Shown here in pieces: positions 1 through 64,000 of a stretch of DNA of 64,000 nucleotides. Made by a program: the position numbers and the translations under genes. The notes beneath the pieces are model-generated. The model had not been told where the DNA came from. It worked only from the letters and a program-made list of their open reading frames with translations, and did not search any database. Positions within the stretch are counted from its first letter, which is position 1, and the number at the start of each line of letters is the position of its first letter. This stretch comes from Rubrobacter taiwanensis. GTDB taxonomy: Bacteria > Actinomycetota > Rubrobacteria > Rubrobacterales > Rubrobacteraceae. The stretch spans positions 248,001 to 312,000 of the forward strand of contig NZ_SKBU01000006.1 of the NCBI RefSeq assembly GCF_004337705.1, given 5' to 3'.

Positions 1-2
1 TA

Positions 3-1331
3 GCCCGGATGTACGCCACGGCGGAGAAGGCCATCCTCAACTGGACGCTGGGCGTCACCGAGCACCACAACGGCGCAGACGCGGTCTTCGCGCTCATCAA
101 CCTGGGGCTCCTGACCGGCCACGTCGGCAAGTACGGCAGCGGCCTCAACCCGCTGCGCGGCCAGAACAACGTGCAGGGCGGCGGAGACATGGGTGCTCTC
201 CCGAACCGCATGGTCGGCGGCTGGCAGTGGGACGACCCGGAGGCACGCGAGCTCTTTGAGGAGGTCTGGGGTGTGCCGCTGCCGGAGAAGGTCGGCAAGA
301 ATCAGGCCGAGATGATGGAGGCCGTGGAGGCCGGTGAGATCCGGTGCATGTACGTCATCGGCGAGAACCCGGCCCAGTCCGACGCCGACGAGAATAAGCA
401 CGAGCGGCTCTTCCGGAGCCTGGACTTCCTGGTAGTGCAGGACATCTTCCTCACCAAGACGGGCCGGCTGGCCGACGTGGTGCTGCCGGCGGCCGCGAGC
501 TGGGCCGAGACCGAAGGTACGGTCATCAACAGCGAGCGCCGGGTGCAGCGTGTGCGGCGGGTTGTGGACCCGCCCGGCGAAGCGCGGCCGGACGAGTGGA
601 TTCTGCAGGACATCGCCAACCGTATGGGTGCGAACTGGAACTACGAGACGGCGGAGGACGTCTGGAACGAGGTGCGCCGGCTCGCCCCCAACTTCTCCGG
701 CATCACCTACGAGCGGCTGGAGAGGTACGGAGGCATCCAGTGGCCCTGCCTGGACGGGAGCTTCGAGGAGATCTCAGACAACACCCCCAAGGAGCAGCTC
801 GCAGCCGGAACCAAGGGAGCCGAGACCGGCAAGGGCACGACGCTCACTACCGACGTGGTGGAGAAGCGAGACCTGGGCACCAAGTTCCTGCACGTCGAGC
901 TGTGGGCGGAGGAAGTCAAGAAGCGGGCCCCGTTCCACCCGGTGGACCACGCGGGGCCGGTCGAGATGCCGGACGACGAATACCCATTCCAGCTCACCAC
1001 GGGCCGCCGCCTGGCCTTCCACAATACGGGCACGATGACCCAAGACTACAAGAAGGTCAAGGATCCCGAGGAGCTGATCGAGATCTCCCCCGAAGACGCC
1101 GAAGCCCTCGGCATCGAGAACGGAGACTTCGTGCGGGTCAGCTCCCGGCGCGGCACCGTGCCCAGAGTCAGGGCCCGGGTAACCGACCGGGTACGCCCCG
1201 GACTGGTGTTCATGGGCTACTCGTTCCCCGACGAGGTGCCCACCAATGTCCTGACCATAAACGCGGTCGACCCGCAGTCCGGCACCGCCGAGCTGAAAGC
1301 CTGCGCCGTCAGGGTAGAGCCGGCAGCGTAA
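3..1331 (+). CDS. Formate dehydrogenase alpha subunit, molybdopterin oxidoreductase, 3' part
   Basis: The frame is open to the left window edge, so this is the C-terminal 440 or so residues of a larger protein. It reads as the catalytic subunit of a molybdenum/tungsten formate dehydrogenase, which oxidises formate to CO2. Recognisable stretches are GVTEHHNG, GQNNVQGGGDMGALP and the cofactor-binding segment MYVIGENPAQSDAD. The last 110 residues form the molydopterin dinucleotide-binding domain (GRRLAFHNTGTMT, then a beta-rich SRRGTVPRVRARVTDRV segment). The N-terminal Fe-S region and the active-site Cys/Sec lie outside the window. It could be another MopB-family enzyme, but the C-terminal motifs fit FdhA/FdhF best. 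Confidence 0.88.
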   Translation, partial: ARMYATAEKAILNWTLGVTEHHNGADAVFALINLGLLTGHVGKYGSGLNPLRGQNNVQGGGDMGALPNRMVGGWQWDDPEARELFEEVWGVPLPEKVGKNQAEMMEAVEAGEIRCMYVIGENPAQSDADENKHERLFRSLDFLVVQDIFLTKTGRLADVVLPAAASWAETEGTVINSERRVQRVRRVVDPPGEARPDEWILQDIANRMGANWNYETAEDVWNEVRRLAPNFSGITYERLERYGGIQWPCLDGSFEEISDNTPKEQLAAGTKGAETGKGTTLTTDVVEKRDLGTKFLHVELWAEEVKKRAPFHPVDHAGPVEMPDDEYPFQLTTGRRLAFHNTGTMTQDYKKVKDPEELIEISPEDAEALGIENGDFVRVSSRRGTVPRVRARVTDRVRPGLVFMGYSFPDEVPTNVLTINAVDPQSGTAELKACAVRVEPAA

Positions 1332-1350
1332 CGGGCTCAACCGCCGGGCC

Positions 1351-1378
1351 GGGGACCGCCTCCGCGGAGGCAGTCCCC
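1351..1378 (+). terminator. Hairpin downstream of formate dehydrogenase
   Basis: A GC-rich inverted repeat (GGGGAC and GCCTCC arms against GGAGGC and GTCCCC, one mismatch) starts 19 nt after the stop codon. No T-tract follows, so it may be a weak or factor-assisted terminator or a 3'-end stabiliser. Confidence 0.45.
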
Positions 1379-1492
1379 TGGCTCATGCCGGAAGAAGGCG
1401 CAACAGACCCCCGCCGACACAGCCGCAGATCCTTTAGGTAAGGCATTACAAACTTTGATATATAAGATTAAGGAATTCTATGCAACGCCGGG

Positions 1493-1522
1493 TTGCCCGA
1501 TCTGAATTACCGTATCTATAAT
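1493..1522 (+). promoter_or_regulatory. Sigma70-type promoter of the DUF485-actP operon
   Basis: TTGCCC at 1493-1498 and a perfect TATAAT at 1517-1522 are separated by 18 nt in an AT-rich island. The start of transcription would be near 1529. That rules out the upstream TTG at 1493 as the start codon of the next gene and supports a start at 1574. Confidence 0.65.
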
Positions 1523-1573
1523 GCGGGAGAGGCAAGAGGGGATAACGACACCGATTTCAAGAAGGAGCCGGCT

Positions 1574-1891
1574 TTGAGTGTCAATCAATGGGAAAGGGCA
1601 GCCCAGACATCGGCTTTCCATGAGCTGATGCGTAGCAAGCGCAATTTCATAATTCCGGCGACCATATTCTTCATGGCTTTCTACTTCGGGCTACCGACTC
1701 TGGCGGCGTTCACCGACCTGCTGGACGTTCAGGTCATCGGGGTGCTGAGCCTGGCGTATATCTATGCTTTCGCGCAGTTTGCGATGACCTGGATTCTCTG
1801 CCACCTGTACCTCTCGCGGGCCAACAGGTGGGATGACATCGTCGAACGGATAAAGCGGGAGACCGCCCGGAAAGGAGCTGAGAGCCAGTGA
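1574..1891 (+). CDS. DUF485 family small membrane protein
   Basis: A 105-residue protein with two transmembrane helices (roughly residues 28-48 and 58-80) and a basic C-terminal tail. DUF485 proteins are typically encoded just before acetate/solute:sodium symporters and are thought to be their partner subunit; the actP-like gene follows here with a stop-start overlap. I chose the TTG start at 1574 because AAGGAG sits 6 nt upstream and the promoter at 1493-1522 lies upstream of it. A frame extension back to 1493 would start before the predicted transcript. Confidence 0.85.
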   Translation: MSVNQWERAAQTSAFHELMRSKRNFIIPATIFFMAFYFGLPTLAAFTDLLDVQVIGVLSLAYIYAFAQFAMTWILCHLYLSRANRWDDIVERIKRETARKGAESQ

Positions 1892-3438
1892 ATCCCGTTG
1901 CATTCGCGTTCTTTCTTGCAGTAATCGCTCTCACCCTCCTGGTCACCTACTGGGCCTCGCGCCGCAACGTGGGGGCGAGCACGCATTATGTGGCGGGCGG
2001 CCAGATCAAGGGCTGGCAGAACGGGCTGGCGATCTCGGGCGACTACCTCTCGGCGGCCTCGTTCCTGGGGATTGCGGGCGCGATCGCGCTGACCGGTTTT
2101 TCCGGATTCTACCTCTCGGTCGGCTTCCTGGTCGCTTATCTGGTGGTGCTCCTGCTCGTCGCCGAGCCTCTGCGGAACCTGGGCAAGTACACGGTAGCCG
2201 ACGCGCTCACCAGCCGCTTCAACTTGCGGCGGGTGCGTGCGGTAGCGGCGCTGAACACCATCTCCATCAGCATGTTCTACATGCTGGCCCAGCTGGTGGG
2301 AGCCGGCGCGATCATGGTGCTCCTGCTGGACATCCCCTACTCGGTTGCGGTCATCGGCATCGGCATCCTGATGACGATCTACATCGTCGCGGGCGGCATG
2401 ATCGCCACCACCTGGATCCAGATCATCAAGGCCGTGTTGCTCATGGCCGGGACCTTCGCGCTCTCGGTCGGTGTGCTGGCCCAGTTCAACTTCAACCCGC
2501 TCGCCATGTTCGAGGCGGCGACCGAGCAGTACGGCATGGAGGCGGTCATGCCGCCGGAGCTGGACCTCGTCGGCGGGCTGGACGTCATCTCGCTGAACAT
2601 TGCGCTGGTGCTCGGCACGGCGGGCCTGCCGCACATCCTGATCCGCTTCCTCACCGTCCCCGACGCCAAGGCGGCCCGCAACTCGGTGATCGTGGCGACC
2701 TGGATCATCGGGCTCTTCTACCTGATGACCCCGATCCTCGGCTACGGCGCGGCGATTTTTGTCGGGCGGGACGCGATCGTAGAGCAGAACCCGGCCGGCA
2801 ACATGGCGGCCCCGCAGCTCGCACAGGCGCTCGGCGGCGATATCTTCCTCGGCTTCATCACGGCGGTGGCGTTTGCGACCATCGTAGCCGTAGTTGCGGG
2901 GCTGGTCATCGCAGCCTCAGGCGCTTTCGCCCACGACTTCTACACCAACGTCATCAAGGGCGGCGAGGCGAGCGAGCGCGAGCAGTTCATGGCGGCCCGG
3001 ATAGCCGCCGTCGGCGTGTCCATAGGCGCCATGCTGCTGGCGCTGGGAGCGCGGGAGTTCAACGTGGCGTTCCTGGTAGCTCTGGCCTTCGCGGTGGCGG
3101 CGAGCGCGAACCTGCCGGCGATCCTGTTCATGATCTTCTGGAAGCGGTTCAACACCATCGGAGCGATAACCGGAATGCTCACCGGCCTCATAAGCTCCGT
3201 GGGTCTGGTGCTCATCAGCCCGAACGTGATGGGTGAGAGCGCCATCTATCCCCTGGAGAACCCGGGCATCGTCTCCATCCCGCTCGGCTTCCTCGGCTGC
3301 TATATCGGCACCCTTTTGGGCGGCAAGCGGGACGAGGCACGCGCCCTCTACACGCCCTACGAGAAGATCTACGTCCAGGCCAACACCGGCATCCGGGAAG
3401 AGGAGATCGAGGAGAAAGAACCCGCACCGCGCTCGTAG
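1888..3438 (+). CDS. actP: Cation/acetate symporter, sodium:solute symporter family
   Basis: A 516-residue inner-membrane carrier of the SSS family, predicted to import acetate or another short carboxylate with Na+ or H+. About 13 hydrophobic segments are visible. The N-terminal STHYVAGGQIKGWQNGLAISGDYLSAASFLG region (read in parts) is the classic ActP signature, and the TTWIQIIKA motif follows TM5. The GTG start overlaps the DUF485 stop codon (GTGA), so the two genes are translationally coupled. Acetate is inferred from the family; pyruvate or propionate are also possible. A strong terminator follows. Confidence 0.9.
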   Translation: MNPVAFAFFLAVIALTLLVTYWASRRNVGASTHYVAGGQIKGWQNGLAISGDYLSAASFLGIAGAIALTGFSGFYLSVGFLVAYLVVLLLVAEPLRNLGKYTVADALTSRFNLRRVRAVAALNTISISMFYMLAQLVGAGAIMVLLLDIPYSVAVIGIGILMTIYIVAGGMIATTWIQIIKAVLLMAGTFALSVGVLAQFNFNPLAMFEAATEQYGMEAVMPPELDLVGGLDVISLNIALVLGTAGLPHILIRFLTVPDAKAARNSVIVATWIIGLFYLMTPILGYGAAIFVGRDAIVEQNPAGNMAAPQLAQALGGDIFLGFITAVAFATIVAVVAGLVIAASGAFAHDFYTNVIKGGEASEREQFMAARIAAVGVSIGAMLLALGAREFNVAFLVALAFAVAASANLPAILFMIFWKRFNTIGAITGMLTGLISSVGLVLISPNVMGESAIYPLENPGIVSIPLGFLGCYIGTLLGGKRDEARALYTPYEKIYVQANTGIREEEIEEKEPAPRS

Positions 3439-3450
3439 AGCAAGGGAGAG

Positions 3451-3473
3451 AGCCCGGGCTTTTTGCCCGGGCT
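3451..3473. terminator. Bidirectional terminator between actP and the LVIVD gene
   Basis: A perfect 9-bp stem (AGCCCGGGC / GCCCGGGCT) encloses a TTTTT loop. It lies 12 nt after the actP stop and before the convergent gene's end. The purine-rich left flank and pyrimidine-rich right flank (CCTCTTC) suggest it can work in both directions. Confidence 0.75.
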
Positions 3474-3501
3474 CCTCTTCCGTATCGAGTCCCGCAGCGC
3501 C

Positions 3502-4935
3502 TCAGCGGAGCTTCAGCACCCAGAGCCCGTTGTTGATATCCGAAGCGAGAATATAGTTCCGGTCGACGAAGACTCCCCAGACGTTCGGGAACTCCTCTCC
3601 CGGGAAGAAGAAGCCGTACGGGTCGGCCGACGGCTCCGGCCGGAACTGCGCCACGAAACGGGGGTTCGCCGGACGCGAGATATCGACGACCACGACGCCC
3701 TCGGCATACCAGGAGAAGTAGGCGAGGTTGCCGCGCACCTTGGGATCGTGGACGGTGTAGAACCCGACCGGCGGCGGGTACTGGGTGGTCGTCGGCAGCT
3801 TGAAGGTGGCGAGCTGCACGGGATTCGCCGGGTCGGAGATGTCGAAGAAGCGCGGGTAGCCCCAGGCAAGCTCCAGCGCGCCCGAAGGATGGGGGCCGGG
3901 GTTGAAGTCCTCGTCCGTCTGGATGAGGAGGTTGCCTCCCTTACCCAGCCAGGCCGAGTGAGCGTTGCCCTCCTCGTGAGGCTCAAACTCGGTCCTGCCG
4001 ATGTACTTCGGGTCGGCAACGTCGGAGACGTCGAGGATCACGGTCCCGAGATCCCAGTAGGAGAGGTAGGCCCTGGTCCCGTCCCCGATCACGCTGTGCA
4101 CGAAGTTGGACCGCGTGACGCCGTTCTCGTCCCTGTAGATCGGCGGTACGCCGAGCTCCGCCCAAGCGCCCCACTCCCCGACATCGGTGGGGTTGGCGGG
4201 ATCGGACACGTCCACGATCCTGAAGTCCGCCCGGCCGGGGGTGCCGGCATCCGGCGCCGTGGTGAGCTCGGAGAAGATGATCGCCGTGTAGACGTAGGCC
4301 CGGTCTCCACGCACCTGCAGCCAGAGCTCGTGTGAGCCCCGGGTCTCAGACTCGGCCCGGTAGAGCCCCAGGCGCTTCGGGTTTGCCGGGTCGGTGACGT
4401 CGTACAGGCCGAAGCCCCGGAAGGTCTCCGCCTCAGGCCGGCAGTTCTGGAAGCTGACCGCTGCCAGATCGCCGGTGAACGAGGCCGTGTTGACGCGCCG
4501 GACTATCACCTTCTCCGTCCAAGTCCCTGCCACGTCCGGCTCGGAGACCCCGTCGGCGAAGGTCGAAACCAGAGTGGGATTCGCCGGGTTCTTCAGATCG
4601 TAGACCCGCACTCCCTGCGAGGGACAGAAGCGGTCCGGATCGGAGATGTTCCCCCAACTGCCCAGGTAGGCGTACCCCCGGTGCGCCACCACGTCGGCGT
4701 TGAAACCGCCCGGATTCGCGTGGCCCAGCACCTGGATGTTCTTGGCCCGGGCCTGGGGCGCCGGCTCCGGGTCCGGCCCCGGAGGCTGGCTGAAGTTCTC
4801 GCCCGGGAATACGCCATGCTCCTCCGGATGTTCGTGCTCGTCCCCGTGGTCATGCCCCGGAGACGCCTGCGCTATGCCGCCGCCAACGACCATCACGGCA
4901 ACTAGCATAAGCGCCAACAGGCGCAAGGGTCTCAT
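3502..4935 (-). CDS. Secreted LVIVD-repeat protein
   Basis: A 477-residue exported protein. It has a signal peptide (basic start, hydrophobic residues 5-22, cleavage near AQA-SPG) and then a His-rich linker (GHDHGDEHEHPEEH). At least six repeats of the type 'DVSDPANPxxVG' follow (for example GLYDVTDPANP, IVDVSDPANP, FFDISDPANP, VVDISRPANP), which is the LVIVD beta-propeller pattern. Function is unknown; the family is thought to be extracellular binding or scaffold propellers. The His-rich linker could bind metal. The ATG at 4935 has AAAGGAGG about 9 nt upstream. Confidence 0.85.
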   Translation of the reverse strand: MRPLRLLALMLVAVMVVGGGIAQASPGHDHGDEHEHPEEHGVFPGENFSQPPGPDPEPAPQARAKNIQVLGHANPGGFNADVVAHRGYAYLGSWGNISDPDRFCPSQGVRVYDLKNPANPTLVSTFADGVSEPDVAGTWTEKVIVRRVNTASFTGDLAAVSFQNCRPEAETFRGFGLYDVTDPANPKRLGLYRAESETRGSHELWLQVRGDRAYVYTAIIFSELTTAPDAGTPGRADFRIVDVSDPANPTDVGEWGAWAELGVPPIYRDENGVTRSNFVHSVIGDGTRAYLSYWDLGTVILDVSDVADPKYIGRTEFEPHEEGNAHSAWLGKGGNLLIQTDEDFNPGPHPSGALELAWGYPRFFDISDPANPVQLATFKLPTTTQYPPPVGFYTVHDPKVRGNLAYFSWYAEGVVVVDISRPANPRFVAQFRPEPSADPYGFFFPGEEFPNVWGVFVDRNYILASDINNGLWVLKLR

Positions 4936-5006
4936 GATCGAACGCTCCTCCTTTCATCTCTTGGTCCAAACCCATCGGCTCCGCAGGACTCCCCCTGCCC
5001 ATAAGA

Positions 5007-5035
5007 ATTTTAGTTACACTGTTTTTTTCGCGCAA
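5007..5035 (-). promoter_or_regulatory. Promoter of the LVIVD-repeat gene
   Basis: On the minus strand, TTGCGC (5035-5030) and TAAAAT (5012-5007) are exactly 17 nt apart, with a seven-A run in the spacer. The leader to the ATG is about 65 nt. Confidence 0.6.
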
Positions 5036-5103
5036 GGGTATGCCTCTTGCCCGGAAAGTGTCTAGCACTCGGGTCGCCTTAAAGCAGGCGCGGCGCCGGC
5101 GGA

Positions 5104-6450
5104 TCAGAGCCCGGCCAGGGAGCGGTCGATCTCCTCCTCGGGGTACTCGTAGTCTTCCAGCCTGCCGGCGAGGTACTGCTCGTAGGCGGCGAGGTCGAAG
5201 TGCCCGTGCCCGCAGAGGTTGAAGAGTATGACCTTCTGCTCTCCGGCTTCTCTAGCCTCCTGCGCCAGGTCTATGACCGCCTTGATGGCGTGCGCGACTT
5301 CCGGCGCGGGCAGGATGCCCTCGGCCCGGGCGAACCTCACCCCGGCCTCGAAGGTCGCGTTCTGCGGGTATGCCCGGGCCTCGATGAGGCCGTGCTCCAC
5401 CAGCGCGCTTATGAGCGGGGCCTCTCCGTGGTAGCGCAGACCTCCGGCGTGGATGCCGGGCGGGACGAACGTGTGCCCCAGCGTGTGCATCTTCATCAGG
5501 GGCGTCGTTCCGGCCGTGTCGCCGAAGTCGTAGGTGTAGCGGCCGCGGGTGAGCGTCGGGCAGGCCGTGGGCTCCACGGCCACAAAGCGGGTGTTCCGGC
5601 CGTTGAGCAGGTTCTCCCGTACGAAGGGCAGGGCTATGCCGCCGAAGTTGCTGCCGCCGCCCACGCAGCCCACCACCACGTCCGGGTACTCTCCGGAGAG
5701 CTCCATCTGCCTTATGGCCTCCTGGCCGATCACGGTCTGGTGCAGCAGCACGTGGTTCAGAACGCTGCCCAGGGAGTACTTGGCGTCTTCCGAGGTCGCT
5801 GCATCCTCCACGGCTTCACTGATCGCTATCCCCAAAGACCCCGGGGAGTCCGGGTGCTCCTCCAGAACCTTCCTGCCGGCCCGGGTCCGGTCCGTCGGGC
5901 TCGGGAAGACCTCGGAGCCGTAGGTCTCCATCATGATGCGCCGGTAGGGCTTCTGGTCGTAGCTGACGCGCACCATGTACACGGTGCACTCCAGGCCCAT
6001 CACCCGGCAGGCGAAGGCCAGAGAAGAGCCCCACTGCCCGGCGCCGGTCTCGGTGGTGAGGCGCCGCACGCCCTCCTCGCGGTTGTAGTAAGCCTGGGGA
6101 ACGGCGGTGTTCGGCTTGTGGCTGCCGGTGGGGCTGACGCCCTCGTACTTGTAGTAGATGTGCGCCGGGGTATCGAGCGCCCGCTCCAGCCGGCGGGCCC
6201 GGTAGAGCGGCGTGGGCCGCCAGAGCGCGTAGACGCCGCGCACCTCCTCCGGGATGGGGATGTAGCGCTCGGTCGAGACCTCCTGCAAGACTATGGCTTC
6301 GGGGAAGATCGGGGCCAGCGCCTCCGGCCCGACCGGCTCGCGAGTCTCGGGGTTGAGCGGTGGGTTCAAGGCAAAAGGCAGGTCCGCGACGACGTTGTAC
6401 CAGCGCTCCGGGATCTCGCGCTCGCTCAACAGGAACTTGGTCTGCTCCAC
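5104..6450 (-). CDS. trpB: TrpB2-type tryptophan synthase beta chain
   Basis: A PLP enzyme that joins indole and serine to make tryptophan. At about 448 residues and with the insertions seen here it belongs to the TrpB2 subgroup rather than the TrpA-paired TrpB1. The PLP lysine is in GSHKPNTA (near residue 110) and the phosphate-binding loop is [10 protein letters not shown]. No trp genes neighbour it, so it may salvage indole on its own, as proposed for TrpB2. GGAGG lies 7 nt before the GTG at 6450. The GTGs at 6453 and 6474 are alternatives; 6474 lies upstream of the SD. Confidence 0.88.
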
Positions 6451-6573
6451 CACGCCACCTCCGGGAATTAGCACTCAGCGGAATAATAGCCGACCCGCGT
6501 GCTTTACGCGCCGGATGCCACTATCCCCCTGCCGTATCTCCGGTAGAGAGGCGAGATCCGGGGCACCATCGAG

Positions 6574-6579
6574 TACAAT
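6574..6579 (+). promoter_or_regulatory. Candidate -10 box of the MalT-like regulator gene
   Basis: TACAAT lies 7 nt before the ATG at 6587, the spacing expected of a leaderless transcript. No good -35 box is seen. Confidence 0.4.
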
Positions 6580-6586
6580 CCCATAC

Positions 6587-9271
6587 ATGGGAGAGGTAAG
6601 GCTCGTGGATAGCCAGATACTCAGGGCCAAGCTCTACGTGCCCCGCGACCGGCCCGACGCCGTGTCGCGCCCGCGCCTCTACCGGCTGCTGGACGCGGGC
6701 ATGCAGCGCGAGCTGACCGTGGTCTCGGCTCCGGCCGGCTTCGGAAAGACGACCCTGCTCGCCGAGTGGAGCCGGCGCAGCGAGCTCCCGGTAGCCTGGG
6801 TCTCGCTGGACGAGAGGGACGCCCACCCGGTGCGCTTCATCTCGTATCTCATAGCGGCTCTCGGCACGATCCGGGAAGGTTTCGGGGAGAATACGCGGAC
6901 CTTTCTCGGGTCTTTGCACTCTCAAGGGGAGCTAGAGCCCGTCCTGACCGCGATGAGCAACGAGATCCTGGAGTTCCCGCGCGACTTCGCTCTCGTGCTC
7001 GACGACTACCATGCCGCGGACTCGGATGCCGTTCGCGGCGTCCTAACCTTCCTGCTGAACCACTGGCCGGCCCCGATGCACCTCGTCGTCGCGGGCCGCA
7101 CGGTCCCGTCGCTGCCGCTCTCGCGGCTGCGCGCCCGGGGACAGTTGGCCGAGCTCGGAGCGCCGGAGCTGCGCTTCACTCTGGAGGAGGCGGCCGAGTT
7201 CCTCTCCCGCACGATGGGCCTGGAACTCGCCGACGAGAGCGTCGCGGCGCTGGAGCGGGAGACGGAGGGCTGGGTCGCCGGCCTCCAGCTCGCGGCACAC
7301 GCCCTCCGGGGCCGTGAAGGAGGATCTCGCTCCGCAGCGGCCCCGGAGGGCAGCACCCGCCACGTCTTCGATTACCTAGCCGAAGAGGTCCTCTCCTGCC
7401 AGCCGGAGGACGTTCGAGAGTTCCTGCTCGAAACCTCGATCCTGGAGCCCCTGAGCGCTCCCCTATGCGAAGCCCTCACGGGCCGGACCGACGCCTGGGA
7501 GGTGCTGGAGAAACTTGATAGAGCCAACCTCTTTCTGGTGCCTTTGGACGGCGAGCGCCGCTACTACCGCTACCACCACCTCTTCGCCGCCTTCCTGCGC
7601 GACCGGCTGCGGCGCACGAGGCCCCATGAGATCCCCGAGCTGCACCGCCGCGCCGGGCGTTGGTACGAGGACGACGGTTGTCCGGCCGGCGCGGTCGAGC
7701 ACCTCTTGGCCGCGGGAGACTTCGAGCGGGCGGCGGCCTTGATCGAGGAGGAGACCTACGCGCAGCGGCGGTACGTGGAAGCCTCCCTGTTGCTCCGCTG
7801 GCTGAGGAAGCTGCCCAACGAGCTGGTGCAGCTCCGGCCGCAGCTCTGCCTGCTCTACGCCTGGGCGCTCGTCCACTCGGCCGGTGACCTCGAAGAAGCC
7901 GAGCGGCGGCTCGCGGAGGCTGAGAGCGCCCTGAACCTCGACGGTTCCCCTCCTGAAGACCTCTCGGCCGAAGAACGGACCCTGCTGGGAGAGACGTACA
8001 TCATCCGGGCCCGGATGGCCGCCATGCGGGAAGATGCGCCGCTCACGATAGAGCTCTCCAGCCGGGCCCTCGAACTGCTGCCAGAAGACGAGCTGCACCT
8101 GCGCGGCGACGTGGCGCTGGACCTGGGTCACGCCTACTGCTCGGCCGGCGACCTGGCAGCGGCCGACGCAGCCTTCGCCCGAGCCACCGCCGCTGGCCGG
8201 GAGGCCGAAGACCTGAGGACCGCTCTGTTCGCCCTCCGGTACAGGGCCGCGCTGGAGATCTCCCGGGGCCGGCTCCGAAAGGCTGAGGAGCTGTTGCTGG
8301 AAGGCCAGCGGCTGGCAGAGAGCCAGCCCGGGGAAACGCCTTCGGTCGCCGGGATTATCCACACAGGGATGGGCTGGCTGCTCTACGAGCGGGGAGAGCT
8401 GGACGAGGCGCAACGGCTCTTGGAGACGGGTATCGCACACGGCCGGCGGAGCGGCGAGGCGAAGATACTGGTCTACGGCTATGTCAACCTCGCTCGCGTG
8501 CTGATGGTCCGGGGAGACGCCGCAGGCGCCCACCACCTCATCCGGGAGGCCGGCAGGCTCACTCCGCGGTGGCCGCTCATCTGGGCCTGGCAGGCCAGAT
8601 TCCACCTGGCCCAGGGCGACGTAGAACCGGCGGCGCGCTGGATGCGGGAGTATGAGGCAACAGAGGACTACCTGAGCTACCCGCGCCACTTCGAGCGGAT
8701 CACGATGGCCCGCGTGACACTCGCCGAGGGCCGGAGTGGTGAGGCTCTGGACCTCATCGACCGGCTGCTGGAGGGCGCGAGATCCGAGGGCCGGTCGGAG
8801 CACGAGATAGAGCTTCTCGCCCTCCGCGCCCGCGCCCTCGACGGCCAGGGCGATAGAAGTGAGGCGTTGATCTCGCTGAAACGGGCTCTCTCGCTGGCCG
8901 AACCGGCGGGCTTCGTGAGCCTCTTCGTCGAGGAGGGACCGCCGGTAGCCGCCCTGCTGGCCGCACTGGCCCGGGAGCCGCAGACCGGGGATTCCGGCGC
9001 TGCCCACGCCGACTACGCCGGCCGGCTGCTGGAGCACTTCGCCCGGAAGACGAGCAGGGGTCGCACGCCCGGTCTTGCGCCCTTGAGCGAGCGCGAAGCA
9101 GAGATCCTCGCGCTCGTCGCCGCCGGCCGGTCGAACGCGGAGATCGCCCGGCAACTCTACCTCTCCGTCGGGACCGTCAAGGCCCACATCCACCGCATCT
9201 TCGGCAAGCTCCTCGTCCGGAACCGCTCCCAAGCCGTGGCCCGGGCGCGGGAGCTGCGCCTACTCGGCTAA
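6587..9271 (+). CDS. MalT/LAL-type LuxR family transcriptional regulator
   Basis: A roughly 894-residue STAND-type regulator. The Walker A motif APAGFGKTT lies near residue 50 and Walker B ([10 protein letters not shown]) near 140. A winged-helix/NOD region with the usual [15 protein letters not shown] motif follows, then a long TPR-like superhelix (residues 400-800). The C-terminal LuxR HTH ([15 protein letters not shown] then [14 protein letters not shown]) closes the protein. Members sense small ligands, often sugars, and activate transcription in an ATP-dependent way. The inducer and targets are unknown. The ATG at 6587 fits a leaderless start; the GTG at 6605 with GGGAGAGG 8 nt upstream is a good alternative. 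Confidence 0.88.
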
Positions 9272-9290
9272 CCCGCTCCCGCGGGCTTTT
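9272..9290 (+). terminator. Short hairpin with T-run after the LuxR gene
   Basis: CCCGC-TCCC-GCGGG followed by CTTTT begins right at the stop codon. The stem is only 5 bp, so it is a modest intrinsic terminator at best. Confidence 0.45.
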
Positions 9291-9386
9291 AAACCCCCGG
9301 TAAACCACCATTTACGACTTTGGATAGATTGAGGCTGGAGAACCGGCTCCTAGACTGGCGTCGAAGCCAGAAGAGAGGAGCCGACA

Positions 9387-9842
9387 ATGAATCTTATGGA
9401 TCTCAACGAGCAGGTCGACCGGGACTTCGAGCGGGCCCGGCGCGGGGCCTGGTTGCGGCGGCTGGCGGCGCGCCTGCGGCCCCCGGCCCGGGGCATACCG
9501 CCCGCCTTCGACGAGGCTCGAAGGTCGCACCGGGCGTACAACCCGGTGCGGAGGGGAGTCCGCGTCGTAGACTTGGAGAGGATAGTCGGGAGCGTGGGGC
9601 GGTCCGGAGACTTCGACCGGTGCTTCATGCCCCTGCGCGCCAGCTCGGCGGCGAGGTGGAAGCGCGTGGACCTGGCCTTCCACCGGGGGATCGAGCTGCC
9701 GCCGGTGAGCCTGTACAAGCTAGGTGACGCCTACTACGTCCTGGACGGCAACAACCGCGTCTCCGTCGCCCGCTTCCACGGTGTAAGGGCCATAGAGGCC
9801 GAGGTCACGGAGCTCCACCCCCCGCTAGAGGGGGCGGCGTGA
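9387..9842 (+). CDS. ParB/sulfiredoxin-fold-like hypothetical protein
   Basis: A 151-residue soluble, Arg-rich protein. The C-terminal half, LYKLGDAYYVLDGNNRVSVARFHG followed by AIEAEVTEL, looks like the ParB N-terminal (ParBc/Srx) fold, where DGxxRxxVA is the nucleotide-binding motif. The N-terminal half (many Arg, 'RRGAWLRRLAARLRPP') may bind nucleic acid. It has no HTH, so it is not a chromosome-partition ParB. AGAGGAG precedes the ATG by 6 nt. It overlaps the next small gene by a GTGA junction, suggesting co-translation. The function is unknown. Confidence 0.72.
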   Translation: MNLMDLNEQVDRDFERARRGAWLRRLAARLRPPARGIPPAFDEARRSHRAYNPVRRGVRVVDLERIVGSVGRSGDFDRCFMPLRASSAARWKRVDLAFHRGIELPPVSLYKLGDAYYVLDGNNRVSVARFHGVRAIEAEVTELHPPLEGAA

Positions 9843-10030
9843 GCTTCTGGACGGGCTATGTAGGCCCGGCGCTGCTATTCACCATCTTCGTGCTGGCCCT
9901 GAACCGGGCCTCCGGAGACCCGAAGGTCCCGCGCGGGGACGACGTCCTGGCAGACCTCTGCCTGGGACTCGCCGCCACCGTCGCCGCCGTGTTGTGGCTC
10001 CGGGTCCTGGCAGCGGTCTTCTTCCGGTAG
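9839..10030 (+). CDS. Small two-helix membrane protein
   Basis: 63 residues with two hydrophobic segments (about 6-21 and 40-60) separated by a polar loop. The GTG start sits in the GTGA overlap with the preceding gene's stop and has GAGGGGG just upstream, so it is translationally coupled to the ParB-like protein. No family is recognised. Confidence 0.65.
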   Translation: MSFWTGYVGPALLFTIFVLALNRASGDPKVPRGDDVLADLCLGLAATVAAVLWLRVLAAVFFR

Positions 10031-10062
10031 CCGACCGCTGCGGGCAGTAGTGAGTCCCCTGC

Positions 10063-10665
10063 CTACGCGCTGAACGCTATCTTCTCGCTCTCCGTGATAT
10101 CGCCGGTGAAGAGGAACGCCGTCTGGCGCAGGGAGGCCTCCAGGTCGAAGGGGTCGAGCGCGCTGGTCGCGTCGCGCGGGATGACGACGTGGAACCAGCG
10201 CAGGGCGGCGCTGGCGGCGGTGTAGTGGACGCAGATGTTGGCGACCGTGCCGCAGATGATGAGCGTGTCCACCTCCCAGAGGCGCAGGAAGTGATCCAGG
10301 TGCGTCCCGTAGAAGGCGTCGTAGCGGACCTTGCGCAGCACCAGCTCGTCTTCGCGCGGGGCGAGCTCGTCTATGATCTGCCAGCCCCACGTGCCCTCCC
10401 GGCAGTGTTCGGGCCAGATCTCCCACTCCGGATCGCCCTCGTTGTGGGTATCCTGGGTGAAGACCACCTTCATCCCGGAGCTCCGGGCACGCTCCAGGAG
10501 GGACCGGATGGCCGGCACCGTCCCCGCGGCGTCGGGCACCACGAGCGTGCCGCCCTCCTTCACGAAATCGTTCTGCATGTCCACCACGATGAGAGCGGCG
10601 CGGGAGGGGTCCACGCGGACGCTCTCCTTCACCTCGTACTCCGGAACCTCGAGTGCGCGGGCCAT
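10063..10665 (-). CDS. Isochorismatase-family cysteine hydrolase
   Basis: A 200-residue hydrolase of the isochorismatase/nicotinamidase superfamily. The catalytic triad is visible: Asp in ALIVVDMQNDF, Lys in LRKVRYDAFYGT and Cys in GTVANICVHYTA, which also has the usual cis-peptide before the Cys. Possible substrates are nicotinamide, isochorismate, N-carbamoyl compounds or other amides; the sequence does not decide. I chose the ATG at 10665 (MARALEVP) because AAGGAG lies 10 nt upstream; an ATG at 10698 lacks an SD. Confidence 0.82.
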   Translation of the reverse strand: MARALEVPEYEVKESVRVDPSRAALIVVDMQNDFVKEGGTLVVPDAAGTVPAIRSLLERARSSGMKVVFTQDTHNEGDPEWEIWPEHCREGTWGWQIIDELAPREDELVLRKVRYDAFYGTHLDHFLRLWEVDTLIICGTVANICVHYTAASAALRWFHVVIPRDATSALDPFDLEASLRQTAFLFTGDITESEKIAFSA

Positions 10666-10725
10666 GGTCGTCTCGCTCCTTCTCTCGCCTGATTCCATAG
10701 TTTACCGCGGAGCGGGCGCCGCCGG

Positions 10726-10754
10726 CTGACACGCAGCCCCCCGGGTGCTAGAGT
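10726..10754 (+). promoter_or_regulatory. Promoter of the DUF815 gene, leaderless type
   Basis: CTGACA (10726-10731), 17-nt spacer, TGC-TAGAGT extended -10 (10749-10754). The ATG of the next gene begins 8 nt after the -10 box, so the transcript should start at or within 2 nt of the start codon. Confidence 0.6.
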
Positions 10755-10762
10755 TCCCGCAT

Positions 10763-12070
10763 ATGCGGCGGAACGAGCTAGAGCGACTCCTGCTCCGGTG
10801 CGAGGGGCTAGCCGTGCTGCGGGGGGTCCTGGATTCGCAGCCGGCACGGCGGTTCCTGCGGGTGCTGGAGCTGCTCGCAGACGAGCGCGCAGACGCCGCC
10901 GGGATGGCCGGTGCCTGCGGACGCCTCTGGCGCGAGCTGGCCATAGAGAGGAGCGGGCTGCTCCCCGACGCTTGGCGGTCGCACCTCGTGGAGCGCCTGC
11001 TGGAGGACGAGAACCCGTTCAGCCTCGCCGCCGAGCGAGGGAGGGCCGCGCCCGAGGCCGCCGGACAGGTCCGCACCGAGCTCCGGACGCTGCGGCGGCT
11101 CTTCGAGCTGAGCACCGGCGGGCTGCTCGGGCTGGCCGAGGGGCGGTTCCCGGAGCTCGCCGGGCTCTGGGAGCCGCTGGAGACCCGCGACCTCCCGGAT
11201 GGCTCGCCCCGGCGCGAGTTCGCCGCCAAGCTCGCGGCCACGGAGGACTGGGGGGAGCGGGTGGAGGATCTGGCCCGGTACTTCGCCACTTACGGGGCGG
11301 GGGCACCCGGACGCCATCGCGCGTTCAGCTGGAGCGGCGGGGAGTTGCTCCCGGTACGCTACCCGGACCCGGTACGGCTCGGTGAGCTCTACGGCTACGA
11401 GCGGGAGCGGGAGCCCCTGGTGCGCAACACCGAGCGCTTCCTGGCCGGGCTTCCGGCCCACCACGCGCTCGTTTACGGTCTGCCCGGCACGGGCAAATCC
11501 GCGACCGTGAAGGCCATAGCGAACGAGTACGCCGAGCGGGGGCTGCGGCTGGTGGAGCTGGCGAAGGGCGAGCTCGGGGAGCTGCCGCGCCTGCTGGAGG
11601 TTCTGCGGGAACGCGGGCTGCGCTTTATCGTGTTCGTGGATGACCTGTCGTTCGAGGAACACGAGGTGGAGTACAAGGCGCTCAAGGCGCTGCTGGAGGG
11701 GAGCGTTTCCGAGCCGCCGCAGAACGTGCGGCTCTACGCCACCTCCAACCGGCGCAACATCGTGCGGGAGCGCTTCTCCGAGCGGGACGAGGCGGATGAC
11801 GTACACCTGCGCGACTCGATGCAGGAGAAGCTCTCGCTTGCGGCCCGCTTCGGGCTGCGCATCACCTTCCTCGCCCCGGACCAGAAGCGCTATCTGGAGA
11901 TCGTCTCCGGGCTGGTGCGGGAGCGGGGGATTGAGATCCCGGAAGAGGAGCTGCGGGAGCGCGCCCTCCGGTGGGATGTGTGGAGCGCCGGGCGTTCGGG
12001 CCGCACGGCCCGGCAGTTCGTAGACGAGCTGGAGGCGGAGCTCTCCGGCCAGATCCGCCGGCTGTGGTAG
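10763..12070 (+). CDS. DUF815 family AAA-type ATP-binding protein
   Basis: About 435 residues. The C-terminal half is an AAA+-like ATPase: Walker A GLPGTGKS (near residue 240), Walker B RFIVFVDDLSF and a sensor-like ATSNRRNIV. This, with the RYPDPVRLGELYGYEREREPL lead-in, is the DUF815 signature. The N-terminal half is helical and poorly conserved. The biological role is not established. The ATG at 10763 is preferred because a promoter at 10726-10754 would give a leaderless mRNA starting there; a GTG at 10745 overlaps that promoter. Confidence 0.82.
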   Translation: MRRNELERLLLRCEGLAVLRGVLDSQPARRFLRVLELLADERADAAGMAGACGRLWRELAIERSGLLPDAWRSHLVERLLEDENPFSLAAERGRAAPEAAGQVRTELRTLRRLFELSTGGLLGLAEGRFPELAGLWEPLETRDLPDGSPRREFAAKLAATEDWGERVEDLARYFATYGAGAPGRHRAFSWSGGELLPVRYPDPVRLGELYGYEREREPLVRNTERFLAGLPAHHALVYGLPGTGKSATVKAIANEYAERGLRLVELAKGELGELPRLLEVLRERGLRFIVFVDDLSFEEHEVEYKALKALLEGSVSEPPQNVRLYATSNRRNIVRERFSERDEADDVHLRDSMQEKLSLAARFGLRITFLAPDQKRYLEIVSGLVRERGIEIPEEELRERALRWDVWSAGRSGRTARQFVDELEAELSGQIRRLW

Positions 12071-12113
12071 CCTCTCTGAGGGTTTTTAGTTTCTCAGCAG
12101 ATAGGAGGACGCT

Positions 12114-12818
12114 TTGGCACAGCCGATAGACCTCTACTACTGGCCGACCCCGAACGGTTGGAAGATCACGATCTTCCTGGAGGAGACCGGACTTCCATAT
12201 AACGTCATCCCGGTAGACATCACCGCCGGAGACCAGTTCAAAGAGGACTTCCTGAAGATCAGCCCCAACAACAAGATGCCCGCCATCGTGGACCCCGAGG
12301 GGCCCGGCGGGGAGCCGGTCAGCCTCTTCGAGTCGGGGGCGATCCTGATCTACCTCGCCGAGAAGACCGGCGAACTTTTGCCCCGATCTCCGCGCGAGAA
12401 ATACCTGGTTTTGCAGTGGCTGATGTTCCAGGTGGGGCACGTCGGACCGATGCTCGGGCAGGCGCACCACTTCCGCCAGTACGCGCCGGAGGAGATCCCC
12501 TACGCCATCGAGCGCTACACGAACGAGGCTGCCCGGCTGTACGGGGTGATGGACCGGCGGCTCTCGGAGGTCGAGTATTTCGCCGGGGAGTACTCCATCG
12601 CGGACGTGGCGATCTTCCCCTGGATCGTGCCGCACGAGAATCAGGGGCAGGACCTCGGCGACTACCCGAACCTCGCGCGCTGGTACGAGGCCGTCAGGTC
12701 CCGGCCCGCGGTGCAGCGGGGGCTGGACGTAGGCCGGGAGCTCCGGCGGCGGCTGGGACGGGACATGGACGAGGAGACCCGCCGCATCCTCTTCGGCGGG
12801 AGGTCCTCCGGCAGGTAG
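12114..12818 (+). CDS. Glutathione S-transferase family protein, YghU/YfcG-like
   Basis: 234 residues. The N-terminal thioredoxin-like domain reads LYYWPTPNGWKITIFLEE; the Asn of TPNG is the active-site residue in the disulfide-bond reductase YghU/YfcG subgroup. The KMPAIVDPEG and LFESGAILIYLAEKTG motifs bind glutathione, and a helical C-terminal domain contains the N-capping motif YSIADVAIFPWI. If the organism makes no glutathione, another thiol may be used (inference). It starts with TTG, with AGGAGG 5 nt upstream. Confidence 0.88.
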   Translation: MAQPIDLYYWPTPNGWKITIFLEETGLPYNVIPVDITAGDQFKEDFLKISPNNKMPAIVDPEGPGGEPVSLFESGAILIYLAEKTGELLPRSPREKYLVLQWLMFQVGHVGPMLGQAHHFRQYAPEEIPYAIERYTNEAARLYGVMDRRLSEVEYFAGEYSIADVAIFPWIVPHENQGQDLGDYPNLARWYEAVRSRPAVQRGLDVGRELRRRLGRDMDEETRRILFGGRSSGR

Positions 12819-12820
12819 CC

Positions 12821-13096
12821 CTACGGGCGGAAGAGCCGGAGCGAGGTCGCCATGAGGCCGTAGGCGAGGAAGACGCCGAACGCCCCGAGGAGCTGGTCGT
12901 AGAGCAGGGCCGCCTGATGGGCGGCCAGGAAGACCCCCAGCGCGAGCAGCGCGCTTAACCCCCGGGCGGCGCGGTGGAGCGCCCTCCGGCGGCGGTAGGT
13001 GGGAAAGCGGCACACCCTCGCGACTCGCTCCGGGGGAGGAGGAGCGGGTTGGGGCCGGGGATTCTCTCGAGCTCCCTCCGATACGCGGGCTTCCAT
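12821..13096 (-). CDS. Small hypothetical membrane protein
   Basis: 91 residues: a Pro/Arg-rich N-terminus of about 45 residues, then two hydrophobic stretches (roughly 46-62 and 66-86). It is convergent with the transferase gene, and GGAG precedes the ATG by 9 nt. No family is recognised. The composition is ordinary for this genome, so coding is likely but not certain. Confidence 0.55.
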   Translation of the reverse strand: MEARVSEGARENPRPQPAPPPPERVARVCRFPTYRRRRALHRAARGLSALLALGVFLAAHQAALLYDQLLGAFGVFLAYGLMATSLRLFRP

Positions 13097-13176
13097 ACCC
13101 CCAGTCTCCGGGAGAATCCCGGATTATCAAGGGGTGATCCGAGCGCCGGCAGAGATTCGCGCCGCCCGAGGGGGTA

Positions 13177-13962
13177 TCAGATCAGCAGCTCGCCCTCGCA
13201 GACGTACTCGGCCGGGCCGCTCATGTAGACGGGCTCGCCCTCCCCGGCCCACTCAACCTCCACGGTTCCGCCATCGAGCACGACCCGCACCGGGCTTTCG
13301 GCCAGCCTCCGGTGTATCGCGGCCACCGCCGTGGCACCGGAGCCGGTCCCGGAGGCCAGAGTGGCTCCCGCGCCACGCTCCCAGATGCGCATACGTATCT
13401 CGTGGGCGCCGCGGACGTGGGCAAACTCCACGTTCGTCCCCTCCGGGAAGGCGGGATGACGCTCGACGGCCGGCCCGATCTCTCCCAGGTCCAGCTCCTC
13501 TACCACCCGTTCGTCGCCGAGGAAGGTCACCGCGTGCGGGTTGCCCGTCGAGACCCGGAGGAAGGCGTACCCGTATAGCGCTATCCTGCCCCGGACTGCC
13601 GGCACGCCCAGATCTACCCGGGAGGAGCCGTCTTCGCGGAGCAGGATCTTCTTGAGGCCTGCGCCGGTCTCCACGGTGAACGCGCTTTGGACCCTGCCCC
13701 GGTCCCCGAGGTAGCGGGCCAGGCACCGGATGCCGTTGCCGCACATCTCGGCAACCGAGCCGTCGGAGTTGTAGTAGATCATCTTCACGTCCGCCGCGTC
13801 CGAACCCGCCGGGATGAGGATGCCATCCGCTCCGACCCCGAAGCGCCTCTCGCACGCCCGGCGGGCGAGTCCGGAGAGGTCCGCTCCCTCCACCTCTTCC
13901 GGCTCGAAGATCAGGAAGTCGTTGCCGCAGCCGTGCATCTTCGTGAACCGCACGCTTGCCAT
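13177..13962 (-). CDS. dapF: Diaminopimelate epimerase
   Basis: Converts LL- to meso-diaminopimelate, the penultimate step to lysine and the source of DAP for peptidoglycan. It is 261 residues long with the two pseudo-symmetric halves of the family. The first catalytic Cys is present (Cys74 in MCGNGIRC). The second, normally in the ACGTG motif, is Ser204 here (ERGAGATLASGTGSGA; codon TCC at 13351-13353). The usual Glu of GET is also Ala. GGGAGGG precedes the ATG by 4 nt. It starts almost back-to-back with the next rightward gene. See findings for the missing Cys. Confidence 0.88.
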   Translation of the reverse strand: MASVRFTKMHGCGNDFLIFEPEEVEGADLSGLARRACERRFGVGADGILIPAGSDAADVKMIYYNSDGSVAEMCGNGIRCLARYLGDRGRVQSAFTVETGAGLKKILLREDGSSRVDLGVPAVRGRIALYGYAFLRVSTGNPHAVTFLGDERVVEELDLGEIGPAVERHPAFPEGTNVEFAHVRGAHEIRMRIWERGAGATLASGTGSGATAVAAIHRRLAESPVRVVLDGGTVEVEWAGEGEPVYMSGPAEYVCEGELLI

Positions 13963-13994
13963 TCTACCCTCCCGATGCCAGACTCACGAGGGTC

Positions 13995-14996
13995 GTGAGC
14001 CGCGTGGTCAAGACATTGCACCGGATCTCCTGGGCGGAGGGGCTCAGAAACGGGCTGTGGACGGCCTGGGTGCTGGGCAAGATCATCTTCCCCGTCACCC
14101 TCGCGGTCACCGCGCTGCAGTACACGCCCGCCTTCGACGTGCTGCTCTCCGGGCTGCGGCCGGTTATGGCCCCGCTCGGGCTGCCGGAAGAAGCGGCTAT
14201 CCCGCTGCTTCTCGGCAACCTGGTGAACCTCTACGCGGCCATCGGAGCGATGCTCTCCCTGGAGCTCACGGTCAAGCAGGTCTTCATTCTGGCGGTGATG
14301 CTGAGCTTCTCGCACATGCTGCCGGGGGAGGGTGCGATCTGCCGCCGGGCCGGGGGAAGCTTCCTCCTCATAACCGCCCTGCGGCTCGGGCTGGCGGTGC
14401 TCTCTGCGGCCGTCATCAACCTCGTATGGCGGGGTGGGAAGGAGCGGGCAGCCTACAGCATCTCCCCGCCGGCCCAGGCCGAGCCTTCCGGGACGGGGGA
14501 GATCCTGCTCCACGCGCTGCAGGCGGCCGCATACGGGGTTCTGGGTCTGGCCGCGATCGTGGTCCCGATCATGCTCCTCATCCAGATCCTGCGCGACCTG
14601 CGCTTCCTGGACTGGTTCGCCGCAAGGATGCAGCCGCTGATGAGCCCCCTGGGGCTTGCGCCGCGGGCCTCGGTCACCATGGCGAGCGGCCTCATCTTCG
14701 GCCTGGCCTTCGGAGCGGGAGTCATACTCCAGCAAGCCCGCGAGCAGAGATTCACCCGGCGGGAGATCACGCTCATCCTCGTCTTCCTCGCCACCTGCCA
14801 CGCCGTGGTGGAGGATACCCTGATCTTCGTCCCCCTCGGGGTGGACGTGCTCTGGCTGCTCCTCATCCGGTTGGCCGCCGCTGTGGCCCTGACCGCCCTC
14901 CTAGCTGCGCTCTGGAGGGAGCCCGGGAAGCTTAGTCCTCCGCCCGGCCGCCGAGGTGCTTCGCCAGAAACCTCTCGGCGGCAGCGTAGAACTTGA
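13995..14996 (+). CDS. Gate-domain (nucleoside recognition) membrane protein
   Basis: A hydrophobic protein of about 333 residues with two similar halves. Each carries a Gate-type segment (LLLGNLVNLYAAIGAM in the first, ASGLIFGLAFGAGVI in the second) and a conserved helix pair (LSFSHMLPGEGAICRRAGG; FLATCHAVVEDTLIF). This is the layout of SpmA/SpmB- or nucleoside-recognition-type proteins, whose transported substrate is unknown. The start is uncertain: GTG 13995 or GTG 14004 both follow GAGGG. Its 3' end overlaps the convergent peptidase gene by 65 nt. Confidence 0.75.
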   Translation: MSRVVKTLHRISWAEGLRNGLWTAWVLGKIIFPVTLAVTALQYTPAFDVLLSGLRPVMAPLGLPEEAAIPLLLGNLVNLYAAIGAMLSLELTVKQVFILAVMLSFSHMLPGEGAICRRAGGSFLLITALRLGLAVLSAAVINLVWRGGKERAAYSISPPAQAEPSGTGEILLHALQAAAYGVLGLAAIVVPIMLLIQILRDLRFLDWFAARMQPLMSPLGLAPRASVTMASGLIFGLAFGAGVILQQAREQRFTRREITLILVFLATCHAVVEDTLIFVPLGVDVLWLLLIRLAAAVALTALLAALWREPGKLSPPPGRRGASPETSRRQRRT

Positions 14997-16773
14997 GCCG
15001 GTTCTCCGGGCGGGCGAAGCCGTGGCCCTCGTCCTCGAAGAGCAGGTACTCGTAGTCCACGCCCCGCTCCTTGAGGGCGGCCACGATCTGCTCGCTCTCG
15101 GCCTGCTTGACACGCGGGTCGTTCGCACCCTGGGCTATGAGGAGCGGGATCTTTATCCTGTCCGCCTTGAAGAGCGGGGAGCGGGACTTCAGAAACTCCT
15201 CTTCTGTTTCGGGGTTGCCGACCCGCTCGTGGAACTGCGCGACCAGCGGCCGCCAGTAAGGCGGGATGCTGTTTATGAGGGTGATCAGGTTCGAAGGCCC
15301 CACGATATCTACGGCGCAGCAGAAGAGGTCCGGGGTAAACGCCGCTCCCACCAGCGCCGCATACCCGCCGTACGATCCGCCGTAGATGGCTACCCGCCTC
15401 GGGTCTGCGATGCCCTCCCGGACGGCCCACTCCACGGCGTCTACCAGGTCGTCGTGCATCTTCGCGCCCCACTCCCGGTCCCCGGCGTTCAGGAAGTCCT
15501 TGCCGTAGCCGGTGGAGCCCCGGTAGTTGACCTGCAGGCAGGCGTAGCCGCGGTTGGCGAACCACTGCGCCTCGGGATCGTAGCCCCAGTAGTCCCGCGC
15601 CCAGGGACCGCCGTGCACGTTGAGCACCATCGGGACGGGCAGCTCCGCGCCTTCGGGGAGGGTGAGGTAGCCGTGGATCTCCAGCCCGTCCCGGGCGGTG
15701 AAGGAGACGGGCCGCATGCGCGCCAGCTCGTACTGCGCGAGCTCGGGCCGGTCATCGAAGAGGTGCTCTCCGGTCTTCGCGCCCCGGTCGTAGGAGTAGA
15801 AGGCATGCGGTCCGTCGTCGGTCTCGAAGCCGACGATCCAGGTCGCGTCCGCCCGGTCGCGGCTCATGAGGGAGAAGTCCCCGCGGTGCAGCCTCTCCAG
15901 CGCCCGGAAGTCCTCCCGGATGCTCTCGTCCAGCACGACCCACTCGGTGCGGGCCCGGATGAAGGAGACGGCCTGCACCTCGTGGGTGTCGGGGTGGATC
16001 ACGGCCTCCCCCACATCGTATCGCGGGTCTTCGGCCAGCACCTCAAGCTCACCACCCTCCAGGTCCAGCCGGACCAGCCGGGCGGCGTTGACCCCGCGGG
16101 AGTCCTTCAGGTGCAGGTGCCGGCCGTCACCGGAGAACCCTACCGGCGCGCTGGTCAGGCTGTCCACCCGGTCCCAGGAGAGGATCTTCTCCCATTCGGA
16201 ATCCTTATCTTCCCGCACCAGCAGGTCGAAGCCGCCCTCCGGGGTCGCGGCCATCGCCGCGCGCACGTGGAGGTCCGCGTCGGCCAGCCAGCCGGCGACG
16301 TTGCCCGGATTCTTCGCGGCGAGCTCCAGATCTCCGGTCTTCAGGTCCAGGCGGTAAGCGTCGTGCAGCTCGGGGCTCTCCCGGTTCATGGCGATGACGA
16401 GCTCGTCCGGGAAGCGCCGGCTGCGGGCCACGATCTGTACCTGCACCTCCTCGAACGGCGTGAGCTCGCGCGTCTCTCCGGTGCCGACGTCCGTGGCGTA
16501 GAGCCGCCAGTTCTCGTCGCCGCCCACGTCCTGGAGGTACAGGATGCGCTCCCCGCTCTCGGCCCAGAAGAAGATGCGGATGCCCCGGTAGTCGTCGCCA
16601 GTGACGGGCTCATAATCCCCTTCTTCTACGCTCCCGACCCAGACGTTAAGCACGCCGTCTACCGGGGCCAGGTAAGCCAGCTGCGTCCCGTCCGGCGAGA
16701 TCTGAGGGAAGGTCCTCTCGGGATTGCCGAACAGAACCTCGCGCGGGATCAGGGGCGGCATCTTATCTGTCAT
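14932..16773 (-). CDS. S9-family prolyl oligopeptidase/acylaminoacyl peptidase
   Basis: A 613-residue serine peptidase, probably cytoplasmic because no signal peptide is seen. The N-terminal 370 residues form a beta-propeller (blades such as 'ISPDGTQLAYLAP' and 'FSGDGRHLHLKDS'). The C-terminal alpha/beta hydrolase has the nucleophile in GGSYGGYAA, the Asp in GANDPRV and the His in EDEGHGF. It should cleave short peptides or N-acylated amino acids. The ATG at 16773 is chosen because AAGGAG lies 5 nt upstream; an upstream ATG at 16806 has no SD. Confidence 0.9.
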   Translation of the reverse strand: MTDKMPPLIPREVLFGNPERTFPQISPDGTQLAYLAPVDGVLNVWVGSVEEGDYEPVTGDDYRGIRIFFWAESGERILYLQDVGGDENWRLYATDVGTGETRELTPFEEVQVQIVARSRRFPDELVIAMNRESPELHDAYRLDLKTGDLELAAKNPGNVAGWLADADLHVRAAMAATPEGGFDLLVREDKDSEWEKILSWDRVDSLTSAPVGFSGDGRHLHLKDSRGVNAARLVRLDLEGGELEVLAEDPRYDVGEAVIHPDTHEVQAVSFIRARTEWVVLDESIREDFRALERLHRGDFSLMSRDRADATWIVGFETDDGPHAFYSYDRGAKTGEHLFDDRPELAQYELARMRPVSFTARDGLEIHGYLTLPEGAELPVPMVLNVHGGPWARDYWGYDPEAQWFANRGYACLQVNYRGSTGYGKDFLNAGDREWGAKMHDDLVDAVEWAVREGIADPRRVAIYGGSYGGYAALVGAAFTPDLFCCAVDIVGPSNLITLINSIPPYWRPLVAQFHERVGNPETEEEFLKSRSPLFKADRIKIPLLIAQGANDPRVKQAESEQIVAALKERGVDYEYLLFEDEGHGFARPENRLKFYAAAERFLAKHLGGRAED

Positions 16774-16842
16774 GGAGTCTCCTTCTGCGTAGCCGACGCC
16801 TCCCATACTAAACGAATCGGCCGCGGGAATCGCTCCGCGGTT

Positions 16843-17253
16843 CTAGGCGTCGAATACGCGTAGCTGCTCCCGGCTCGGGCCCTCGGTTAGGAGGCTGACC
16901 AGCACGATGGCCACCAGCGCCACGGCGATGGCCGGCACTATGGGAGGCAGGCCGAGCGGCTCGCCCAGGATATACCAGACGAGAGCCGTCCCGCCGCCCC
17001 CGATCACACTCAGCATGCCCGCGGCCGGGGTCGCGCCGCGCCACAGGTAGCCCGCGTAGAGCGGCACGAGCAGCCCGGCGCTGTAGAGCGTGTAGGCGAA
17101 GACGATGGCCGTCACGATATCCGGCATCAGCACGGCGAGGGTGAAGGCGAGAGTGGCGAAGACGACCACGGCCACCTGACCGACCTTGCGCAGCTCGACG
17201 CTCGGGACCTCCCGCGGGGTGAGCTGTTGGTAGAAGTCCCGGGCCAGGTTCAC
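16843..17253 (-). pseudogene. Remnant of a sodium:solute symporter (C-terminal third only)
   Basis: Only about 136 residues remain, matching the last four transmembrane helices of an SSS-family carrier, which is normally 450-550 residues. The N-terminal nine or so helices are missing. The conserved frame can be followed a few codons upstream (SEASVNLARDFY, typical of the family) into the end of tenA, which stops 8 nt before. This looks like a deletion that joined tenA to the tail of a symporter gene. It lies downstream of the TPP riboswitch and tenA, so the intact gene may have been a thiamine- or precursor-related transporter (inference). Confidence 0.72.
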
Positions 17254-17260
17254 GCTTGCC

Positions 17261-17932
17261 TCAGACCGGCCACCCCTCCAGGTCGTAGGCCATGCTCCAG
17301 AACATGTACTCCATCCGGCAACTGGTCAGGTAGTGGTCCTCCATCCGGGCACGCTCCGCTGCTCCGGCGTCGGCGGCCAGGCGGTCTATGCGGCTTGCGA
17401 ACTCGCGGCAGATGTCCCCGACCACCGGGTCGGCGTAGAACTCGATCCACTCCCGGAACGGGTGCGAGTCGTCGGGACGGACCTCCTCTTTGAGCCTGAG
17501 CCCGATCTCCCAGTAGGTCAGCGGGCAGGGGTAGAGGGCGCAGAGCAGCTCGCCCAGAGTGCCGCTGTGGGCGGCGTAGAGCATGTGCCGGGTGTAGTTG
17601 CGGGCGGTAGGAGTGAGGGTAGCGGCCTGCTCCAGCTCCTTCATCGAATGTCCCGAGACGGCGGCGAAGTTCCGGTGCGGGTGGTTCTCCGAGTCGAGGA
17701 TGAAGCGGATCTGCTCGTTGAAGAACTCGATGTCCTCGCGCCGGGTGCTCTTGGAGATGGCGAGCCCGTAGACCTGGCAGAACACGGTGAGGTACTGGAA
17801 GTCCTGCCGCACGTAGTGCGCCAGTTGCTCGCCGCTCAGGCTTCCTCCGGCTATACCCCGCACGAACGGGTGGCCGAAGATGGCCTCGTAGATGGGGTCG
17901 GCCTTCTGCCGCAGCTCGTCGGTGAACTTCAT
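17261..17932 (-). CDS. tenA: Thiaminase II / aminopyrimidine aminohydrolase
   Basis: A 223-residue all-helical TenA. It hydrolyses aminomethyl-HMP made from degraded thiamine, recycling the pyrimidine for thiamine synthesis. The catalytic Cys is Cys136 in LCALYPCPLTYWEIG, and the catalytic Glu is Glu208 in SCRMEYMFW. The ATG at 17932 has GGGAGG 5 nt upstream, lying just behind the P1 stem of the TPP riboswitch. That fits ligand-dependent hiding of the ribosome site. No other thi genes are nearby. Confidence 0.92.
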   Translation of the reverse strand: MKFTDELRQKADPIYEAIFGHPFVRGIAGGSLSGEQLAHYVRQDFQYLTVFCQVYGLAISKSTRREDIEFFNEQIRFILDSENHPHRNFAAVSGHSMKELEQAATLTPTARNYTRHMLYAAHSGTLGELLCALYPCPLTYWEIGLRLKEEVRPDDSHPFREWIEFYADPVVGDICREFASRIDRLAADAGAAERARMEDHYLTSCRMEYMFWSMAYDLEGWPV

Positions 17933-17942
17933 GGTTCCTCCC

Positions 17943-18027
17943 TCCGCCGGCATTACCCGGATCAGGTTCCTCGGGTCGGCGCGGCTCTTCAGCGCCCTCT
18001 CAGCTCCCTACCGGAAGCTCCCCGGTT
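17943..18027 (-). promoter_or_regulatory. TPP (THI-box) riboswitch upstream of tenA
   Basis: Read on the minus strand, the thi-box landmarks appear in order: GGGGAGC near 18023, GCTGAGAGGGCGC near 18005-17993, the P3 stem region, then ACCTGATCCGGGTAATGCC near 17968-17950. The 3' P1 strand abuts GGAGGGAGG, the tenA ribosome site, suggesting translational control by thiamine pyrophosphate. Confidence 0.93.
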
Positions 18028-18042
18028 CTCTGTGCAGGCATG

Positions 18043-18861
18043 TTACATGGGTCTTGAGTCCCCTGCAAACCCTCCCCCGCCAGACCATTCCAGCACGTCC
18101 TGCATGGTGTAGAGGCCGGGCTCGGCCTGCGCGGCGAACGCGGCGGCCCTCAGCGCACCCGTGGCAAACGTGCGGCGGGAGCGGGCGCGGTGGGTGACCT
18201 CTACCTCCTCGCCCTCGGAGTAGAAGGTGAGCCGGTGCTCGCCCACGACGGCCCCGCCGCGCACGGCGTGGATCCCGATCTCACCCTCCCCACGCGGCGC
18301 AACCCCGTGCCGGCCGTAGACGGCCACGTCCTCCAGCCGCCGGTTCCGGCCCTCGGCTGCGGCACGGGCCAGCAGGAGCGCCGTGCCGGAGGGCGCGTCC
18401 CGTTTGCCGCGGTGGTGCGCCTCCACGAGCTCGATGTCGTAACCCGCGCCGAGCCTCGCCGCCAGGTCCCGCACCATCTCCACCAGCAGGTTTACCCCCA
18501 CGCTCATGTTCGGGGCCAGAACCACCGGGACGTTTCCGGCGGCGGCCTCGATCTCCGCCCGCTCGTCTTCGGCGAGCCCCGTGGTGCCGATCACGACCGG
18601 CTTGCGGTAGGCGAGGTGCCCGACGGTCGCCTCCGGGGTGGTGAAGTCTATTAGCACGTCGGCGTCTTGCGGGGGGTCTTCGGTCGCAGCGACGCCGGCC
18701 CGCCCGGCCCCGCACAGCTCGCCCAGGTCCGCTCCGAGATCATCCGAGCCGGGCCGTACCGTGCCGCCGGCGAGCTCACATTCTTCGCTCTCCAGGGCGG
18801 CGCGGCAGATCTCGCGCCCCATCCGGCCCGCCGCACCGAGCACCGCGACCCTGACGGGCAC
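18043..18861 (-). CDS. dapB: 4-hydroxy-tetrahydrodipicolinate reductase
   Basis: Reduces the DapA product to tetrahydrodipicolinate with NAD(P)H. It is 272 residues long, with the nucleotide-binding GAAGRMGREI at residues 9-18 and the DFTTPEATVGH motif. The signature catalytic segment is ELVEAHHRGKRDAPSGTA (His pair plus Lys). A Gly-rich tail is a little longer than usual. The GTG start lies 4 nt after the dapA stop, with GGAGGAAG upstream inside dapA, so it is the last gene of a lysC-dapA-dapB operon. Confidence 0.95.
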   Translation of the reverse strand: MPVRVAVLGAAGRMGREICRAALESEECELAGGTVRPGSDDLGADLGELCGAGRAGVAATEDPPQDADVLIDFTTPEATVGHLAYRKPVVIGTTGLAEDERAEIEAAAGNVPVVLAPNMSVGVNLLVEMVRDLAARLGAGYDIELVEAHHRGKRDAPSGTALLLARAAAEGRNRRLEDVAVYGRHGVAPRGEGEIGIHAVRGGAVVGEHRLTFYSEGEEVEVTHRARSRRTFATGALRAAAFAAQAEPGLYTMQDVLEWSGGGGFAGDSRPM

Positions 18862-18865
18862 GGCG

Positions 18866-19759
18866 CTAGACTTCCTCCGGGGTCGGGAGCAGGTCCGCGC
18901 TGCGCTCCAGAACCTCGCGCAGCTTCTGCAGGTTGTCCCCGGTCATCGGCATCAGAGGCAGCCGCATCTCGTCCGAGCAGAGTCCCAGAAGCGAGGCCGC
19001 CGTCTTGACCGGGATGGGGTTCGTCTCGATAAAGAGCGCCCGGAAGAGCGGCAACAGCTCGTAGTGCAGCTCGCGAGCCCGTGCGAAGTCGCCGGAGAGT
19101 GCAGCGTCCACCATCTCCGAAACGGCCCCGGGAGCTATATTGGAGACCACGGAGATGACGCCCGCTCCCCCGAGCGAGATTACGGGGAGCGTCATCGGGT
19201 CGTCGCCAGAGAGGATTACGAACTCCTCCCCGCAGAGGCGTCTTATGTCGCTCACCACGCTCATCGAGAGCGTGGAGTCCTTGACCCCCGCTACGTTCGG
19301 GATCTCCGCCAGCCGGGCCATGGTCTCGGGCGAGATCGCCACCCCCGTCCTGCCGGGGATGTTATAGAGGATGATCGAGAGCTCCGTACTCTCCGCCACG
19401 GCCGCGAAGTGGCGGTACAGCCCCTCCTGGGTCGGTTTGTTGTAGTAGGGTGCGACCTGCAGCGAGGCGTCCGCCCCGACTTCTTCGGCCATCTTCGTGT
19501 ACTTGACGGCGCTCGCCGTGCTGTTGGAGCCGGTGCCCGCGATCACGGGCACCCGGCCGTCGGCGGCCCGTACGACGGTCGAGATGACCAGCCGGTCCTC
19601 CTCCTCGCTCAGGGTCGGGGTCTCGCCGGTCGTGCCGCAGGGGACGAGGCCGGAGACGCCGTTCCGGATCTGAAGCTCGACCAGGTTCTCCAGCGCCTCT
19701 ACGTCCACCTCTCCGTTGCGGAACGGGGTGATGAGCGCCGTGAACACACCTCTAAACAT
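18866..19759 (-). CDS. dapA: 4-hydroxy-tetrahydrodipicolinate synthase
   Basis: Condenses pyruvate with aspartate semialdehyde, the committed step of lysine/DAP synthesis. It is a 297-residue TIM barrel. The Schiff-base lysine is Lys160 (NVAGVKDST). The catalytic Tyr132 is in LYNIPGRTG, and the pyruvate-binding CGTTGETPTL is at residues 41-50. It overlaps the end of lysC by 8 nt and precedes dapB by 4 nt, so the three are co-translated. Confidence 0.96.
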   Translation of the reverse strand: MFRGVFTALITPFRNGEVDVEALENLVELQIRNGVSGLVPCGTTGETPTLSEEEDRLVISTVVRAADGRVPVIAGTGSNSTASAVKYTKMAEEVGADASLQVAPYYNKPTQEGLYRHFAAVAESTELSIILYNIPGRTGVAISPETMARLAEIPNVAGVKDSTLSMSVVSDIRRLCGEEFVILSGDDPMTLPVISLGGAGVISVVSNIAPGAVSEMVDAALSGDFARARELHYELLPLFRALFIETNPIPVKTAASLLGLCSDEMRLPLMPMTGDNLQKLREVLERSADLLPTPEEV

Positions 19760-20990
19760 CTTCCCTCTCCTCCAGCTCGAAGGCCCGGTGCAGGAGCCGC
19801 ACGGCCTCCTCCACCTTCTCTTCCGGTATCACGCAGGTGACCTGGATCTCGGAGGTCGAGACCATCCGGATCGGGATCCGGGCTTCCGCCAGCGTGGCGA
19901 ACATCTTCGCCGCGTAGCCCGGGCGGTTGAGCATCCCGGTGCCCACCACCGAGACCTTGCCCAACTCGATCTCGCCCTCCACCGCGCCACCTAAAGAGCC
20001 CGCGACCTCCTCCGCGATCTCCTTCGCTTCCGGGTAGACGGAGCGGGTTACGGTGAAGGCCACGTCCGAGGTGCCCTCCTTGGGGGCGCTCTCCACGATC
20101 ACGTCCACCGAGATCCCACGCTCGGCTAAAGGAGAGAAGATCCTGCTCAAGGTCCCCGGGCCGGTGCGGATGCCGCTGAGGGTGATGCGGGCCACATCCA
20201 GGTCGTGGACTATCCCCGCCACCGTCTCGCGGGTCTCTATCCTCTGCAACTTATCACCTCCGAGTATGACCGTGCCGCCGCTCTCCGCGAAGGCGAACGA
20301 GGAGCGGACGTGGATCTCGACGTTGTAGAGCGCCCCGAGCTCGACCGCCCGCGGGTGCATTACTTTCGCCCCCCGCCACGCCATCTCGGCCATCTCCTCG
20401 TAGGAGATCACGGGTATGCGCCGGGCCCCGGACGCGATGCGGGGGTCGGCGGTGTATATCCCATCCACGTCGGTGTAGATCTCGCACCGCTCCGCCTCCA
20501 GCGCCGCCGCCAGCGCCACGGCCGTCGTATCCGAACCCCCGCGGCCGAGCGTCATCACGTCCCCGAGCGCGTTCATCCCCTGGAAGCCGGCCACGATCAC
20601 TACCCTCCCCTGCTTCAGCAGCGAGAGCATCCGCTCCGGCCGGATCTCCGTGATCACCCCCGAGCCGTACCGGCCCTCGGCCCGCATCCCGGCCTGCGGC
20701 CCGGTGAGCGAGATCGCATCCACCCCCCGGTCGTGCAGCGCCATCGCCAGAAGCGCCACGGACTGCTCCTCGCCCGTGGCCAGCAGCTGGTCTATCTCGC
20801 GCGGCGAGGGCTCCGAGCTCACCTCGTGCGCCAGCCGCAGCAGCCGGTCGGTGGTCTTGCCCATCGCCGAGACCACCACCACGAGCGAGAGCCCGGACTC
20901 GTGAGCGCGCGCAACCCGGTCGGCGACGGCTTTGATGTGATCCGCCGTGGCTACCGAACTCCCGCCGTACTTCTGGACGATTATCCTCAA
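19752..20990 (-). CDS. lysC: Aspartate kinase with C-terminal ACT domains
   Basis: Phosphorylates aspartate at the head of the aspartate-family pathway. It is 412 residues long. The amino-acid kinase domain shows VQKYGGSSVA at residues 5-14, the GRGGSDTTAVALAAAL nucleotide loop and CEIYTDVDGIYTADPRI. Two ACT domains follow (LSGIRTGPGTLSRIFSPLAERGI; GTGMLNRPGYAAKMFATLAEARI), indicating allosteric feedback, probably by lysine and/or threonine. The start is TTG with GGGGAGCGG upstream. No asd follows; it must lie elsewhere. Confidence 0.95.
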   Translation of the reverse strand: MRIIVQKYGGSSVATADHIKAVADRVARAHESGLSLVVVVSAMGKTTDRLLRLAHEVSSEPSPREIDQLLATGEEQSVALLAMALHDRGVDAISLTGPQAGMRAEGRYGSGVITEIRPERMLSLLKQGRVVIVAGFQGMNALGDVMTLGRGGSDTTAVALAAALEAERCEIYTDVDGIYTADPRIASGARRIPVISYEEMAEMAWRGAKVMHPRAVELGALYNVEIHVRSSFAFAESGGTVILGGDKLQRIETRETVAGIVHDLDVARITLSGIRTGPGTLSRIFSPLAERGISVDVIVESAPKEGTSDVAFTVTRSVYPEAKEIAEEVAGSLGGAVEGEIELGKVSVVGTGMLNRPGYAAKMFATLAEARIPIRMVSTSEIQVTCVIPEEKVEEAVRLLHRAFELEEREDV

Positions 20991-21097
20991 GCTGCCGCTC
21001 CCCGGTCTCCTGCTTTCAGCCCTGTAGACTAGCGCATCCGCAGCCGATTGGCGACGGACTCTCCTCCACTAATTTCCGGGATTTTCCTCTTCAACTC

Positions 21098-21125
21098 TTG
21101 CCCCGCGCCGGGGTTCCGTTAAAAT
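21098..21125 (+). promoter_or_regulatory. Candidate promoter of the coiled-coil wall protein gene
   Basis: TTGCCC (21098-21103), 16-nt spacer, TAAAAT (21120-21125). The transcript would carry a leader of about 45 nt to the TTG at 21178. Confidence 0.45.
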
Positions 21126-21177
21126 GGGCTCTGCGTCTTCACATATATGAACTTAACTTAAAGGTCTGGAGGGGGCT

Positions 21178-22755
21178 TTGAGATCCAGAATCCTTTATCC
21201 CACGAGCGGTGGCTTCGTCAGAATCCTTCTGTTCGCCGGCGTCGTAGCTCTGGCAGCGATCCTCGCCGCCAGAGCCGATACCCAGACGCCTGAGATAGAA
21301 GACAAACGGGCGCAGGCGGCCCAGGTGCAGGCCGAAATACAGGCCACGCTGCAGGCCGTCGCCGAATCCCAGGCCGCATACAATCAGGCGCAGGCCGAGC
21401 TGCAGGTCGTTAACGCCCAGCTCCGGCAGAACGCGGGGGAGCTGCAGCGAACCGAGCGTGAACTGCAGGCGGCGCAGGAGCGGCTCTCGGAGCGGGCCCG
21501 GAGCGCTTACCGCTCCGGCGGCGTGGCGTTCCTGGACGTGCTGCTCTCGGTGCGGTCCTTCGGCGAGTTCTCGCACCGGGTGGAGTTCGTCTTCTACATG
21601 ATTCAAGAGGACCGGGCCGCCGTGCAGGAGGCTCAGGAGATCAGGGACCGGCTCGCCGGCCAGCGCGCGGAGTTGCGCCGGCAGCAGGGCCAGCAGGCGC
21701 AGCTCGTGACAGAGATGCGGCAGAGCCGGGCCGCCATAGAGGTCCGGCTGCAGCAGCAGCGGGAGATGCTGGACTCGCTGAACGCCGAGGTCGCGCAGCT
21801 GGTGCGCGAGGAGCAGGCGCGGCAAGCGCGCGAGGCCGCCGAGCGTCGGGCAGAGCTGGCCGCAAGGGCCGCAGAGGAGCGGCGCGAGCAGAACCGGCCC
21901 GTGACGGCTACCGTCCCGCCGCCGCAGCCGGAGCCCGCCCCGGCAGAGCCGCAGCCGGAGCCCGCGCCCGAACCGCCGCGCGCCGCCGCCGCCGAACCGG
22001 TGCCGCCCGAGCCCGAGGCTCCGGTCGAAGAGCAGTACGCCGAGCCGGAGACCCCAGCGGAGGAGCAGTACGCTGAGCCGGAGACCCCGGCGGAGGAGCA
22101 GTACGTCGAGCCGGTGCTGCCCGAGCCGGAGTACCACGAGCCCGAGGCCCCGGTTGAGGAACAGTATGTAGCGGAGGAGCAGTACTCCTTTGAGGACCAG
22201 AGCGCGGTCCAGGAGCAGTACGCCGAGCCGGTCATAGACGAGCCCGCCTACCACGAGCCGGAAGAGGCAGCCGAGGAGGCTCCGGTCGAGGAGGAGGAGT
22301 TTGCGCCGCAGCCGGCGGACCCGACGGCCCAGGCGCTGCTGGAGAACCCGAACATCACGATGTACCCCGGCGTGCGGGAGGACATCGCTTCGGGCAACGT
22401 GGACCCGCGGGTGCTGGAGGTCATCGCGTTCGCTGCCTCCCGGTACACGATAACTCTCTCGGCCATCAAGACCGGCCACCCGTATGCCGACTCCCCGACG
22501 CTGGACGCTCTGGGGTACTACGGTTTTCCGAACGCCCACTACTTCTACCGGGCGGTGGACATCTCGGCGGTCAACGGAGCTCCGGTCTCGCCGGGCAACT
22601 CCGCGGCGTATGAGCTGGCCGCGGCCATCTACAGCAACTTCGCTCCCGAGGAGCTGGGCAGTCCCTGGGCCTTCGGGCCGGGCTCGTTCGTAGACGCCCT
22701 GCACCAGGACCACATCCACGTGGGCTGGACCTACGCCGCCGACGGCGGTATCTGA
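21178..22755 (+). CDS. Secreted coiled-coil cell-wall protein with M15-like C-terminal domain
   Basis: 525 residues. An N-terminal signal/anchor (about 13-32) is followed by a long coiled coil (35-240; many Gln/Glu/Arg heptads), as in PcsB/EnvC-type division factors. A Pro/Glu/Tyr-rich linker (240-375) has repeats of 'EEQYAEPETPA'. The C-terminal domain (about 385-525) has HYFYRAVDI and DHIHVGW, resembling the SxHxxGRAxD...HxH zinc site of M15 D,D-carboxypeptidases, though the leading Ser is Ala. A role in peptidoglycan remodelling at division is likely but inferred. The start is TTG, with GGAGGGGG 2 nt upstream. Confidence 0.78.
   Translation: MRSRILYPTSGGFVRILLFAGVVALAAILAARADTQTPEIEDKRAQAAQVQAEIQATLQAVAESQAAYNQAQAELQVVNAQLRQNAGELQRTERELQAAQERLSERARSAYRSGGVAFLDVLLSVRSFGEFSHRVEFVFYMIQEDRAAVQEAQEIRDRLAGQRAELRRQQGQQAQLVTEMRQSRAAIEVRLQQQREMLDSLNAEVAQLVREEQARQAREAAERRAELAARAAEERREQNRPVTATVPPPQPEPAPAEPQPEPAPEPPRAAAAEPVPPEPEAPVEEQYAEPETPAEEQYAEPETPAEEQYVEPVLPEPEYHEPEAPVEEQYVAEEQYSFEDQSAVQEQYAEPVIDEPAYHEPEEAAEEAPVEEEEFAPQPADPTAQALLENPNITMYPGVREDIASGNVDPRVLEVIAFAASRYTITLSAIKTGHPYADSPTLDALGYYGFPNAHYFYRAVDISAVNGAPVSPGNSAAYELAAAIYSNFAPEELGSPWAFGPGSFVDALHQDHIHVGWTYAADGGI
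22010..22125 (+). repeat. Tandem repeats coding Pro-Glu-Tyr linker
   Basis: About three near-identical 33-nt units code for 'EEQYAEPETPA'-type repeats in the linker of the coiled-coil wall protein. Degenerate copies (EEQY, QEQYAEPV) continue to about 22230. They probably form an extended wall-spanning spacer. Confidence 0.7.
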
Positions 22756-22777
22756 GCGAAAGCGATCGTAAAGAACG

Positions 22778-22807
22778 GCGCCCCTCTCCGGGTTTCGGGA
22801 GGGGCGC
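22778..22807 (+). terminator. Intrinsic terminator after the wall protein gene
   Basis: GCGCCCCTC pairs with GAGGGGCGC around a loop containing GGGTTTC; a pyrimidine/T-rich run (TTCTCTGCCTTTC) follows. Confidence 0.7.
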
Positions 22808-22894
22808 TTCTCTGCCTTTCAAGGGTTGGTAATCTCCGCAGGCGGGGTAAGCTAACGGGGTGGGCCTGCACACTCACCGGAGGAGGAAGGAGCA

Positions 22895-24187
22895 GTGTCA
22901 GAGAGGAGCGAGAAGGGGCGCATCGTCCGGGATCTCACGGAAGCCCGCGAGCGCACGCGGTGGCTGCTGGAGCCGCTCTCCGATGAGGATCTGAAGGCCC
23001 AGCACGACCCGATCATGAGCCCCATCATCTGGGACTTCGGGCACATCGGGAACTTCGAGGATCTGTGGCTCGTGCAGAAGCTGGCCGGAGGCTCCCCCGA
23101 CCCCGAGCTCAACGACATCTACGACGCCTCCAAACACTCCAGGAGCGAACGGCCCTCCCTGCGGCTGCTGGACCGGGAGGGGGCGGAGAGGTACCTGGGG
23201 GAGGTGCGCCGGACGGCGCTGGAGATTCTGGAGCGGGTAGACCTCTCCTCTGAGGATCCGCTGCTTAGGGACGGCTTCGTCTACAACATGGTCCTCCAGC
23301 ACGAGTACCAGCACAACGAGACCATCCTCCAGACCCTCCAGCTCAAGAAAGGCGAGGGGTACAGACCCGAGGGCCAGAAGCTGCCGGAGGGCGGCGGGGT
23401 GAGTGAGGAGATGGTTCGGGTCCCCGGGGGGCCGTTCGTGATGGGCACCGACGACCGCCGGTGGGCCTACGACAACGAGCGCCCGGCGCACGAGGTGAAC
23501 CTCCCGGACTTCCGCATAGACGCAGCCCCCGTAACCAACGGAGCGTACATGCGGTTTATGGAGGACGGTGGCTACGAGCGGCCGGAGCTGTGGGATGCGG
23601 CGGGCTGGGAATGGGTCCGCGAGGAGGGGATCTCCGCGCCTAAGCACTGGTACCAGAGGGAGCCGCACGACTGGTGGACGGTTCGGTTCGGCTTCCACGA
23701 GCCGGTGGACCCGCTGGCCCCGGTCGTGCACGTCTCGTGGTACGAGGCCGACGCGTACGCCCGGTGGGCCGGCAAGCGGCTCCCCACCGAAGCCGAGTGG
23801 GAGAAGGCGGCCTCCTGGGACCCCGAGCGGGAATCCGGGAGGCTCTATTCGTGGGGCGACGAGCCCTGGAGCCCGGAGCGCGCCAACCTGGACCAGCTCG
23901 CCTTCCGGACCGCCCGGGTCGGGGCCTACCCGGGAGGCGTAAGCGCCTGCGGATGCCACCAGCTGATCGGGGACGTCTGGGAGTGGACCGCGAGCGATTT
24001 CGAGCCCTACCCGGGCTTCGAGGCCTTCCCCTACCGCCAGTACTCGGAGGTCTTCTTCGGGGACCGGTACAAGGTGCTGCGCGGCGGCTCGTGGGCCACG
24101 CGGCCGGGCGCGATCCGCAATACCTTCCGCAATTGGGACTTCCCCATCCGGCGCCAGATCTTCGCCGGGTTCCGCTGTGCTGAGTAG
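22895..24187 (+). CDS. egtB: Ergothioneine biosynthesis sulfoxide synthase EgtB
   Basis: A non-haem iron enzyme that joins trimethylhistidine (hercynine) to a cysteine or gamma-glutamylcysteine sulfur using O2. It is 430 residues long. The DinB-like N-terminal domain has iron-ligand histidines (WDFGHIGNFE near residue 50; HEYQHNE near 140). The C-terminal FGE-sulfatase/C-type-lectin domain ends in the typical VLRGGSWATRPGAIRNTFRN...FAGFRCAE. The GTG has a strong GGAGGAAGGAG upstream. It is the first gene of egtB-egtC-egtD. Confidence 0.93.
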   Translation: MSERSEKGRIVRDLTEARERTRWLLEPLSDEDLKAQHDPIMSPIIWDFGHIGNFEDLWLVQKLAGGSPDPELNDIYDASKHSRSERPSLRLLDREGAERYLGEVRRTALEILERVDLSSEDPLLRDGFVYNMVLQHEYQHNETILQTLQLKKGEGYRPEGQKLPEGGGVSEEMVRVPGGPFVMGTDDRRWAYDNERPAHEVNLPDFRIDAAPVTNGAYMRFMEDGGYERPELWDAAGWEWVREEGISAPKHWYQREPHDWWTVRFGFHEPVDPLAPVVHVSWYEADAYARWAGKRLPTEAEWEKAASWDPERESGRLYSWGDEPWSPERANLDQLAFRTARVGAYPGGVSACGCHQLIGDVWEWTASDFEPYPGFEAFPYRQYSEVFFGDRYKVLRGGSWATRPGAIRNTFRNWDFPIRRQIFAGFRCAE

Positions 24188-24195
24188 AGCGGCGC

Positions 24196-24212
24196 GTCCC
24201 CACTCCGGGGAC
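24196..24212 (+). terminator. Small hairpin between egtB and egtC
   Basis: GTCCCC and GGGGAC pair around a 5-nt loop without a T-tract. It could lower transcription or stabilise the upstream mRNA between the two genes. Confidence 0.3.
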
Positions 24213-24243
24213 CGCCTCAATCTGCAACCCGGAGCCTGAAGAG

Positions 24244-25050
24244 ATGTGCCGCTTCGCAGCTTACCTGGGGGAAGGGGAGACCAGCCTGGCTTCGCTCGCG
24301 CTGGAGCCCGAACACTCGCTGCTCCGCCAGAGCTACGCCCCGCGGGAGATGCGCTCCGGGGTGGTCAACGCCGACGGCTTCGGCGCCGGGTGGTACGCGC
24401 CGGAGATAGACGACGAACCCGCCGTCTACACCTCCGTCCGGCCCATCTGGGCCGACCGTAGCTTCGCCAGCATCGGGCGCAAGATCCTCGCCCGCTGCAT
24501 CTTCGCTGCCCTGCGCAACGCCACGCCGGGGCTGCCGGCCGAGGAGAGCGGCGTCCCGCCGTTCGCGAGCGGGAGGCTCCTCTTCATGCACAACGGTGCG
24601 ATCCGGGACTTCCGCAATACGGCCATACGCCGCCTGCGCCGGGAGCTGAGCGACGAGGCGTACGCGGGCCTGCTCGGCGTCTCCGATTCGGAGACGATCT
24701 TCGCCCTGCTCGCAGACCGGGTGAGGGAGGGCCGGCCTCTCGAAGAGGCAGCCGCGCAGACCGTACGCCGCGTGGCAAAACTGTGCTCCGGAACTCCCGC
24801 CGCGCTCAACCTCGCAGTGACGGACGGGCGGGCGATGGTCTTCACCCGCTACTCGGAGCCGGGCCCCGGGAACTCGCTCTACGTGCTGGAGGACGGGGCG
24901 GCGTTCCCGGAGGCGGTCGTGGTGGCCTCCGAGCCGCTGGACTCCGATCCCGGCTGGCGAGCGGTCCCGGACCGGCACGTGCTGGCCGTGGACGGGAAGC
25001 GCGGCGTGGCTCTGCGCGCGCTCGATGCGGAAGGGAGAACCCGGAGATGA
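24244..25050 (+). CDS. egtC: Ergothioneine biosynthesis amidohydrolase EgtC
   Basis: A class-II glutamine-amidotransferase-fold hydrolase. In mycobacteria it removes the gamma-glutamyl group from the EgtB product. It is 268 residues long; Cys2 (MCRFAAYLG) is the N-terminal nucleophile after Met removal. GVVNADGFGAGWY and LLFMHNGAIRDF are the conserved substrate-binding motifs. Its presence suggests the neighbouring EgtB uses gamma-glutamylcysteine rather than free cysteine. It overlaps egtD by ATGA. Confidence 0.92.
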   Translation: MCRFAAYLGEGETSLASLALEPEHSLLRQSYAPREMRSGVVNADGFGAGWYAPEIDDEPAVYTSVRPIWADRSFASIGRKILARCIFAALRNATPGLPAEESGVPPFASGRLLFMHNGAIRDFRNTAIRRLRRELSDEAYAGLLGVSDSETIFALLADRVREGRPLEEAAAQTVRRVAKLCSGTPAALNLAVTDGRAMVFTRYSEPGPGNSLYVLEDGAAFPEAVVVASEPLDSDPGWRAVPDRHVLAVDGKRGVALRALDAEGRTRR

Positions 25051-26015
25051 TCCGGATAGAGACTCTGGAGGCCCCGGGAAGGCCGGAGACCGGAGAGGAG
25101 GTCCGGACCGGGCTGACGGCCCTCCCCAAGGATCTCTCGGCCGCACCCCGGTACTTCTACGACGAGCTGGGATCGGAGCTCTTTGAACGCATAACGCAGC
25201 TGCCGGAGTACTACCAGACGCGGGCGGAACACTCCATCCTGCGGGAACGGTCGGACGAGATCGTGGCCCGCAGCCGCCCCGGCGAGCTGATCGAGCTCGG
25301 CTCCGGCTCGGCGGGCAAGACCCGGACGCTGCTGGACGCCCTGCGGCGCGCGGGAGGTCCGGTGCGCTACGCGCCGCTGGATGTGAGCGGGGCAGCGCTG
25401 CGCGAGAGCGCGCGGCGGCTGGCGCGGGAGTATCCCGGGATCCGGATCCGGGGCTTCGCCGGGGACTTCAACGGACCGCTGGACCGGGTGCTGGAGGGAG
25501 CAGGACGGCGGCTCGTGGTCTTCCTCGGCGGCACGGTCGGCAACTTCACCCCGGCCGCGCGGCGCGAGTTCCTGGAGAAGGTGCGCCGGGGACTCGGGCC
25601 GGGCGACCGCTTCCTGGTCGGGCTGGATCTGGTGAAGGACCGCGCCACGCTCGAAGCCGCGTACAACGACTCCGCCGGGGTGACGGCCGAGTTCAACCGC
25701 AACATGCTGCGCAATATAAACCGGGAGCTCGGCGGGGACTTCGACCCCGAAGCGTTCGAACACCGCGCCTTCTACAACGAGCGGGACTCGCGCATCGAGA
25801 TGTGGCTGCAAGCCACCGGGGAGCAGGAGGTGCGGGTGCGCGAGCTGGACCTCACCGTCCGCTTCGCCGCGGGCGAGGGCGTACGGACCGAGATCAGCGC
25901 CAAGTTCACCCGCAGGACCGCAGGAGAGGTCTTCGCCGAAGCCGGGTTCCGGCTGGAGAATTGGTACACCGACCGGGAGGGACTCTTCGGGCTCGCGCTC
26001 TTCCGGGTGGGCTAG
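25047..26015 (+). CDS. egtD: L-histidine N-alpha-methyltransferase EgtD
   Basis: Trimethylates histidine with SAM to give hercynine, the first ergothioneine step. It is 322 residues long. LPKDLSAAPRYFYDELGSELFERITQLPEYYQTR is the family hallmark (read in parts). The SAM-binding ELGSGSAGKT is near residue 82, FLGGTVGNFTP near 155, and the histidine-binding AYNDSAGVTAEFN lies further on. The ATG at 25047 overlaps the egtC stop, so a longer upstream frame extension is not needed. No egtE lyase follows. Confidence 0.95.
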   Translation: MIRIETLEAPGRPETGEEVRTGLTALPKDLSAAPRYFYDELGSELFERITQLPEYYQTRAEHSILRERSDEIVARSRPGELIELGSGSAGKTRTLLDALRRAGGPVRYAPLDVSGAALRESARRLAREYPGIRIRGFAGDFNGPLDRVLEGAGRRLVVFLGGTVGNFTPAARREFLEKVRRGLGPGDRFLVGLDLVKDRATLEAAYNDSAGVTAEFNRNMLRNINRELGGDFDPEAFEHRAFYNERDSRIEMWLQATGEQEVRVRELDLTVRFAAGEGVRTEISAKFTRRTAGEVFAEAGFRLENWYTDREGLFGLALFRVG

Positions 26016-26049
26016 AATGGGTGCGTCCGCAATCTGCAGGGAGGAGCGT

Positions 26050-26373
26050 ATGGAGACTCGCCGCATCGCAGACGCCGTCGCCTTCTCGGAAGAGAAGATG
26101 CGCAAGAACAGCCTCTTCGACTCGGAACGGCTCTTCTACGACGTGTACTGCCTGCTGCCCGGACAGGCCCAGAAGGTGCACGCGCACGAAGGCTCGGACA
26201 AGGTCTACTACGTGCTGGAGGGCACGGGGCGCTTTACGGTAGGAAACGAGGAGCGGGATCTGGATCGCGGACACGCCGTGATCGCCCGCGCCGGCGAGCC
26301 CCACGGCGTCCGCAATGAGTCCGGTGAGAACCTCGTCCTGCTGGTGACGATGGCCCCGCCGCCACGGCACTGA
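26050..26373 (+). CDS. Small cupin-domain protein
   Basis: A single-domain cupin of 107 residues. Motif 1, HAHEGSDKVYYVLEGTGRF, supplies two His and one Glu; motif 2, GHAVIARAGEPHGVRNES, supplies the third His. It is probably a metal-binding enzyme or sensor. It lies 34 nt after egtD with GGGAGGAG upstream of the ATG, and a TAGAAT -10-like box overlaps the egtD stop. It may be co-expressed with, or part of, the ergothioneine cluster. Its substrate is unknown. Confidence 0.8.
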   Translation: METRRIADAVAFSEEKMRKNSLFDSERLFYDVYCLLPGQAQKVHAHEGSDKVYYVLEGTGRFTVGNEERDLDRGHAVIARAGEPHGVRNESGENLVLLVTMAPPPRH

Positions 26374-26385
26374 TTCGCGCTCCGG

Positions 26386-26595
26386 CTAGGCCGCCACGCT
26401 GTAGCCGGCGTTCTCGATGGCGAGCCGGATCTGCTCCTCGTTCGCCCGCCCCTCGTCGAAGGCAACCTCTACCTGCTTGGTGTCCGGGTCGGCGCCGGCG
26501 CGTTCGACGCCCGGCAGCCGGCCCAGGGACTCCTCGATGGCCGCCTTGCAGTGGGCGCAGCTCATGTCCGGGACGGTGAGCCTGATCCGCTTCAT
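26386..26595 (-). CDS. copZ: Copper chaperone, heavy-metal-associated domain
   Basis: A 69-residue HMA domain (beta-alpha-beta-beta-alpha-beta) with the Cu(I)-binding MSCAHC at residues 11-16 and the usual ENAGYSV end. It passes Cu(I) to the CopA pump. It is the last gene of the copA-csoR-copZ operon and convergent with the cupin gene. Confidence 0.92.
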   Translation of the reverse strand: MKRIRLTVPDMSCAHCKAAIEESLGRLPGVERAGADPDTKQVEVAFDEGRANEEQIRLAIENAGYSVAA

Positions 26596-26609
26596 GGTAT
26601 CGCTCCTCT

Positions 26610-26918
26610 CTAGACTCTCAGGAAACGCTCGACGGCGGAGACCACCTCTTCTATCTTCTCGTCCGCCTCATCACGCCGCTCCACGGCGTGGCGGACGCAG
26701 TGGTCCATGTGGTCCTTGAGGATGAGCAGCCCGACCTTCTCGGTCGCGGCCACTATGCTGCCGAGCTGGGTCAGGATGTCTATGCAGTAGGCGTCCTCGT
26801 CCAGCATCCGCTGGATACCGCGCACCTGACCCTCTATGCGCCGCAGCCGGTGCCGCAGCTTCTCCTTGTCGCCGGCCCTGATGTAGCCGTGCGCCGTGTT
26901 CTCCGGTGTCGTTTCCAT
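26610..26918 (-). CDS. csoR: CsoR-family copper-sensing repressor
   Basis: A 102-residue helical repressor that leaves DNA when it binds Cu(I). The metal ligands have the exact CsoR spacing: Cys45, His70 and Cys74 (25 and 4 residues apart). The DNA-binding helix shows RLRRIEGQVRGIQRML. It sits between copA and copZ and probably acts on the operator upstream of copA (29436-29463), so it is self-regulated. Confidence 0.93.
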   Translation of the reverse strand: METTPENTAHGYIRAGDKEKLRHRLRRIEGQVRGIQRMLDEDAYCIDILTQLGSIVAATEKVGLLILKDHMDHCVRHAVERRDEADEKIEEVVSAVERFLRV

Positions 26919-26933
26919 ACACTCCCTCCTGAC

Positions 26934-29417
26934 CTAGATCTTTACCCGCCGCAGCCGGAGAGCGTTGGTGACCACCGAGACGGAAGAGAAGGCCATCGCC
27001 GCCGCCGCGAGCATGGGGTTGAGGAACCCGTACTCGCCTAAGACCGGCCGCAACGCCTCCGGCACGCCGCCCCCGGCGAAGAGCGGGTAGAGCGCCCCCG
27101 CCGCCACCGGGATGAGCAAAACATTGTACGCGAAGGCCCAGAAGAGGTTCTGCCGGATGTTGCGGATCGTGGCCTTCGAGAGCCGCACGGCCCGCGCGAC
27201 GCCCCGCACGTCCCCGGAGATGAGCGTTATGTCCCCGGCCTCCATCGCGACGTCGGTGCCGGTCCCAATGGCGATCCCCACATCCGCCCGGGCAAGCGCC
27301 GGGGCGTCGTTGATGCCGTCCCCGACCATCGCGACGATCTTGCCCTCTTTCTGCAGCTTCGCAACCTCATCGGCTTTCTCCTGCGGCCTCACCTCGGCCA
27401 GCACGCGGTCTATGCCGAGCCGGCGCGCTACGGCCTCCGCCGTGCGGCGGTTGTCGCCGGTGATCATGGCGACCTCAAGCCCCATCCGGTGCAGCTCCTC
27501 TATCGCCTCCTTAGACTCTTCCCGGACGGTGTCCGCCACCGCGACGAGACCGGCCGGCCGGCCGTCCACCGCGACGAATACCGGGGTCCGGCCCGCCGCA
27601 GCGAGCCGGTCGGCCTGCAGGGCGAGCCCGTCCTCCGGAACACCGGCCTCCTCCAGGAAGCGCCGGCTGCCGACCAGGACCTCGCGGCCCTCGACAGCGG
27701 CCTCTATCCCGCCGCCGCTCACGGCACGGAACCCTTCGGCTCCGGCGAGATCCACGCCGCGCCGCCGGGCTCCCTCGACGATGGCCTCCCCGAGAGGGTG
27801 CTCAGAGCCGCGCTCTGCGGAGGCCACAAGACGCAGCAGCTCCTCCTCGGAGAGCCCGTTCGCCACCACCACGTCCGTCACCTCCGGCCGGCCGCGGGTG
27901 AGCGTGCCGGTCTTGTCCAGCACGACGGTGGTGAGCCTGTGGGCCTTCTCCAGAACCTCGCCACCCTTTATGAGCATGCCCATCTCCGCCCCCCTGCCCG
28001 TACCGACCATGATCGAGGTCGGGGTGGCAAGCCCCAGAGCGCACGGACAGGCGATGATGAGCACCGCGACGAAGTTGAGCATCGCGAAGGTGAAGGCGGG
28101 CTCGGGGCCGAAGAACCACCAGACCAGGAAGGTGGCGATCGCGATGGCTATCACGATGGGGACGAAGATCCCGCTGATCCTGTCCGCGAGGCGCTGGATG
28201 GGGGCCTTGGAGCCCTGCGCCTCCTCAACCATGCGGATGATCTGGGCGAGCGCCGTGTCCTTCCCGACGCGGGTGGCCAAGAAGCGGAACGAACCGCTCC
28301 CGTTGATGGTCGCCCCGATGACCTCGTCGCCCGGCCGCTTGGTGACCGGCATGGGCTCGCCGGAGATCATGGACTCGTCCACCGAGGACTCGCCGCCGAT
28401 GACACGCCCGTCGACCGGTATCTTCTCGCCCGGCCGCACGACCACGATGTCTCCTACCCGCACGTCCTCCACCGCAACGTCCCGCTCCTCGCCGCCGCGC
28501 ACCACGCGCGCCGTCTTCGCCCGCAACCCGGCGAGCTTCCTGATAGCCTCGCCGGTGCGGCCCTTGGCCCGGGCCTCCATCAGCCGGCCGAGCAGGATGA
28601 AGGTGGTGATCACGGCCGCCACGTCATAGTACACGTCCGCCCGGTCGGCGAAGAGCTGTGGCGCAAAGGTGACCGCCGTGCTGTAGAGGTACGCAGCACT
28701 GGTCCCGATAACGACCAGCGTGTTCATGTTGGTCTGGCCATGCTTGAGCGCTCCCCAGGCCCCCCGGTAGAACTGCGAGCCTACCAGGAACTGCACCGGG
28801 GTGGTGAGCAGGAAGAGCGCGAAGTTGAGCCAGGTCATCGGAACCGGGCTCGGAAGCCCGGTCATGTGCGGCAGGCTGCCAAGGAGAACCAGCGCCGAGA
28901 GCACCGCACCCAGAATGACCTTGTTCCGCAGCTTCCGGTACTCCAGGTCTCGAAGTTCGCCCCCGGGCTCTTCTCCTTCTTCCTCCCGGGACACGCCGTA
29001 CCCGGCGTCCTGCACGGCCCGGCCGAAGTCCTCAATCCCGGCCACACCGGAGAGGTGCTCCACGGTGGCCTTCTCGGCCGCCAGATTCACGCTGACGTCT
29101 ATGACCCCCGGCACGTCCCGCAGCGCCCCCTCAACGCGGCTCACGCAGCTAGCACAGCTCATCCCGGTGACCCCGAAGCCGGTACGGCGTATCTCAACAC
29201 CGTACCCGGCACCCTCTATGGCCCCGAGAAGATCCTCCGGACCCGCAAGCCCAGGGTCGTAGACCACGCTCGCCCGGCCGGTAGCAAGGTTCACACCAGC
29301 CTCCACCACACCCTCGACACCCGAGAGCGCCCTCTCCACCCGCGCCGAACACGCCGCGCACGACATGCCCGTTACCGGGATGGAGATCGCAACCAGCCCG
29401 TCCTTGGTCTCGGTCAT
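26934..29417 (-). CDS. copA: Copper-exporting P1B-type ATPase
   Basis: An 827-residue Cu(I) efflux pump. Two N-terminal HMA domains ([12 protein letters not shown] near 18; [12 protein letters not shown] near 84) are followed by eight transmembrane helices with the ion-site motif CPC (IIACPCALG). The phosphorylation site is DKTGTLTRG, the hinge [18 protein letters not shown] and the HP motif SEHPLGEAI. The last helices carry [11 protein letters not shown] and [15 protein letters not shown], typical of the copper (1B-1) subgroup. It is the first gene of the copper operon. Confidence 0.95.
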
Positions 29418-29435
29418 CTACTCACCTCCCCGATC

Positions 29436-29463
29436 ATCATACCATACCCCCCAACCCTATCAA
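29436..29463 (-). promoter_or_regulatory. copA promoter with embedded CsoR-like operator
   Basis: On the minus strand, TTGATA (29463-29458), a 16-nt spacer and TATGAT (29441-29436). The spacer and -10 read GGGTTGGGGGGTATGGTATGAT, closely like the G-rich GGGGGTATGGTA core of known CsoR operators. Repressor binding here would block RNA polymerase directly. Confidence 0.7.
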
Positions 29464-29549
29464 CGACGGTGGTGGTGTTTTCGCCGGGAAGTGCGGGTAG
29501 TAGTAACCTATTCTGAGGGCAAGGTTTTGCGTCTTTCCGGAGGTGGAGG

Positions 29550-30803
29550 ATGCTGGAGGCCGTGGACATCGGCACGCAGCACGTGGGGTGTTATGAGGAT
29601 GCTGCCGGCGGTGAGGTGGTGGCTCGGCTGGAGGAGTTGGCCGGGCCTCTGCGCGGGGCTCGCGTGCTTCACCTCAACGCCACGCCCTACGGGGGTGGGG
29701 TGGCTGAGATTCTGCGCTCTGAGGTACCGTTGCTCCGGGATCTCGGGTTAGATGCCGACTGGAAGATCATCACCGGCGACGAGAAGTTCTTCTCGGTGAC
29801 CAAGAAGCTCCACAACGCTCTGCAGGGGGCTGAACAGGAGCTGAGCGCTCAGGAGCGGGAGACCTACATAACCCATTCCGTCCGCAACGCGCACCTTCTG
29901 GAGGAGCGGTACGACCTGATCGTCGTCCACGACCCGCAGCCGCTGGCTCTGCCTCACTTCTACGGCGGGGACGGGACGAGGTGGCTCTGGCGGTGTCACA
30001 TAGACACCTCTGAGCCCAATCCCCGGGTATGGGGTTTTCTCGAGCCGTATCTTTCGGAGTACGATGCGGCGGCCTTCACGCTGGAGGGCTTCGTGCCTCC
30101 GGGATTCCCGGTCGAGCGGGTGGAGATCATCCCGCCCGCCATAGACCCGGAGAGCCCCAAGAACCTGGAGCTCAGGCCCGCCACCGCCCGGCGCGTCCTG
30201 CAGTGGATCGGGGTGGAAGTGGAGAGGCCGCTCATCACTCAGGTTTCGCGGTTCGACCCCTGGAAAGACCCTCTGGGCGTCATAGAGGCGTACCGGCTCG
30301 TCCGGGAGGAGTTTCCGGAGTCGCAGCTGGCCCTGGTGGGCTCGATGGCTCTCGACGACCCGGAGGGGTGGGAGATCTACCACAACATCCAGGAGGCCGC
30401 CAGAGAGGACGAAGGGGTGCACGTCTTCACCAACCTCACGGGCGTGGGCAACATCGAGGTGAACGCCTTCCAGCGCTACTCCGACGTGGTGATCCAGAAG
30501 TCCATCCGGGAAGGCTTCGGGCTGGTCGTCTCGGAGACTCTCTGGAAGGAGACGCCGGTGGTGGCCGGGCGTGCCGGCGGCATTCCGCTGCAGGTAGAGG
30601 ACGGGGTCAGCGGTTATCTGGTGGATTCCGTGGAAGAATGCGCCGGGCGGGTGATAGAGCTGCTACGGCAGCCCGGGAAGGGCCGGGAGATGGGGGTGAG
30701 GGGCCGCGAAGCGGTGCGCGAGAAGTTCCTGCTCCCGCGCCTGATCTCCGACGAGCTACGTCTCTACGCGGAGTTGCTCGGGGTGTCGCTGAAGGCGGTT
30801 TAG
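29550..30803 (+). CDS. treT: Trehalose glycosyltransferring synthase (TreT-type GT4)
   Basis: A 417-residue GT-B glycosyltransferase predicted to make trehalose in one step from NDP-glucose and glucose. [18 protein letters not shown] near residue 40 is the TreT N-terminal signature, with the acceptor-site [11 protein letters not shown] and [10 protein letters not shown]. The nucleotide-sugar domain shows [11 protein letters not shown] and [13 protein letters not shown] (E-x7-E). From memory, TreT is one of several trehalose routes in Rubrobacter, where trehalose is a major compatible solute. GGAGGTGGAGG precedes the ATG. It is a single gene, convergent with mreB. Confidence 0.88.
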
Positions 30804-30808
30804 GCTCT

Positions 30809-31933
30809 CTAATCACCGGGGAGGAGGGAGCTGTGGTGATGGTCCATCTCCTCCAGGGCGCGCCCGGCTCCCAGGGTCACGCACTCCAGCGGATCGTCTG
30901 CAACGTGAACGGGCACCCCGGTCTCCCGCCGCAACCGTTCGTCCAGGCGCCGCAGCAGGGCGCCCCCGCCGGTCAGCACCATCCCCACATCCATGATGTC
31001 CGAGGCCAGATCGGGCGGCGTTCGGTCCAGCGTGTCCCTCACCGCCGCCACGATCGCCTCCACCTGCACGCCTATGGCCTCCCTTATCTCCCCGCCGCTT
31101 ACGGTGATGGTCTGAGGGAAGCCGCTCAACAGGCTCCTGCCCCTCACCTCGACCGACCGCTCCTCTCCGGGCGGCAGAGCGCTGCCCAGCTCCATCTTGA
31201 GCCGCTCGGCGCTTACGGGTCCGACGGTTAGCTTGTGCTCCCGCTGGATGTAGGTGGCGATGGCCCGGTCCAGATCCTCACCCCCGATACGGATGAAGGA
31301 TCTGGTCACGATACCTCCCAGGGAGATCACGGCCACCTCGGTCTTCCCGGCCCCCAGATCCACCACCATGGAGCCCCGCGGCTCGCTCACCGGCAGCCCG
31401 GCTCCGATCGCCGCCGCCAGCGGCTCCTCGACAACGAACACCTCCCGCGCTCCGGAGAACTCAACGGCCTCCCTGAGGGCCCGGATCTCCACCCGGGTGG
31501 CCTCCGAGGGCACACACACCACAACCCGCGGCCCGATCAGGGAGGAGAGCAGGGGCCGCCGTACCTGAGAGATGAAGTGCGAGAGCATCTGCGCCGTGAG
31601 CTCGAAGTTGGCGATCACACCCCTCCTCAGGGGCCGCACGACGGCTATGTTGCCCGGAGCGCGTCCCAGCATCTTCCGGGCCGCCGCTCCGACCGCAAGG
31701 AGCCTCTCCGTTGCAACCTCCACCGTCACGACCGAAGGCTCGAAGAGTGAAACCCCCTCGCCCCGCACGAAGATCCTGGTGTTTGCGGTGCCCAGATCCA
31801 CCGCCACATCTCCCCCGAAGAGCCTCGCCCCCAAGCCCCTGTCCAGCCTCCCGCCCTCAGCCGCCCGGCGAACCCAGATCCCGGCCACCGGATCCCTCAG
31901 AACTCTGAAGCTGTCCTTCAGCGGAACCCGCAT
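30809..31933 (-). CDS. mreB: MreB-like actin-family cell-shape protein
   Basis: 374 residues with the bacterial-actin ATPase motifs: phosphate 1 AVDLGTANTRIFVRG, connect 1 RPLRRGVIANFE, phosphate 2 MVVDLGAGKTEVAVIS and the adenosine loop VLTGGGALLRRLDE. It should form membrane-bound filaments that guide wall synthesis. There is a 40-residue N-terminal extension before the first strand, so the true start may be further in. No mreC/mreD/rodA neighbours are present; it may be a paralogue acting apart from the main mre operon. Confidence 0.85.
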   Translation of the reverse strand: MRVPLKDSFRVLRDPVAGIWVRRAAEGGRLDRGLGARLFGGDVAVDLGTANTRIFVRGEGVSLFEPSVVTVEVATERLLAVGAAARKMLGRAPGNIAVVRPLRRGVIANFELTAQMLSHFISQVRRPLLSSLIGPRVVVCVPSEATRVEIRALREAVEFSGAREVFVVEEPLAAAIGAGLPVSEPRGSMVVDLGAGKTEVAVISLGGIVTRSFIRIGGEDLDRAIATYIQREHKLTVGPVSAERLKMELGSALPPGEERSVEVRGRSLLSGFPQTITVSGGEIREAIGVQVEAIVAAVRDTLDRTPPDLASDIMDVGMVLTGGGALLRRLDERLRRETGVPVHVADDPLECVTLGAGRALEEMDHHHSSLLPGD

Positions 31934-32018
31934 CTCTATCGGCAGGATACACGCGTACCCACCCGCTCCGGAGCGTACTCTCAGGCACCGAACGCCTGCG
32001 CGAGACGTGCCCGCTCCT

Positions 32019-32024
32019 ATTATA
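32019..32024 (-). promoter_or_regulatory. -10 box for mreB
   Basis: A perfect TATAAT on the minus strand in an otherwise GC-rich stretch. The matching -35 position (CGTCCC) is poor, so an activator or alternative sigma factor may be involved. Confidence 0.4.
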
Positions 32025-32306
32025 TCCCTCCCGCCCTAAGGGGACGGCCCCCCTCCGTACGAGATCCAAGACGCTCCCCCTCACCCGTCCCCCGGGAAAA
32101 CCGGTGCCCCGCCGTCCCTGCCGAGAGGGGGGACTGTGATGAGTGTAGGGACTTGATGTGCGGGACACCGGCCCTCTCCCTTTCCCCGCCCCAATAGAAG
32201 CAGGGAACCGGATTCTCACAAAGATGGTAAAAGTTTTCAGTGCGCCCGGATACGAAAACACGGCGAATTTTTCCGGGAAAGATCCGGACGCCCGCAGGTT
32301 TGTGAG

Positions 32307-32312
32307 TATAAT
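32307..32312 (+). promoter_or_regulatory. -10 box of the Crp/Fnr regulator gene
   Basis: A perfect TATAAT preceded by TTTGTGAG and followed by an AT-rich leader to the TTG start at 32352. The -35 region is weak. Confidence 0.45.
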
Positions 32313-32351
32313 TTCTACATAGCACTTATTCTAAACATGTGAGGTGGGCAC

Positions 32352-33083
32352 TTGTCCCGTCGCCTGCAGACGACAGGACAGGGAGGGAGTTCCTCTGCGA
32401 GGGCGAAGGAGCGGAGGCTTGCGCGGGTGGAGGTATTCAAGCCGCTCCTTGGGGGGGAGCGGTTGAGGGAGCTGGCCCTGAGTCTGCCGGAGGTGAGGCT
32501 TGGGAGGGGAGAGTCTTTCCGCACGGCGGATTATGCCGGGGCGTTCTTCGTGGTTCTCGAGGGGCGGGTGCGGGTGTACGCAGTGCTGAGAGAGCGGGAG
32601 CTCACCCTGCTGGTAGCGGGGCCGGCGGAGATCTTCGGGCCTGCGGGTTCGGGAGGGGCGATGCCGCAGGAGTGGGTGCGGGCCATGAAGCCCGCGCGGA
32701 TAGCCATCATGAGTTGTGAGGTCTTCGAGGAGCTGGTTATGGAGCGGCCCGAAGTGGGAATGAGGATGGTGGATCTGCTCGGGAAGAGGCTGGCTCTCTA
32801 CCGGGAAGTGCTGGCAAACGTCTGCTTCGGGAGGGTGAGGGAGCGGCTGAGCCGCCTCATCCTGCAGCTGGCCCGGAGAGAAGGCGTGAGGGCGTCCGGG
32901 GAGATAAAGATCCGAACCCGCTACACTCACCGGGAGCTGGGCACCATGATCGGGGCCAACCGCGAGGCGGTCACCAATACTCTGCTGCAGCTGCGCAGGG
33001 CCGGGGTGGTGAAGATGGCGGGTAGGCACATACACGTGGTGGATATCCGGGGCTTAGAGCGGCTGGCGGGCGGGGATAGTTAG
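32352..33083 (+). CDS. Crp/Fnr-family transcriptional regulator
   Basis: 243 residues. A cNMP-binding-type beta-roll (residues 30-150; RGESFRTADYAGAFFVVLEGRVRVYAVLRERELTLLVAGPAEIFG in pieces) is followed by a long dimer helix and a Crp-type winged HTH (TRYTHRELGTMIGANREAVTNTLLQLRRAGVV). The cAMP phosphate-binding Arg/Ser pair is not evident, and no Fnr Cys cluster exists, so the ligand is unknown. The TTG start follows GAGGTGGGCAC. It may control the neighbouring STAS gene or itself. Confidence 0.88.
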   Translation: MSRRLQTTGQGGSSSARAKERRLARVEVFKPLLGGERLRELALSLPEVRLGRGESFRTADYAGAFFVVLEGRVRVYAVLRERELTLLVAGPAEIFGPAGSGGAMPQEWVRAMKPARIAIMSCEVFEELVMERPEVGMRMVDLLGKRLALYREVLANVCFGRVRERLSRLILQLARREGVRASGEIKIRTRYTHRELGTMIGANREAVTNTLLQLRRAGVVKMAGRHIHVVDIRGLERLAGGDS

Positions 33084-33135
33084 GAGAGCCAACATCTACT
33101 CCGCGCTGCTGCCGGAATCGCCGCCGGTAGGGGTC

Positions 33136-33462
33136 GTGGTCGCGGGCGGCGAGCTGGAGGCGGAGCGGTCTGGCGAGCTGGAGGCGAACCTGGAGAGGGC
33201 CGCGAATCTCTCCGGTTCGCGGCCACGGGTCGTCCTGGACCTGAGCCGGGCCACCTTCATGGACGTGGAGGTGCTGCATGCGCTGAGGGGGGCGGGGAGG
33301 GCTCTGGAGGGTGCCTCCGGGGCGCTGGCCGTGGTGGCCGGAGAGGGTTCCTGGGCCCGGCGGCTGATCCGGTTAAGCGGGTACGGCGATGAGTTTCATC
33401 TCTTTGCCAGCTTCGAAGAGGCGACCGCCTGGCTGACCGGACGCTCTCTCTCCGGCGGTTAG
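33136..33462 (+). CDS. STAS-domain protein (anti-sigma factor antagonist-like)
   Basis: A single STAS domain of about 108 residues: VVLDLSRATFMDVEVLHALRGAGRAL matches the phospho-site loop of SpoIIAA-like antagonists. The usual Ser after 'D..' is replaced (FMDVEV), so phosphorylation may not occur. GTG 33136 is the first canonical start but cuts into the first beta strand. A strong AGGAG at 33082-33086 sits 7 nt before an in-frame ATC at 33094, so translation may begin there at a rare codon. It lies just behind the Crp/Fnr gene, possibly in one operon. Confidence 0.7.
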   Translation: MVAGGELEAERSGELEANLERAANLSGSRPRVVLDLSRATFMDVEVLHALRGAGRALEGASGALAVVAGEGSWARRLIRLSGYGDEFHLFASFEEATAWLTGRSLSGG

Positions 33463-33472
33463 GGCCGCGAGC

Positions 33473-33721
33473 TCAGTCTCTGCGCGTGTCCTTGAGTATC
33501 TCCGTGATCTCGGAGATCAGGGCCTGCCGTTTGTCCGGCGGCAGGTCGCGGGGGTGGATGGTCTGCTTGTCGGAGTGCAGGTTTCTCAGTTTGGCCTCTT
33601 CGGAGAGGTACTGGTCTATCAGCCGGACTATGGCGTCCACCTTCTCCCGCGGGAGGCCGTCGCCGCCCCGGGTGAGTCTACTCCACATACTGCGCAGGCT
33701 GCTCCTTCGTCCCGGTTGCAT
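33473..33721 (-). CDS. Small hypothetical protein
   Basis: 82 residues, charged and helical (REKVDAIVRLIDQYLSEEAKLRNLHSDKQ; DKRQALISEITEILKDTRRD). It resembles small FlgM-like or adaptor proteins in length and composition, but I recognise no family. On its strand CTGACA, a 16-nt spacer and TATAAT lie so that the ATG follows the -10 box by 9 nt, consistent with a leaderless mRNA. It is convergent with the STAS gene. Confidence 0.62.
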   Translation of the reverse strand: MQPGRRSSLRSMWSRLTRGGDGLPREKVDAIVRLIDQYLSEEAKLRNLHSDKQTIHPRDLPPDKRQALISEITEILKDTRRD

Positions 33722-33730
33722 GCAGAAGCG

Positions 33731-33780
33731 ATTATAACCCCTCCCGGGGGATTGTCAGGGCCGGGCGGAGGTGTTTTTAT
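33731..33780. promoter_or_regulatory. Overlapping divergent promoters for two leaderless genes
   Basis: Plus strand: TTGTCA 33752-33757, 17 nt, TTTTAT 33775-33780, then ATG at 33790. Minus strand: CTGACA 33758-33753, 16 nt, TATAAT 33736-33731, then ATG at 33721. The two -35 boxes lie on top of each other, so the promoters should compete for polymerase. Confidence 0.6.
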
Positions 33781-33789
33781 GCGGCCACA

Positions 33790-34716
33790 ATGGCGAAGGC
33801 TCTCGGCCATCTGAAGGTGCTGGAGGAGAACCTGCTCCTCTTCGTGCTCGCGACGGCGGCTCTGGGACTGGCCTTCCCGGTGCTCGGTGAGGCTCTGTAC
33901 CCGGCCGTCACCCTCCTGCTGGCGCTGCTGATGCTCTGCGTTAGCCTGACCTTCGACTTCGGCGCCGTGCGGCGGGTGCTCGGGCGGCCCTCCTACCAGC
34001 TCGCCGCGACGCTGCTCGTCTACGGCCCGATGTCGCTCGCGGGGCTCCTGATCGGGCGCCTGTTCTTCGGCTCCGGACCGCTGGCCACGGGGCAGGTGCT
34101 CGTAGGGGTGCTGCCCACAGACGTCTCGGCGCCGCTGCTGGTGCTGCTGGGGCGGGGCAACGTAGCGCTGGCTGCGGTCCTGAACGCCGTGAACACCGCG
34201 CTCGCGCCGTTCGTGGTGCCGCTCTTGCTCTTGCTGCTGACCGGCGTGCGGTTCGAGGTTCCCGTGGGGCTGCTAATCCTGGAGCTGTGCCTGGTGATCC
34301 TCGTGCCGATGGCTGCGGGAATCCTCCTGCGCACCCGTTACCCGGCGGCCACATCCCGCTTCGACCCGGTCTACTCCTTCGGGTCCTCCCTGACCTACCT
34401 CTTGCTGCTGCTGGCGGTGATCGGCCCCAACGCCGGGATCATCCTGGATTACGGACCTTACGCGCTGGTCATCCTGCTGGCGCAGATCGCGCTCAACGCT
34501 GCCGGCTATGGGTTCGGAGCGGCCATGCGGTGGTTCGCCGGCAGCCGCGAGGATCAGATAGCCTTCCTATTCACGGTGAGCAAGAAGGAGTTCACCATAG
34601 CCGCCGCCGTGGTGGTCGCCAGCGGGCTGCCCGGGGAGATCCTGGTCCCCGCCGTATTCTACGCGGTGGTGCAGATGATCACCTCGCCGCTGGTGGTGCG
34701 GATTCTGAACCGCTAG
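33790..34716 (+). CDS. Bile acid:sodium symporter (BASS)-family transporter
   Basis: A 308-residue membrane protein with about nine or ten helices. The family motifs are visible: the LTFDFGAVRRVL core-domain helix, LLVGVLPTDVSAPLLVLL around the discontinuous helix and FLFTVSKKEFTIAAAVV near the end. BASS carriers take up organic anions such as bile acids, pantoate or sulfonated compounds with Na+; the substrate here is unknown. No SD is found, but the ATG sits 9 nt after a -10 box, indicating a leaderless transcript. Its stop overlaps the convergent gene by 4 nt. Confidence 0.82.
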   Translation: MAKALGHLKVLEENLLLFVLATAALGLAFPVLGEALYPAVTLLLALLMLCVSLTFDFGAVRRVLGRPSYQLAATLLVYGPMSLAGLLIGRLFFGSGPLATGQVLVGVLPTDVSAPLLVLLGRGNVALAAVLNAVNTALAPFVVPLLLLLLTGVRFEVPVGLLILELCLVILVPMAAGILLRTRYPAATSRFDPVYSFGSSLTYLLLLLAVIGPNAGIILDYGPYALVILLAQIALNAAGYGFGAAMRWFAGSREDQIAFLFTVSKKEFTIAAAVVVASGLPGEILVPAVFYAVVQMITSPLVVRILNR

Positions 34717-35573
34717 GCGGAGTGCGGCACGGCGGAGCGCCGGAAGGTGTGGACCATAGACGGGCGGAAGCCCTTCATCCGCTCCCAGGTATGGGTGCTT
34801 ATCTCCATCTCGCCGTCGGTGATCTCAACGACGTTGAAGCTGGAGCGCCGGCCGGCACGCAGGCGGTTGGAGATGGTACCGGCGGTGGAGATGACCAGCC
34901 CGCGCTCGGTAGTCTCGACGTGGTGGATGGCCTCCTGGTGGTCGTGGCCGCAGAGCACCAGCTCGACCCCCATGTCGGCGAAGGCGGCCAGCGCCTCTTC
35001 GGTATTGGCGAGTCCGTGGCGGCCCGAGATCTCACCCCTTATGGGGTTGTGGTGGATCATGATGATCCGCGCCGCGCCCGGGTCCGCGCGCCGGAACGCC
35101 TCCCGGGCCTTCTCCAGACCCCGCCGGGGCACATGCCCGATCACGCCCAGGTCCCGGATGCGCCGGGTGAGCGAGCCGCGCGAGATGCCGTGGGCGGTGT
35201 TGATCCCGGCGATGACCGCTTTGGACAGCTCCAGCGAGGGGTTGAGCTCGCGCGAGATGTGCCGCCGGTAGCGCCGGTACTTGAAGCCCGGGCGGCGGCG
35301 CCTGAAGAGGCCCAGGCTGTGCGCTATGGCCCACATCCATCGCACGTCGTGATTGCCCGGCACCACTATAACAGGGGCGACCTTCCGGATCGACGCCAGA
35401 AACCCGGCCGCCCGTTCGAACTCGTGCTCTGTGCACCGCTGCGTGAGGTCGCCCGAGACCGCAACCGCCGCGGGCCGCAGCTCCCGGATGGACTCCCCCA
35501 GGGCGTTCAGGCGGCTCATCGCCAGGGGCCGCCCGAAGTGCAGGTCCGAGATGTGCATGATCCTGGTCACCAC
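34713..35573 (-). CDS. Calcineurin-like metallophosphoesterase
   Basis: 286 residues with all metal-binding motifs of the family in order: HISDLHFG (residues 7-14), VAVSGDLTQR, VVPGNHDVR, MIHHNP and CGHDHQ. It is of the Icc/CpdA type, so it may hydrolyse cyclic nucleotides or other phosphodiesters. A cAMP link with the nearby Crp/Fnr regulator is possible but unproven. It has an additional basic segment (FRRRRPGFKYRRYRRH) that could contact RNA or membranes. Confidence 0.88.
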   Translation of the reverse strand: MVTRIMHISDLHFGRPLAMSRLNALGESIRELRPAAVAVSGDLTQRCTEHEFERAAGFLASIRKVAPVIVVPGNHDVRWMWAIAHSLGLFRRRRPGFKYRRYRRHISRELNPSLELSKAVIAGINTAHGISRGSLTRRIRDLGVIGHVPRRGLEKAREAFRRADPGAARIIMIHHNPIRGEISGRHGLANTEEALAAFADMGVELVLCGHDHQEAIHHVETTERGLVISTAGTISNRLRAGRRSSFNVVEITDGEMEISTHTWERMKGFRPSMVHTFRRSAVPHSA

Positions 35574-35638
35574 CTTTAATTTACCTGAGCCGGGCCGCCC
35601 GTAAAACCTTCCGGCGGCCGGTGGTAGGATTGGAGTCC

Positions 35639-36580
35639 ATGCTGCGCCGGTCCGGGACAGGTTTCAGGCTCTCCGCGTACCTCTTCCTCGCGCTGGCTCC
35701 GCTGCTCTGGGCGGGGAACTTCGTGTTCGGGCGGGTGCTGGTGGAAGCGCTGCCGCCGTTCGGGCTGAACCTGCTGCGCTGGGTCCTGGCCTGCGCCATC
35801 CTGGCACCGCTCGCCCTCCGGTGGGAGGGCGGCATCCCGGTCCCGCCCCGCCGGCTCTGGCCCGCCCTGCTGGGCATGGCGGTCTCTGGGGTACTTCTCT
35901 TCAACTCGCTCGTATACCTGGCGCTCACCGAGACCACGAGCATCAACGCCTCGCTAATCAACGGCGCGACCCCCATACTCACCATAATGCTGGCGGCCCT
36001 GATCGGGCTCGACCGCCTGAACGGGCTGCGCGTCTTCGGGGCGGCGCTCAGCCTCTTCGGGGTGGCCTGGATCGTCTCGCGCGGGTCGCCGGAGGCACTG
36101 CTCGGGCTCACCTTCAACCGGGGCGACGTCATCATGCTGGCGGCGGCGCTGATGTGGGCCGGCTACACGGTCCTCGCCCGGCAGGTGATGGGCACGCTCT
36201 CGCCGCTGGCGGCCACCACCATCACCTCGCTCCTCGGACTGCCGATGCTGCTGGCGGTGGGAGGGTACGAGCTCGCCACCCAACCCGTCGGAGAGATGAC
36301 GCCGGTGGTGATCCTGGGCCTGCTCTACGTCGCCGGCGGAGCGTCGGTCGCAGCGTTCCTGGCCTGGAACACCGGCATCGAGCGCGTGGGAGCCGCCCGC
36401 GGGGCGGTGTTCCTGAACCTGGTGCCGGTCTTCACGGCCATCCTGGCCGTCCCGGTGCTGGGCGAGAGCCTCGCGGTGGCCCAGGTGGCGGGCGGGCTGC
36501 TCGTGATCTGCGGCGTGACGGTCGCCGCCACGCTGGGGCGGCCTGGATCTCACACAAAACCTCCCCGAAGAGCGCGCTGA
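35639..36580 (+). CDS. EamA/DMT-family transporter (first of two)
   Basis: About 313 residues, ten transmembrane helices in two EamA repeats (each starting like LLWAGNFVFGRVL and LMWAGYTVLARQV) and a basic cytoplasmic tail. Members export amino acids or metabolites; the substrate is unknown. The ATG at 35639 is 8 nt after a TAGGAT -10-like box, so it may be leaderless. A second EamA gene follows after 40 nt. Confidence 0.85.
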   Translation: MLRRSGTGFRLSAYLFLALAPLLWAGNFVFGRVLVEALPPFGLNLLRWVLACAILAPLALRWEGGIPVPPRRLWPALLGMAVSGVLLFNSLVYLALTETTSINASLINGATPILTIMLAALIGLDRLNGLRVFGAALSLFGVAWIVSRGSPEALLGLTFNRGDVIMLAAALMWAGYTVLARQVMGTLSPLAATTITSLLGLPMLLAVGGYELATQPVGEMTPVVILGLLYVAGGASVAAFLAWNTGIERVGAARGAVFLNLVPVFTAILAVPVLGESLAVAQVAGGLLVICGVTVAATLGRPGSHTKPPRRAR

Positions 36581-36620
36581 ACCGTCCCCGGGCCTTCCGT
36601 TGCTGTAGAATGGCGCGGCC

Positions 36621-37514
36621 GTGGAGCGTCTGGTATACACGCTGCTGCTGGTCGGGGTCACGGCCGTCTGGGGCTGGACGTTCGTCGTGGTACGCGACGC
36701 GGTCGCCGTCTACAGCGTACTCGGGTTCCTGGCGCTCCGCTTCGCCGTGGCGAGCGCGGCGCTGCTGGGCTTCGCAGGGTTTCGGATCTCGCGCCGCGAG
36801 CTGGCGGTGGGCGGTGCGATCGGGCTCGTGCTGGCAGCCGCCTACCTGCTGCAGACGCTGGGACTGCGCTTCACCACGCCCACGAACTCCGGTATTATCA
36901 CCGGCCTCTTCGTGGTCTTCGCTCCCATAGCCGACCGGGTGCTGTTCGGCGTGCGCCCCGGGCGGCAGGTCCTTATCGCCGTGGTCCTGAGCGTCGCGGG
37001 GATCGCGCTGGTGGCCGGGGAGAGCCCGGAGGAGGTGCGGGTGGGGGACATTCTCACCGTCCTCTGCGCGCTGGCGTTCGGGACGCACATCGCCCTGCTC
37101 TCCCGCTACTCCCGCTACCACGACACGACGAACCTGGCGTTCGCCCAGATCCTCTCCATGACCCTCGTCTTCCTCTTTCTATGGCCCTTCTTCGAGCCCG
37201 TGGAGCCTCCCCCGGCCGGGGTGTGGCTGGCGATCATACTCACCGGCCTCGTCGCCTCGGCGCTGGCCTTCTACATCCAGACGCTCGTACAGCGGCGGCT
37301 TCCGGCGGCCCAGACCGCGGTCATTCTCACCATGGAACCGGTCTTCGCCGCGCTCTTCGGCTACTGGCTCGCCGGAGACCGCCTGACGCCGGTGCAGCTG
37401 GCGGGCGCCACTCTCATCCTCTCGGCGCTCCTTATCGGGGAGGTGCTGCCGGCCCTGCGCCGGACGCGCAAGAAGAGCCGAGGGGCGGTCCCGGGGGACC
37501 GCCCCTCCTCCTGA
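36621..37514 (+). CDS. EamA/DMT-family transporter (second of two)
   Basis: 297 residues, ten helices, two EamA repeats (TAVWGWTFVVVRDAV; ILTGLVASALAFYIQTLVQRRLPAAQTAVILTMEPVFAALFG in parts). It is only distantly similar to its neighbour, so the pair is not a recent duplication. They could form a heterodimer or act on different substrates. The GTG start follows TAGAAT by 9 nt. The last codons overlap the arms of a terminator hairpin. Confidence 0.85.
   Translation: MERLVYTLLLVGVTAVWGWTFVVVRDAVAVYSVLGFLALRFAVASAALLGFAGFRISRRELAVGGAIGLVLAAAYLLQTLGLRFTTPTNSGIITGLFVVFAPIADRVLFGVRPGRQVLIAVVLSVAGIALVAGESPEEVRVGDILTVLCALAFGTHIALLSRYSRYHDTTNLAFAQILSMTLVFLFLWPFFEPVEPPPAGVWLAIILTGLVASALAFYIQTLVQRRLPAAQTAVILTMEPVFAALFGYWLAGDRLTPVQLAGATLILSALLIGEVLPALRRTRKKSRGAVPGDRPSS
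37480..37507. terminator. Hairpin overlapping the 3' end of the second EamA gene
   Basis: GAGGGGCGGTCCC pairs with GGGACCGCCCCTC; the stop codon lies 5 nt beyond. There is no long T-run on either side, but convergent livJ ends 28 nt away, so it probably separates the two transcripts. Confidence 0.55.
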
Positions 37515-37534
37515 AAAGCTCCGGGGCAGATATA

Positions 37535-38809
37535 CTACCCGCTCTCGGGCGGCGAGATCAGCTCGACCCGGACGACCTCACCACCTTGGAACTCCCAGAG
37601 CTCGTAGTCGGAGGTGACGTCGCCGTTCTCGTCGAAGTCCTGAGAACCGGCCGCACCCTCGTAGTTTATGTCCTCACCGGCGGCGGCCCGCTCCAGCCCC
37701 TCGCAGATGTCGGCGGGCAGGATCTCGGCCCCCTCCCGGGAGACATCCTGCAGGTTGTCCCGGATGTCCGGACCCTCGGTGCTGCCCGCCGCCGCAGCGG
37801 CCAGGGCGGCCAGCATTACGGCGTCGTAGGTGTTGGCCGAGAAGGTGCCCGGCTGGCCGTCGAACTCCTCCTGATAGGCTGCGTTGAAGTCGTCGATGCC
37901 CGGCCCCTCGGCGGCCGGCCGGGTGCCGCGCTCGCCGTCGAGGCTATCTCCCACGGCCTCCGGGAACTCGGGATCGGCCAGACCGTCGGTGAAGAGGAAC
38001 GGAACTTCGCCGACAAGCCCCTGCTGGATGGCGGCCTGCATGATGGCCGCGCCGGTCTCCGGGAAGGCGACCAGCAGGATAGCGTCCGGGTCACCAGAAG
38101 CCGCCTGCTGCACCTCGGAGCTGAACTGGGTCCCGGCCGGGTCGTAGGCCACGTTGGCCGCCACCTCGCCGCCGGCCTCGGTGAAGCTCTCCTCAAAGAC
38201 CCGGGCGATGCCCTGACCGTAGTCGTCGTTCAGCGCCAGCACGTTCACCGTCTCGTAGCCCGCATCTTGCGCTATCTGAGCCAGTATCACGCCCTGGAAA
38301 GCGTCTGAGGGCGTGGTGCGGAAGAAGTAGCCGTTGTCCTCGTAGTCCGTGAAGTCCGGGCTGGTGGAGGCCGGCGAGATCTGCACCACCTCGTTCACCG
38401 CCGCCGTGTCCAGCACCGCGAAGGAGACGCGGCTCGCTGCAGCGCCCACGATGACCGAGACGTTGTCGGTGTTGATCAGCTTGTCGGCCGCCGTCGCCGC
38501 CGTCTGCTCGTTCGTGCCGTCGTCCTCGTGGATCATGTTGATGGTCATCGTGCCGCACTCATTGAGCTGCTGGGCGGCAAGCTTCGCACCGTTCTCCATG
38601 GCCGGGCCGAACTGGGCCAGATCCCCGGTCAACGGCAGAACGGTCCCGATGTTCAGCTCCAGCCCGCTCAGATCTCCCTCCGCCGGAGCCTCGCCGTCGG
38701 CCGGCTCCTCACCCTCTCCGGTGTCCCCGGCCTCTCCCCCGCAGGCCCCCAGAACGAACATCGCGGCCAGAAGCAGGCCAAGGAGTTTCAACCTGGGTAC
38801 CTCTAACAA
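37535..38809 (-). CDS. livJ: Branched-chain amino acid ABC transporter substrate-binding lipoprotein
   Basis: 424 residues. A lipoprotein signal (VLGACGG, lipid-anchored Cys23) and an acidic Gly/Glu-rich linker are followed by a type-I periplasmic binding fold (LNIGTVLPLTGDLAQFGPAMENGAKLAAQQLN at the start; VIVGAAASRVSFAVLD; NDDYGQGIARVFEESF). It captures Leu/Ile/Val or similar amino acids outside the cell and hands them to LivHMGF, encoded divergently to the right. The start is TTG, with AGGAGG 7 nt upstream. Confidence 0.9.
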   Translation of the reverse strand: MLEVPRLKLLGLLLAAMFVLGACGGEAGDTGEGEEPADGEAPAEGDLSGLELNIGTVLPLTGDLAQFGPAMENGAKLAAQQLNECGTMTINMIHEDDGTNEQTAATAADKLINTDNVSVIVGAAASRVSFAVLDTAAVNEVVQISPASTSPDFTDYEDNGYFFRTTPSDAFQGVILAQIAQDAGYETVNVLALNDDYGQGIARVFEESFTEAGGEVAANVAYDPAGTQFSSEVQQAASGDPDAILLVAFPETGAAIMQAAIQQGLVGEVPFLFTDGLADPEFPEAVGDSLDGERGTRPAAEGPGIDDFNAAYQEEFDGQPGTFSANTYDAVMLAALAAAAAGSTEGPDIRDNLQDVSREGAEILPADICEGLERAAAGEDINYEGAAGSQDFDENGDVTSDYELWEFQGGEVVRVELISPPESG

Positions 38810-39013
38810 CGCAACACCTCCTCTTCGGGTTCATGACTTCCGAGCCCGCGAGAGCCGTCCCCCAACTCAGAGGTGGGCGCCCCGGACACCACCACCCGGA
38901 GGCCGGGGTCGCAAACCCGGCCGGAGTCCGGCACCGAAGCGAGCGGGAAAGACCCTTTCACACCCCTGAAGCTCCCAGCTATCTCGGATGGACAAGTAAT
39001 AAACTCCGCAATT

Positions 39014-39042
39014 AATATATTTTACGGCCGGCTTTCGCGCAA
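39014..39042 (-). promoter_or_regulatory. livJ promoter
   Basis: On the minus strand, TTGCGC (39042-39037), a 17-nt spacer and TATATT (39019-39014). The predicted leader is about 195 nt. Confidence 0.55.
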
Positions 39043-39117
39043 CCTTTGCGCCGCAGAAGCTTACCGGTCAGAGTTGAGATTTTTATAACAATTTGCGTGC
39101 AGGGGCACGCGCGCCGC

Positions 39118-39147
39118 TTGACATACGGGGTGGTGTGAGGCAAAAAT
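39118..39147 (+). promoter_or_regulatory. livHMGF promoter
   Basis: A perfect TTGACA at 39118-39123 and AAAAAT at 39142-39147, 18 nt apart. The transcript would begin about 30 nt before the TTG start of livH. Confidence 0.55.
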
Positions 39148-39183
39148 TTGCCAGATTCTTATGTTCCGGATGTAAGGGGAAGT

Positions 39184-40059
39184 TTGGAGGAAGCGCTTCA
39201 GCTTATCGCCAACGGGGTGGTTATCGGCTCGGTAATAGCCGTATCGGCCGTCGGGCTGTCGCTGGTGTTCGGGGTATTGAAGCTCATCAACTTCGCTCAC
39301 GGCGACTTTCTGACGCTCGGGGCCTTTCTGGCGCTCACGGGCGTAGGGCTTGGTCTGCCGCTGTATCTGGCGGCCATCCCGGCGATAATCGGGGGGGCTC
39401 TGGCGATGGGGGTTCTGGAGAAGGTCTTGTGGAAGCCGATGCGCGAGCGGGGGGCGTCCACGGTCAACCTGCTGATCATCTCCATTGGGCTGGCGCTGGT
39501 CTTGCGGCACGTGATCTTCTGGGTCTTCGGCGAGAGGACCCGGAGCTACATGCCGCCCTCCCCGCGCATAGACCTCGGGCTCTTCGCCCTCACGCCGCAG
39601 GACATAATAATCATCTTCGGCAGTGCGATCGCGCTGGTCGGCACCGGGCTGATGCTGCAGAAGACCCGCATCGGGACGGCGATGCGGGCGCTTGCGGACA
39701 ACCGGGACCTGGCTGAGGCCAGCGGCATCAACGTCAACCGCGTTATCCTCTACACCTGGCTCATCGCCGGGGCGCTCACGGCCTACGGCGGTATCCTGCT
39801 GGGGTTGCAGGGCCGGGTCTTCCCCAACATGGGGTGGTTTTTGCTGCTGCTGGTCTTCGCCGGGGTCATCCTGGGCGGCATCGGCTCGGCCTACGGGGCC
39901 ATGATCGGCAGCCTACTGATCGGGGTGGTTCAGGAGCTGGCGACCCACTCGGCCATCGGGCTGCCCGCCGACCTGAAGACCAGCGTGGCCTTCCTGGTGC
40001 TGATTCTGGTCCTCCTTATAAGGCCCCAGGGCATACTGGGTAGGAAGCAGGCGCTGTGA
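39184..40059 (+). CDS. livH: Branched-chain amino acid ABC transporter permease LivH
   Basis: About 291 residues, eight or so membrane helices. LSLVFGVLKLINFAHGDFLTLGAFLAL near the N-terminus is the LivH hallmark, and ASGINVNRVILYTWLIAGALTAYGGILLG is the coupling-helix region. It forms the membrane channel with LivM. I prefer the TTG at 39184, which has AAGGGGA 3 to 5 nt upstream and lies after the predicted transcript start; a TTG at 39148 falls on the -10 box. It overlaps livM by GTGA. Confidence 0.9.
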   Translation: MEEALQLIANGVVIGSVIAVSAVGLSLVFGVLKLINFAHGDFLTLGAFLALTGVGLGLPLYLAAIPAIIGGALAMGVLEKVLWKPMRERGASTVNLLIISIGLALVLRHVIFWVFGERTRSYMPPSPRIDLGLFALTPQDIIIIFGSAIALVGTGLMLQKTRIGTAMRALADNRDLAEASGINVNRVILYTWLIAGALTAYGGILLGLQGRVFPNMGWFLLLLVFAGVILGGIGSAYGAMIGSLLIGVVQELATHSAIGLPADLKTSVAFLVLILVLLIRPQGILGRKQAL

Positions 40060-40962
40060 TCGCGTACTTCCAGAGCGTGCTGATCACGGCCGGGATCTTC
40101 GCGATCCTGGTGCAGGGGTTGAACTTGCACCGGGGGTTTACCGGGCTCCTGAACTTCGGGCATGTGGCCTTCTTCGCCGTGGGCGCGTACACGATGGGCG
40201 TCCTGACGACACAGTTCGACGTACCGCTCCTGCCGAGCTTCCTGGCGGCGATGGTGGCGGCGACGCTGCTCGGGGTCATAGTGGCGCTGCCCGCCATCCG
40301 GCTCCGGGCCGACTACCTGGCGATAGTCACGATCACGATCGGGGAGATCTTCCGCCTCATCCTGAAGTCCGGGCCGGTGGTTACCGAGTACACCCGCGGC
40401 CCGCGCGGCATCCGGGGCTACTCCACCGAGTTCTACTTCTTCCGGGAGAACATCGGGCTCGGATTCCTGGACCCGCAGCAGTACCTGCTGCTCGTGGTCT
40501 GGACGACGGTGGTTCTGGTGGGGATTCTGCTCTATGTGCTGCTGCAGAGCCCCTGGGGCCGGGTGCTGAAGGGCATCCGGGAGGACGAGGACGCCGTGCG
40601 GGCGCTCGGCAAGAACGTGACAGCATACAAGATCCAGTCCTTCGCACTCGGCGCCGCGATAGCCGGGCTGGCCGGGGTGTTCTTCGCGATGGACATCGGC
40701 AGCCTGGCGCCGGACACCTACCTGCCGATCATCACCTTCCAGGCATGGACCATCATGCTGCTCGGCGGGATGGGCACGCATCTGGGACCCGTGGTAGGGT
40801 CTATAATATTCTGGTCGATCTTCAACGCCACGCTCTTCATCCCCGGGGTGTCCGGGGCGGAGGCGGCGTACCTGCGGCAGATCGGGATCGGCGCGCTGAT
40901 CATGCTGATCATCATCGTGCGGCCCCAGGGCATCCTGGGCAACCGGGAGGAGATGGTTCTCG

Positions 40963-40970
<8 letters not shown>
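40056..40970 (+). CDS. livM: Branched-chain amino acid ABC transporter permease LivM
   Basis: 304 residues, eight to ten helices. NLHRGFTGLLNFGHVAFFAVGAYTMGVL and GIREDEDAVRALGKNVTAYKIQSFALGAAIAGLAGVFFA are typical of LivM (read in parts). It pairs with LivH. It ends at TAG 40968-40970 within a tandem GATAGATAG. Removing one GATA unit would fuse the frame directly to livG (see findings). Fused LivM-LivG proteins exist in some bacteria. Confidence 0.9.
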
Positions 40971-41794
<824 letters not shown>

Positions 41795-41802
<8 letters not shown>

Positions 41803-42544
41803 GCGCGACGGCCTGCTGCTGGAGGCCAGGGACTTGAAGGTCGGGTACGTCCCCGAGGTGAACATCGTCAACGGCTGCGACGTGGAGCTCCGGCGGGGCG
41901 AGCTGGTGAGCATCATCGGGCCGAACGGGGCCGGGAAGTCCACCCTCATCAAGGGCCTCTTCGGTCTCGTCCCGGTGCGCGGGGGGACGGTCCGGTTCAA
42001 GGGCGAGGACGTCACCAACGCTCCTACTTACCGGCTGGTCGAGATGGGCATCGGTTATGTCCCGCAGACCGAGAACGTCTTCCCGAGCCTCACGGTCGAA
42101 GAGAACCTGGAGATGGGGGCCTTCCTGAACCCCAAGGTCATAAAGGACCGCTACGAGGTGATCTTCGAGTGGTTCCCGATGCTCAGGGACCGCCGCGGCC
42201 AGCGGGCCGGGACCATGAGCGGCGGCCAGCGGCAGCTCGTGGCGCTCGCCCGCGCGCTGATGCTGGAGCCGGACGTGCTCTTCCTGGACGAGCCCTCGGC
42301 AGGGCTCTCCCCCTCCAACGTGGACCTGATCTTCGAGCGTATCCGGTTCATCAACTCGGAGGGCGTGGCGATCCTGATGGTCGAGCAGAACGCCCGCCGG
42401 GCACTCGCCATGAGCGACCGCGGCTACGTGCTGGAGATGGGCCGCAACCGCTTCTCCGGCCCCGGCCGGGAGCTTCTGAACGACCCGAAGGTGGTGGACC
42501 TCTACCTGGGCGGCCGGGCCTCCGGCGGAGAGACCGCGGGCTAG
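41795..42544 (+). CDS. livF: Branched-chain amino acid ABC transporter ATP-binding protein LivF
   Basis: A 249-residue ABC ATPase, partner of LivG. IIGPNGAGKSTLIKGLFGL (Walker A), GIGYVPQTENVFPSLTVEENLEMGAF (typical of LivF), MSGGQRQLVALARALM, LFLDEPSAGLSP and VEQNARRALAMSDRGYVLE. The ATG lies within the end of livG, so the genes are translationally coupled. It is the last gene of livHMGF. Confidence 0.93.
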
Positions 42545-43171
42545 CTACTTCAGCGCCTTGCGGCGCTTCTCGGCCGCCTCGCGGCGGGCGAGGTAGCGGC
42601 CGGCGTACCTCACGGCGACGAACCCCCCTACCAGCAGCACCATGAACGCGATCGTCAGCAGCTCGAAGTATTGGTCTATGAGGTGCTGGATCGAGGGTCC
42701 GAAGATGAGGATCAGGGCACCCACCAGGAAGAACCGTCCCCCCCGGCCCAGGAGCGAGGCCAGCATGAAGCGGGGGAAGTTCAGGCGGGCCATGCCGCCG
42801 GTGATGGTGAAGACCTTGTAGGGGATGGGAGTGAAGGCCGCCGCGCCGATGGCCCACACGTCGTAGCGGTGATACAGGCGCTCGGCGGCCAGGATCTTCT
42901 CCTTGCTGAAGAGCCTTTCTGCCACCGGACGCCCGCCTTTGAGCCCGACAACGTATCCCAGCGCCGCACCCAAGACCGACCCCACCGTGCAGATCCCGGC
43001 GAATATCAGGGCCATCGCCGGGCTGCCGACCGCCATCGCGATCAGGAGCGGATCCGGCGGGATGGGGAAGAAGCTCGACTCCCAGAAGGCGAAGATGAAG
43101 AGCGCCGCCATCGCGTACGGCGACGCCGACCACGCTATCATCCACTCAACGGCGCTGTGTATGAAGTCCAA
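42545..43171 (-). CDS. DedA/VTT-family membrane protein (YqaA-like)
   Basis: About 208 residues. A SNARE-associated/VTT domain with WESSFFPIPPDPLLIAMAVGSP, the re-entrant-loop motif, then TPIPYKVFTITGGMARLNFPRFMLASLLGRGGRFFLVG. DedA-family proteins help recycle or flip lipid carriers and maintain membrane homeostasis; the exact role here is unknown. The start is uncertain: TTG 43171 with GAGAGG upstream is preferred; TTG 43180 and 43207 are alternatives. It ends directly against livF. Confidence 0.8.
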   Translation of the reverse strand: MDFIHSAVEWMIAWSASPYAMAALFIFAFWESSFFPIPPDPLLIAMAVGSPAMALIFAGICTVGSVLGAALGYVVGLKGGRPVAERLFSKEKILAAERLYHRYDVWAIGAAAFTPIPYKVFTITGGMARLNFPRFMLASLLGRGGRFFLVGALILIFGPSIQHLIDQYFELLTIAFMVLLVGGFVAVRYAGRYLARREAAEKRRKALK

Positions 43172-43244
43172 AAGCCTCAACCTCTCGACGGAGACCGCAA
43201 GAAGCAAGTATACAGACCCGGAGGGGCCCGGAGAAGGGCCCGGG

Positions 43245-44069
43245 CTACGTGTAGATGTCCCGGCGGCGGAAGACCGGAATCGCGAGCGCCATCAGCGCGA
43301 CCGCAGCCGCCGCAACCCCGGCGAAGTGCGCCCAGTCTATGCCGTTCTCGATCGGAGCTCCGTAGTAGTAGAGGACGGAGAGATACTTGATGCTCTCCAG
43401 CTCCTCGACGAGCCCGCTGATAACGTTCATCAGGTACATCCCGAAGAGCAGCACCCCGGGTACCGCAACCGCCAGGGCGCGCCGGTGGAAGGCTGCCGAG
43501 CACAGGAGCGCCATCCCGCCAAAGAACATGCAGGCCGGCCACAGGCTCAGAACGGCCTCAATCGTCCTGCCCGCCGAGAGCTCCACGCCCAGAAGCGCCG
43601 CCGGAACCCAGGTGAGAACCCCCACTATGGCGAGGACGCCGAGCAGCGAGATCGCCACGGCTAGGAAGCCGCCAACCACGAGCTGCCAGCGCGGGATGGG
43701 GTTGCCGAGCAGCACGTCCAGGGTGCCGCGCTCCTCGGCCCCGGCTATGGCGCCGGCGAGCGCCAGAATCGGGAAGAAGGAGAGCGCCAGCGGTGCCAGC
43801 CAGTTGAAGAACTGACCGCCCATGTAGGCCTCGGGCGTGGCCAGACTCGTGATCCCGAAGGCCTCCAGAATCGCCTGCGGATAGGCCTCCAGCAGCTGTT
43901 CGAACTGGGGAATCTGCTCCTCCACCGCAGCATAGGACGCAACTATCATGGCGGAGTAGAGCCCCAGCAAGCCCCCCCAGATGATCCCGCCGCGAACCCG
44001 CATCCGCACCTCGTGCCACACCAGAGCGGCCAGCGTCCCAGACGGCTTCTTGTAGACCGGCTCATCCAT
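43245..44069 (-). CDS. ABC-2 type transporter permease
   Basis: 274 residues with six transmembrane helices and the ABC-2 pattern: short cytoplasmic N-terminus (VWHEVRMRVRGG), then LSFFPILALAGAIAGAEERGTLDVLLGNPIPRWQLVVGGFLA, the family hallmark (in parts). It pairs with the upstream ATPase in an exporter, perhaps for drugs, peptides or lipids. The ATG at 44069 has GGAGG 7 nt upstream and lies 8 nt inside the ATPase gene's end. Confidence 0.85.
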   Translation of the reverse strand: MDEPVYKKPSGTLAALVWHEVRMRVRGGIIWGGLLGLYSAMIVASYAAVEEQIPQFEQLLEAYPQAILEAFGITSLATPEAYMGGQFFNWLAPLALSFFPILALAGAIAGAEERGTLDVLLGNPIPRWQLVVGGFLAVAISLLGVLAIVGVLTWVPAALLGVELSAGRTIEAVLSLWPACMFFGGMALLCSAAFHRRALAVAVPGVLLFGMYLMNVISGLVEELESIKYLSVLYYYGAPIENGIDWAHFAGVAAAAVALMALAIPVFRRRDIYT

Positions 44070-44967
44070 CGTTATTCCTCCCGGAACCACCGTAGTAGGT
44101 GAGGAAGATCTCCTCCAGACTCGGACGCTCGTACTCCATGTTTACCAGCGTGTGCCGCGCCGCGAGCTTGACCATCCGGTCCAGATCCCCGTACAGGGTG
44201 AACGAAAGCTCCGGGCCCTCCGCCCGGAAGCTCCGTACGCCCTCCAGCGCCCTGAACGGCCGCGGGTCCACGGGCTCGTCGAAGACGAGCCGCACGTGCC
44301 GGAAGGATTTGTTTATCAAGGCATCGGTCGGCTCCACGTCTACCAGCTCGCCGTCGCGGATGATCCCCACCCGGTCACATACCCGCTCGACCTCGCTCAG
44401 CACGTGCGAGGAGAAGAAGACCGTGCGGCCCTCGCCGCGCAGCTCCCGAACTATCTTGAGGAACTCCTCCTGTACCAGCGGATCGAGGCCACCGGTCGGC
44501 TCGTCGAGTATCAACAGCGGCGGCCGGTGGAACATGGCCTGTACGAGCCCGATCTTCTGCTTGTTCCCCCGCGAGAGCCGCCTCATGGGCCGGCTCAGGT
44601 CGGCGCCGAGCCTCTCGGCCAGCTCGTAGGCGTAGCCGAGATCCTTCACACCCCGCAGCCGGGCGAAGAACCTGAGCAGCTGCTCGCCGGTCAGCCGGTC
44701 TTCCAGCGCGAACTCACCGGGCAGATTACCCACGTTCGCCCGGATCCTGACGCTGTCTTTCACCGTGTCCAGCCCGAATACCTCCGCCCGCCCGCTCGTG
44801 GGGTGCAGGAAATCCAGAAGCACCCTTATGGTCGTCGTCTTCCCCGCCCCGTTGGGCCCCAGAAAACCGAAGACCTCGCCCTCCTCCACACTTAGCCCCA
44901 CATCCCGTATGCCGCGGCTCCTGCCATAGGTCTTGGTGAGGTTCTCGGTTTTTATCACCACACCCAC
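44062..44967 (-). CDS. ABC exporter ATP-binding protein
   Basis: 301 residues. GFLGPNGAGKTTTIRVLLDFL (Walker A), an atypical signature LSRGNKQKIGLVQAM in place of LSGGQ, LLILDEPTGGLDPLVQ (Walker B) and SSHVLSEVERVCD. The C-terminal 80 residues form an extra domain typical of drug-export ATPases. The GTG start has AAGGGG 6 nt upstream. Together with the permease and the GbsR-like regulator it forms one operon. Confidence 0.9.
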   Translation of the reverse strand: MGVVIKTENLTKTYGRSRGIRDVGLSVEEGEVFGFLGPNGAGKTTTIRVLLDFLHPTSGRAEVFGLDTVKDSVRIRANVGNLPGEFALEDRLTGEQLLRFFARLRGVKDLGYAYELAERLGADLSRPMRRLSRGNKQKIGLVQAMFHRPPLLILDEPTGGLDPLVQEEFLKIVRELRGEGRTVFFSSHVLSEVERVCDRVGIIRDGELVDVEPTDALINKSFRHVRLVFDEPVDPRPFRALEGVRSFRAEGPELSFTLYGDLDRMVKLAARHTLVNMEYERPSLEEIFLTYYGGSGRNNDG

Positions 44968-44996
44968 TCTACACCCCTTCCGAAGAACAACCCCGA

Positions 44997-45482
44997 CTAC
45001 CCGCCGGTGCGCTTCCTAACCCGCCCCCTCCGCTTCTCCTCCTCCCAAAGCCGCATGAAATGACCCATCTGCTTCTCCCAGAAAGCATAGAAGTCGCGCA
45101 TCTCCTCCAAACTCTCCCGGGCATCCGGTGTTGCGGGATCTAGCAGCTTCAGCCCCCTCTCCGCCAGCGCAACGAACTCGGAGATCCGCCCGGCCTGCCG
45201 CCGCACAGTCTCCTCCCAGGCATGCGGCCTGACACTGAAATAATCGCGCCGCTCCCCGGGCCGGGTGAACCGCCGAATCATCCCCATCTGCTCCAGCGTA
45301 CGCGTCGCCGCGCTGATCGAACCGCGACTGGCCCTCAAGATCCTCGCCAGCTCCCCGGCCGAAAGCTCGGGCGGCTCCGAGATCATGAGCGCCCCCAAAA
45401 CACGCCCCAGCATCCGCGATCCCCCCACCCGCTCGAAGAAGAGCCCGAACTCCTCTATGTACTCCAGCTTCTCCTCTTCCAT
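44997..45482 (-). CDS. GbsR/MarR-family transcriptional regulator
   Basis: 161 residues. A winged HTH (LSAGELARILRASRGSISAATRTLEQMGMIRRF then GERRDYFSV) is flanked by long dimerisation helices (IEEFGLFFERVGGSRMLGRVLGALM), the layout of GbsR-type regulators that sit before ABC exporters. It probably represses its own operon through the inverted repeat at 45502-45530. The ATG follows the -10 box by 6 nt with no SD, so the mRNA is likely leaderless. Confidence 0.87.
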   Translation of the reverse strand: MEEEKLEYIEEFGLFFERVGGSRMLGRVLGALMISEPPELSAGELARILRASRGSISAATRTLEQMGMIRRFTRPGERRDYFSVRPHAWEETVRRQAGRISEFVALAERGLKLLDPATPDARESLEEMRDFYAFWEKQMGHFMRLWEEEKRRGRVRKRTGG

Positions 45483-45488
45483 GCCACC

Positions 45489-45530
45489 ATCCTACATCGG
45501 TTTTTCAATACTTTCAATATTTACTGAAAA
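45489..45530 (-). promoter_or_regulatory. Promoter and palindromic operator of the GbsR-ABC exporter operon
   Basis: Minus strand: TTGAAA (45517-45512), 17 nt, TAGGAT (45494-45489), then ATG at 45482. Overlapping the -35 is an inverted repeat TTTTCA (45502-45507) / TGAAAA (45525-45530) with further AATA/TATT symmetry inside. It is the obvious binding site for the dimeric regulator encoded next. Confidence 0.65.
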
Positions 45531-45611
45531 TAATGACCTGGGCAGGGTTTTGCGGTGCGGGGATTTCCGCCGCGGTATACTGGCGGCTCGAGCGAGTTTC
45601 GGGAGGGTGTC

Positions 45612-46028
45612 ATGCAGATCACCAGGAGTGGCGGTACCGAGACCACGGTCGGCCCGGGCGAGTGGTTTACCGGCACGGTCTACATAGATCCGGTAGCGAC
45701 GCCTTCGGGGTCTTCGCGTCTTGCGGCCCTCAGCGTTCACTTCACGCCGGGTTCGCGGACTGCCTGGCACACGCATCCGAACGGCCAGACCATCTACGTT
45801 ACGGAGGGGGTGGGGCTCTGCCAGCGCCGGGGAGGGTCTGTGGAGGTGATTCGCCCCGGCGACCGGGTCTTCTTCGAGCCGGGCGAGGAGCACTGGCACG
45901 GCGCCGCTCCTGGGCACTTCATGACCCACATAGCTATGCAGCAGACGGACGAGGAGGGGAACGCCGCTCTCTGGGGGGAGCACGTCTCGGACGAGGAGTA
46001 CGGTGCCGCGCCGTCCACCGGCGGTTGA
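45612..46028 (+). CDS. Cupin-domain protein (mandelonitrile-lyase/oxidase-like)
   Basis: A 138-residue cupin: LSVHFTPGSRTAWHTHPNGQTIYVTEGVGLCQ provides the His-His-Gln ligands (in parts), and VFFEPGEEHWHGAAPGHFMTHIAM the last His. This layout fits the small cupins annotated as (R)-mandelonitrile lyase-like or carboxymuconolactone-associated proteins; the substrate is not known. The ATG at 45612 follows GGGAGGG by 4 nt. A strong terminator lies 25 nt downstream, inside the convergent gene. Confidence 0.82.
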   Translation: MQITRSGGTETTVGPGEWFTGTVYIDPVATPSGSSRLAALSVHFTPGSRTAWHTHPNGQTIYVTEGVGLCQRRGGSVEVIRPGDRVFFEPGEEHWHGAAPGHFMTHIAMQQTDEEGNAALWGEHVSDEEYGAAPSTGG

Positions 46029-46037
46029 GGCGGCGCT

Positions 46038-46655
46038 CTATCCTCCGAAGAGGCGGCTCCAGAAGCCGCGGTTTTTGAGGGCTTTGATCTCGGCCTCCAG
46101 CCGGGCACGTTCCTCGGCCAGTTCGGCCTTCTCTTCCAGGAGCCTCACGCGCTCCTCGATCAGGGCCTCCCGCTCCCGCTCCAGCCGGGCCTTCTCCTCT
46201 TCAAGGGTGGAGATGGTCTTCTCCTGCAGCTCGCGCTGGAACTCGACCAGGTTCAGGCGCTCTATCTCCGACCAGAGGCGGTCTATCTCCATCCGGGCGG
46301 CGTCGCGCTCCTGCTGGACCTCTTCCAGCCGCCGGGTGCGTTCCTCCAGTCGGGTCTTGTAGTCCTGGCCCTGCTGCAGCAGGCGCTCGTAGCGTTCGAA
46401 GGGGACCGCGGGCAGGCCGGAGCGGGACTCGCTCTCCTCGCCCATCACCTCGCCCTCGAAGATCTCCTCGTCGTCCACCTCTTCCTCCAGAGATCGCGCA
46501 AGCTCCTCCACTTCGGAGATTTTAAAACCGAATCTCTCTCCTTGAGGGGGCTCGTGCGCGGCGAGGCGGCCCTTCTCTACAAGGCTCAGGACCTCGTCCG
46601 GTGAGCGGCCCAGGATCTCCGCCGCCCGTTCCAGACCGATGCGCTCCTCCGCCAT
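46038..46655 (-). CDS. MerR-like HTH and coiled-coil hypothetical protein
   Basis: 205 residues. The N-terminal 50 residues look like an excisionase/MerR-type HTH (IGLERAAEILGRSPDEVLSLVEKGRLAAHE). An acidic linker follows, then a continuous coiled coil from about 85 to 190 (heptads rich in Glu, Arg and Leu) and an amphipathic end FWSRLFGG. It could be a structural or DNA-linked scaffold protein. I know no named family. The 3' end contains a terminator used by the opposite strand. Confidence 0.72.
   Translation of the reverse strand: MAEERIGLERAAEILGRSPDEVLSLVEKGRLAAHEPPQGERFGFKISEVEELARSLEEEVDDEEIFEGEVMGEESESRSGLPAVPFERYERLLQQGQDYKTRLEERTRRLEEVQQERDAARMEIDRLWSEIERLNLVEFQRELQEKTISTLEEEKARLEREREALIEERVRLLEEKAELAEERARLEAEIKALKNRGFWSRLFGG
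46053..46076 (+). terminator. Intrinsic terminator for the cupin gene, inside the convergent gene
   Basis: GCGGCT-CCAGA-AGCCGC followed by GGTTTTT, 24 nt after the cupin stop. On the opposite strand it codes for the last residues (NRGFWSRLF) of the coiled-coil protein. Confidence 0.75.
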
Positions 46656-46687
46656 AGGGGCATTCTACGCGCCTTGGGGAGCAGGAG

Positions 46688-47155
46688 CTAGGCCCGGTAG
46701 ACCTCCCCGTTGCGGACCTCGACTTCTATCTCGGGCAGCGGGGAGGGGGCCGGCCCCGTCTCCACCTGCGCGCCCTGATCGGGAATGAAGACCGAGCCGT
46801 GGCAGGGGCAGGCGAGCCGTTGGGTCTCCTCCTGGTAGGCGACTGTGCACTGCTGGTGGGTGCACACGGCCGAGTAGGCGACGAACTCCCCGCCGCTCAG
46901 GTGCACTAGCACGGCCGGTTGCCCGGTATCGGCGTCGGTAAAGGGGAAGGCGGAGTTTTCCGGCACTTCCGCCTCAGACGCTATGGGCTCTCCGGGAGCG
47001 ACCTCCGGCCCGCCCTCGGCGGTCCCGGGGGGCGCGGCGGGTGTATCTTCTGGAGTTCCGGCGGGCTGCTCGGGGCCACAGGCGGCCAGCACCATCGCGG
47101 TGCCGGCCGAGCTCAGAAAGAAGAACTTCCGTCTGGAGATGTGGTTGCGGTTCAA
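46688..47155 (-). CDS. Rieske [2Fe-2S] lipoprotein with Tat-type signal
   Basis: About 155 residues. The signal SRRKFFFLSSAGTAMVLAACG combines a twin-arginine motif with a lipobox, and is followed by a Pro/Gly/Glu-rich tether. The Rieske cluster-binding motifs are CTHQQC and CPCHGS near residues 90-115. It should carry electrons on the outer membrane face, but no cytochrome b gene is adjacent. GGGAGGAGG lies just before TTG 47155, which I prefer to the ATG 47170 that overlaps that SD. Confidence 0.88.
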   Translation of the reverse strand: MNRNHISRRKFFFLSSAGTAMVLAACGPEQPAGTPEDTPAAPPGTAEGGPEVAPGEPIASEAEVPENSAFPFTDADTGQPAVLVHLSGGEFVAYSAVCTHQQCTVAYQEETQRLACPCHGSVFIPDQGAQVETGPAPSPLPEIEVEVRNGEVYRA

Positions 47156-47233
47156 GGGGCCTCCTCCCATCTGGATCAGGGGTTCGCTTGCCGGGCTCTT
47201 CTTAAAAATATACGAAGTTTGGCGGCGGCCGGT

Positions 47234-47773
47234 TCAGAGAGAGCGTTCTAGCCGCCGCGGAGCGGCGTCGCGCTCTCCGAGGCCGGCTTCGTCCGGCTCG
47301 GCGACGAGGCGGCCGCCGCGCACGGTGGAGCCGATCACGAGCCCGCCTGCCACCAGCACGATGTTCTTGATGATGTACTGCCCCTCCAGCGTGGGCGCGT
47401 AGGGGAAAACGTTGAACGCCTCGCCGGGGAAGAGAACGAGCGGTGAGGCAGCCCCGAACATCTGGAAGAGCAGCAGGAGCAGCGTGAAGCGCATGAACCG
47501 GCCCCAGATCAGGAGCACCCCGATGGCGCACTCCAGAGCCGCCAGCAGCATGAGCCCCGTCCCGGCCGGGATCAGGCCCAGCGTCAGCGTCTCTATGGTC
47601 CGGACGGCGAGCTCCTGCGCCGGGCTGAGGCCGGGGAAGAACTTGAGCGCCCCGAACCACAGGAAGACCACCCCCAGCCCCACGCGCAGGATGGTGAGGC
47701 TGTAGCGCGAGAGCCAGCGCGTTATCTTCATATCTACCCGATCGAACAATATCCGCAGCGTCTCCACGGCCAC
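47234..47773 (-). CDS. DoxX-like/DUF417-type membrane protein
   Basis: 179 residues, four membrane helices: LTILRVGLGVVFLWFGALKFFPGLSPAQELAVRTIETLTLGLIP is characteristic of the DUF417/YkgB branch of DoxX-like proteins (in parts). The helix LLLLLFQMFGAASPLVLFP follows. DoxX relatives are linked to quinone-dependent sulfur or redox metabolism, and the next gene in the operon is a Rieske lipoprotein, so a redox role is plausible. The GTG 47773 or GTG 47767 follow AGAGGAG. Confidence 0.78.
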   Translation of the reverse strand: MAVETLRILFDRVDMKITRWLSRYSLTILRVGLGVVFLWFGALKFFPGLSPAQELAVRTIETLTLGLIPAGTGLMLLAALECAIGVLLIWGRFMRFTLLLLLFQMFGAASPLVLFPGEAFNVFPYAPTLEGQYIIKNIVLVAGGLVIGSTVRGGRLVAEPDEAGLGERDAAPRRLERSL

Positions 47774-47910
47774 ACGCTCCTCTAGAGAACTTTCTCACTA
47801 CACCCATGATTCTGCACACGGCCCCCGGGAAGACCGTGGACGCGGCCACAATGAGCCGCGGACCGCGTGTTGTATAAATAGATGTGGCCTTCTGGGTAAG
47901 GAGTTGCGAC

Positions 47911-48408
47911 TTGAGCGGCATGACATGGGTGCGGATTCTGGTGGGCGCGATCTGGCTGAACGGCGCGCTGGAAAAATTCCTGAACCCGGACTTCCCGCAG
48001 CAGTTCCGGGCGGCGTTGGAGGCGGGCGGATACGTAGCTCAGGCTCCGCTCTGGTTTCAGTCGTTCATGACCGGGGTGGTGGTACCCAACGCCGAGCTCT
48101 TCGCCCAGCTGATCCGCTTCGGCGAGCTCGCGCTGGGGCTGGCGCTCATCCTGGGCCTGCTCACCAACCTCGCCGCCCTCGGCAGCATGCTCTTCAGCCT
48201 GACACTCGTCGTCTCCCAGGGCGGGGTACAGCTCGGCACCGGGCTCGCCACACCCGGCATCCTGACCATAAACATGGTGCTGGCGCTGCTCTCCCTGATC
48301 ATACTCCTCTCGGCCGCGTCCAAGAGGCTCTCGCTCGACGCTGCGATCGCCGGCCGCAACCCGAAGCTGGCTCCGCCGCTCGTGAACCGGCAGACCGGCG
48401 GAAGATAG
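47911..48408 (+). CDS. DoxX-family membrane protein
   Basis: 165 residues, four helices. WVRILVGAIWLNGALEKFLNPDFPQQFRAALE and FGELALGLALILGLLTNLAALGSMLFSLTLVVSQGG (in parts) match DoxX. It is transcribed divergently from the DUF417-like/Rieske pair, giving two DoxX-like genes back to back. TTG 47911 has AAGGAG 7 nt upstream and fits better than the GTG at 47884. A TATAAA at 47873-47878 may be the -10 box. Confidence 0.8.
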   Translation: MSGMTWVRILVGAIWLNGALEKFLNPDFPQQFRAALEAGGYVAQAPLWFQSFMTGVVVPNAELFAQLIRFGELALGLALILGLLTNLAALGSMLFSLTLVVSQGGVQLGTGLATPGILTINMVLALLSLIILLSAASKRLSLDAAIAGRNPKLAPPLVNRQTGGR

Positions 48409-48535
48409 CCCCGGGCGTCTCGCCCGCTACCCGGACGTGATGATCGCTCGTAGAGGACAGAGCCGGTGGCGAACCACGTAGTGGTGGTGCGGCAGCCGCG
48501 CGTCCGGGCGTAGGGGGAGGTTACGAAGCCCGCGG

Positions 48536-49789
48536 CTACAAGAAGGCCGGGATCAGCTCGCCCTTCACCAGGTCCGGGTAGTGCTCGCGCTCGCGCACCA
48601 GCGCCCACCGGTCGCTCCGCACCATGACCTCGGCGGGTCTGGGACGGGAGTTGTAGTTGGAGGCCATAGCGAAGCCGTAGGCCCCGGCGCTCATCACGGC
48701 GAGCACCTCTCCCTCCGCCGCGTCGGGCAGATCCCGGTCCCGGGCCAGGTAGTCTCCGCTCTCGCAGACCGGGCCGACAAGGTCGGCGTGTACGGTGGCG
48801 GTGCTCTCCCTGAGGGGTTTCACCTCGTGGTAGGCGTCGTAGAGGCTCGGCCGCAAGAGATCGTTCATCCCGGCGTCCGCGACCAGGAAGGTCTTCTCCC
48901 CGCTCTGCTTGCGGTAGAGAACCCGGGTCAGAAGCACCCCGGCCTCCCCGGCGATGTACCGGCCCATCTCGCACAAGATGGTAGCTCCGGTGGACTCGAG
49001 CGCGGGCCGCAGGGCGTCCACCAGCTCTCTGGGGTTAGGAGGGCTCTCGTCCCGGTAACAGATCCCGAGTCCCCCGCCGATGTTGAAGTAACGGATGTCG
49101 AAGCCCGAGTCCCGGAGCTCTCGCACGAGCCCGGCCGTCTTCTCCACGGACTCCACGTAGGGAGAGATCTTCGTGATCTGGCTCCCGATGTGCTGGTGGA
49201 CGCCCAGGAGCTCTACGTGGCGGAACTCCTCCCGGACTCTGCGCGCCAGCCGCAACGCCTCATCAAGGGGGATGCCGAACTTGCTCTCTGCGAGTCCGGT
49301 GGCGATGTGCGGGTGGCTTTCGGGGTCCACGGCCGGGTTCACGCGCAGGGCGACGCGGGCGGTCTTGCCGTGCCGCCGGGCACAGTAGTCCAGACGCTCC
49401 AGCTCCGAATCCGACTCCACGTTGAACATCAGGATGCGCTCCCCGAGACCCAAAGAGAGCTCCTTCTCTGTCTTGCCCACGCCGGCGAAGACGATCCTCT
49501 TGGGATCTATCCCGGCGCGGACGGCCCGGTAGAGCTCGCCCGCCGACACGATATCGACGCCCGCCCCGAGAGCGGCCAGGGCCCGCAGCACGGCCAGGTT
49601 GCCGTTCGCCTTGACCGCGTAGCAGACCATGTGGTCCAGGCCCGAGAACGCCTCGTCCAGCTCCCGGTACCTCCGCTCCAGCGTACCGTGGCTGTAGACG
49701 TAGACCGGGGTCCCCCGGCTCTCGGCTATCTCCCGGAGCGGGACGCCCTCGCAGTAGAGCTCGTCCCCCTCGTAATGAAACTCCTCCAA
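48536..49789 (-). CDS. lysA: Diaminopimelate decarboxylase
   Basis: Decarboxylates meso-DAP to lysine, the last pathway step. It is 417 residues long. PLP lysine Lys60 in CYAVKAN; HIGSQI and the phosphate-binding FNIGGGLGICY; active-site Cys in VGPVCESGDYLA; SAGAYGFAMASNYNSRPRPAEV near the end. The start is TTG with GGAGGG 8 nt upstream. It is divergent from dapC-dapD-dapE-aspartate aminotransferase, so the two halves may share regulation. Confidence 0.95.
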   Translation of the reverse strand: MEEFHYEGDELYCEGVPLREIAESRGTPVYVYSHGTLERRYRELDEAFSGLDHMVCYAVKANGNLAVLRALAALGAGVDIVSAGELYRAVRAGIDPKRIVFAGVGKTEKELSLGLGERILMFNVESDSELERLDYCARRHGKTARVALRVNPAVDPESHPHIATGLAESKFGIPLDEALRLARRVREEFRHVELLGVHQHIGSQITKISPYVESVEKTAGLVRELRDSGFDIRYFNIGGGLGICYRDESPPNPRELVDALRPALESTGATILCEMGRYIAGEAGVLLTRVLYRKQSGEKTFLVADAGMNDLLRPSLYDAYHEVKPLRESTATVHADLVGPVCESGDYLARDRDLPDAAEGEVLAVMSAGAYGFAMASNYNSRPRPAEVMVRSDRWALVREREHYPDLVKGELIPAFL

Positions 49790-49819
49790 GGCAGTATCCC
49801 TCCAATCCGCATAAGACCG

Positions 49820-49849
49820 CTGAACTTACCCCTGAGTCTTGACTATACT
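49820..49849 (+). promoter_or_regulatory. Promoter of the dapCDE-aminotransferase operon
   Basis: CTGAAC (49820-49825), an 18-nt spacer and TATACT (49844-49849) lie 29 nt before the ATG of dapC, in the divergent lysA-dapC spacer. Confidence 0.55.
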
Positions 49850-49878
49850 CTTCTCCTGGATTCCGCGCGACAGGAGAG

Positions 49879-51045
49879 ATGGCTACGGACGGAGAGACGG
49901 CGAGAAAACCCCTGACCCTCAACCCGGTGCTCGAGAGCCTGCCGGAATACCCTTTCGTGCGGCTGGACGAGCTGCGCGATACGATGCGCGAGCGGGGCGT
50001 CCCGCTCTTCGACTTCGGCACCGGCGACCCCCGCGAGCCGACGGATCCTAAGATTCTGCAGGCGCTCAAAGACGGCGCGCCGGAGATCAGCCAGTACCCG
50101 GTCGTACCCGGCAAGCGCGAGCTGCGCGAGGCTTTCTGCGGCTGGATGAGAAGGCGCCACGGGGTAGAGCTGGACCCGGACGCCGAGGCGCTGCCTGCCA
50201 CCGGCTCCAAGGAGGCTATCTTCCACGCTCCGTTGGCCTTCCTGCACCCCAGCCAGAAGCGCCGGGGCGTCGCCTACGGCACGCCGGGCTACCCGGTCTA
50301 CGAGCGCGGGACGCTCTTCGCCGGGGGTGAAGCGCTGCCGGTAGAGCTGCGGCGGGAGAACGGATTCCTGCTGCAGCCGGAAGAAGTAGACCCGGAGCGG
50401 GTGCGGATACTCTGGATCAACTACCCCCACAACCCCACCGGGGCCACCGCCACCCGTTCGTATCTGGAGGAGGTCGTGGAGTACTGCCGCCGCCACGACA
50501 TCCTGCTCTTCTCCGACGAGTGCTACAACGACCTCTACTCCGGAGAGCCGCCGCCGTCGGCGCTGGAGGTCTCGAAAGAGCGGGTGGTAGCCTTCGTCTC
50601 CCTCTCCAAGCGCAGCGGGATGACCGGCTACCGCGCGGCGATGATGGCGGGCGATGCGGAGGTCATCGCGGCGTTCCGGCGGCTCCGGCCCTCCATCGGG
50701 GTGGCTACGCAAGAGTTCGTGCAGCGCGCCGCCATCGCTGCCTGGAGCGACGACGAGCACGTAAAAGAGCGCCGCCGCGTCTTCGGCGAGAAGCGGCGGC
50801 TGTTCACGGATTTCTTCGAGCGGGCCGGGATCGAGTACCTGCCCACGGACGCCGGCTTCTACCTCTGGGTGACCGTCCCGGACGGAGACGACGAGGCGTA
50901 CGCCCTGCGGCTGCTGCGGGAGGGGATAATAGTGGCGCCGGGCCGGGGCTTCGGGCCGGGCGGCATGGGGTTCGTGCGGCTGGCGCTCGTGCCGGGGCTC
51001 GAGGAATGCCGGGAGGCGATAAGGCGCTGGGAGCGCCTGCTCTGA
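49879..51045 (+). CDS. dapC: Succinyldiaminopimelate transaminase (DapC-type aminotransferase)
   Basis: A class I/II PLP aminotransferase of 388 residues that converts N-succinyl-2-amino-6-oxopimelate to N-succinyl-LL-DAP. The PLP lysine is in FVSLSKRSGMTGYRAAMM. INYPHNPTGA, LLFSDECYNDLY and the C-terminal RLALV arginine complete the active site. Substrate assignment rests on its position before dapD and dapE. It could alternatively act on acetylated or free intermediates, but dapD settles the succinylase route. CAGGAGAG precedes the ATG. Confidence 0.88.
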   Translation: MATDGETARKPLTLNPVLESLPEYPFVRLDELRDTMRERGVPLFDFGTGDPREPTDPKILQALKDGAPEISQYPVVPGKRELREAFCGWMRRRHGVELDPDAEALPATGSKEAIFHAPLAFLHPSQKRRGVAYGTPGYPVYERGTLFAGGEALPVELRRENGFLLQPEEVDPERVRILWINYPHNPTGATATRSYLEEVVEYCRRHDILLFSDECYNDLYSGEPPPSALEVSKERVVAFVSLSKRSGMTGYRAAMMAGDAEVIAAFRRLRPSIGVATQEFVQRAAIAAWSDDEHVKERRRVFGEKRRLFTDFFERAGIEYLPTDAGFYLWVTVPDGDDEAYALRLLREGIIVAPGRGFGPGGMGFVRLALVPGLEECREAIRRWERLL

Positions 51046-51076
51046 TCTTGCCACACCGAGAGGAGGGAGCCTGCGC

Positions 51077-51883
51077 ATGAGAGAGAAGATCGAAGCCGCC
51101 TACCAGGAGCGCAACCTGCTGGAAGAGGACGGATACCGCGAAGCGGTCTTCGAGACCATAGCCGCCCTGGACCGGGGCGAGCTGCGGGTCGCGGAGAAGC
51201 GGGGCGGAGAGTGGGTCTCGAACGCGTGGGTAATGCAGGCGATAAACCTCTACTTCACCGTCGCGGGCATGCAGACGATGGAGGTCGGGCCGTTCGAGTT
51301 CCACGACAAGATCCCGCTCAAGAAGAACCTGGCCGAGGCCGGCATCCGGGTCGTGCCGCCGGGCACGATCCGCTACGGGGCCTTCGCCGAGCCGGGCGTG
51401 GTGCTGATGCCGGGGTACGTTAACATCGGGGCCTGGGTGGGCAGCGGCACGATGGTGGACACCTGGGCCACGGTGGGCTCGGGGGCCCAGATCGGGCGCG
51501 GCGTCCACCTCTCCGGCGGGGTAGGCATCGGGGGCGTGCTGGAGCCGCCGGGCGCGATGCCGGTAGTCATAGAGGACGGGGCGTTCATCGGCTCGCGCGC
51601 GATCGTCGTCGAGGGCGTGCGCGTGGAGGAGGAGGCCGTGCTCGGAGCGAACGTGGTGCTGACCTCCTCGACCCAGATCATAGACGTAACCGGCGAGGAG
51701 GAGGTCGTCTACCGGGGTCGCGTCCCGGCCCGCAGCGTGGTCGTCGCCGGGACCCGCACCCGTGACTTCCCCGCCGGCAGCTACCAGCTCCAGGCCGCGC
51801 TTATTATCGGGAAGCGCAAGGCATCCACCGACCAGAAGACCAGCCTGAACGAGGCCCTGCGGCAGTTCGGGGTGAGCGTATGA
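51077..51883 (+). CDS. dapD: Tetrahydrodipicolinate N-succinyltransferase
   Basis: Succinylates tetrahydrodipicolinate using succinyl-CoA. It is 268 residues long. A helical N-terminal domain is followed by the left-handed beta-helix of hexapeptide repeats (GVVLMPGYVNIGAWVGSGTMVDTWATVGSGAQIG, then HLSGGVGIGGVLEP and VIEDGAFIGSRAIVVEGV; in parts), the hallmark of DapD. AGGAGGGAG lies upstream of the ATG. It is coupled to dapE by an ATGA overlap. Confidence 0.95.
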   Translation: MREKIEAAYQERNLLEEDGYREAVFETIAALDRGELRVAEKRGGEWVSNAWVMQAINLYFTVAGMQTMEVGPFEFHDKIPLKKNLAEAGIRVVPPGTIRYGAFAEPGVVLMPGYVNIGAWVGSGTMVDTWATVGSGAQIGRGVHLSGGVGIGGVLEPPGAMPVVIEDGAFIGSRAIVVEGVRVEEEAVLGANVVLTSSTQIIDVTGEEEVVYRGRVPARSVVVAGTRTRDFPAGSYQLQAALIIGKRKASTDQKTSLNEALRQFGVSV

Positions 51884-52947
51884 GAGAGGTTCTGCTCTGG
51901 CTCCTGGAGTGTCCGAGCGTCACGGGGGCCGAGCAGCGGCTCTGCGACGAGCTGGAGGCGCGCCTGCGGAGGCTGCCCGGCTGGGAGGTACACAGAACCG
52001 GGGACAACCTCGCCGTCCGGCGGAAGAGCCCGGACCCCTCCCGGCCCACCATAGCCTTCGCCGGGCATCTGGACACCGTCCCGGAGCCGGAGGGCGGCCT
52101 GCCGGTGCGGATCGAAGGGGAGCTGGTCTACGGCCGCGGCGCCTCGGACATGAAGGCCGGGGACGCGGTTATGCTGGAGCTGCTGGAGCGCTTCGACTGG
52201 GAGGGGAGCTGGGCCGAGCCGGTCTTCGTCTTCTACGCGGGCGAGGAGGGCGATTACGAGGAGAACGGGCTGGAGGATGTCTTCCGGGAACTCCCTTGGG
52301 TGCTGGAGGCGGACCTCGCCTTCTGCCCGGAGCCGACCGAGAACCGGCTGGAGCTGGGATGCGTGGGCACCTCGCAGGTCGAGATCACCTTCCGGGGCAA
52401 AGCCGCGCACGCCGCCCGGCCGTGGCTGGGCGAGAACGCCCTCACCAAGGCCGGCGAGCTGCTCTCCGAGCTGCATGAGCTGAGGCCGCTCGAGGTCGCC
52501 GTGGACGGCCTGACCTTCCGGGAGGTGCTGACGCCCACGATGGCGCGGGGCGGCACCGCCAAGAACGTCGTGCCGGACGCCTTCCGCATCAACGTCAACT
52601 ACCGCTTCGCCCCCGGCAAGGACCGCAGAGATGTGGAGCGAACCTTCAAGGAGCTGCTGCGCGGGCGGGCGGAGTTTGAGATAACGGACTTCGCCCCCAG
52701 CGGCCCGGTGAACCTGAACAACCCGCTGCTGGAGCGCTTCATCGAGACCGTATCGCCGGAGGTGCAACCCAAGCAGGCGTGGACGGATGTGGCCCGCTTC
52801 GCCGCCCGCGGGGTGGCGGCGGTGAACTTCGGTCCCGGCATCCCGGACCAGGCGCACCGGCGGGAGGAGCACGTCCGGCTCCCGCTGCTGGAGGAGTGCT
52901 ACGGGAAGCTCGCCCGCTACCTCGGGGACAGCAGGAGAGCGGCATGA
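51880..52947 (+). CDS. dapE: Succinyl-diaminopimelate desuccinylase
   Basis: An M20-family zinc hydrolase of 355 residues that releases LL-DAP. Metal and catalytic residues: His/Asp in AFAGHLDTVPEP, Asp in GRGASDMKAGDAVM, Glu-Glu in YAGEEGDYEENG, and a terminal His in GIPDQAHRREEHV. The dimerisation lid domain contains HAARPWLGENALTKAGELL. It overlaps dapD and the following aminotransferase by ATGA on both sides, so the four genes are translated as a chain. Confidence 0.93.
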   Translation: MREVLLWLLECPSVTGAEQRLCDELEARLRRLPGWEVHRTGDNLAVRRKSPDPSRPTIAFAGHLDTVPEPEGGLPVRIEGELVYGRGASDMKAGDAVMLELLERFDWEGSWAEPVFVFYAGEEGDYEENGLEDVFRELPWVLEADLAFCPEPTENRLELGCVGTSQVEITFRGKAAHAARPWLGENALTKAGELLSELHELRPLEVAVDGLTFREVLTPTMARGGTAKNVVPDAFRINVNYRFAPGKDRRDVERTFKELLRGRAEFEITDFAPSGPVNLNNPLLERFIETVSPEVQPKQAWTDVARFAARGVAAVNFGPGIPDQAHRREEHVRLPLLEECYGKLARYLGDSRRAA

Positions 52948-54125
52948 GGCTGGCGGGGAGGATGGAGCGGCTGGGCACCGAGACGGCCTTCTCGGTGCTG
53001 GCGAAGGCCCGGGCGCTGGAGGCGCGGGGGCGCGAGATCATCCACCTGGAGATCGGCGAGCCAGACTTCGACACCCCGGCCCACATCGTGGAGGCCGGCT
53101 GCCGGGCGCTGCGCGATGGGCACACCCACTACACGCCCGCCCCCGGTATCCCGGAGCTGCGTGCGGCGATAGCCGCCGAGGTGGCGCGCAGCCGCAACAT
53201 CGAGGTCTCGCCGGAGCAGGTCGTCGTCACGCCCGGCGGCAAGCCGATCATGTTCTTCGCCATCCTGGCGCTCGTGGACGAGGGCGACGAGGTGCTCCTG
53301 CCCAACCCGGCCTTCCCGATCTACGAGTCGATGGTCAACTTCGTAGGGGGACAACCCGTCTTCGTGCCGCTCAGGCAGGAGAACGGCTTCCGCTTCGACC
53401 TTGAGGAGTTCCGCGCGGGACTGAGCGAGCGCACCCGGCTGGTGATCCTCAACTCCCCCGCGAACCCCACCGGCGGCGTGCTCACCCCGGAGGACATCTC
53501 AGCTCTCGCCGCCATCCTGTCCGAGCGCCCGGACGTGTTCGTGCTGAGCGACGAGATCTACTCCCGCTTCCTCTACTCGGGCAGCTTCGCCAGCATCGCC
53601 TCCGAGCCGGGGCTGGGCCCGGACGGACGCACCGTTATCCTCGACGGGTTCTCCAAGACCTACGCGATGACCGGCTGGAGGATCGGGTACGGCGTCATGC
53701 CCGAGCCCCTGGCCGAGAGCGTGACCCGGCTGCAGGTGAACTCCAACTCCTGCACCAACGCTGCCGCACAGTACGCCGCGCTGGAGGCGCTCACCGGCCC
53801 GCAGGACGCGGTGGAGCGCATGCTGGACGAGTTCCGCGCCCGCCGGGATCTGATCGTCTCTGGGCTCAACGAGCTGCCCGGCGTGGAGTGCGCAACGCCC
53901 CAGGGGGCCTTCTACGCCTTCCCCCGGATAGAGGGGACCGGCTATCCGGCGCAGGAACTTGCGGACCTGCTGCTGGAGGAGGCCGGGGTCGCGTGCCTCG
54001 CCGGGACGGGGTTCGGCCGGTACGGCGAGGGACACCTGCGCTTCTCATACGCCAACTCCCGGGAGAACATCGCCCGGGCGCTGGAGCGCGCGGCGGACGC
54101 TCTCTCGCGGCTCCCCGCCCGCTAG
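52944..54125 (+). CDS. Class I aminotransferase, aspartate aminotransferase-like
   Basis: 393 residues, subgroup I-beta. IHLEIGEPDFDTPAHIVEA at the N-terminus, NSPANPTGGVL, VLSDEIYSRFLY, PLP lysine in DGFSKTYAMTGWRIGY, and LRFSYANS with the terminal Arg. It probably interconverts oxaloacetate and aspartate, which would supply the aspartate used by lysC. It could equally be another DAP-pathway transaminase. The ATG at 52944 overlaps the dapE stop; its end overlaps the convergent kinase by 4 nt. Confidence 0.88.
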   Translation: MRLAGRMERLGTETAFSVLAKARALEARGREIIHLEIGEPDFDTPAHIVEAGCRALRDGHTHYTPAPGIPELRAAIAAEVARSRNIEVSPEQVVVTPGGKPIMFFAILALVDEGDEVLLPNPAFPIYESMVNFVGGQPVFVPLRQENGFRFDLEEFRAGLSERTRLVILNSPANPTGGVLTPEDISALAAILSERPDVFVLSDEIYSRFLYSGSFASIASEPGLGPDGRTVILDGFSKTYAMTGWRIGYGVMPEPLAESVTRLQVNSNSCTNAAAQYAALEALTGPQDAVERMLDEFRARRDLIVSGLNELPGVECATPQGAFYAFPRIEGTGYPAQELADLLLEEAGVACLAGTGFGRYGEGHLRFSYANSRENIARALERAADALSRLPAR

Positions 54126-56620
54126 CCCGGCTCCGGAGCCCCCTCGATCGGAACCCTGACCCGCACCACCGTTCCCTCCCCCGGAGCGCTACTCACCTCC
54201 AGCGCGCCGCCGCTCTCGGCGGCGCGCTCCCGCATGCTCTTGAGCCCGACCCCGGAGCCCGCGACGTTCGGGTCGAAGCCGTGCCCGTCATCGGCCACCT
54301 CCAGCCGGATCTCCTCCCCGGTGGTCCCGAGCCTCACAACCACCCGCCGCGCCTCCGAGTGGCGGCGGGCGTTGGTCAAAGCCTCCTGCAAGATGCGCAG
54401 CATCTCCATGCCCCGCGCCCCGAGAGGTCTCTGGGGGAAGCCCTCCTCCACCTTCAGCTCTATCCCCCTCCCGGCGGGGGCCATCCTGCGGTGCAGATCT
54501 ACCAGGGACTCCGCCAGCCGGAGGAACGGCTGGTCCTCCTCCTCTCCCAGACGCAGGTCATAGACCGCCTCGCGCAATCCCCGCACCCCGCGGCGCACGG
54601 TGTCCAGAGCCTCCTGAAGTTCCTTCTGAAGGGAGGCGTCCCCGGCGTTGAGCTTGGCGAACTCGAGCGTCTGCACGGCGTAGGCCAGATCCTGCAGCAC
54701 GCCATCGTGCAGGTCGCGGGCTATGCGGTTGCGCTCGGCCTCGCGGATCTCCTCCAGCGCCTCTTTGGCCCGCTTGCTCGCCGTGATGTCGCGAACCAGG
54801 ATGCATATCGCTTCGCGGCCGCCGTAAGAGATGATGTTCGCGCGGACCTCCACGTCCACCAGCGTCCCGTCCCTGCGGCGGTGGCGGCGCTCGCCGCTCA
54901 CGTAGCTCCCCCGCTCCTGCACGCGCCGGACATAGCAATCCATGTCCTCCCGGGAATACGGTACGACGTCGTAGAGCGTCAGCTTTAGCAGCTCCCCGGG
55001 GGCGTAGCCGAGCATATCGTGGTAGGCGGCATTGGCCTCCAGGATGCGCCGGCTGTCCATGTCGACCAGCAGGATGCCCTCGGCGGCCTGTTCGACGACC
55101 GCCCGGTAGCGCTCCTCGCTCTCGCGCAGCGCCGCCTCGGCCCGCTTGCGCTCGGTGATCTCGCGGGAGTTCACGACCACCCCCCGGACGGCCGGGTCTG
55201 CGAGCAGGTTGGTCCCGATGGCCTCAAAATACCGCCAGCGGCCCTCCCGGTCGCGGACGCGGTACTCCACCGAGAGCCGCTCCCGGGGCGCGCGGAGAAG
55301 TCTCAGGAACTTGCTCCTGACGCGCTCGACGTCCTCCGGATGCAGGTGGTCGAAGGCCCGGCTCCCGACCCGCTCTTCGGGCATGTAGCCCAGCACCCTC
55401 TCCACCGCCGGACTCTCATAGACTATCCTGCCCTCGGCGTCCAGGACTATGATCAGGTCCGAAGCGTTGCGGACGAGCGAGCGGAAGCGCTCCTCACTCT
55501 CGCGCAGCATCCGCTCGCTCTGCGCCGTCTCGGAGACGGCGGCCTCCAGCTGCGCGGTGCGCTCCGCAACCCTCAGCTCCAGCGTCTCGTTGAGCCGCCG
55601 GATCTCCTCCTCGGCCCGCTTGCGCTCGGTTATGTCGTGCAGGACGACCAGGCGCGCTGCCGGACCTCCCCGCCGGTCCGGCAGCGCGGAGACCGAGACC
55701 TCGTAGTCGTGCCGGCCGCCGAGCCGCACCTCCCGGCGCGCCCCGCCGCGGAGGTTCCGCAGGAGCTCCCGCCCGGTCCCCACCTGATCCAGGCCCATCC
55801 CGACGGCTCCGGAGCCCGGCAGGTTCAGGATGCGCCGGGCGGCCGGGTTGAGGTCCACGATCCGGTCCCGGTCATCCAGCACCACTACGCCATCGCTCAG
55901 CTCCTCGACGACGGCGGTGCGCGCCACGGGCACGATGTCCAGCAGACGCCAGCGGAAGAGCGCCCAGGTGATCGCCACGCCGCTCAGCAGGAAGGCGAGG
56001 GGTGTGAGATCCAGGTTCGGGAGCGGGCTGAGACCCAGCACGTAGAGCCCGTTGCCCAGCCACGGCGCGAACGCACCGAACAGCAGCGCCGCGCCCTGCC
56101 GGCCGTAGAGATCCGGCGAGCGGCGGAGCATAGATACCATCAGAAGGGTGCCGAGCAGGATCAGCGCGTAGGCGTAGGCCCAGTAGATCCAGAAAGCCGG
56201 ACCGTACTCCACCTCCAGAAAAGGTCCGTCCAGCGCCACGGCGCTCCAGATCAGGCCGTGCGCTTCGTTGGTCCACACGAGCAGCAGCGTGGCGGCCGGC
56301 AGGGCGGAGAGCAGGACGAGACGGCGAGGATCCAGCCTCGCGCCGCGGCCGGTGTACTGCAGGGCGAACGCCAACCAGGCCGGCGGCACCGTGACGATGC
56401 CCAGATACTCTACCCTGGCCCACAGAACCTTGTCCGGGAGTCCGACGGCGCTCAGCTCCAGAGCGTAGCTCCCCGACCACACGGTCACGGCCAGCATGAG
56501 CAGCGCCAGCGCCCTACCCCCCGGCGCGCCGCGCCGCCGCCAGACGTACAGGGCGAGCGCGCCCGAGACGACCGCGACCACGAACGAGAGCGGCGCGTAG
56601 GGCGTATACTGCCACTCCAT
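54122..56620 (-). CDS. Membrane-bound PAS sensor histidine kinase
   Basis: 832 residues. The N-terminal ~230 residues hold seven membrane helices of the 7TM histidine-kinase N-terminal type (TVWSGSYALELSAVGLPDKVLWARVEYLGI). Three PAS domains follow (starts near 240, 385 and 510; each ends in a 'ITERKRAEEEI'-like linker). HisKA_3 (RNRIARDLHDGVLQDLAYAVQTLEFAKL) and HATPase (ADDGHGFDPNVAGSGVGLKSMRERAAESGG) close it. It is a NarX/DesK-class kinase; no response regulator is adjacent, so the partner is elsewhere. Confidence 0.9.
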   Translation of the reverse strand: MEWQYTPYAPLSFVVAVVSGALALYVWRRRGAPGGRALALLMLAVTVWSGSYALELSAVGLPDKVLWARVEYLGIVTVPPAWLAFALQYTGRGARLDPRRLVLLSALPAATLLLVWTNEAHGLIWSAVALDGPFLEVEYGPAFWIYWAYAYALILLGTLLMVSMLRRSPDLYGRQGAALLFGAFAPWLGNGLYVLGLSPLPNLDLTPLAFLLSGVAITWALFRWRLLDIVPVARTAVVEELSDGVVVLDDRDRIVDLNPAARRILNLPGSGAVGMGLDQVGTGRELLRNLRGGARREVRLGGRHDYEVSVSALPDRRGGPAARLVVLHDITERKRAEEEIRRLNETLELRVAERTAQLEAAVSETAQSERMLRESEERFRSLVRNASDLIIVLDAEGRIVYESPAVERVLGYMPEERVGSRAFDHLHPEDVERVRSKFLRLLRAPRERLSVEYRVRDREGRWRYFEAIGTNLLADPAVRGVVVNSREITERKRAEAALRESEERYRAVVEQAAEGILLVDMDSRRILEANAAYHDMLGYAPGELLKLTLYDVVPYSREDMDCYVRRVQERGSYVSGERRHRRRDGTLVDVEVRANIISYGGREAICILVRDITASKRAKEALEEIREAERNRIARDLHDGVLQDLAYAVQTLEFAKLNAGDASLQKELQEALDTVRRGVRGLREAVYDLRLGEEEDQPFLRLAESLVDLHRRMAPAGRGIELKVEEGFPQRPLGARGMEMLRILQEALTNARRHSEARRVVVRLGTTGEEIRLEVADDGHGFDPNVAGSGVGLKSMRERAAESGGALEVSSAPGEGTVVRVRVPIEGAPEPG

Positions 56621-56722
56621 CAGCCTACCCCGGCCCCGTCCCTTCCGATGCGCGCCTCCAAGAGTATATTAGGATAGCCACGATTTCTACGAGAACGGGC
56701 GCGGACTCTCGCCGGCGCTTCT

Positions 56723-58540
56723 CTAGCGTCCGGTGCCCGCGTAATCCGGGCCGAGGTGATCCCGGATGAGCTCGGCGTAGAGCCGCTGCCCCTCCGGGCG
56801 GAGGTGTATCCCGTCGTCCCAGAAGAGCTCCGGACGATCGGCGCTCGCTGCGTGCCAGTCCACCAGGACGGCGTTCGGGTGACGCTCCGTCCCCTCGGCG
56901 ATCACGCGGTTGTTGGAGGACTCCCAGGGCCGGGGAACTTTCACGTTCACGAAGACCACCCGCGAGACGCCCTCCAGGATGTCCATGATCTCTTCGAACT
57001 GCTCCTCGCTCAGGGGTCCGTTGTTGCCGATGTGCAGCACGACGACCTCTCCCAGCTCACCCCTCTCCCGCCGCTCTCTCAGGATCTCCACGGCGTCCCC
57101 CACCTGCAGCCCGGACTCGGCGTCGAGGACCCGCAGGTCTCCTGCCTCCCGCTCCAGCGTCCTGGCCGCCCCGAGCATCACCGAGTCCCCGACGGCCGTG
57201 GCGGGTCCCGCCGGCTCCTCCCGCGCCGCCCGCTCCCCTCCGGTCTCCCCGGCCCGGATCGTCTCCTGCGCGAGATACTCGGGCGGCGGGGGCGACTCGG
57301 CTTTCACCGCGGCGACACCGATCAGGGCGCAGACGGCTACGTTCGCCGCCGCTCCTCCGGCCCACAGCGCCCCGAGCCGCCAGCGCCGCCGGCCTTCGGC
57401 CTCGCGCAGCGACCGCCAGGCCCGCTCCAGAGCCCCGCGCCGGACGGGGGTCTCGATGAAGCGGTAGGAGAGGTCGGCGAGCAGGAGCGTCGCGGCGAGC
57501 TGCAGCGCCAGCAGCGGCGGCCCGTCCAGGGGCACGTCGAGCTGCGGCCGGGTGACCATGAAGACCGGCCAGTGCCAGAGGTAGATGCCGTAGGAGCGCA
57601 CGCCGACCCAGCGCAGCGGCCGCAGCTCCAGCACCTCAGATCCCAGGCGGGTGCCGGGATGGACGGAGACCGCGATCACGGATGCGGTCGCGAACGCGAC
57701 CAGCGCGAAGCCTCCCCGGTAGAGGAGCGGATCGTACTCCCCGAGCGTGAGGCAGAAGAAGACCAGCGCGCCGAGCGCGGCGACGCCGGCCGCGTCCAGC
57801 AAAAGCGGTGCGAAGCGTCCGGGCTCGCGCCGGAGGTTCTGTGGCACCCAGAAGAAGGCGAGCGCGGCCCCGAAGAGCAGTCCGGCGGCGCGGGTGTCGG
57901 TCCCGTAGTAGAGGCGAGAGGGGTCGGCGTCCGGCGTGTAGAGGGCGGCCATCAGCCCCGCCGAGGACGCCGCCACCACGAGCACGCAGAGCAGCGTCCA
58001 CCGCCGCAACAGCGCCAGTCCGGCGAGCAACAGCGGCGGCCACAGGAGGTAGAACTGCTCCTCGACGGCGAGCGACCACAGGTGCTTGAGCAGCGACGGG
58101 CGGCCGACGGCCTCGAAGTACGACTCGTCGGCGAAGATCAGGTACCAATTCGTCACATACCCGAGCGCGGCGAGCGCGTCGGCGCGCAGCCCCGCCACCT
58201 CTTCCGGCAGGAAGACGACGGCGTACGCCAGCGTCGCCACCAGCACCAGGTAGAGCGCGGGCAGCAGCCGGCGGGCCCGCCGGAGCCAGAACCGCTTCAG
58301 GTCCATGCGGCCCCGCTCGCGCCACTCGGCCAGCAGCAGCGCGGTTATGAGATACCCGCTGATGACGAAGAAGATCTCCACGCCCAGAAAACCGCCCGGT
58401 ACCCACGGCAGCCCCGCATGGTAGAGCAGCACGGCCAGCACGGCGAAAGCCCGCAGGCCGTCGAGCCCCGGCAGGTAAGAGAGCCGGGTTCCGCCCGGAC
58501 CGGAGACCTCCCCTCGGATCTTCCCCCCTCTTCTGCTCAC
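56723..58540 (-). CDS. Acyltransferase 3 (OafA-like) with C-terminal SGNH hydrolase-like domain
   Basis: 605 residues. Residues 20-380 are an acyltransferase-3 membrane domain (LPGLDGLRAFAVLAVLLYHAG; FFVISGYLIT; LKHLWSLAVEEQFYLLWP with the catalytic His). An extracytoplasmic SGNH-like domain follows, with GDSVMLGA, GNNGPL and DDGIHLRPEGQ as blocks I, III and V. Such fusions O-acetylate wall polymers or exported glycans. The substrate is unknown; peptidoglycan or a surface polysaccharide is likely. It starts with GTG and a weak SD. Confidence 0.9.
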   Translation of the reverse strand: MSRRGGKIRGEVSGPGGTRLSYLPGLDGLRAFAVLAVLLYHAGLPWVPGGFLGVEIFFVISGYLITALLLAEWRERGRMDLKRFWLRRARRLLPALYLVLVATLAYAVVFLPEEVAGLRADALAALGYVTNWYLIFADESYFEAVGRPSLLKHLWSLAVEEQFYLLWPPLLLAGLALLRRWTLLCVLVVAASSAGLMAALYTPDADPSRLYYGTDTRAAGLLFGAALAFFWVPQNLRREPGRFAPLLLDAAGVAALGALVFFCLTLGEYDPLLYRGGFALVAFATASVIAVSVHPGTRLGSEVLELRPLRWVGVRSYGIYLWHWPVFMVTRPQLDVPLDGPPLLALQLAATLLLADLSYRFIETPVRRGALERAWRSLREAEGRRRWRLGALWAGGAAANVAVCALIGVAAVKAESPPPPEYLAQETIRAGETGGERAAREEPAGPATAVGDSVMLGAARTLEREAGDLRVLDAESGLQVGDAVEILRERRERGELGEVVVLHIGNNGPLSEEQFEEIMDILEGVSRVVFVNVKVPRPWESSNNRVIAEGTERHPNAVLVDWHAASADRPELFWDDGIHLRPEGQRLYAELIRDHLGPDYAGTGR

Positions 58541-58641
58541 GGTACCGAGTAAGGCGGAGCGCGCCGCCGCAGCGGCGCAACCCCGCCTGCCTGACTACTG
58601 CCTTACCAGGTGCCGTATGATATCCGATGCGCCGGCCCGGT

Positions 58642-61086
58642 TCACCCGCCGCCCACGCATACACCGGCCCTGAGCAGCCGGAGGTCGAGAGAGGCACACC
58701 TCCCCGAGTCCCCCCCTCCGGTGTCCTCTTCCGCTCCGGAGGAGGGCTGCTCCTGAGCCGGGGGGCTCTCCTGCTGCGGAGGGGGCTTTTGCCCGGCCTG
58801 TCCCCCGCCGCCTGAAGACGAGGAGGGTTCTGGCCTGCCCGGCGAACCGCCGGTCTTATGAACCGGCTGCTGATGTGCGGGCTGTTGTTCCGGAGCGGAG
58901 CGCCGGACGGTACCGCCGCCCTCCGGCCGGTGCTGCTGAGACGGCGGGCCGTGGAGCCGGTTCTCCGATCCTCCCGCCACCGGCTGGCTCCGGGTTGCCT
59001 GGTCTTTCGGTGCGCTTGGAGGAGCCCCGCGCGGGCGTTCTTTGACCCCGACGGACGCATTGACGGCGGGGGCGGCCGACCGGCCGTGATCCGGCATCCG
59101 GCCGGTTCTGACGCCCCCGGATCTCTCCGCCGGAGGCGCGGGAGCGGCCCGCTCAGCCCGTGCACCGCCGGACGGGGCGCCGGGCTCCCTCCGGACGGAT
59201 CGAGCCGGTTCCGGAGAGGCCGGAGCCCCGTCAGACGCGGCCTGCGGCCCGCGGCTCCCGGAGAAGGCCGGAGGAGCAGTTCCGGTCTGCGCAACGGTCA
59301 CAGAGGGGGCGGGCCGCTCCCTCTCGCAGACCGCCGGTGACGGTATATAAGGTTCGCCGCCGGTCACACGTCCGCCGTTCTGCCGGAGCCACTCGAGCAG
59401 CGGGTAGGGGTTCTTGGCCCCCGAGGGGGCTTCGGCCCGGGTGTCGTTCACGTACCAGCCGAGATGCAGGTGAGGATCGAACGGCCCCAGGGTCCCCGGC
59501 ACGGAGGAGTAACCGGTGTGTCCCACATAACCTATGAGATCGCCCGCCCGGACCCGCTGTCCGAACTCCAGCGGGGGCCGGTCTACGAGGTGCGCGTAGT
59601 AGAAGACGTCTCCGCGCCGGATCGGTCCGACGCCGGCGGTGACCTCGATCATGGCCACCCAGCCGCCCAGATAGTTCCACCAGCCGGACTCGTGCCCCGA
59701 GACCGGACGTACGATACCGTCCGTTATGGAGTACACCGGGGTGCCCTCGGGAGCGAAGATGTCGGTCCCCTCATGCCCTCCGTTCGGACGCGGAGCCCCC
59801 CAGTCGTTGGTGTAGCTGTCCATGTAGCGGGCGGGCAGGGGGAAGACCGCGCTCCGGTTGCCGGTGACCTCCACCTCCGGGGAAGCGCGGTGGTCCGCAC
59901 CGACCACGGGAGCTGGACAGTAGCCGCCGCTCTCAGCCACATAGGGGATGGGCTCGCCGTTGCGGTAGGCCTCGGCCAGCTCCAGCACCCGTTGCACGTA
60001 CTCATGAGAGTTGTTGTAGGCGTAGAGGGCCCGGTGGTAGTCTTCCGGCGCTCCGGAGCGAACCAGATAGTTGGCGGCGCCGAAGATGGCATCCCTGTAG
60101 TGGCAGGGATCCCTAACCCCGTCCCCGTTCGCATCCACCCCGTAGATCCTCCACGTAGAAGGCAGGAACTGCATGGGCCCCACGGCCCGGCCGTAGACGG
60201 TCGGCGGTCCCTGCACACAGGTGTACTCCTGCCCCCCTCCATGCCCGCTCTCGACGAACCCGATGGCTGCCAGAACCGCCCAATCGAGGCCGTACTCCTC
60301 GGCGGCCTCCTCGTAGGCCCGCAGGTAGTTGCCGGGGATGGAGCCAGCGGCCCCGGAAGCCGATACCTCTCCGGGAACATCGCCGCAGATCTCCGCCCCT
60401 CCCGTAACCAGCTCCGCCAGCGAGGAGTTCACTATCTCGATCAGCGCGGGAAGATTGCCCGGATCGCCGATATTGTCGAGCCGGATCATCCGGCCGCTCC
60501 TGGCCACCGGCTCCCGTTCCGCAGCGACCGCCAGAGCCGGGGATGCGGAGCGCTGCGGGAAATCTGCGCGCAGCGCGCTGAGGCTCCGGGCCTCGACCCG
60601 CGCGTCGTCCAGCCGGAGATCTAACGGCCGCTCCCCCAGCCTCAGACATCCCCCGGAGATAGTGAACGAGAACCCGGTGGCTTCTATGGCGAGATCGTCC
60701 ATGTACACGGGCCCAGGGGCGGTCTGGTTCACGGCCAGCTGACCACCCCCGAGCTCCGGCGGCCGGGAGACGTTGGAGAGCCTCAGCCCGTAGATGGTCG
60801 CCCTCTGAAACTCGATCCTCGCCCGGAGAGGCTCCCCATCCCGGGGAGGACGCAGGGATATCCTGACCCCCTCACCCTCGATCCGCTCCGAGTTGATGAC
60901 GAATCCCCCGGAGATGCTCAGAGCTCCGGAACCGGAGTAGTCCGAGGAGAGGAGCAGCATGAGAGCCGCAACGACCGCCAGCACCGAAAGCCTGAGGACC
61001 CATCCCCGGCTCCTCCCCGATTCGAGAGGAGCAGAGACACCCTCCCGCACCGGCGGCCCGGACTGTCTCTGAAAGCGGGTGATCAC
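58642..61086 (-). CDS. Secreted two-enzyme wall hydrolase: DUF6230-like + lytic transglycosylase + M23 peptidase
   Basis: 814 residues. A signal/anchor helix (29-47) is followed by a beta-rich region (55-190) that resembles DUF6230 proteins such as the one at 61910 (SISGGFVINSERIEGEGVRISLRP; ARIEFQRATIYGLRLSN). A soluble lytic transglycosylase domain (252-375) has catalytic Glu279 in IGFVESGHGGG and GPMQFLPSTW. An M23 endopeptidase (415-560) has His438/Asp442 in GGHEGTDIF, YAHL and DPHLHLGW. The tail (590-814) is Pro/Ser/Gly-rich. It should cut both glycan strands and peptide bridges. It is the second gene behind the LPxTG gene. Confidence 0.88.
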   Translation of the reverse strand: MITRFQRQSGPPVREGVSAPLESGRSRGWVLRLSVLAVVAALMLLLSSDYSGSGALSISGGFVINSERIEGEGVRISLRPPRDGEPLRARIEFQRATIYGLRLSNVSRPPELGGGQLAVNQTAPGPVYMDDLAIEATGFSFTISGGCLRLGERPLDLRLDDARVEARSLSALRADFPQRSASPALAVAAEREPVARSGRMIRLDNIGDPGNLPALIEIVNSSLAELVTGGAEICGDVPGEVSASGAAGSIPGNYLRAYEEAAEEYGLDWAVLAAIGFVESGHGGGQEYTCVQGPPTVYGRAVGPMQFLPSTWRIYGVDANGDGVRDPCHYRDAIFGAANYLVRSGAPEDYHRALYAYNNSHEYVQRVLELAEAYRNGEPIPYVAESGGYCPAPVVGADHRASPEVEVTGNRSAVFPLPARYMDSYTNDWGAPRPNGGHEGTDIFAPEGTPVYSITDGIVRPVSGHESGWWNYLGGWVAMIEVTAGVGPIRRGDVFYYAHLVDRPPLEFGQRVRAGDLIGYVGHTGYSSVPGTLGPFDPHLHLGWYVNDTRAEAPSGAKNPYPLLEWLRQNGGRVTGGEPYIPSPAVCERERPAPSVTVAQTGTAPPAFSGSRGPQAASDGAPASPEPARSVRREPGAPSGGARAERAAPAPPAERSGGVRTGRMPDHGRSAAPAVNASVGVKERPRGAPPSAPKDQATRSQPVAGGSENRLHGPPSQQHRPEGGGTVRRSAPEQQPAHQQPVHKTGGSPGRPEPSSSSGGGGQAGQKPPPQQESPPAQEQPSSGAEEDTGGGDSGRCASLDLRLLRAGVCVGGG

Positions 61087-61115
61087 AGAGCCCGCCCCAC
61101 GAACTCCCTACCCGC

Positions 61116-61703
61116 TCAGCCCCGCCGCCTCTGGAGCAAGATTAAACCGCAAACCCCGCCCAGCAGGACCAGCACCGCCAGCAGCGGCAGTACACCCCCG
61201 GTGTCCGGCAGAACTCCATCCCCAGGCGATTCCTCATACTGCAGCTCCCCGGCCACCGAAGACTCCCCCTCGAAACCGTCATCCCCCGGGAACGGCCCCG
61301 CCCCGCCCGCCTCCGGACCGGGACCCGAGAAGTGCGGCGGATCTTGATCCACCCCGCCAACCTCCGGCGGATCCTGATCCACACCGCCAACCTCCGGCGG
61401 ATTCTGCGAAGGTACCCCGAAACCACCCGGCACCTCTCCGCGCTGCGAGGGCTCATCCCCTCCCAGCCCCGGCACCTCTCCGCGCTGCGAGGGTTCATCC
61501 CCTCCCAGCCCCGGCACCTCCCCACGCTGCGAGGGTTCATCCCCTCCCAGCCCCGGCACCTCTCCGCGCTGCGAGGGCTCCTGCTGAAACACGCTCTGAG
61601 CCAGAGCCTCCCGCTCGCAGAAGACCACGAACACAAGAGCCGCAGCCAGCACGGCGCAGATCAAAGCCCCCCGAAAGCCGTACCCCTCTCGATATCCCCG
61701 CAT
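61116..61703 (-). CDS. LPxTG-anchored repeat surface protein
   Basis: 195 residues. The signal peptide (hydrophobic 14-28, likely cleavage after EALAQ) precedes repeats of EPSQRGEVPGLGGD (residues 42-93) and of PPEVGGVDQD (102-121), then an acidic spacer. The C-terminus is a sortase sorting signal: LPDTG at 165-169, a hydrophobic helix and QRRRG. The mature protein should be a short, rod-like stalk covalently linked to peptidoglycan. No binding domain is visible. No sortase gene is in the window. It precedes the wall hydrolase gene by 29 nt, so both form one operon. Confidence 0.82.
   Translation of the reverse strand: MRGYREGYGFRGALICAVLAAALVFVVFCEREALAQSVFQQEPSQRGEVPGLGGDEPSQRGEVPGLGGDEPSQRGEVPGLGGDEPSQRGEVPGGFGVPSQNPPEVGGVDQDPPEVGGVDQDPPHFSGPGPEAGGAGPFPGDDGFEGESSVAGELQYEESPGDGVLPDTGGVLPLLAVLVLLGGVCGLILLQRRRG
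61341..61400 (-). repeat. Two 30-nt tandem repeats in the LPxTG gene
   Basis: Two nearly identical units code for PPEVGGVDQD twice; a partial third (PPHFSG) follows. They are coding repeats, not a CRISPR array. Confidence 0.85.
61425..61580 (-). repeat. 42-nt tandem repeats in the LPxTG gene
   Basis: Three full and one partial copies of a 42-nt unit code for EPSQRGEVPGLGGD. The copies differ by only a few bases, so they are recent and likely to vary in number between strains. Confidence 0.9.
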
Positions 61704-61771
61704 CAGCCTGCTCGCCTCCCCTCACCCGAACCTCAGACTGCAGGCCGGCCTCCCGCCGGCCGACAGAGACA

Positions 61772-61800
61772 TAAATAGCAGAAACCGACAAATTATGCAA
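61772..61800 (-). promoter_or_regulatory. Candidate promoter of the LPxTG-hydrolase operon
   Basis: Minus strand: TTGCAT (61800-61795), a 17-nt spacer and TATTTA (61777-61772). The conserved AGTTATCAT motif lies 3 nt upstream of the -35. An alternative -10 is CATAAT at 61797-61792, which would place the motif in the spacer, as in the other promoters of this locus. Confidence 0.5.
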
Positions 61801-61803
61801 CGG

Positions 61804-61868
61804 ATGATAACTAAATCGCTGGGAAGCGTGCCCGGGGGTTGCGATCAGTTATCATTTGATGCTATCAT
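61804..61868. promoter_or_regulatory. Symmetric divergent operator/promoter region of the DUF6230 locus
   Basis: ATGATAACT at 61804-61812 (motif reading left) and AGTTATCAT at 61847-61855 (motif reading right) are exact inverted copies, each flanked by GCGAT. The rightward promoter is TTGCGA (61839-61844), 18 nt, TATCAT (61863-61868). The same motif occurs at 63826. This is a likely binding site for the TetR regulator encoded at 62838. Confidence 0.6.
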
Positions 61869-61909
61869 TTGTTGCGATCGCCATTTGCGAGGAGAGGAGG
61901 CAGCTGGCT

Positions 61910-62494
61910 GTGGAGATGCACTATGACAGGAAGAGGCTATTCATAGCTCTCGGCGGGGGGTTTGGTGCGCTGGCGGCCATTTTGGTTGCGCTTTACATGG
62001 GTGGGGTAGCGCTGGCCGTTCCGCTTGGGGGGATTGGGGGGTTCAGGATTCAGGCGGACCGGGTGGAGTTGCAGGGGTTCTCGCTCACTCCGCGGATAGG
62101 GGACAACTCGCAACGGGAGGTTTCTCCTGCGGTAAGGAATCAGGCGAGGACGGCGATCATTGAGGGTCTGGTGGTTTCCAAGCGCATACCCATACCTGAG
62201 GGTGTACCGGGAGCTGGGGGGCGGGTCTTCGTGATCACCATCACGGGCAGCGAGGATCAGCCGGTAGAGATCCAGGGCCTCATTCAGGACGCCATGTATC
62301 TGCAGGCCAGATCTTTCCAAGCCGAGGCCCTTGAGCAGGACGAGGCTCCGCCGAGCCTGCGGCAGGGTTGGGAGCAGTCCTTCTACCAGCTCTCTCCGAG
62401 GGTGGTGATCATCGGGCTCGACAGCCAGAACAACTACCAGTTCGCGAACAGCATCACCATTCCGGGGCTGCAGGTCAACGCGAGGCTGGAGTAG
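61910..62494 (+). CDS. DUF6230-like exported/membrane-anchored protein
   Basis: 194 residues. A basic start and one hydrophobic helix (11-33) anchor or export it; the remainder is a beta-rich extracytoplasmic domain without cysteines (GGFRIQADRVELQGFSLTP; ARTAIIEGLVVSKRIPIP; VEIQGLIQDAMYLQARSFQAEAL). The layout and the following DUF6114 gene match the DUF6230-DUF6114 pair of Streptomyces, where some members were once labelled cholesterol esterase without good evidence. The function is unknown; binding a lipid or envelope component is a guess. GTG 61910 has AGGAGG 9 nt upstream. Confidence 0.75.
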   Translation: MEMHYDRKRLFIALGGGFGALAAILVALYMGGVALAVPLGGIGGFRIQADRVELQGFSLTPRIGDNSQREVSPAVRNQARTAIIEGLVVSKRIPIPEGVPGAGGRVFVITITGSEDQPVEIQGLIQDAMYLQARSFQAEALEQDEAPPSLRQGWEQSFYQLSPRVVIIGLDSQNNYQFANSITIPGLQVNARLE

Positions 62495-62496
62495 GC

Positions 62497-62841
62497 ATGC
62501 GGGGAAGCGCGAGTACAGAGCGGCCGAAGCTGGGCCTGACGCTGCTCACGCTGGCCGGGCTGCTGATACTCTGGATGCCGCTGGTCATCTACATTCAGGA
62601 GATCGGGCAGTTCAGCCTGGTCTTCGGCGGGGTGGTTATCGGGGGGATCGTGCTCGGCAGCGCGATACTGGGCTGGATCTACCCGCAGAGGGTCCAGATC
62701 TTCGGGGTGGTGGGCATGATCTTCTCCATACTCTCCCTGATCGGCGCGCTGGGAGGGCTGGTGATAGGAATGTTGCTCGGGATCGTCGGAGGGAGCCTCT
62801 GCGCCGCCTGGGCCCCGAAGAATCCCTCCGGCGAGGGTTAG
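62497..62841 (+). CDS. DUF6114-like integral membrane protein
   Basis: 114 residues, four hydrophobic helices with short loops. The last part, SLIGALGGLVIGMLLGIVGGSLCAAWAP, is the recognisable end of DUF6114 proteins. The ATG lies 2 nt after the DUF6230 stop with GGAG 6 nt upstream, so it is co-translated and probably works with it in the membrane. Its end overlaps the convergent tetR by 4 nt. Confidence 0.75.
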   Translation: MRGSASTERPKLGLTLLTLAGLLILWMPLVIYIQEIGQFSLVFGGVVIGGIVLGSAILGWIYPQRVQIFGVVGMIFSILSLIGALGGLVIGMLLGIVGGSLCAAWAPKNPSGEG

Positions 62842-63428
62842 CCGGTCTTCTTCCTGATCCGGCCGAACCCCAGAAGGACCCGCGCCCACTCCTTCTCCTC
62901 GGCCAGCGAGTAGAGGTCTATGCTCGCCGCAGCGGTGAGCAGCATCGCCTGGGCGAAGAGCAGCCGAATGACCTCCTCTTCCTCCCCGGTCGCCTCCCTG
63001 ACGTAGGCGTAGATCTCCTCCATCCGCCCCTGCACGGCACGCAAGACCTCAGGGTCCTTGGAGGCAGCGAACATCTGGATGAGCATGAGCAGCTCTTCCC
63101 GCCGGTTCATCAGCCCCACATAAGCCCGCTGTAGAGCCCGTACGGGCTCCTCAGGATTCCTCTCCACAGCCTCCCTCAACGCCGCCATAATGCGGTCGAA
63201 GACCCGCTGCCCGGCCTGCAGGAACAACCCCTTCTTGGAACCAAAGAGCCTTATCACATAAGGCTGGCTCACCCCCACCCGCTCGGCTATGGTATCCGTG
63301 GTCACACCGTGCAGCCCATAAGATGCGAACTCGACTATCGCCGCATCCAACACCATGTCCCGCCGCTCATCCCGGCTCATCCGAGTCCGGCGGGCCGATA
63401 CATCCCTCCGCCCCCGCGCCCTGCTCAT
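62838..63428 (-). CDS. TetR/AcrR-family transcriptional regulator
   Basis: About 196 residues. The N-terminal HTH reads MVLDAAIVEFASYGLHGVTTDTIAERVGVSQPYVIRLFGSKKGLF, the TetR consensus. The C-terminal helical domain (RALQRAYVGLMNRREELLMLIQMFAASKDPEVLRAV) binds an unknown ligand. A basic N-terminal arm (SRARGRRDVSARRTR) is unusual and may add DNA contacts. It is convergent with DUF6114 and is the best candidate for recognising the AGTTATCAT motifs. The start at ATG 63428 is uncertain; ATG 63380 is an alternative. Confidence 0.85.
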   Translation of the reverse strand: MSRARGRRDVSARRTRMSRDERRDMVLDAAIVEFASYGLHGVTTDTIAERVGVSQPYVIRLFGSKKGLFLQAGQRVFDRIMAALREAVERNPEEPVRALQRAYVGLMNRREELLMLIQMFAASKDPEVLRAVQGRMEEIYAYVREATGEEEEVIRLLFAQAMLLTAAASIDLYSLAEEKEWARVLLGFGRIRKKTG

Positions 63429-63498
63429 CTCCGCTCTAAACCCCCTTCTGCTAACCGAATCTCCTACTCTACCCTGAAAATATATCAGCCGTTGATGA

Positions 63499-63768
63499 TT
63501 ACAGGGCACGGACGTCCCTCTCCCCGAGCGGCCTCACCTCGAGGATGAGCTCCCAGGGATAGAAGCTGGCCACCTCTCCGGCCATGAACCGCCCCAGGGA
63601 TCTGGAACGATAGGCCCGCGCAAAGTATACCCCCCTGCTCGTAATCCCCCTCAACCAGCCCACAACCGTATACCGCTCCCCCGCAACCTCTATGAATTCC
63701 AGCTCCACAAGACTCCCGACAAACTCCCGCGAAACGTTCCTTCCCCGAAGCTCCACCGGACGCCTCAT
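63499..63768 (-). CDS. Small beta-rich hypothetical protein
   Basis: 89 residues with alternating hydrophobic strands (LVELEFIEVAGERYTVVGWLRGITSRGVYFARAYR; VASFYPWELILEVRPL), suggestive of an SH3- or PilZ-like barrel. No family is recognised. The ATG at 63768 has GGAGG 6 nt upstream. It is transcribed away from the motif at 63826, so it may belong to the same regulon as the flanking genes. Confidence 0.68.
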   Translation of the reverse strand: MRRPVELRGRNVSREFVGSLVELEFIEVAGERYTVVGWLRGITSRGVYFARAYRSRSLGRFMAGEVASFYPWELILEVRPLGERDVRAL

Positions 63769-63818
63769 TCCTTTCCTCCAAAGAGATCCCCACACATTCT
63801 ATACCGCGGTAGCGAGAT

Positions 63819-63847
63819 TTTACAAAGTTATCATCTAATGCTATCAT
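63819..63847 (+). promoter_or_regulatory. Promoter with conserved motif before the last gene
   Basis: TTTACA (63819-63824), 17 nt, TATCAT (63842-63847). The spacer contains AGTTATCAT at 63826-63834, then TAATGC, matching the spacer of the DUF6230 promoter at 61839-61868. Confidence 0.6.
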
Positions 63848-63885
63848 AGCTGTTGAGGTCCGTAAGGTTACGGTGGGGTGAGCTG

Positions 63886-64000
63886 GTGAGAGTAACGAGG
63901 CTGGTTGCGGGTGGGGCGGCCTTCGGGGCGGGAACGTTGCAGGTGCTGGAGGTCTTTGCGCGGGGTCTCTGGGAGGCGGCGGGGAGGTCCCGGGTGGAGC
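63886..64000 (+). CDS. Unidentified protein, 5' part only
   Basis: The frame is open from GTG 63886 to the right window edge (38 codons: VRVTRLVAGGAAFGAGTLQV...). The N-terminus is mildly hydrophobic, and GGGGTGA lies 4 nt upstream of the GTG. It is expressed from the motif-containing promoter at 63819-63847. Too little is visible to assign a family. Confidence 0.55.
   Translation, partial: MRVTRLVAGGAAFGAGTLQVLEVFARGLWEAAGRSRVE

Follow-up and report, generated by a model that had tools for sequence, protein, structure and literature searches.

A shared palindrome as the probable operator of an adjacent TetR-family regulator at a cell-surface locus of Rubrobacter taiwanensis

Introduction

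Does the short sequence that recurs in the promoters of a cell-surface locus of Rubrobacter taiwanensis serve one dedicated regulator, and if so, which genes does this regulator reach? The window, that is, the whole 64,000-nucleotide stretch of DNA analyzed in this study, carries a DUF6230–DUF6114 operon, an operon encoding an LPxTG-type surface protein and a peptidoglycan hydrolase, and a tetR gene among them (Table 1). An earlier note, made from the sequence of the window, had proposed that the motif AGTTATCAT defines a TetR-controlled cell-surface regulon. A TetR-family gene located less than 200 bp from a divergent neighbor usually encodes the repressor of that neighbor (PMC3511530).

Table 1. 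Genes and candidate operator sites of the locus and of the lipid-catabolism genes to its right
Feature	Position	Strand	Details
Peptidoglycan hydrolase gene	58642..61086	-	SLT transglycosylase and M23 peptidase; PF01551, PF13406, PF01464; same operon as LPDTG protein
Surface-protein gene	61116..61703	-	LPDTG anchor at the C-terminus; repeats of the EPSQRGEVPGLGGD type; predicted target of operator C
Operator C, GTTATCATCCGTTGCATAA (reverse strand)	61793..61811	-	5' of LPxTG-protein/M23-hydrolase operon
Operator A, GTTATCATTTGATGCTATC	61848..61866	+	5' of DUF6230–DUF6114 operon; within the -35/-10 spacer, overlapping the -10
DUF6230 protein gene	61910..62494	+	PF19741, 27.0 bits (cut-off 27.5); predicted target of operator A
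DUF6114 membrane-protein gene	62497..62841	+	second gene of the operon; PF19609, 65.3 bits
tetR	62838..63428	-	TetR family, 196 aa; expected recognition helix QPYVIRLF, residues 55-62; proposed binder
Site D, ATCAGCCGTTGATGATTAC / GTAATCATCAACGGCTGAT	63484..63502	-	weak and doubtful; precedes the coding region of tetR
98-aa protein gene	63499..63795	-	5' of tetR; kept with tetR in G008 and G019
Operator B, GTTATCATCTAATGCTATC	63827..63845	+	between divergent membrane-protein gene (+) and 98-aa gene/tetR pair (-)
Membrane-protein gene (start)	63886..64000	+	start codon uncertain; runs past the window to L003:7515
SDR operon site	C49:320544		33 bp upstream; 19.4 bits
Alpha/beta hydrolase site	C49:321502		21.5 bits
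SCP2 site	C49:323913		weaker; 11.0 bits

Results

Exact copies of AGTTATCAT were found at the three places given by the earlier note (61804–61812 on the reverse strand, 61847–61855 and 63826–63834 on the forward strand), and these are the sole copies in the window, where shuffled sequences led us to expect 0.03 and none of 100 shuffles reached three. In the genome of 3.04 Mb, only six copies are present, three of them in the window within 2 kb of one another. A pattern scan of the genome for the 22-mer AGTTATCATNNNNTGCTATCAT that tolerated up to three mismatches hit the two forward sites and nothing else. The other three genomic copies of AGTTATCAT (C5, C7, and C32; L004–L006) were rejected because no palindrome surrounds them. 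The sites around DUF6230 in relatives (GTTATCATTTAATGCCAAC, GTTATCATTTGATGCCAAC, GTTAGCATCTGATGCCAAC, and ATTATCATCTAATGCCAAC) form an imperfect palindrome of 19 bp, approximately GTTATCAnnnGATGCnAAC; this palindrome, conserved in relatives, is the actual unit, in place of the 9-mer or a direct TATCAT repeat.

The quantitative ranking of candidate sites in the window with a matrix built from Nocardia, Kribbella, and Actinoplanes sites only placed operators B and A at the top (19.5 bits each; 30.0 bits each with the Rubrobacteraceae matrix), followed by C (14.8 bits), D (6.1 bits), and unrelated sites of at most 4.3 bits; the independence of this ranking is incomplete, since the sites of the other genera were gathered using the Rubrobacter matrix, whereas the k-mer test described below is independent. 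Orthologous sites are present in two genomes of the same family for operator A (L014:9899 and L015:9586) and operator B (L014:11976 and L015:11698), and operator C, which is nearly a copy of the Nocardia-type site GTATGCATCGACTGATAAC, is kept in G019 and G008 (L014:9839 and L015:9529). The degenerate fourth copy reported in front of tetR is present in form, but its score of 6.1–7.3 bits is close to the background (4.3–6.5 bits for the best unrelated site of the window), and site D is thus unsupported.

The promoter scan agreed with the earlier reading that two copies lie in a -35/-10 spacer with TATCAT serving as the -10: TTGCGA-18-TATCAT was detected at 61839–61868 and TTTACA-17-TATCAT at 63819–63847, both with TG preceding the -10. 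A divergent promoter, TTGTAA-18-TAGAAT, runs on the reverse strand from 63825 to 63796 towards the 98-aa gene and tetR, so that operator B is touched or adjoined by promoters of both strands.

Concerning the genes of the locus, the window TetR matched PF00440 with 45.6 bits (cut-off 24), which identifies an N-terminal TetR_N helix-turn-helix, and matched TetR proteins in the PDB. Its structural model (pLDDT 78) contains a helix at residues 55–62, expected to be the recognition helix, and the modeled fold matches TetR structures including FasR. The 98-aa gene is probably co-transcribed with tetR, and the membrane-protein ORF (L003:6853–7515) has homologues in G008 and G019. The DUF6230 and LPXTG names are partly alignment-based, as both model scores lie under their cut-offs (Table 1 for DUF6230; 13.5 bits against 15.9 for the LPXTG_anchor model on the surface protein). 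The DUF6230 protein, present in six other Rubrobacteraceae genomes, has an N-terminal helix followed by predicted strands; its fold prediction was unusable (pLDDT 42). The EPSQRGEVPGLGGD repeat protein with its LPDTG end is kept across four genera with a varying number of repeats. Residues ~59–137 of the hydrolase resemble DUF6230 (hhalign probability 76%, E 2e-5), and this N-terminal part may accordingly be DUF6230-like, a feature that, if real, would link the two divergent operons.

Within Rubrobacteraceae, 39 genomes were compared. Sites differing from GTTRKCATYWRATGMYAAC at no more than one position were found in all seven genomes that have a close tetR orthologue and in none of the 32 others, and such orthologues (at least 58% identity, always adjacent) occur only in those seven; the Fisher value for this co-occurrence, 6.5e-8, is indicative only, since the genomes are related. 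The positions of the sites vary by lineage, the strongest one standing before the M23 gene in the genera g2 and g11. What the computation shows is the presence of the sites, how they are conserved, and their association with the TetR subfamily of the window.

Several further sites were seen away from the cluster. In G008 (L108:3748) and G019 (L112:5173), an operator-like site precedes a secreted surface-protein gene far from the cluster, the end of the G019 protein reading as an LPDTG anchor; the best homologue of this distant protein in the genome under study is preceded by a weak site (9.8 bits). A second lipid-type locus of G013, which encodes an alpha/beta hydrolase paralogue (59% identical), carries sites of 18.5 and 17.6 bits (L110:5284 and L110:6271). 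Sites before a transporter gene (G001:C15 and G022:C74) were set aside, as they are common to two close genomes only.

The genes to the right of the window form a lipid-catabolism cluster, annotated with Pfam except where noted: an SDR, a FadB-like protein, a thiolase, an acyl-CoA dehydrogenase, an aldehyde dehydrogenase-like ORF (name based on the sequence alone), a second SDR, an alpha/beta hydrolase, an AMP-binding ligase, and SCP2. A scan of about a quarter of the genome (771 kb) with the matrix of the other genera, the remaining ~2.3 Mb being covered by patterns, yielded six sites of at least 14 bits, and five of them fall in 12 kb (C49:309793–321520); two of these five are the SDR operon and hydrolase sites of Table 1. 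The sixth (C49:87537, 17.6 bits), between genes for a TTT-type transporter and a GntR-type regulator, is probably unrelated and was not seen in relatives. Sites preceding the SDR genes are also present in G019, G008, and G010; the hydrolase site recurs in G022 and, as an identical sequence, in G001 and G013. The acyl-CoA synthetase/ligase gene is preceded by a site of ~10–12 bits in our genome (weak, ~10), G019, and G008. Since the sites before the SDR and hydrolase genes, with a weaker one before SCP2, have counterparts in relatives, the regulon appears to be lipid-catabolic as well.

When the TetR alignment was used to scan named bacterial genomes, 77 relatives (36–45% identity) were obtained in Nocardia, Kribbella, and Actinoplanes; in most of the examples read, their tetR is paired divergently with an MFS transporter gene. 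In 76 of them, the best match to the Rubrobacteraceae matrix in the stretch taken (at most 20 kb) lies within 220 bp 5' of tetR. A count made without the Rubrobacter motif or matrix gave GTTATCAG as the commonest 8-mer in these 220 bp, at 76 of the 77 loci compared with 0.11% of background tiles. A predicted palindromic operator near the regulator's own gene is seen both for the window TetR (operator B) and for 76 of the 77 relatives. The recognition helix starts with GVSQPYVI in all 77, as in the window TetR, a likeness that is partly due to selection because this string was one of two patterns used in the scan.

Four Rubrobacteraceae paralogues reading GVSQPYVY (L027, L028, L029, and L030), in which Ile59 is replaced by Tyr, have TTAGTA...TACTAA in the spacer before tetR, the half-sites GTTAGTA/TACTAAC lying between -35 and -10. 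The operator type thus appears to follow the recognition helix, as expected if the window TetR is the binder, this being a correlation among few paralogues. As the change from GTTATCA to GTTAGTA parallels that from Ile to Tyr, a one-residue specificity switch is indicated, and the pairing would provide a simple DNA-specificity rule.

Discussion

These data support the reading, to which we assign a probability of about 0.86, that the motif is the operator of the adjacent TetR, which would repress the surface units, the neighboring lipid-catabolism units, and itself until released by a lipid ligand. The proposal of a TetR-controlled cell-surface regulon is thereby upheld as regards TetR control, on the basis of phylogenetic footprinting, co-occurrence with tetR, the autoregulatory sites of the relatives, and the specificity change of the paralogues, and is widened as regards its scope, which is not limited to the surface because lipid-catabolism genes are included.

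From this comparative evidence, we infer physical binding, repression, a ligand, and a physiological role. A TetR dimer would bind between and over the -35 and -10 of the DUF6230–DUF6114 promoter at operator A, of the divergent membrane-protein and 98-aa/tetR promoters at operator B, and of the LPxTG/M23-hydrolase operon at operator C. It is further predicted to bind before the SDR–ALDH–acyl-CoA dehydrogenase–thiolase–FadB-like genes and the alpha/beta hydrolase gene, and probably also before the SCP2 and acyl-CoA synthetase genes. The regulator would most likely repress these targets as well as its own gene and come off the DNA on binding a ligand derived from lipids, for which a long-chain acyl-CoA is a plausible candidate.

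Could the motif be a promoter element only, composed of two TATCAT hexamers, an extended -10, and a spacer, with no dedicated regulator? The preceding TG and the TATCAT at the -10 of A and B would fit such an element; however, it is the palindrome and not the hexamers that is conserved, the relatives' GTTAGCATCTGATGCCAAC being without TATCAT, and the motif is missing from the other promoters of the genome while tracking one tetR gene, which makes this explanation highly improbable. It is also improbable that a different regulator binds the sites and that the neighboring TetR is a bystander. The genomes bearing the sites do share other genes, and in the g2 and g11 genomes the cluster has a second TetR nearby. 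Yet among the 77 relatives, which belong to other families, 76 have the sites 5' of tetR, beside different genes; the type of operator shifts together with the recognition helix; and no other protein of the genome matches the window TetR at E <1e-20.

An activating or dual role of the window TetR, like that of FasR of Mycobacterium tuberculosis, has more in its favor and is still unlikely. The best NCBIfam model is that of this activator, and the leading fold matches include FasR structures; on the other hand, the equivalog cut-off is clearly missed (NF053731, 55.2 bits against 330), so the window TetR was not assigned as FasR, and an operator between and over -35 and -10 occupies a repressor position. 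The targets of FasR on DNA are inverted repeats, and the protein responds to acyl-CoAs with a chain of at least C16 (PMC7382501). It activates fatty-acid synthesis genes, whereas the sites of the window TetR precede catabolic and surface genes; compared with fas-acpS, the sites found, with ~2.3 Mb scanned by patterns, precede surface and beta-oxidation genes.

Among known systems, the TetR/tetA paradigm and regulators such as SCO3367 and SCO7222 share with the window TetR the PF00440 helix-turn-helix, a palindromic operator located between divergent genes, a site over the promoter, and likely autoregulation, and differ in that the present operators are many, spread across surface and lipid-catabolism units, with a sequence unlike those listed for these repressors (PMC3511530). 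Because of the repressor position, the divergent arrangement, and the likely autoregulation, the classical TetR scheme fits. FadR-type TetR regulators of Thermus and Bacillus share the TetR fold (3ang, 5gpc) and act on fatty-acid degradation genes, before which operators were also found here (SDR operon and hydrolase); in sequence, the window TetR is a weak match to FadR (NF053878, 24.4 bits against a cut-off of 200).

The suggestion of an acyl-CoA-like ligand is drawn from the target genes and the loose likeness to FasR, whose model is the best NCBIfam match and whose fold agrees. The TetR–MFS (DHA2-like) pairs of Nocardia, Kribbella, and Actinoplanes, for which no name was found, share the helix start, the half-site GTTATCA, and two operators 5' of tetR; the neighbor there is an MFS transporter, whereas here it is surface and lipid genes. 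As the regulator–operator pair stands beside a transporter in Nocardia-type bacteria, the ligand is not necessarily a fatty acyl-CoA.

Systems of this kind are well known, but the regulon itself is apparently undescribed: in the papers searched, no description of the regulon of the window TetR was found. The present study therefore offers a regulator, an operator, and a target list for a lineage without such a regulon in those papers, and envelope functions together with lipid catabolism provide a functional context for two domains of unknown function, DUF6230 and DUF6114. We tentatively consider that a lipid-sensing TetR might couple peptidoglycan remodeling and LPxTG display to fatty-acid or hydrocarbon catabolism in Rubrobacteraceae, in which case DUF6230–DUF6114 and the hydrolase with its DUF6230-like N-terminus could form an envelope system that takes up or handles hydrophobic substrates.

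The DUF6230–DUF6114 loci examined in other actinobacterial families were without a GTTATCAnnnGATGCnAAC-type operator. Two such operons of family f19 (L107:4917 and L100:7799) carry different upstream palindromes, TTTACCAAATCTTGGTAAA and ATTACCAAGTTTTGGCAAA.
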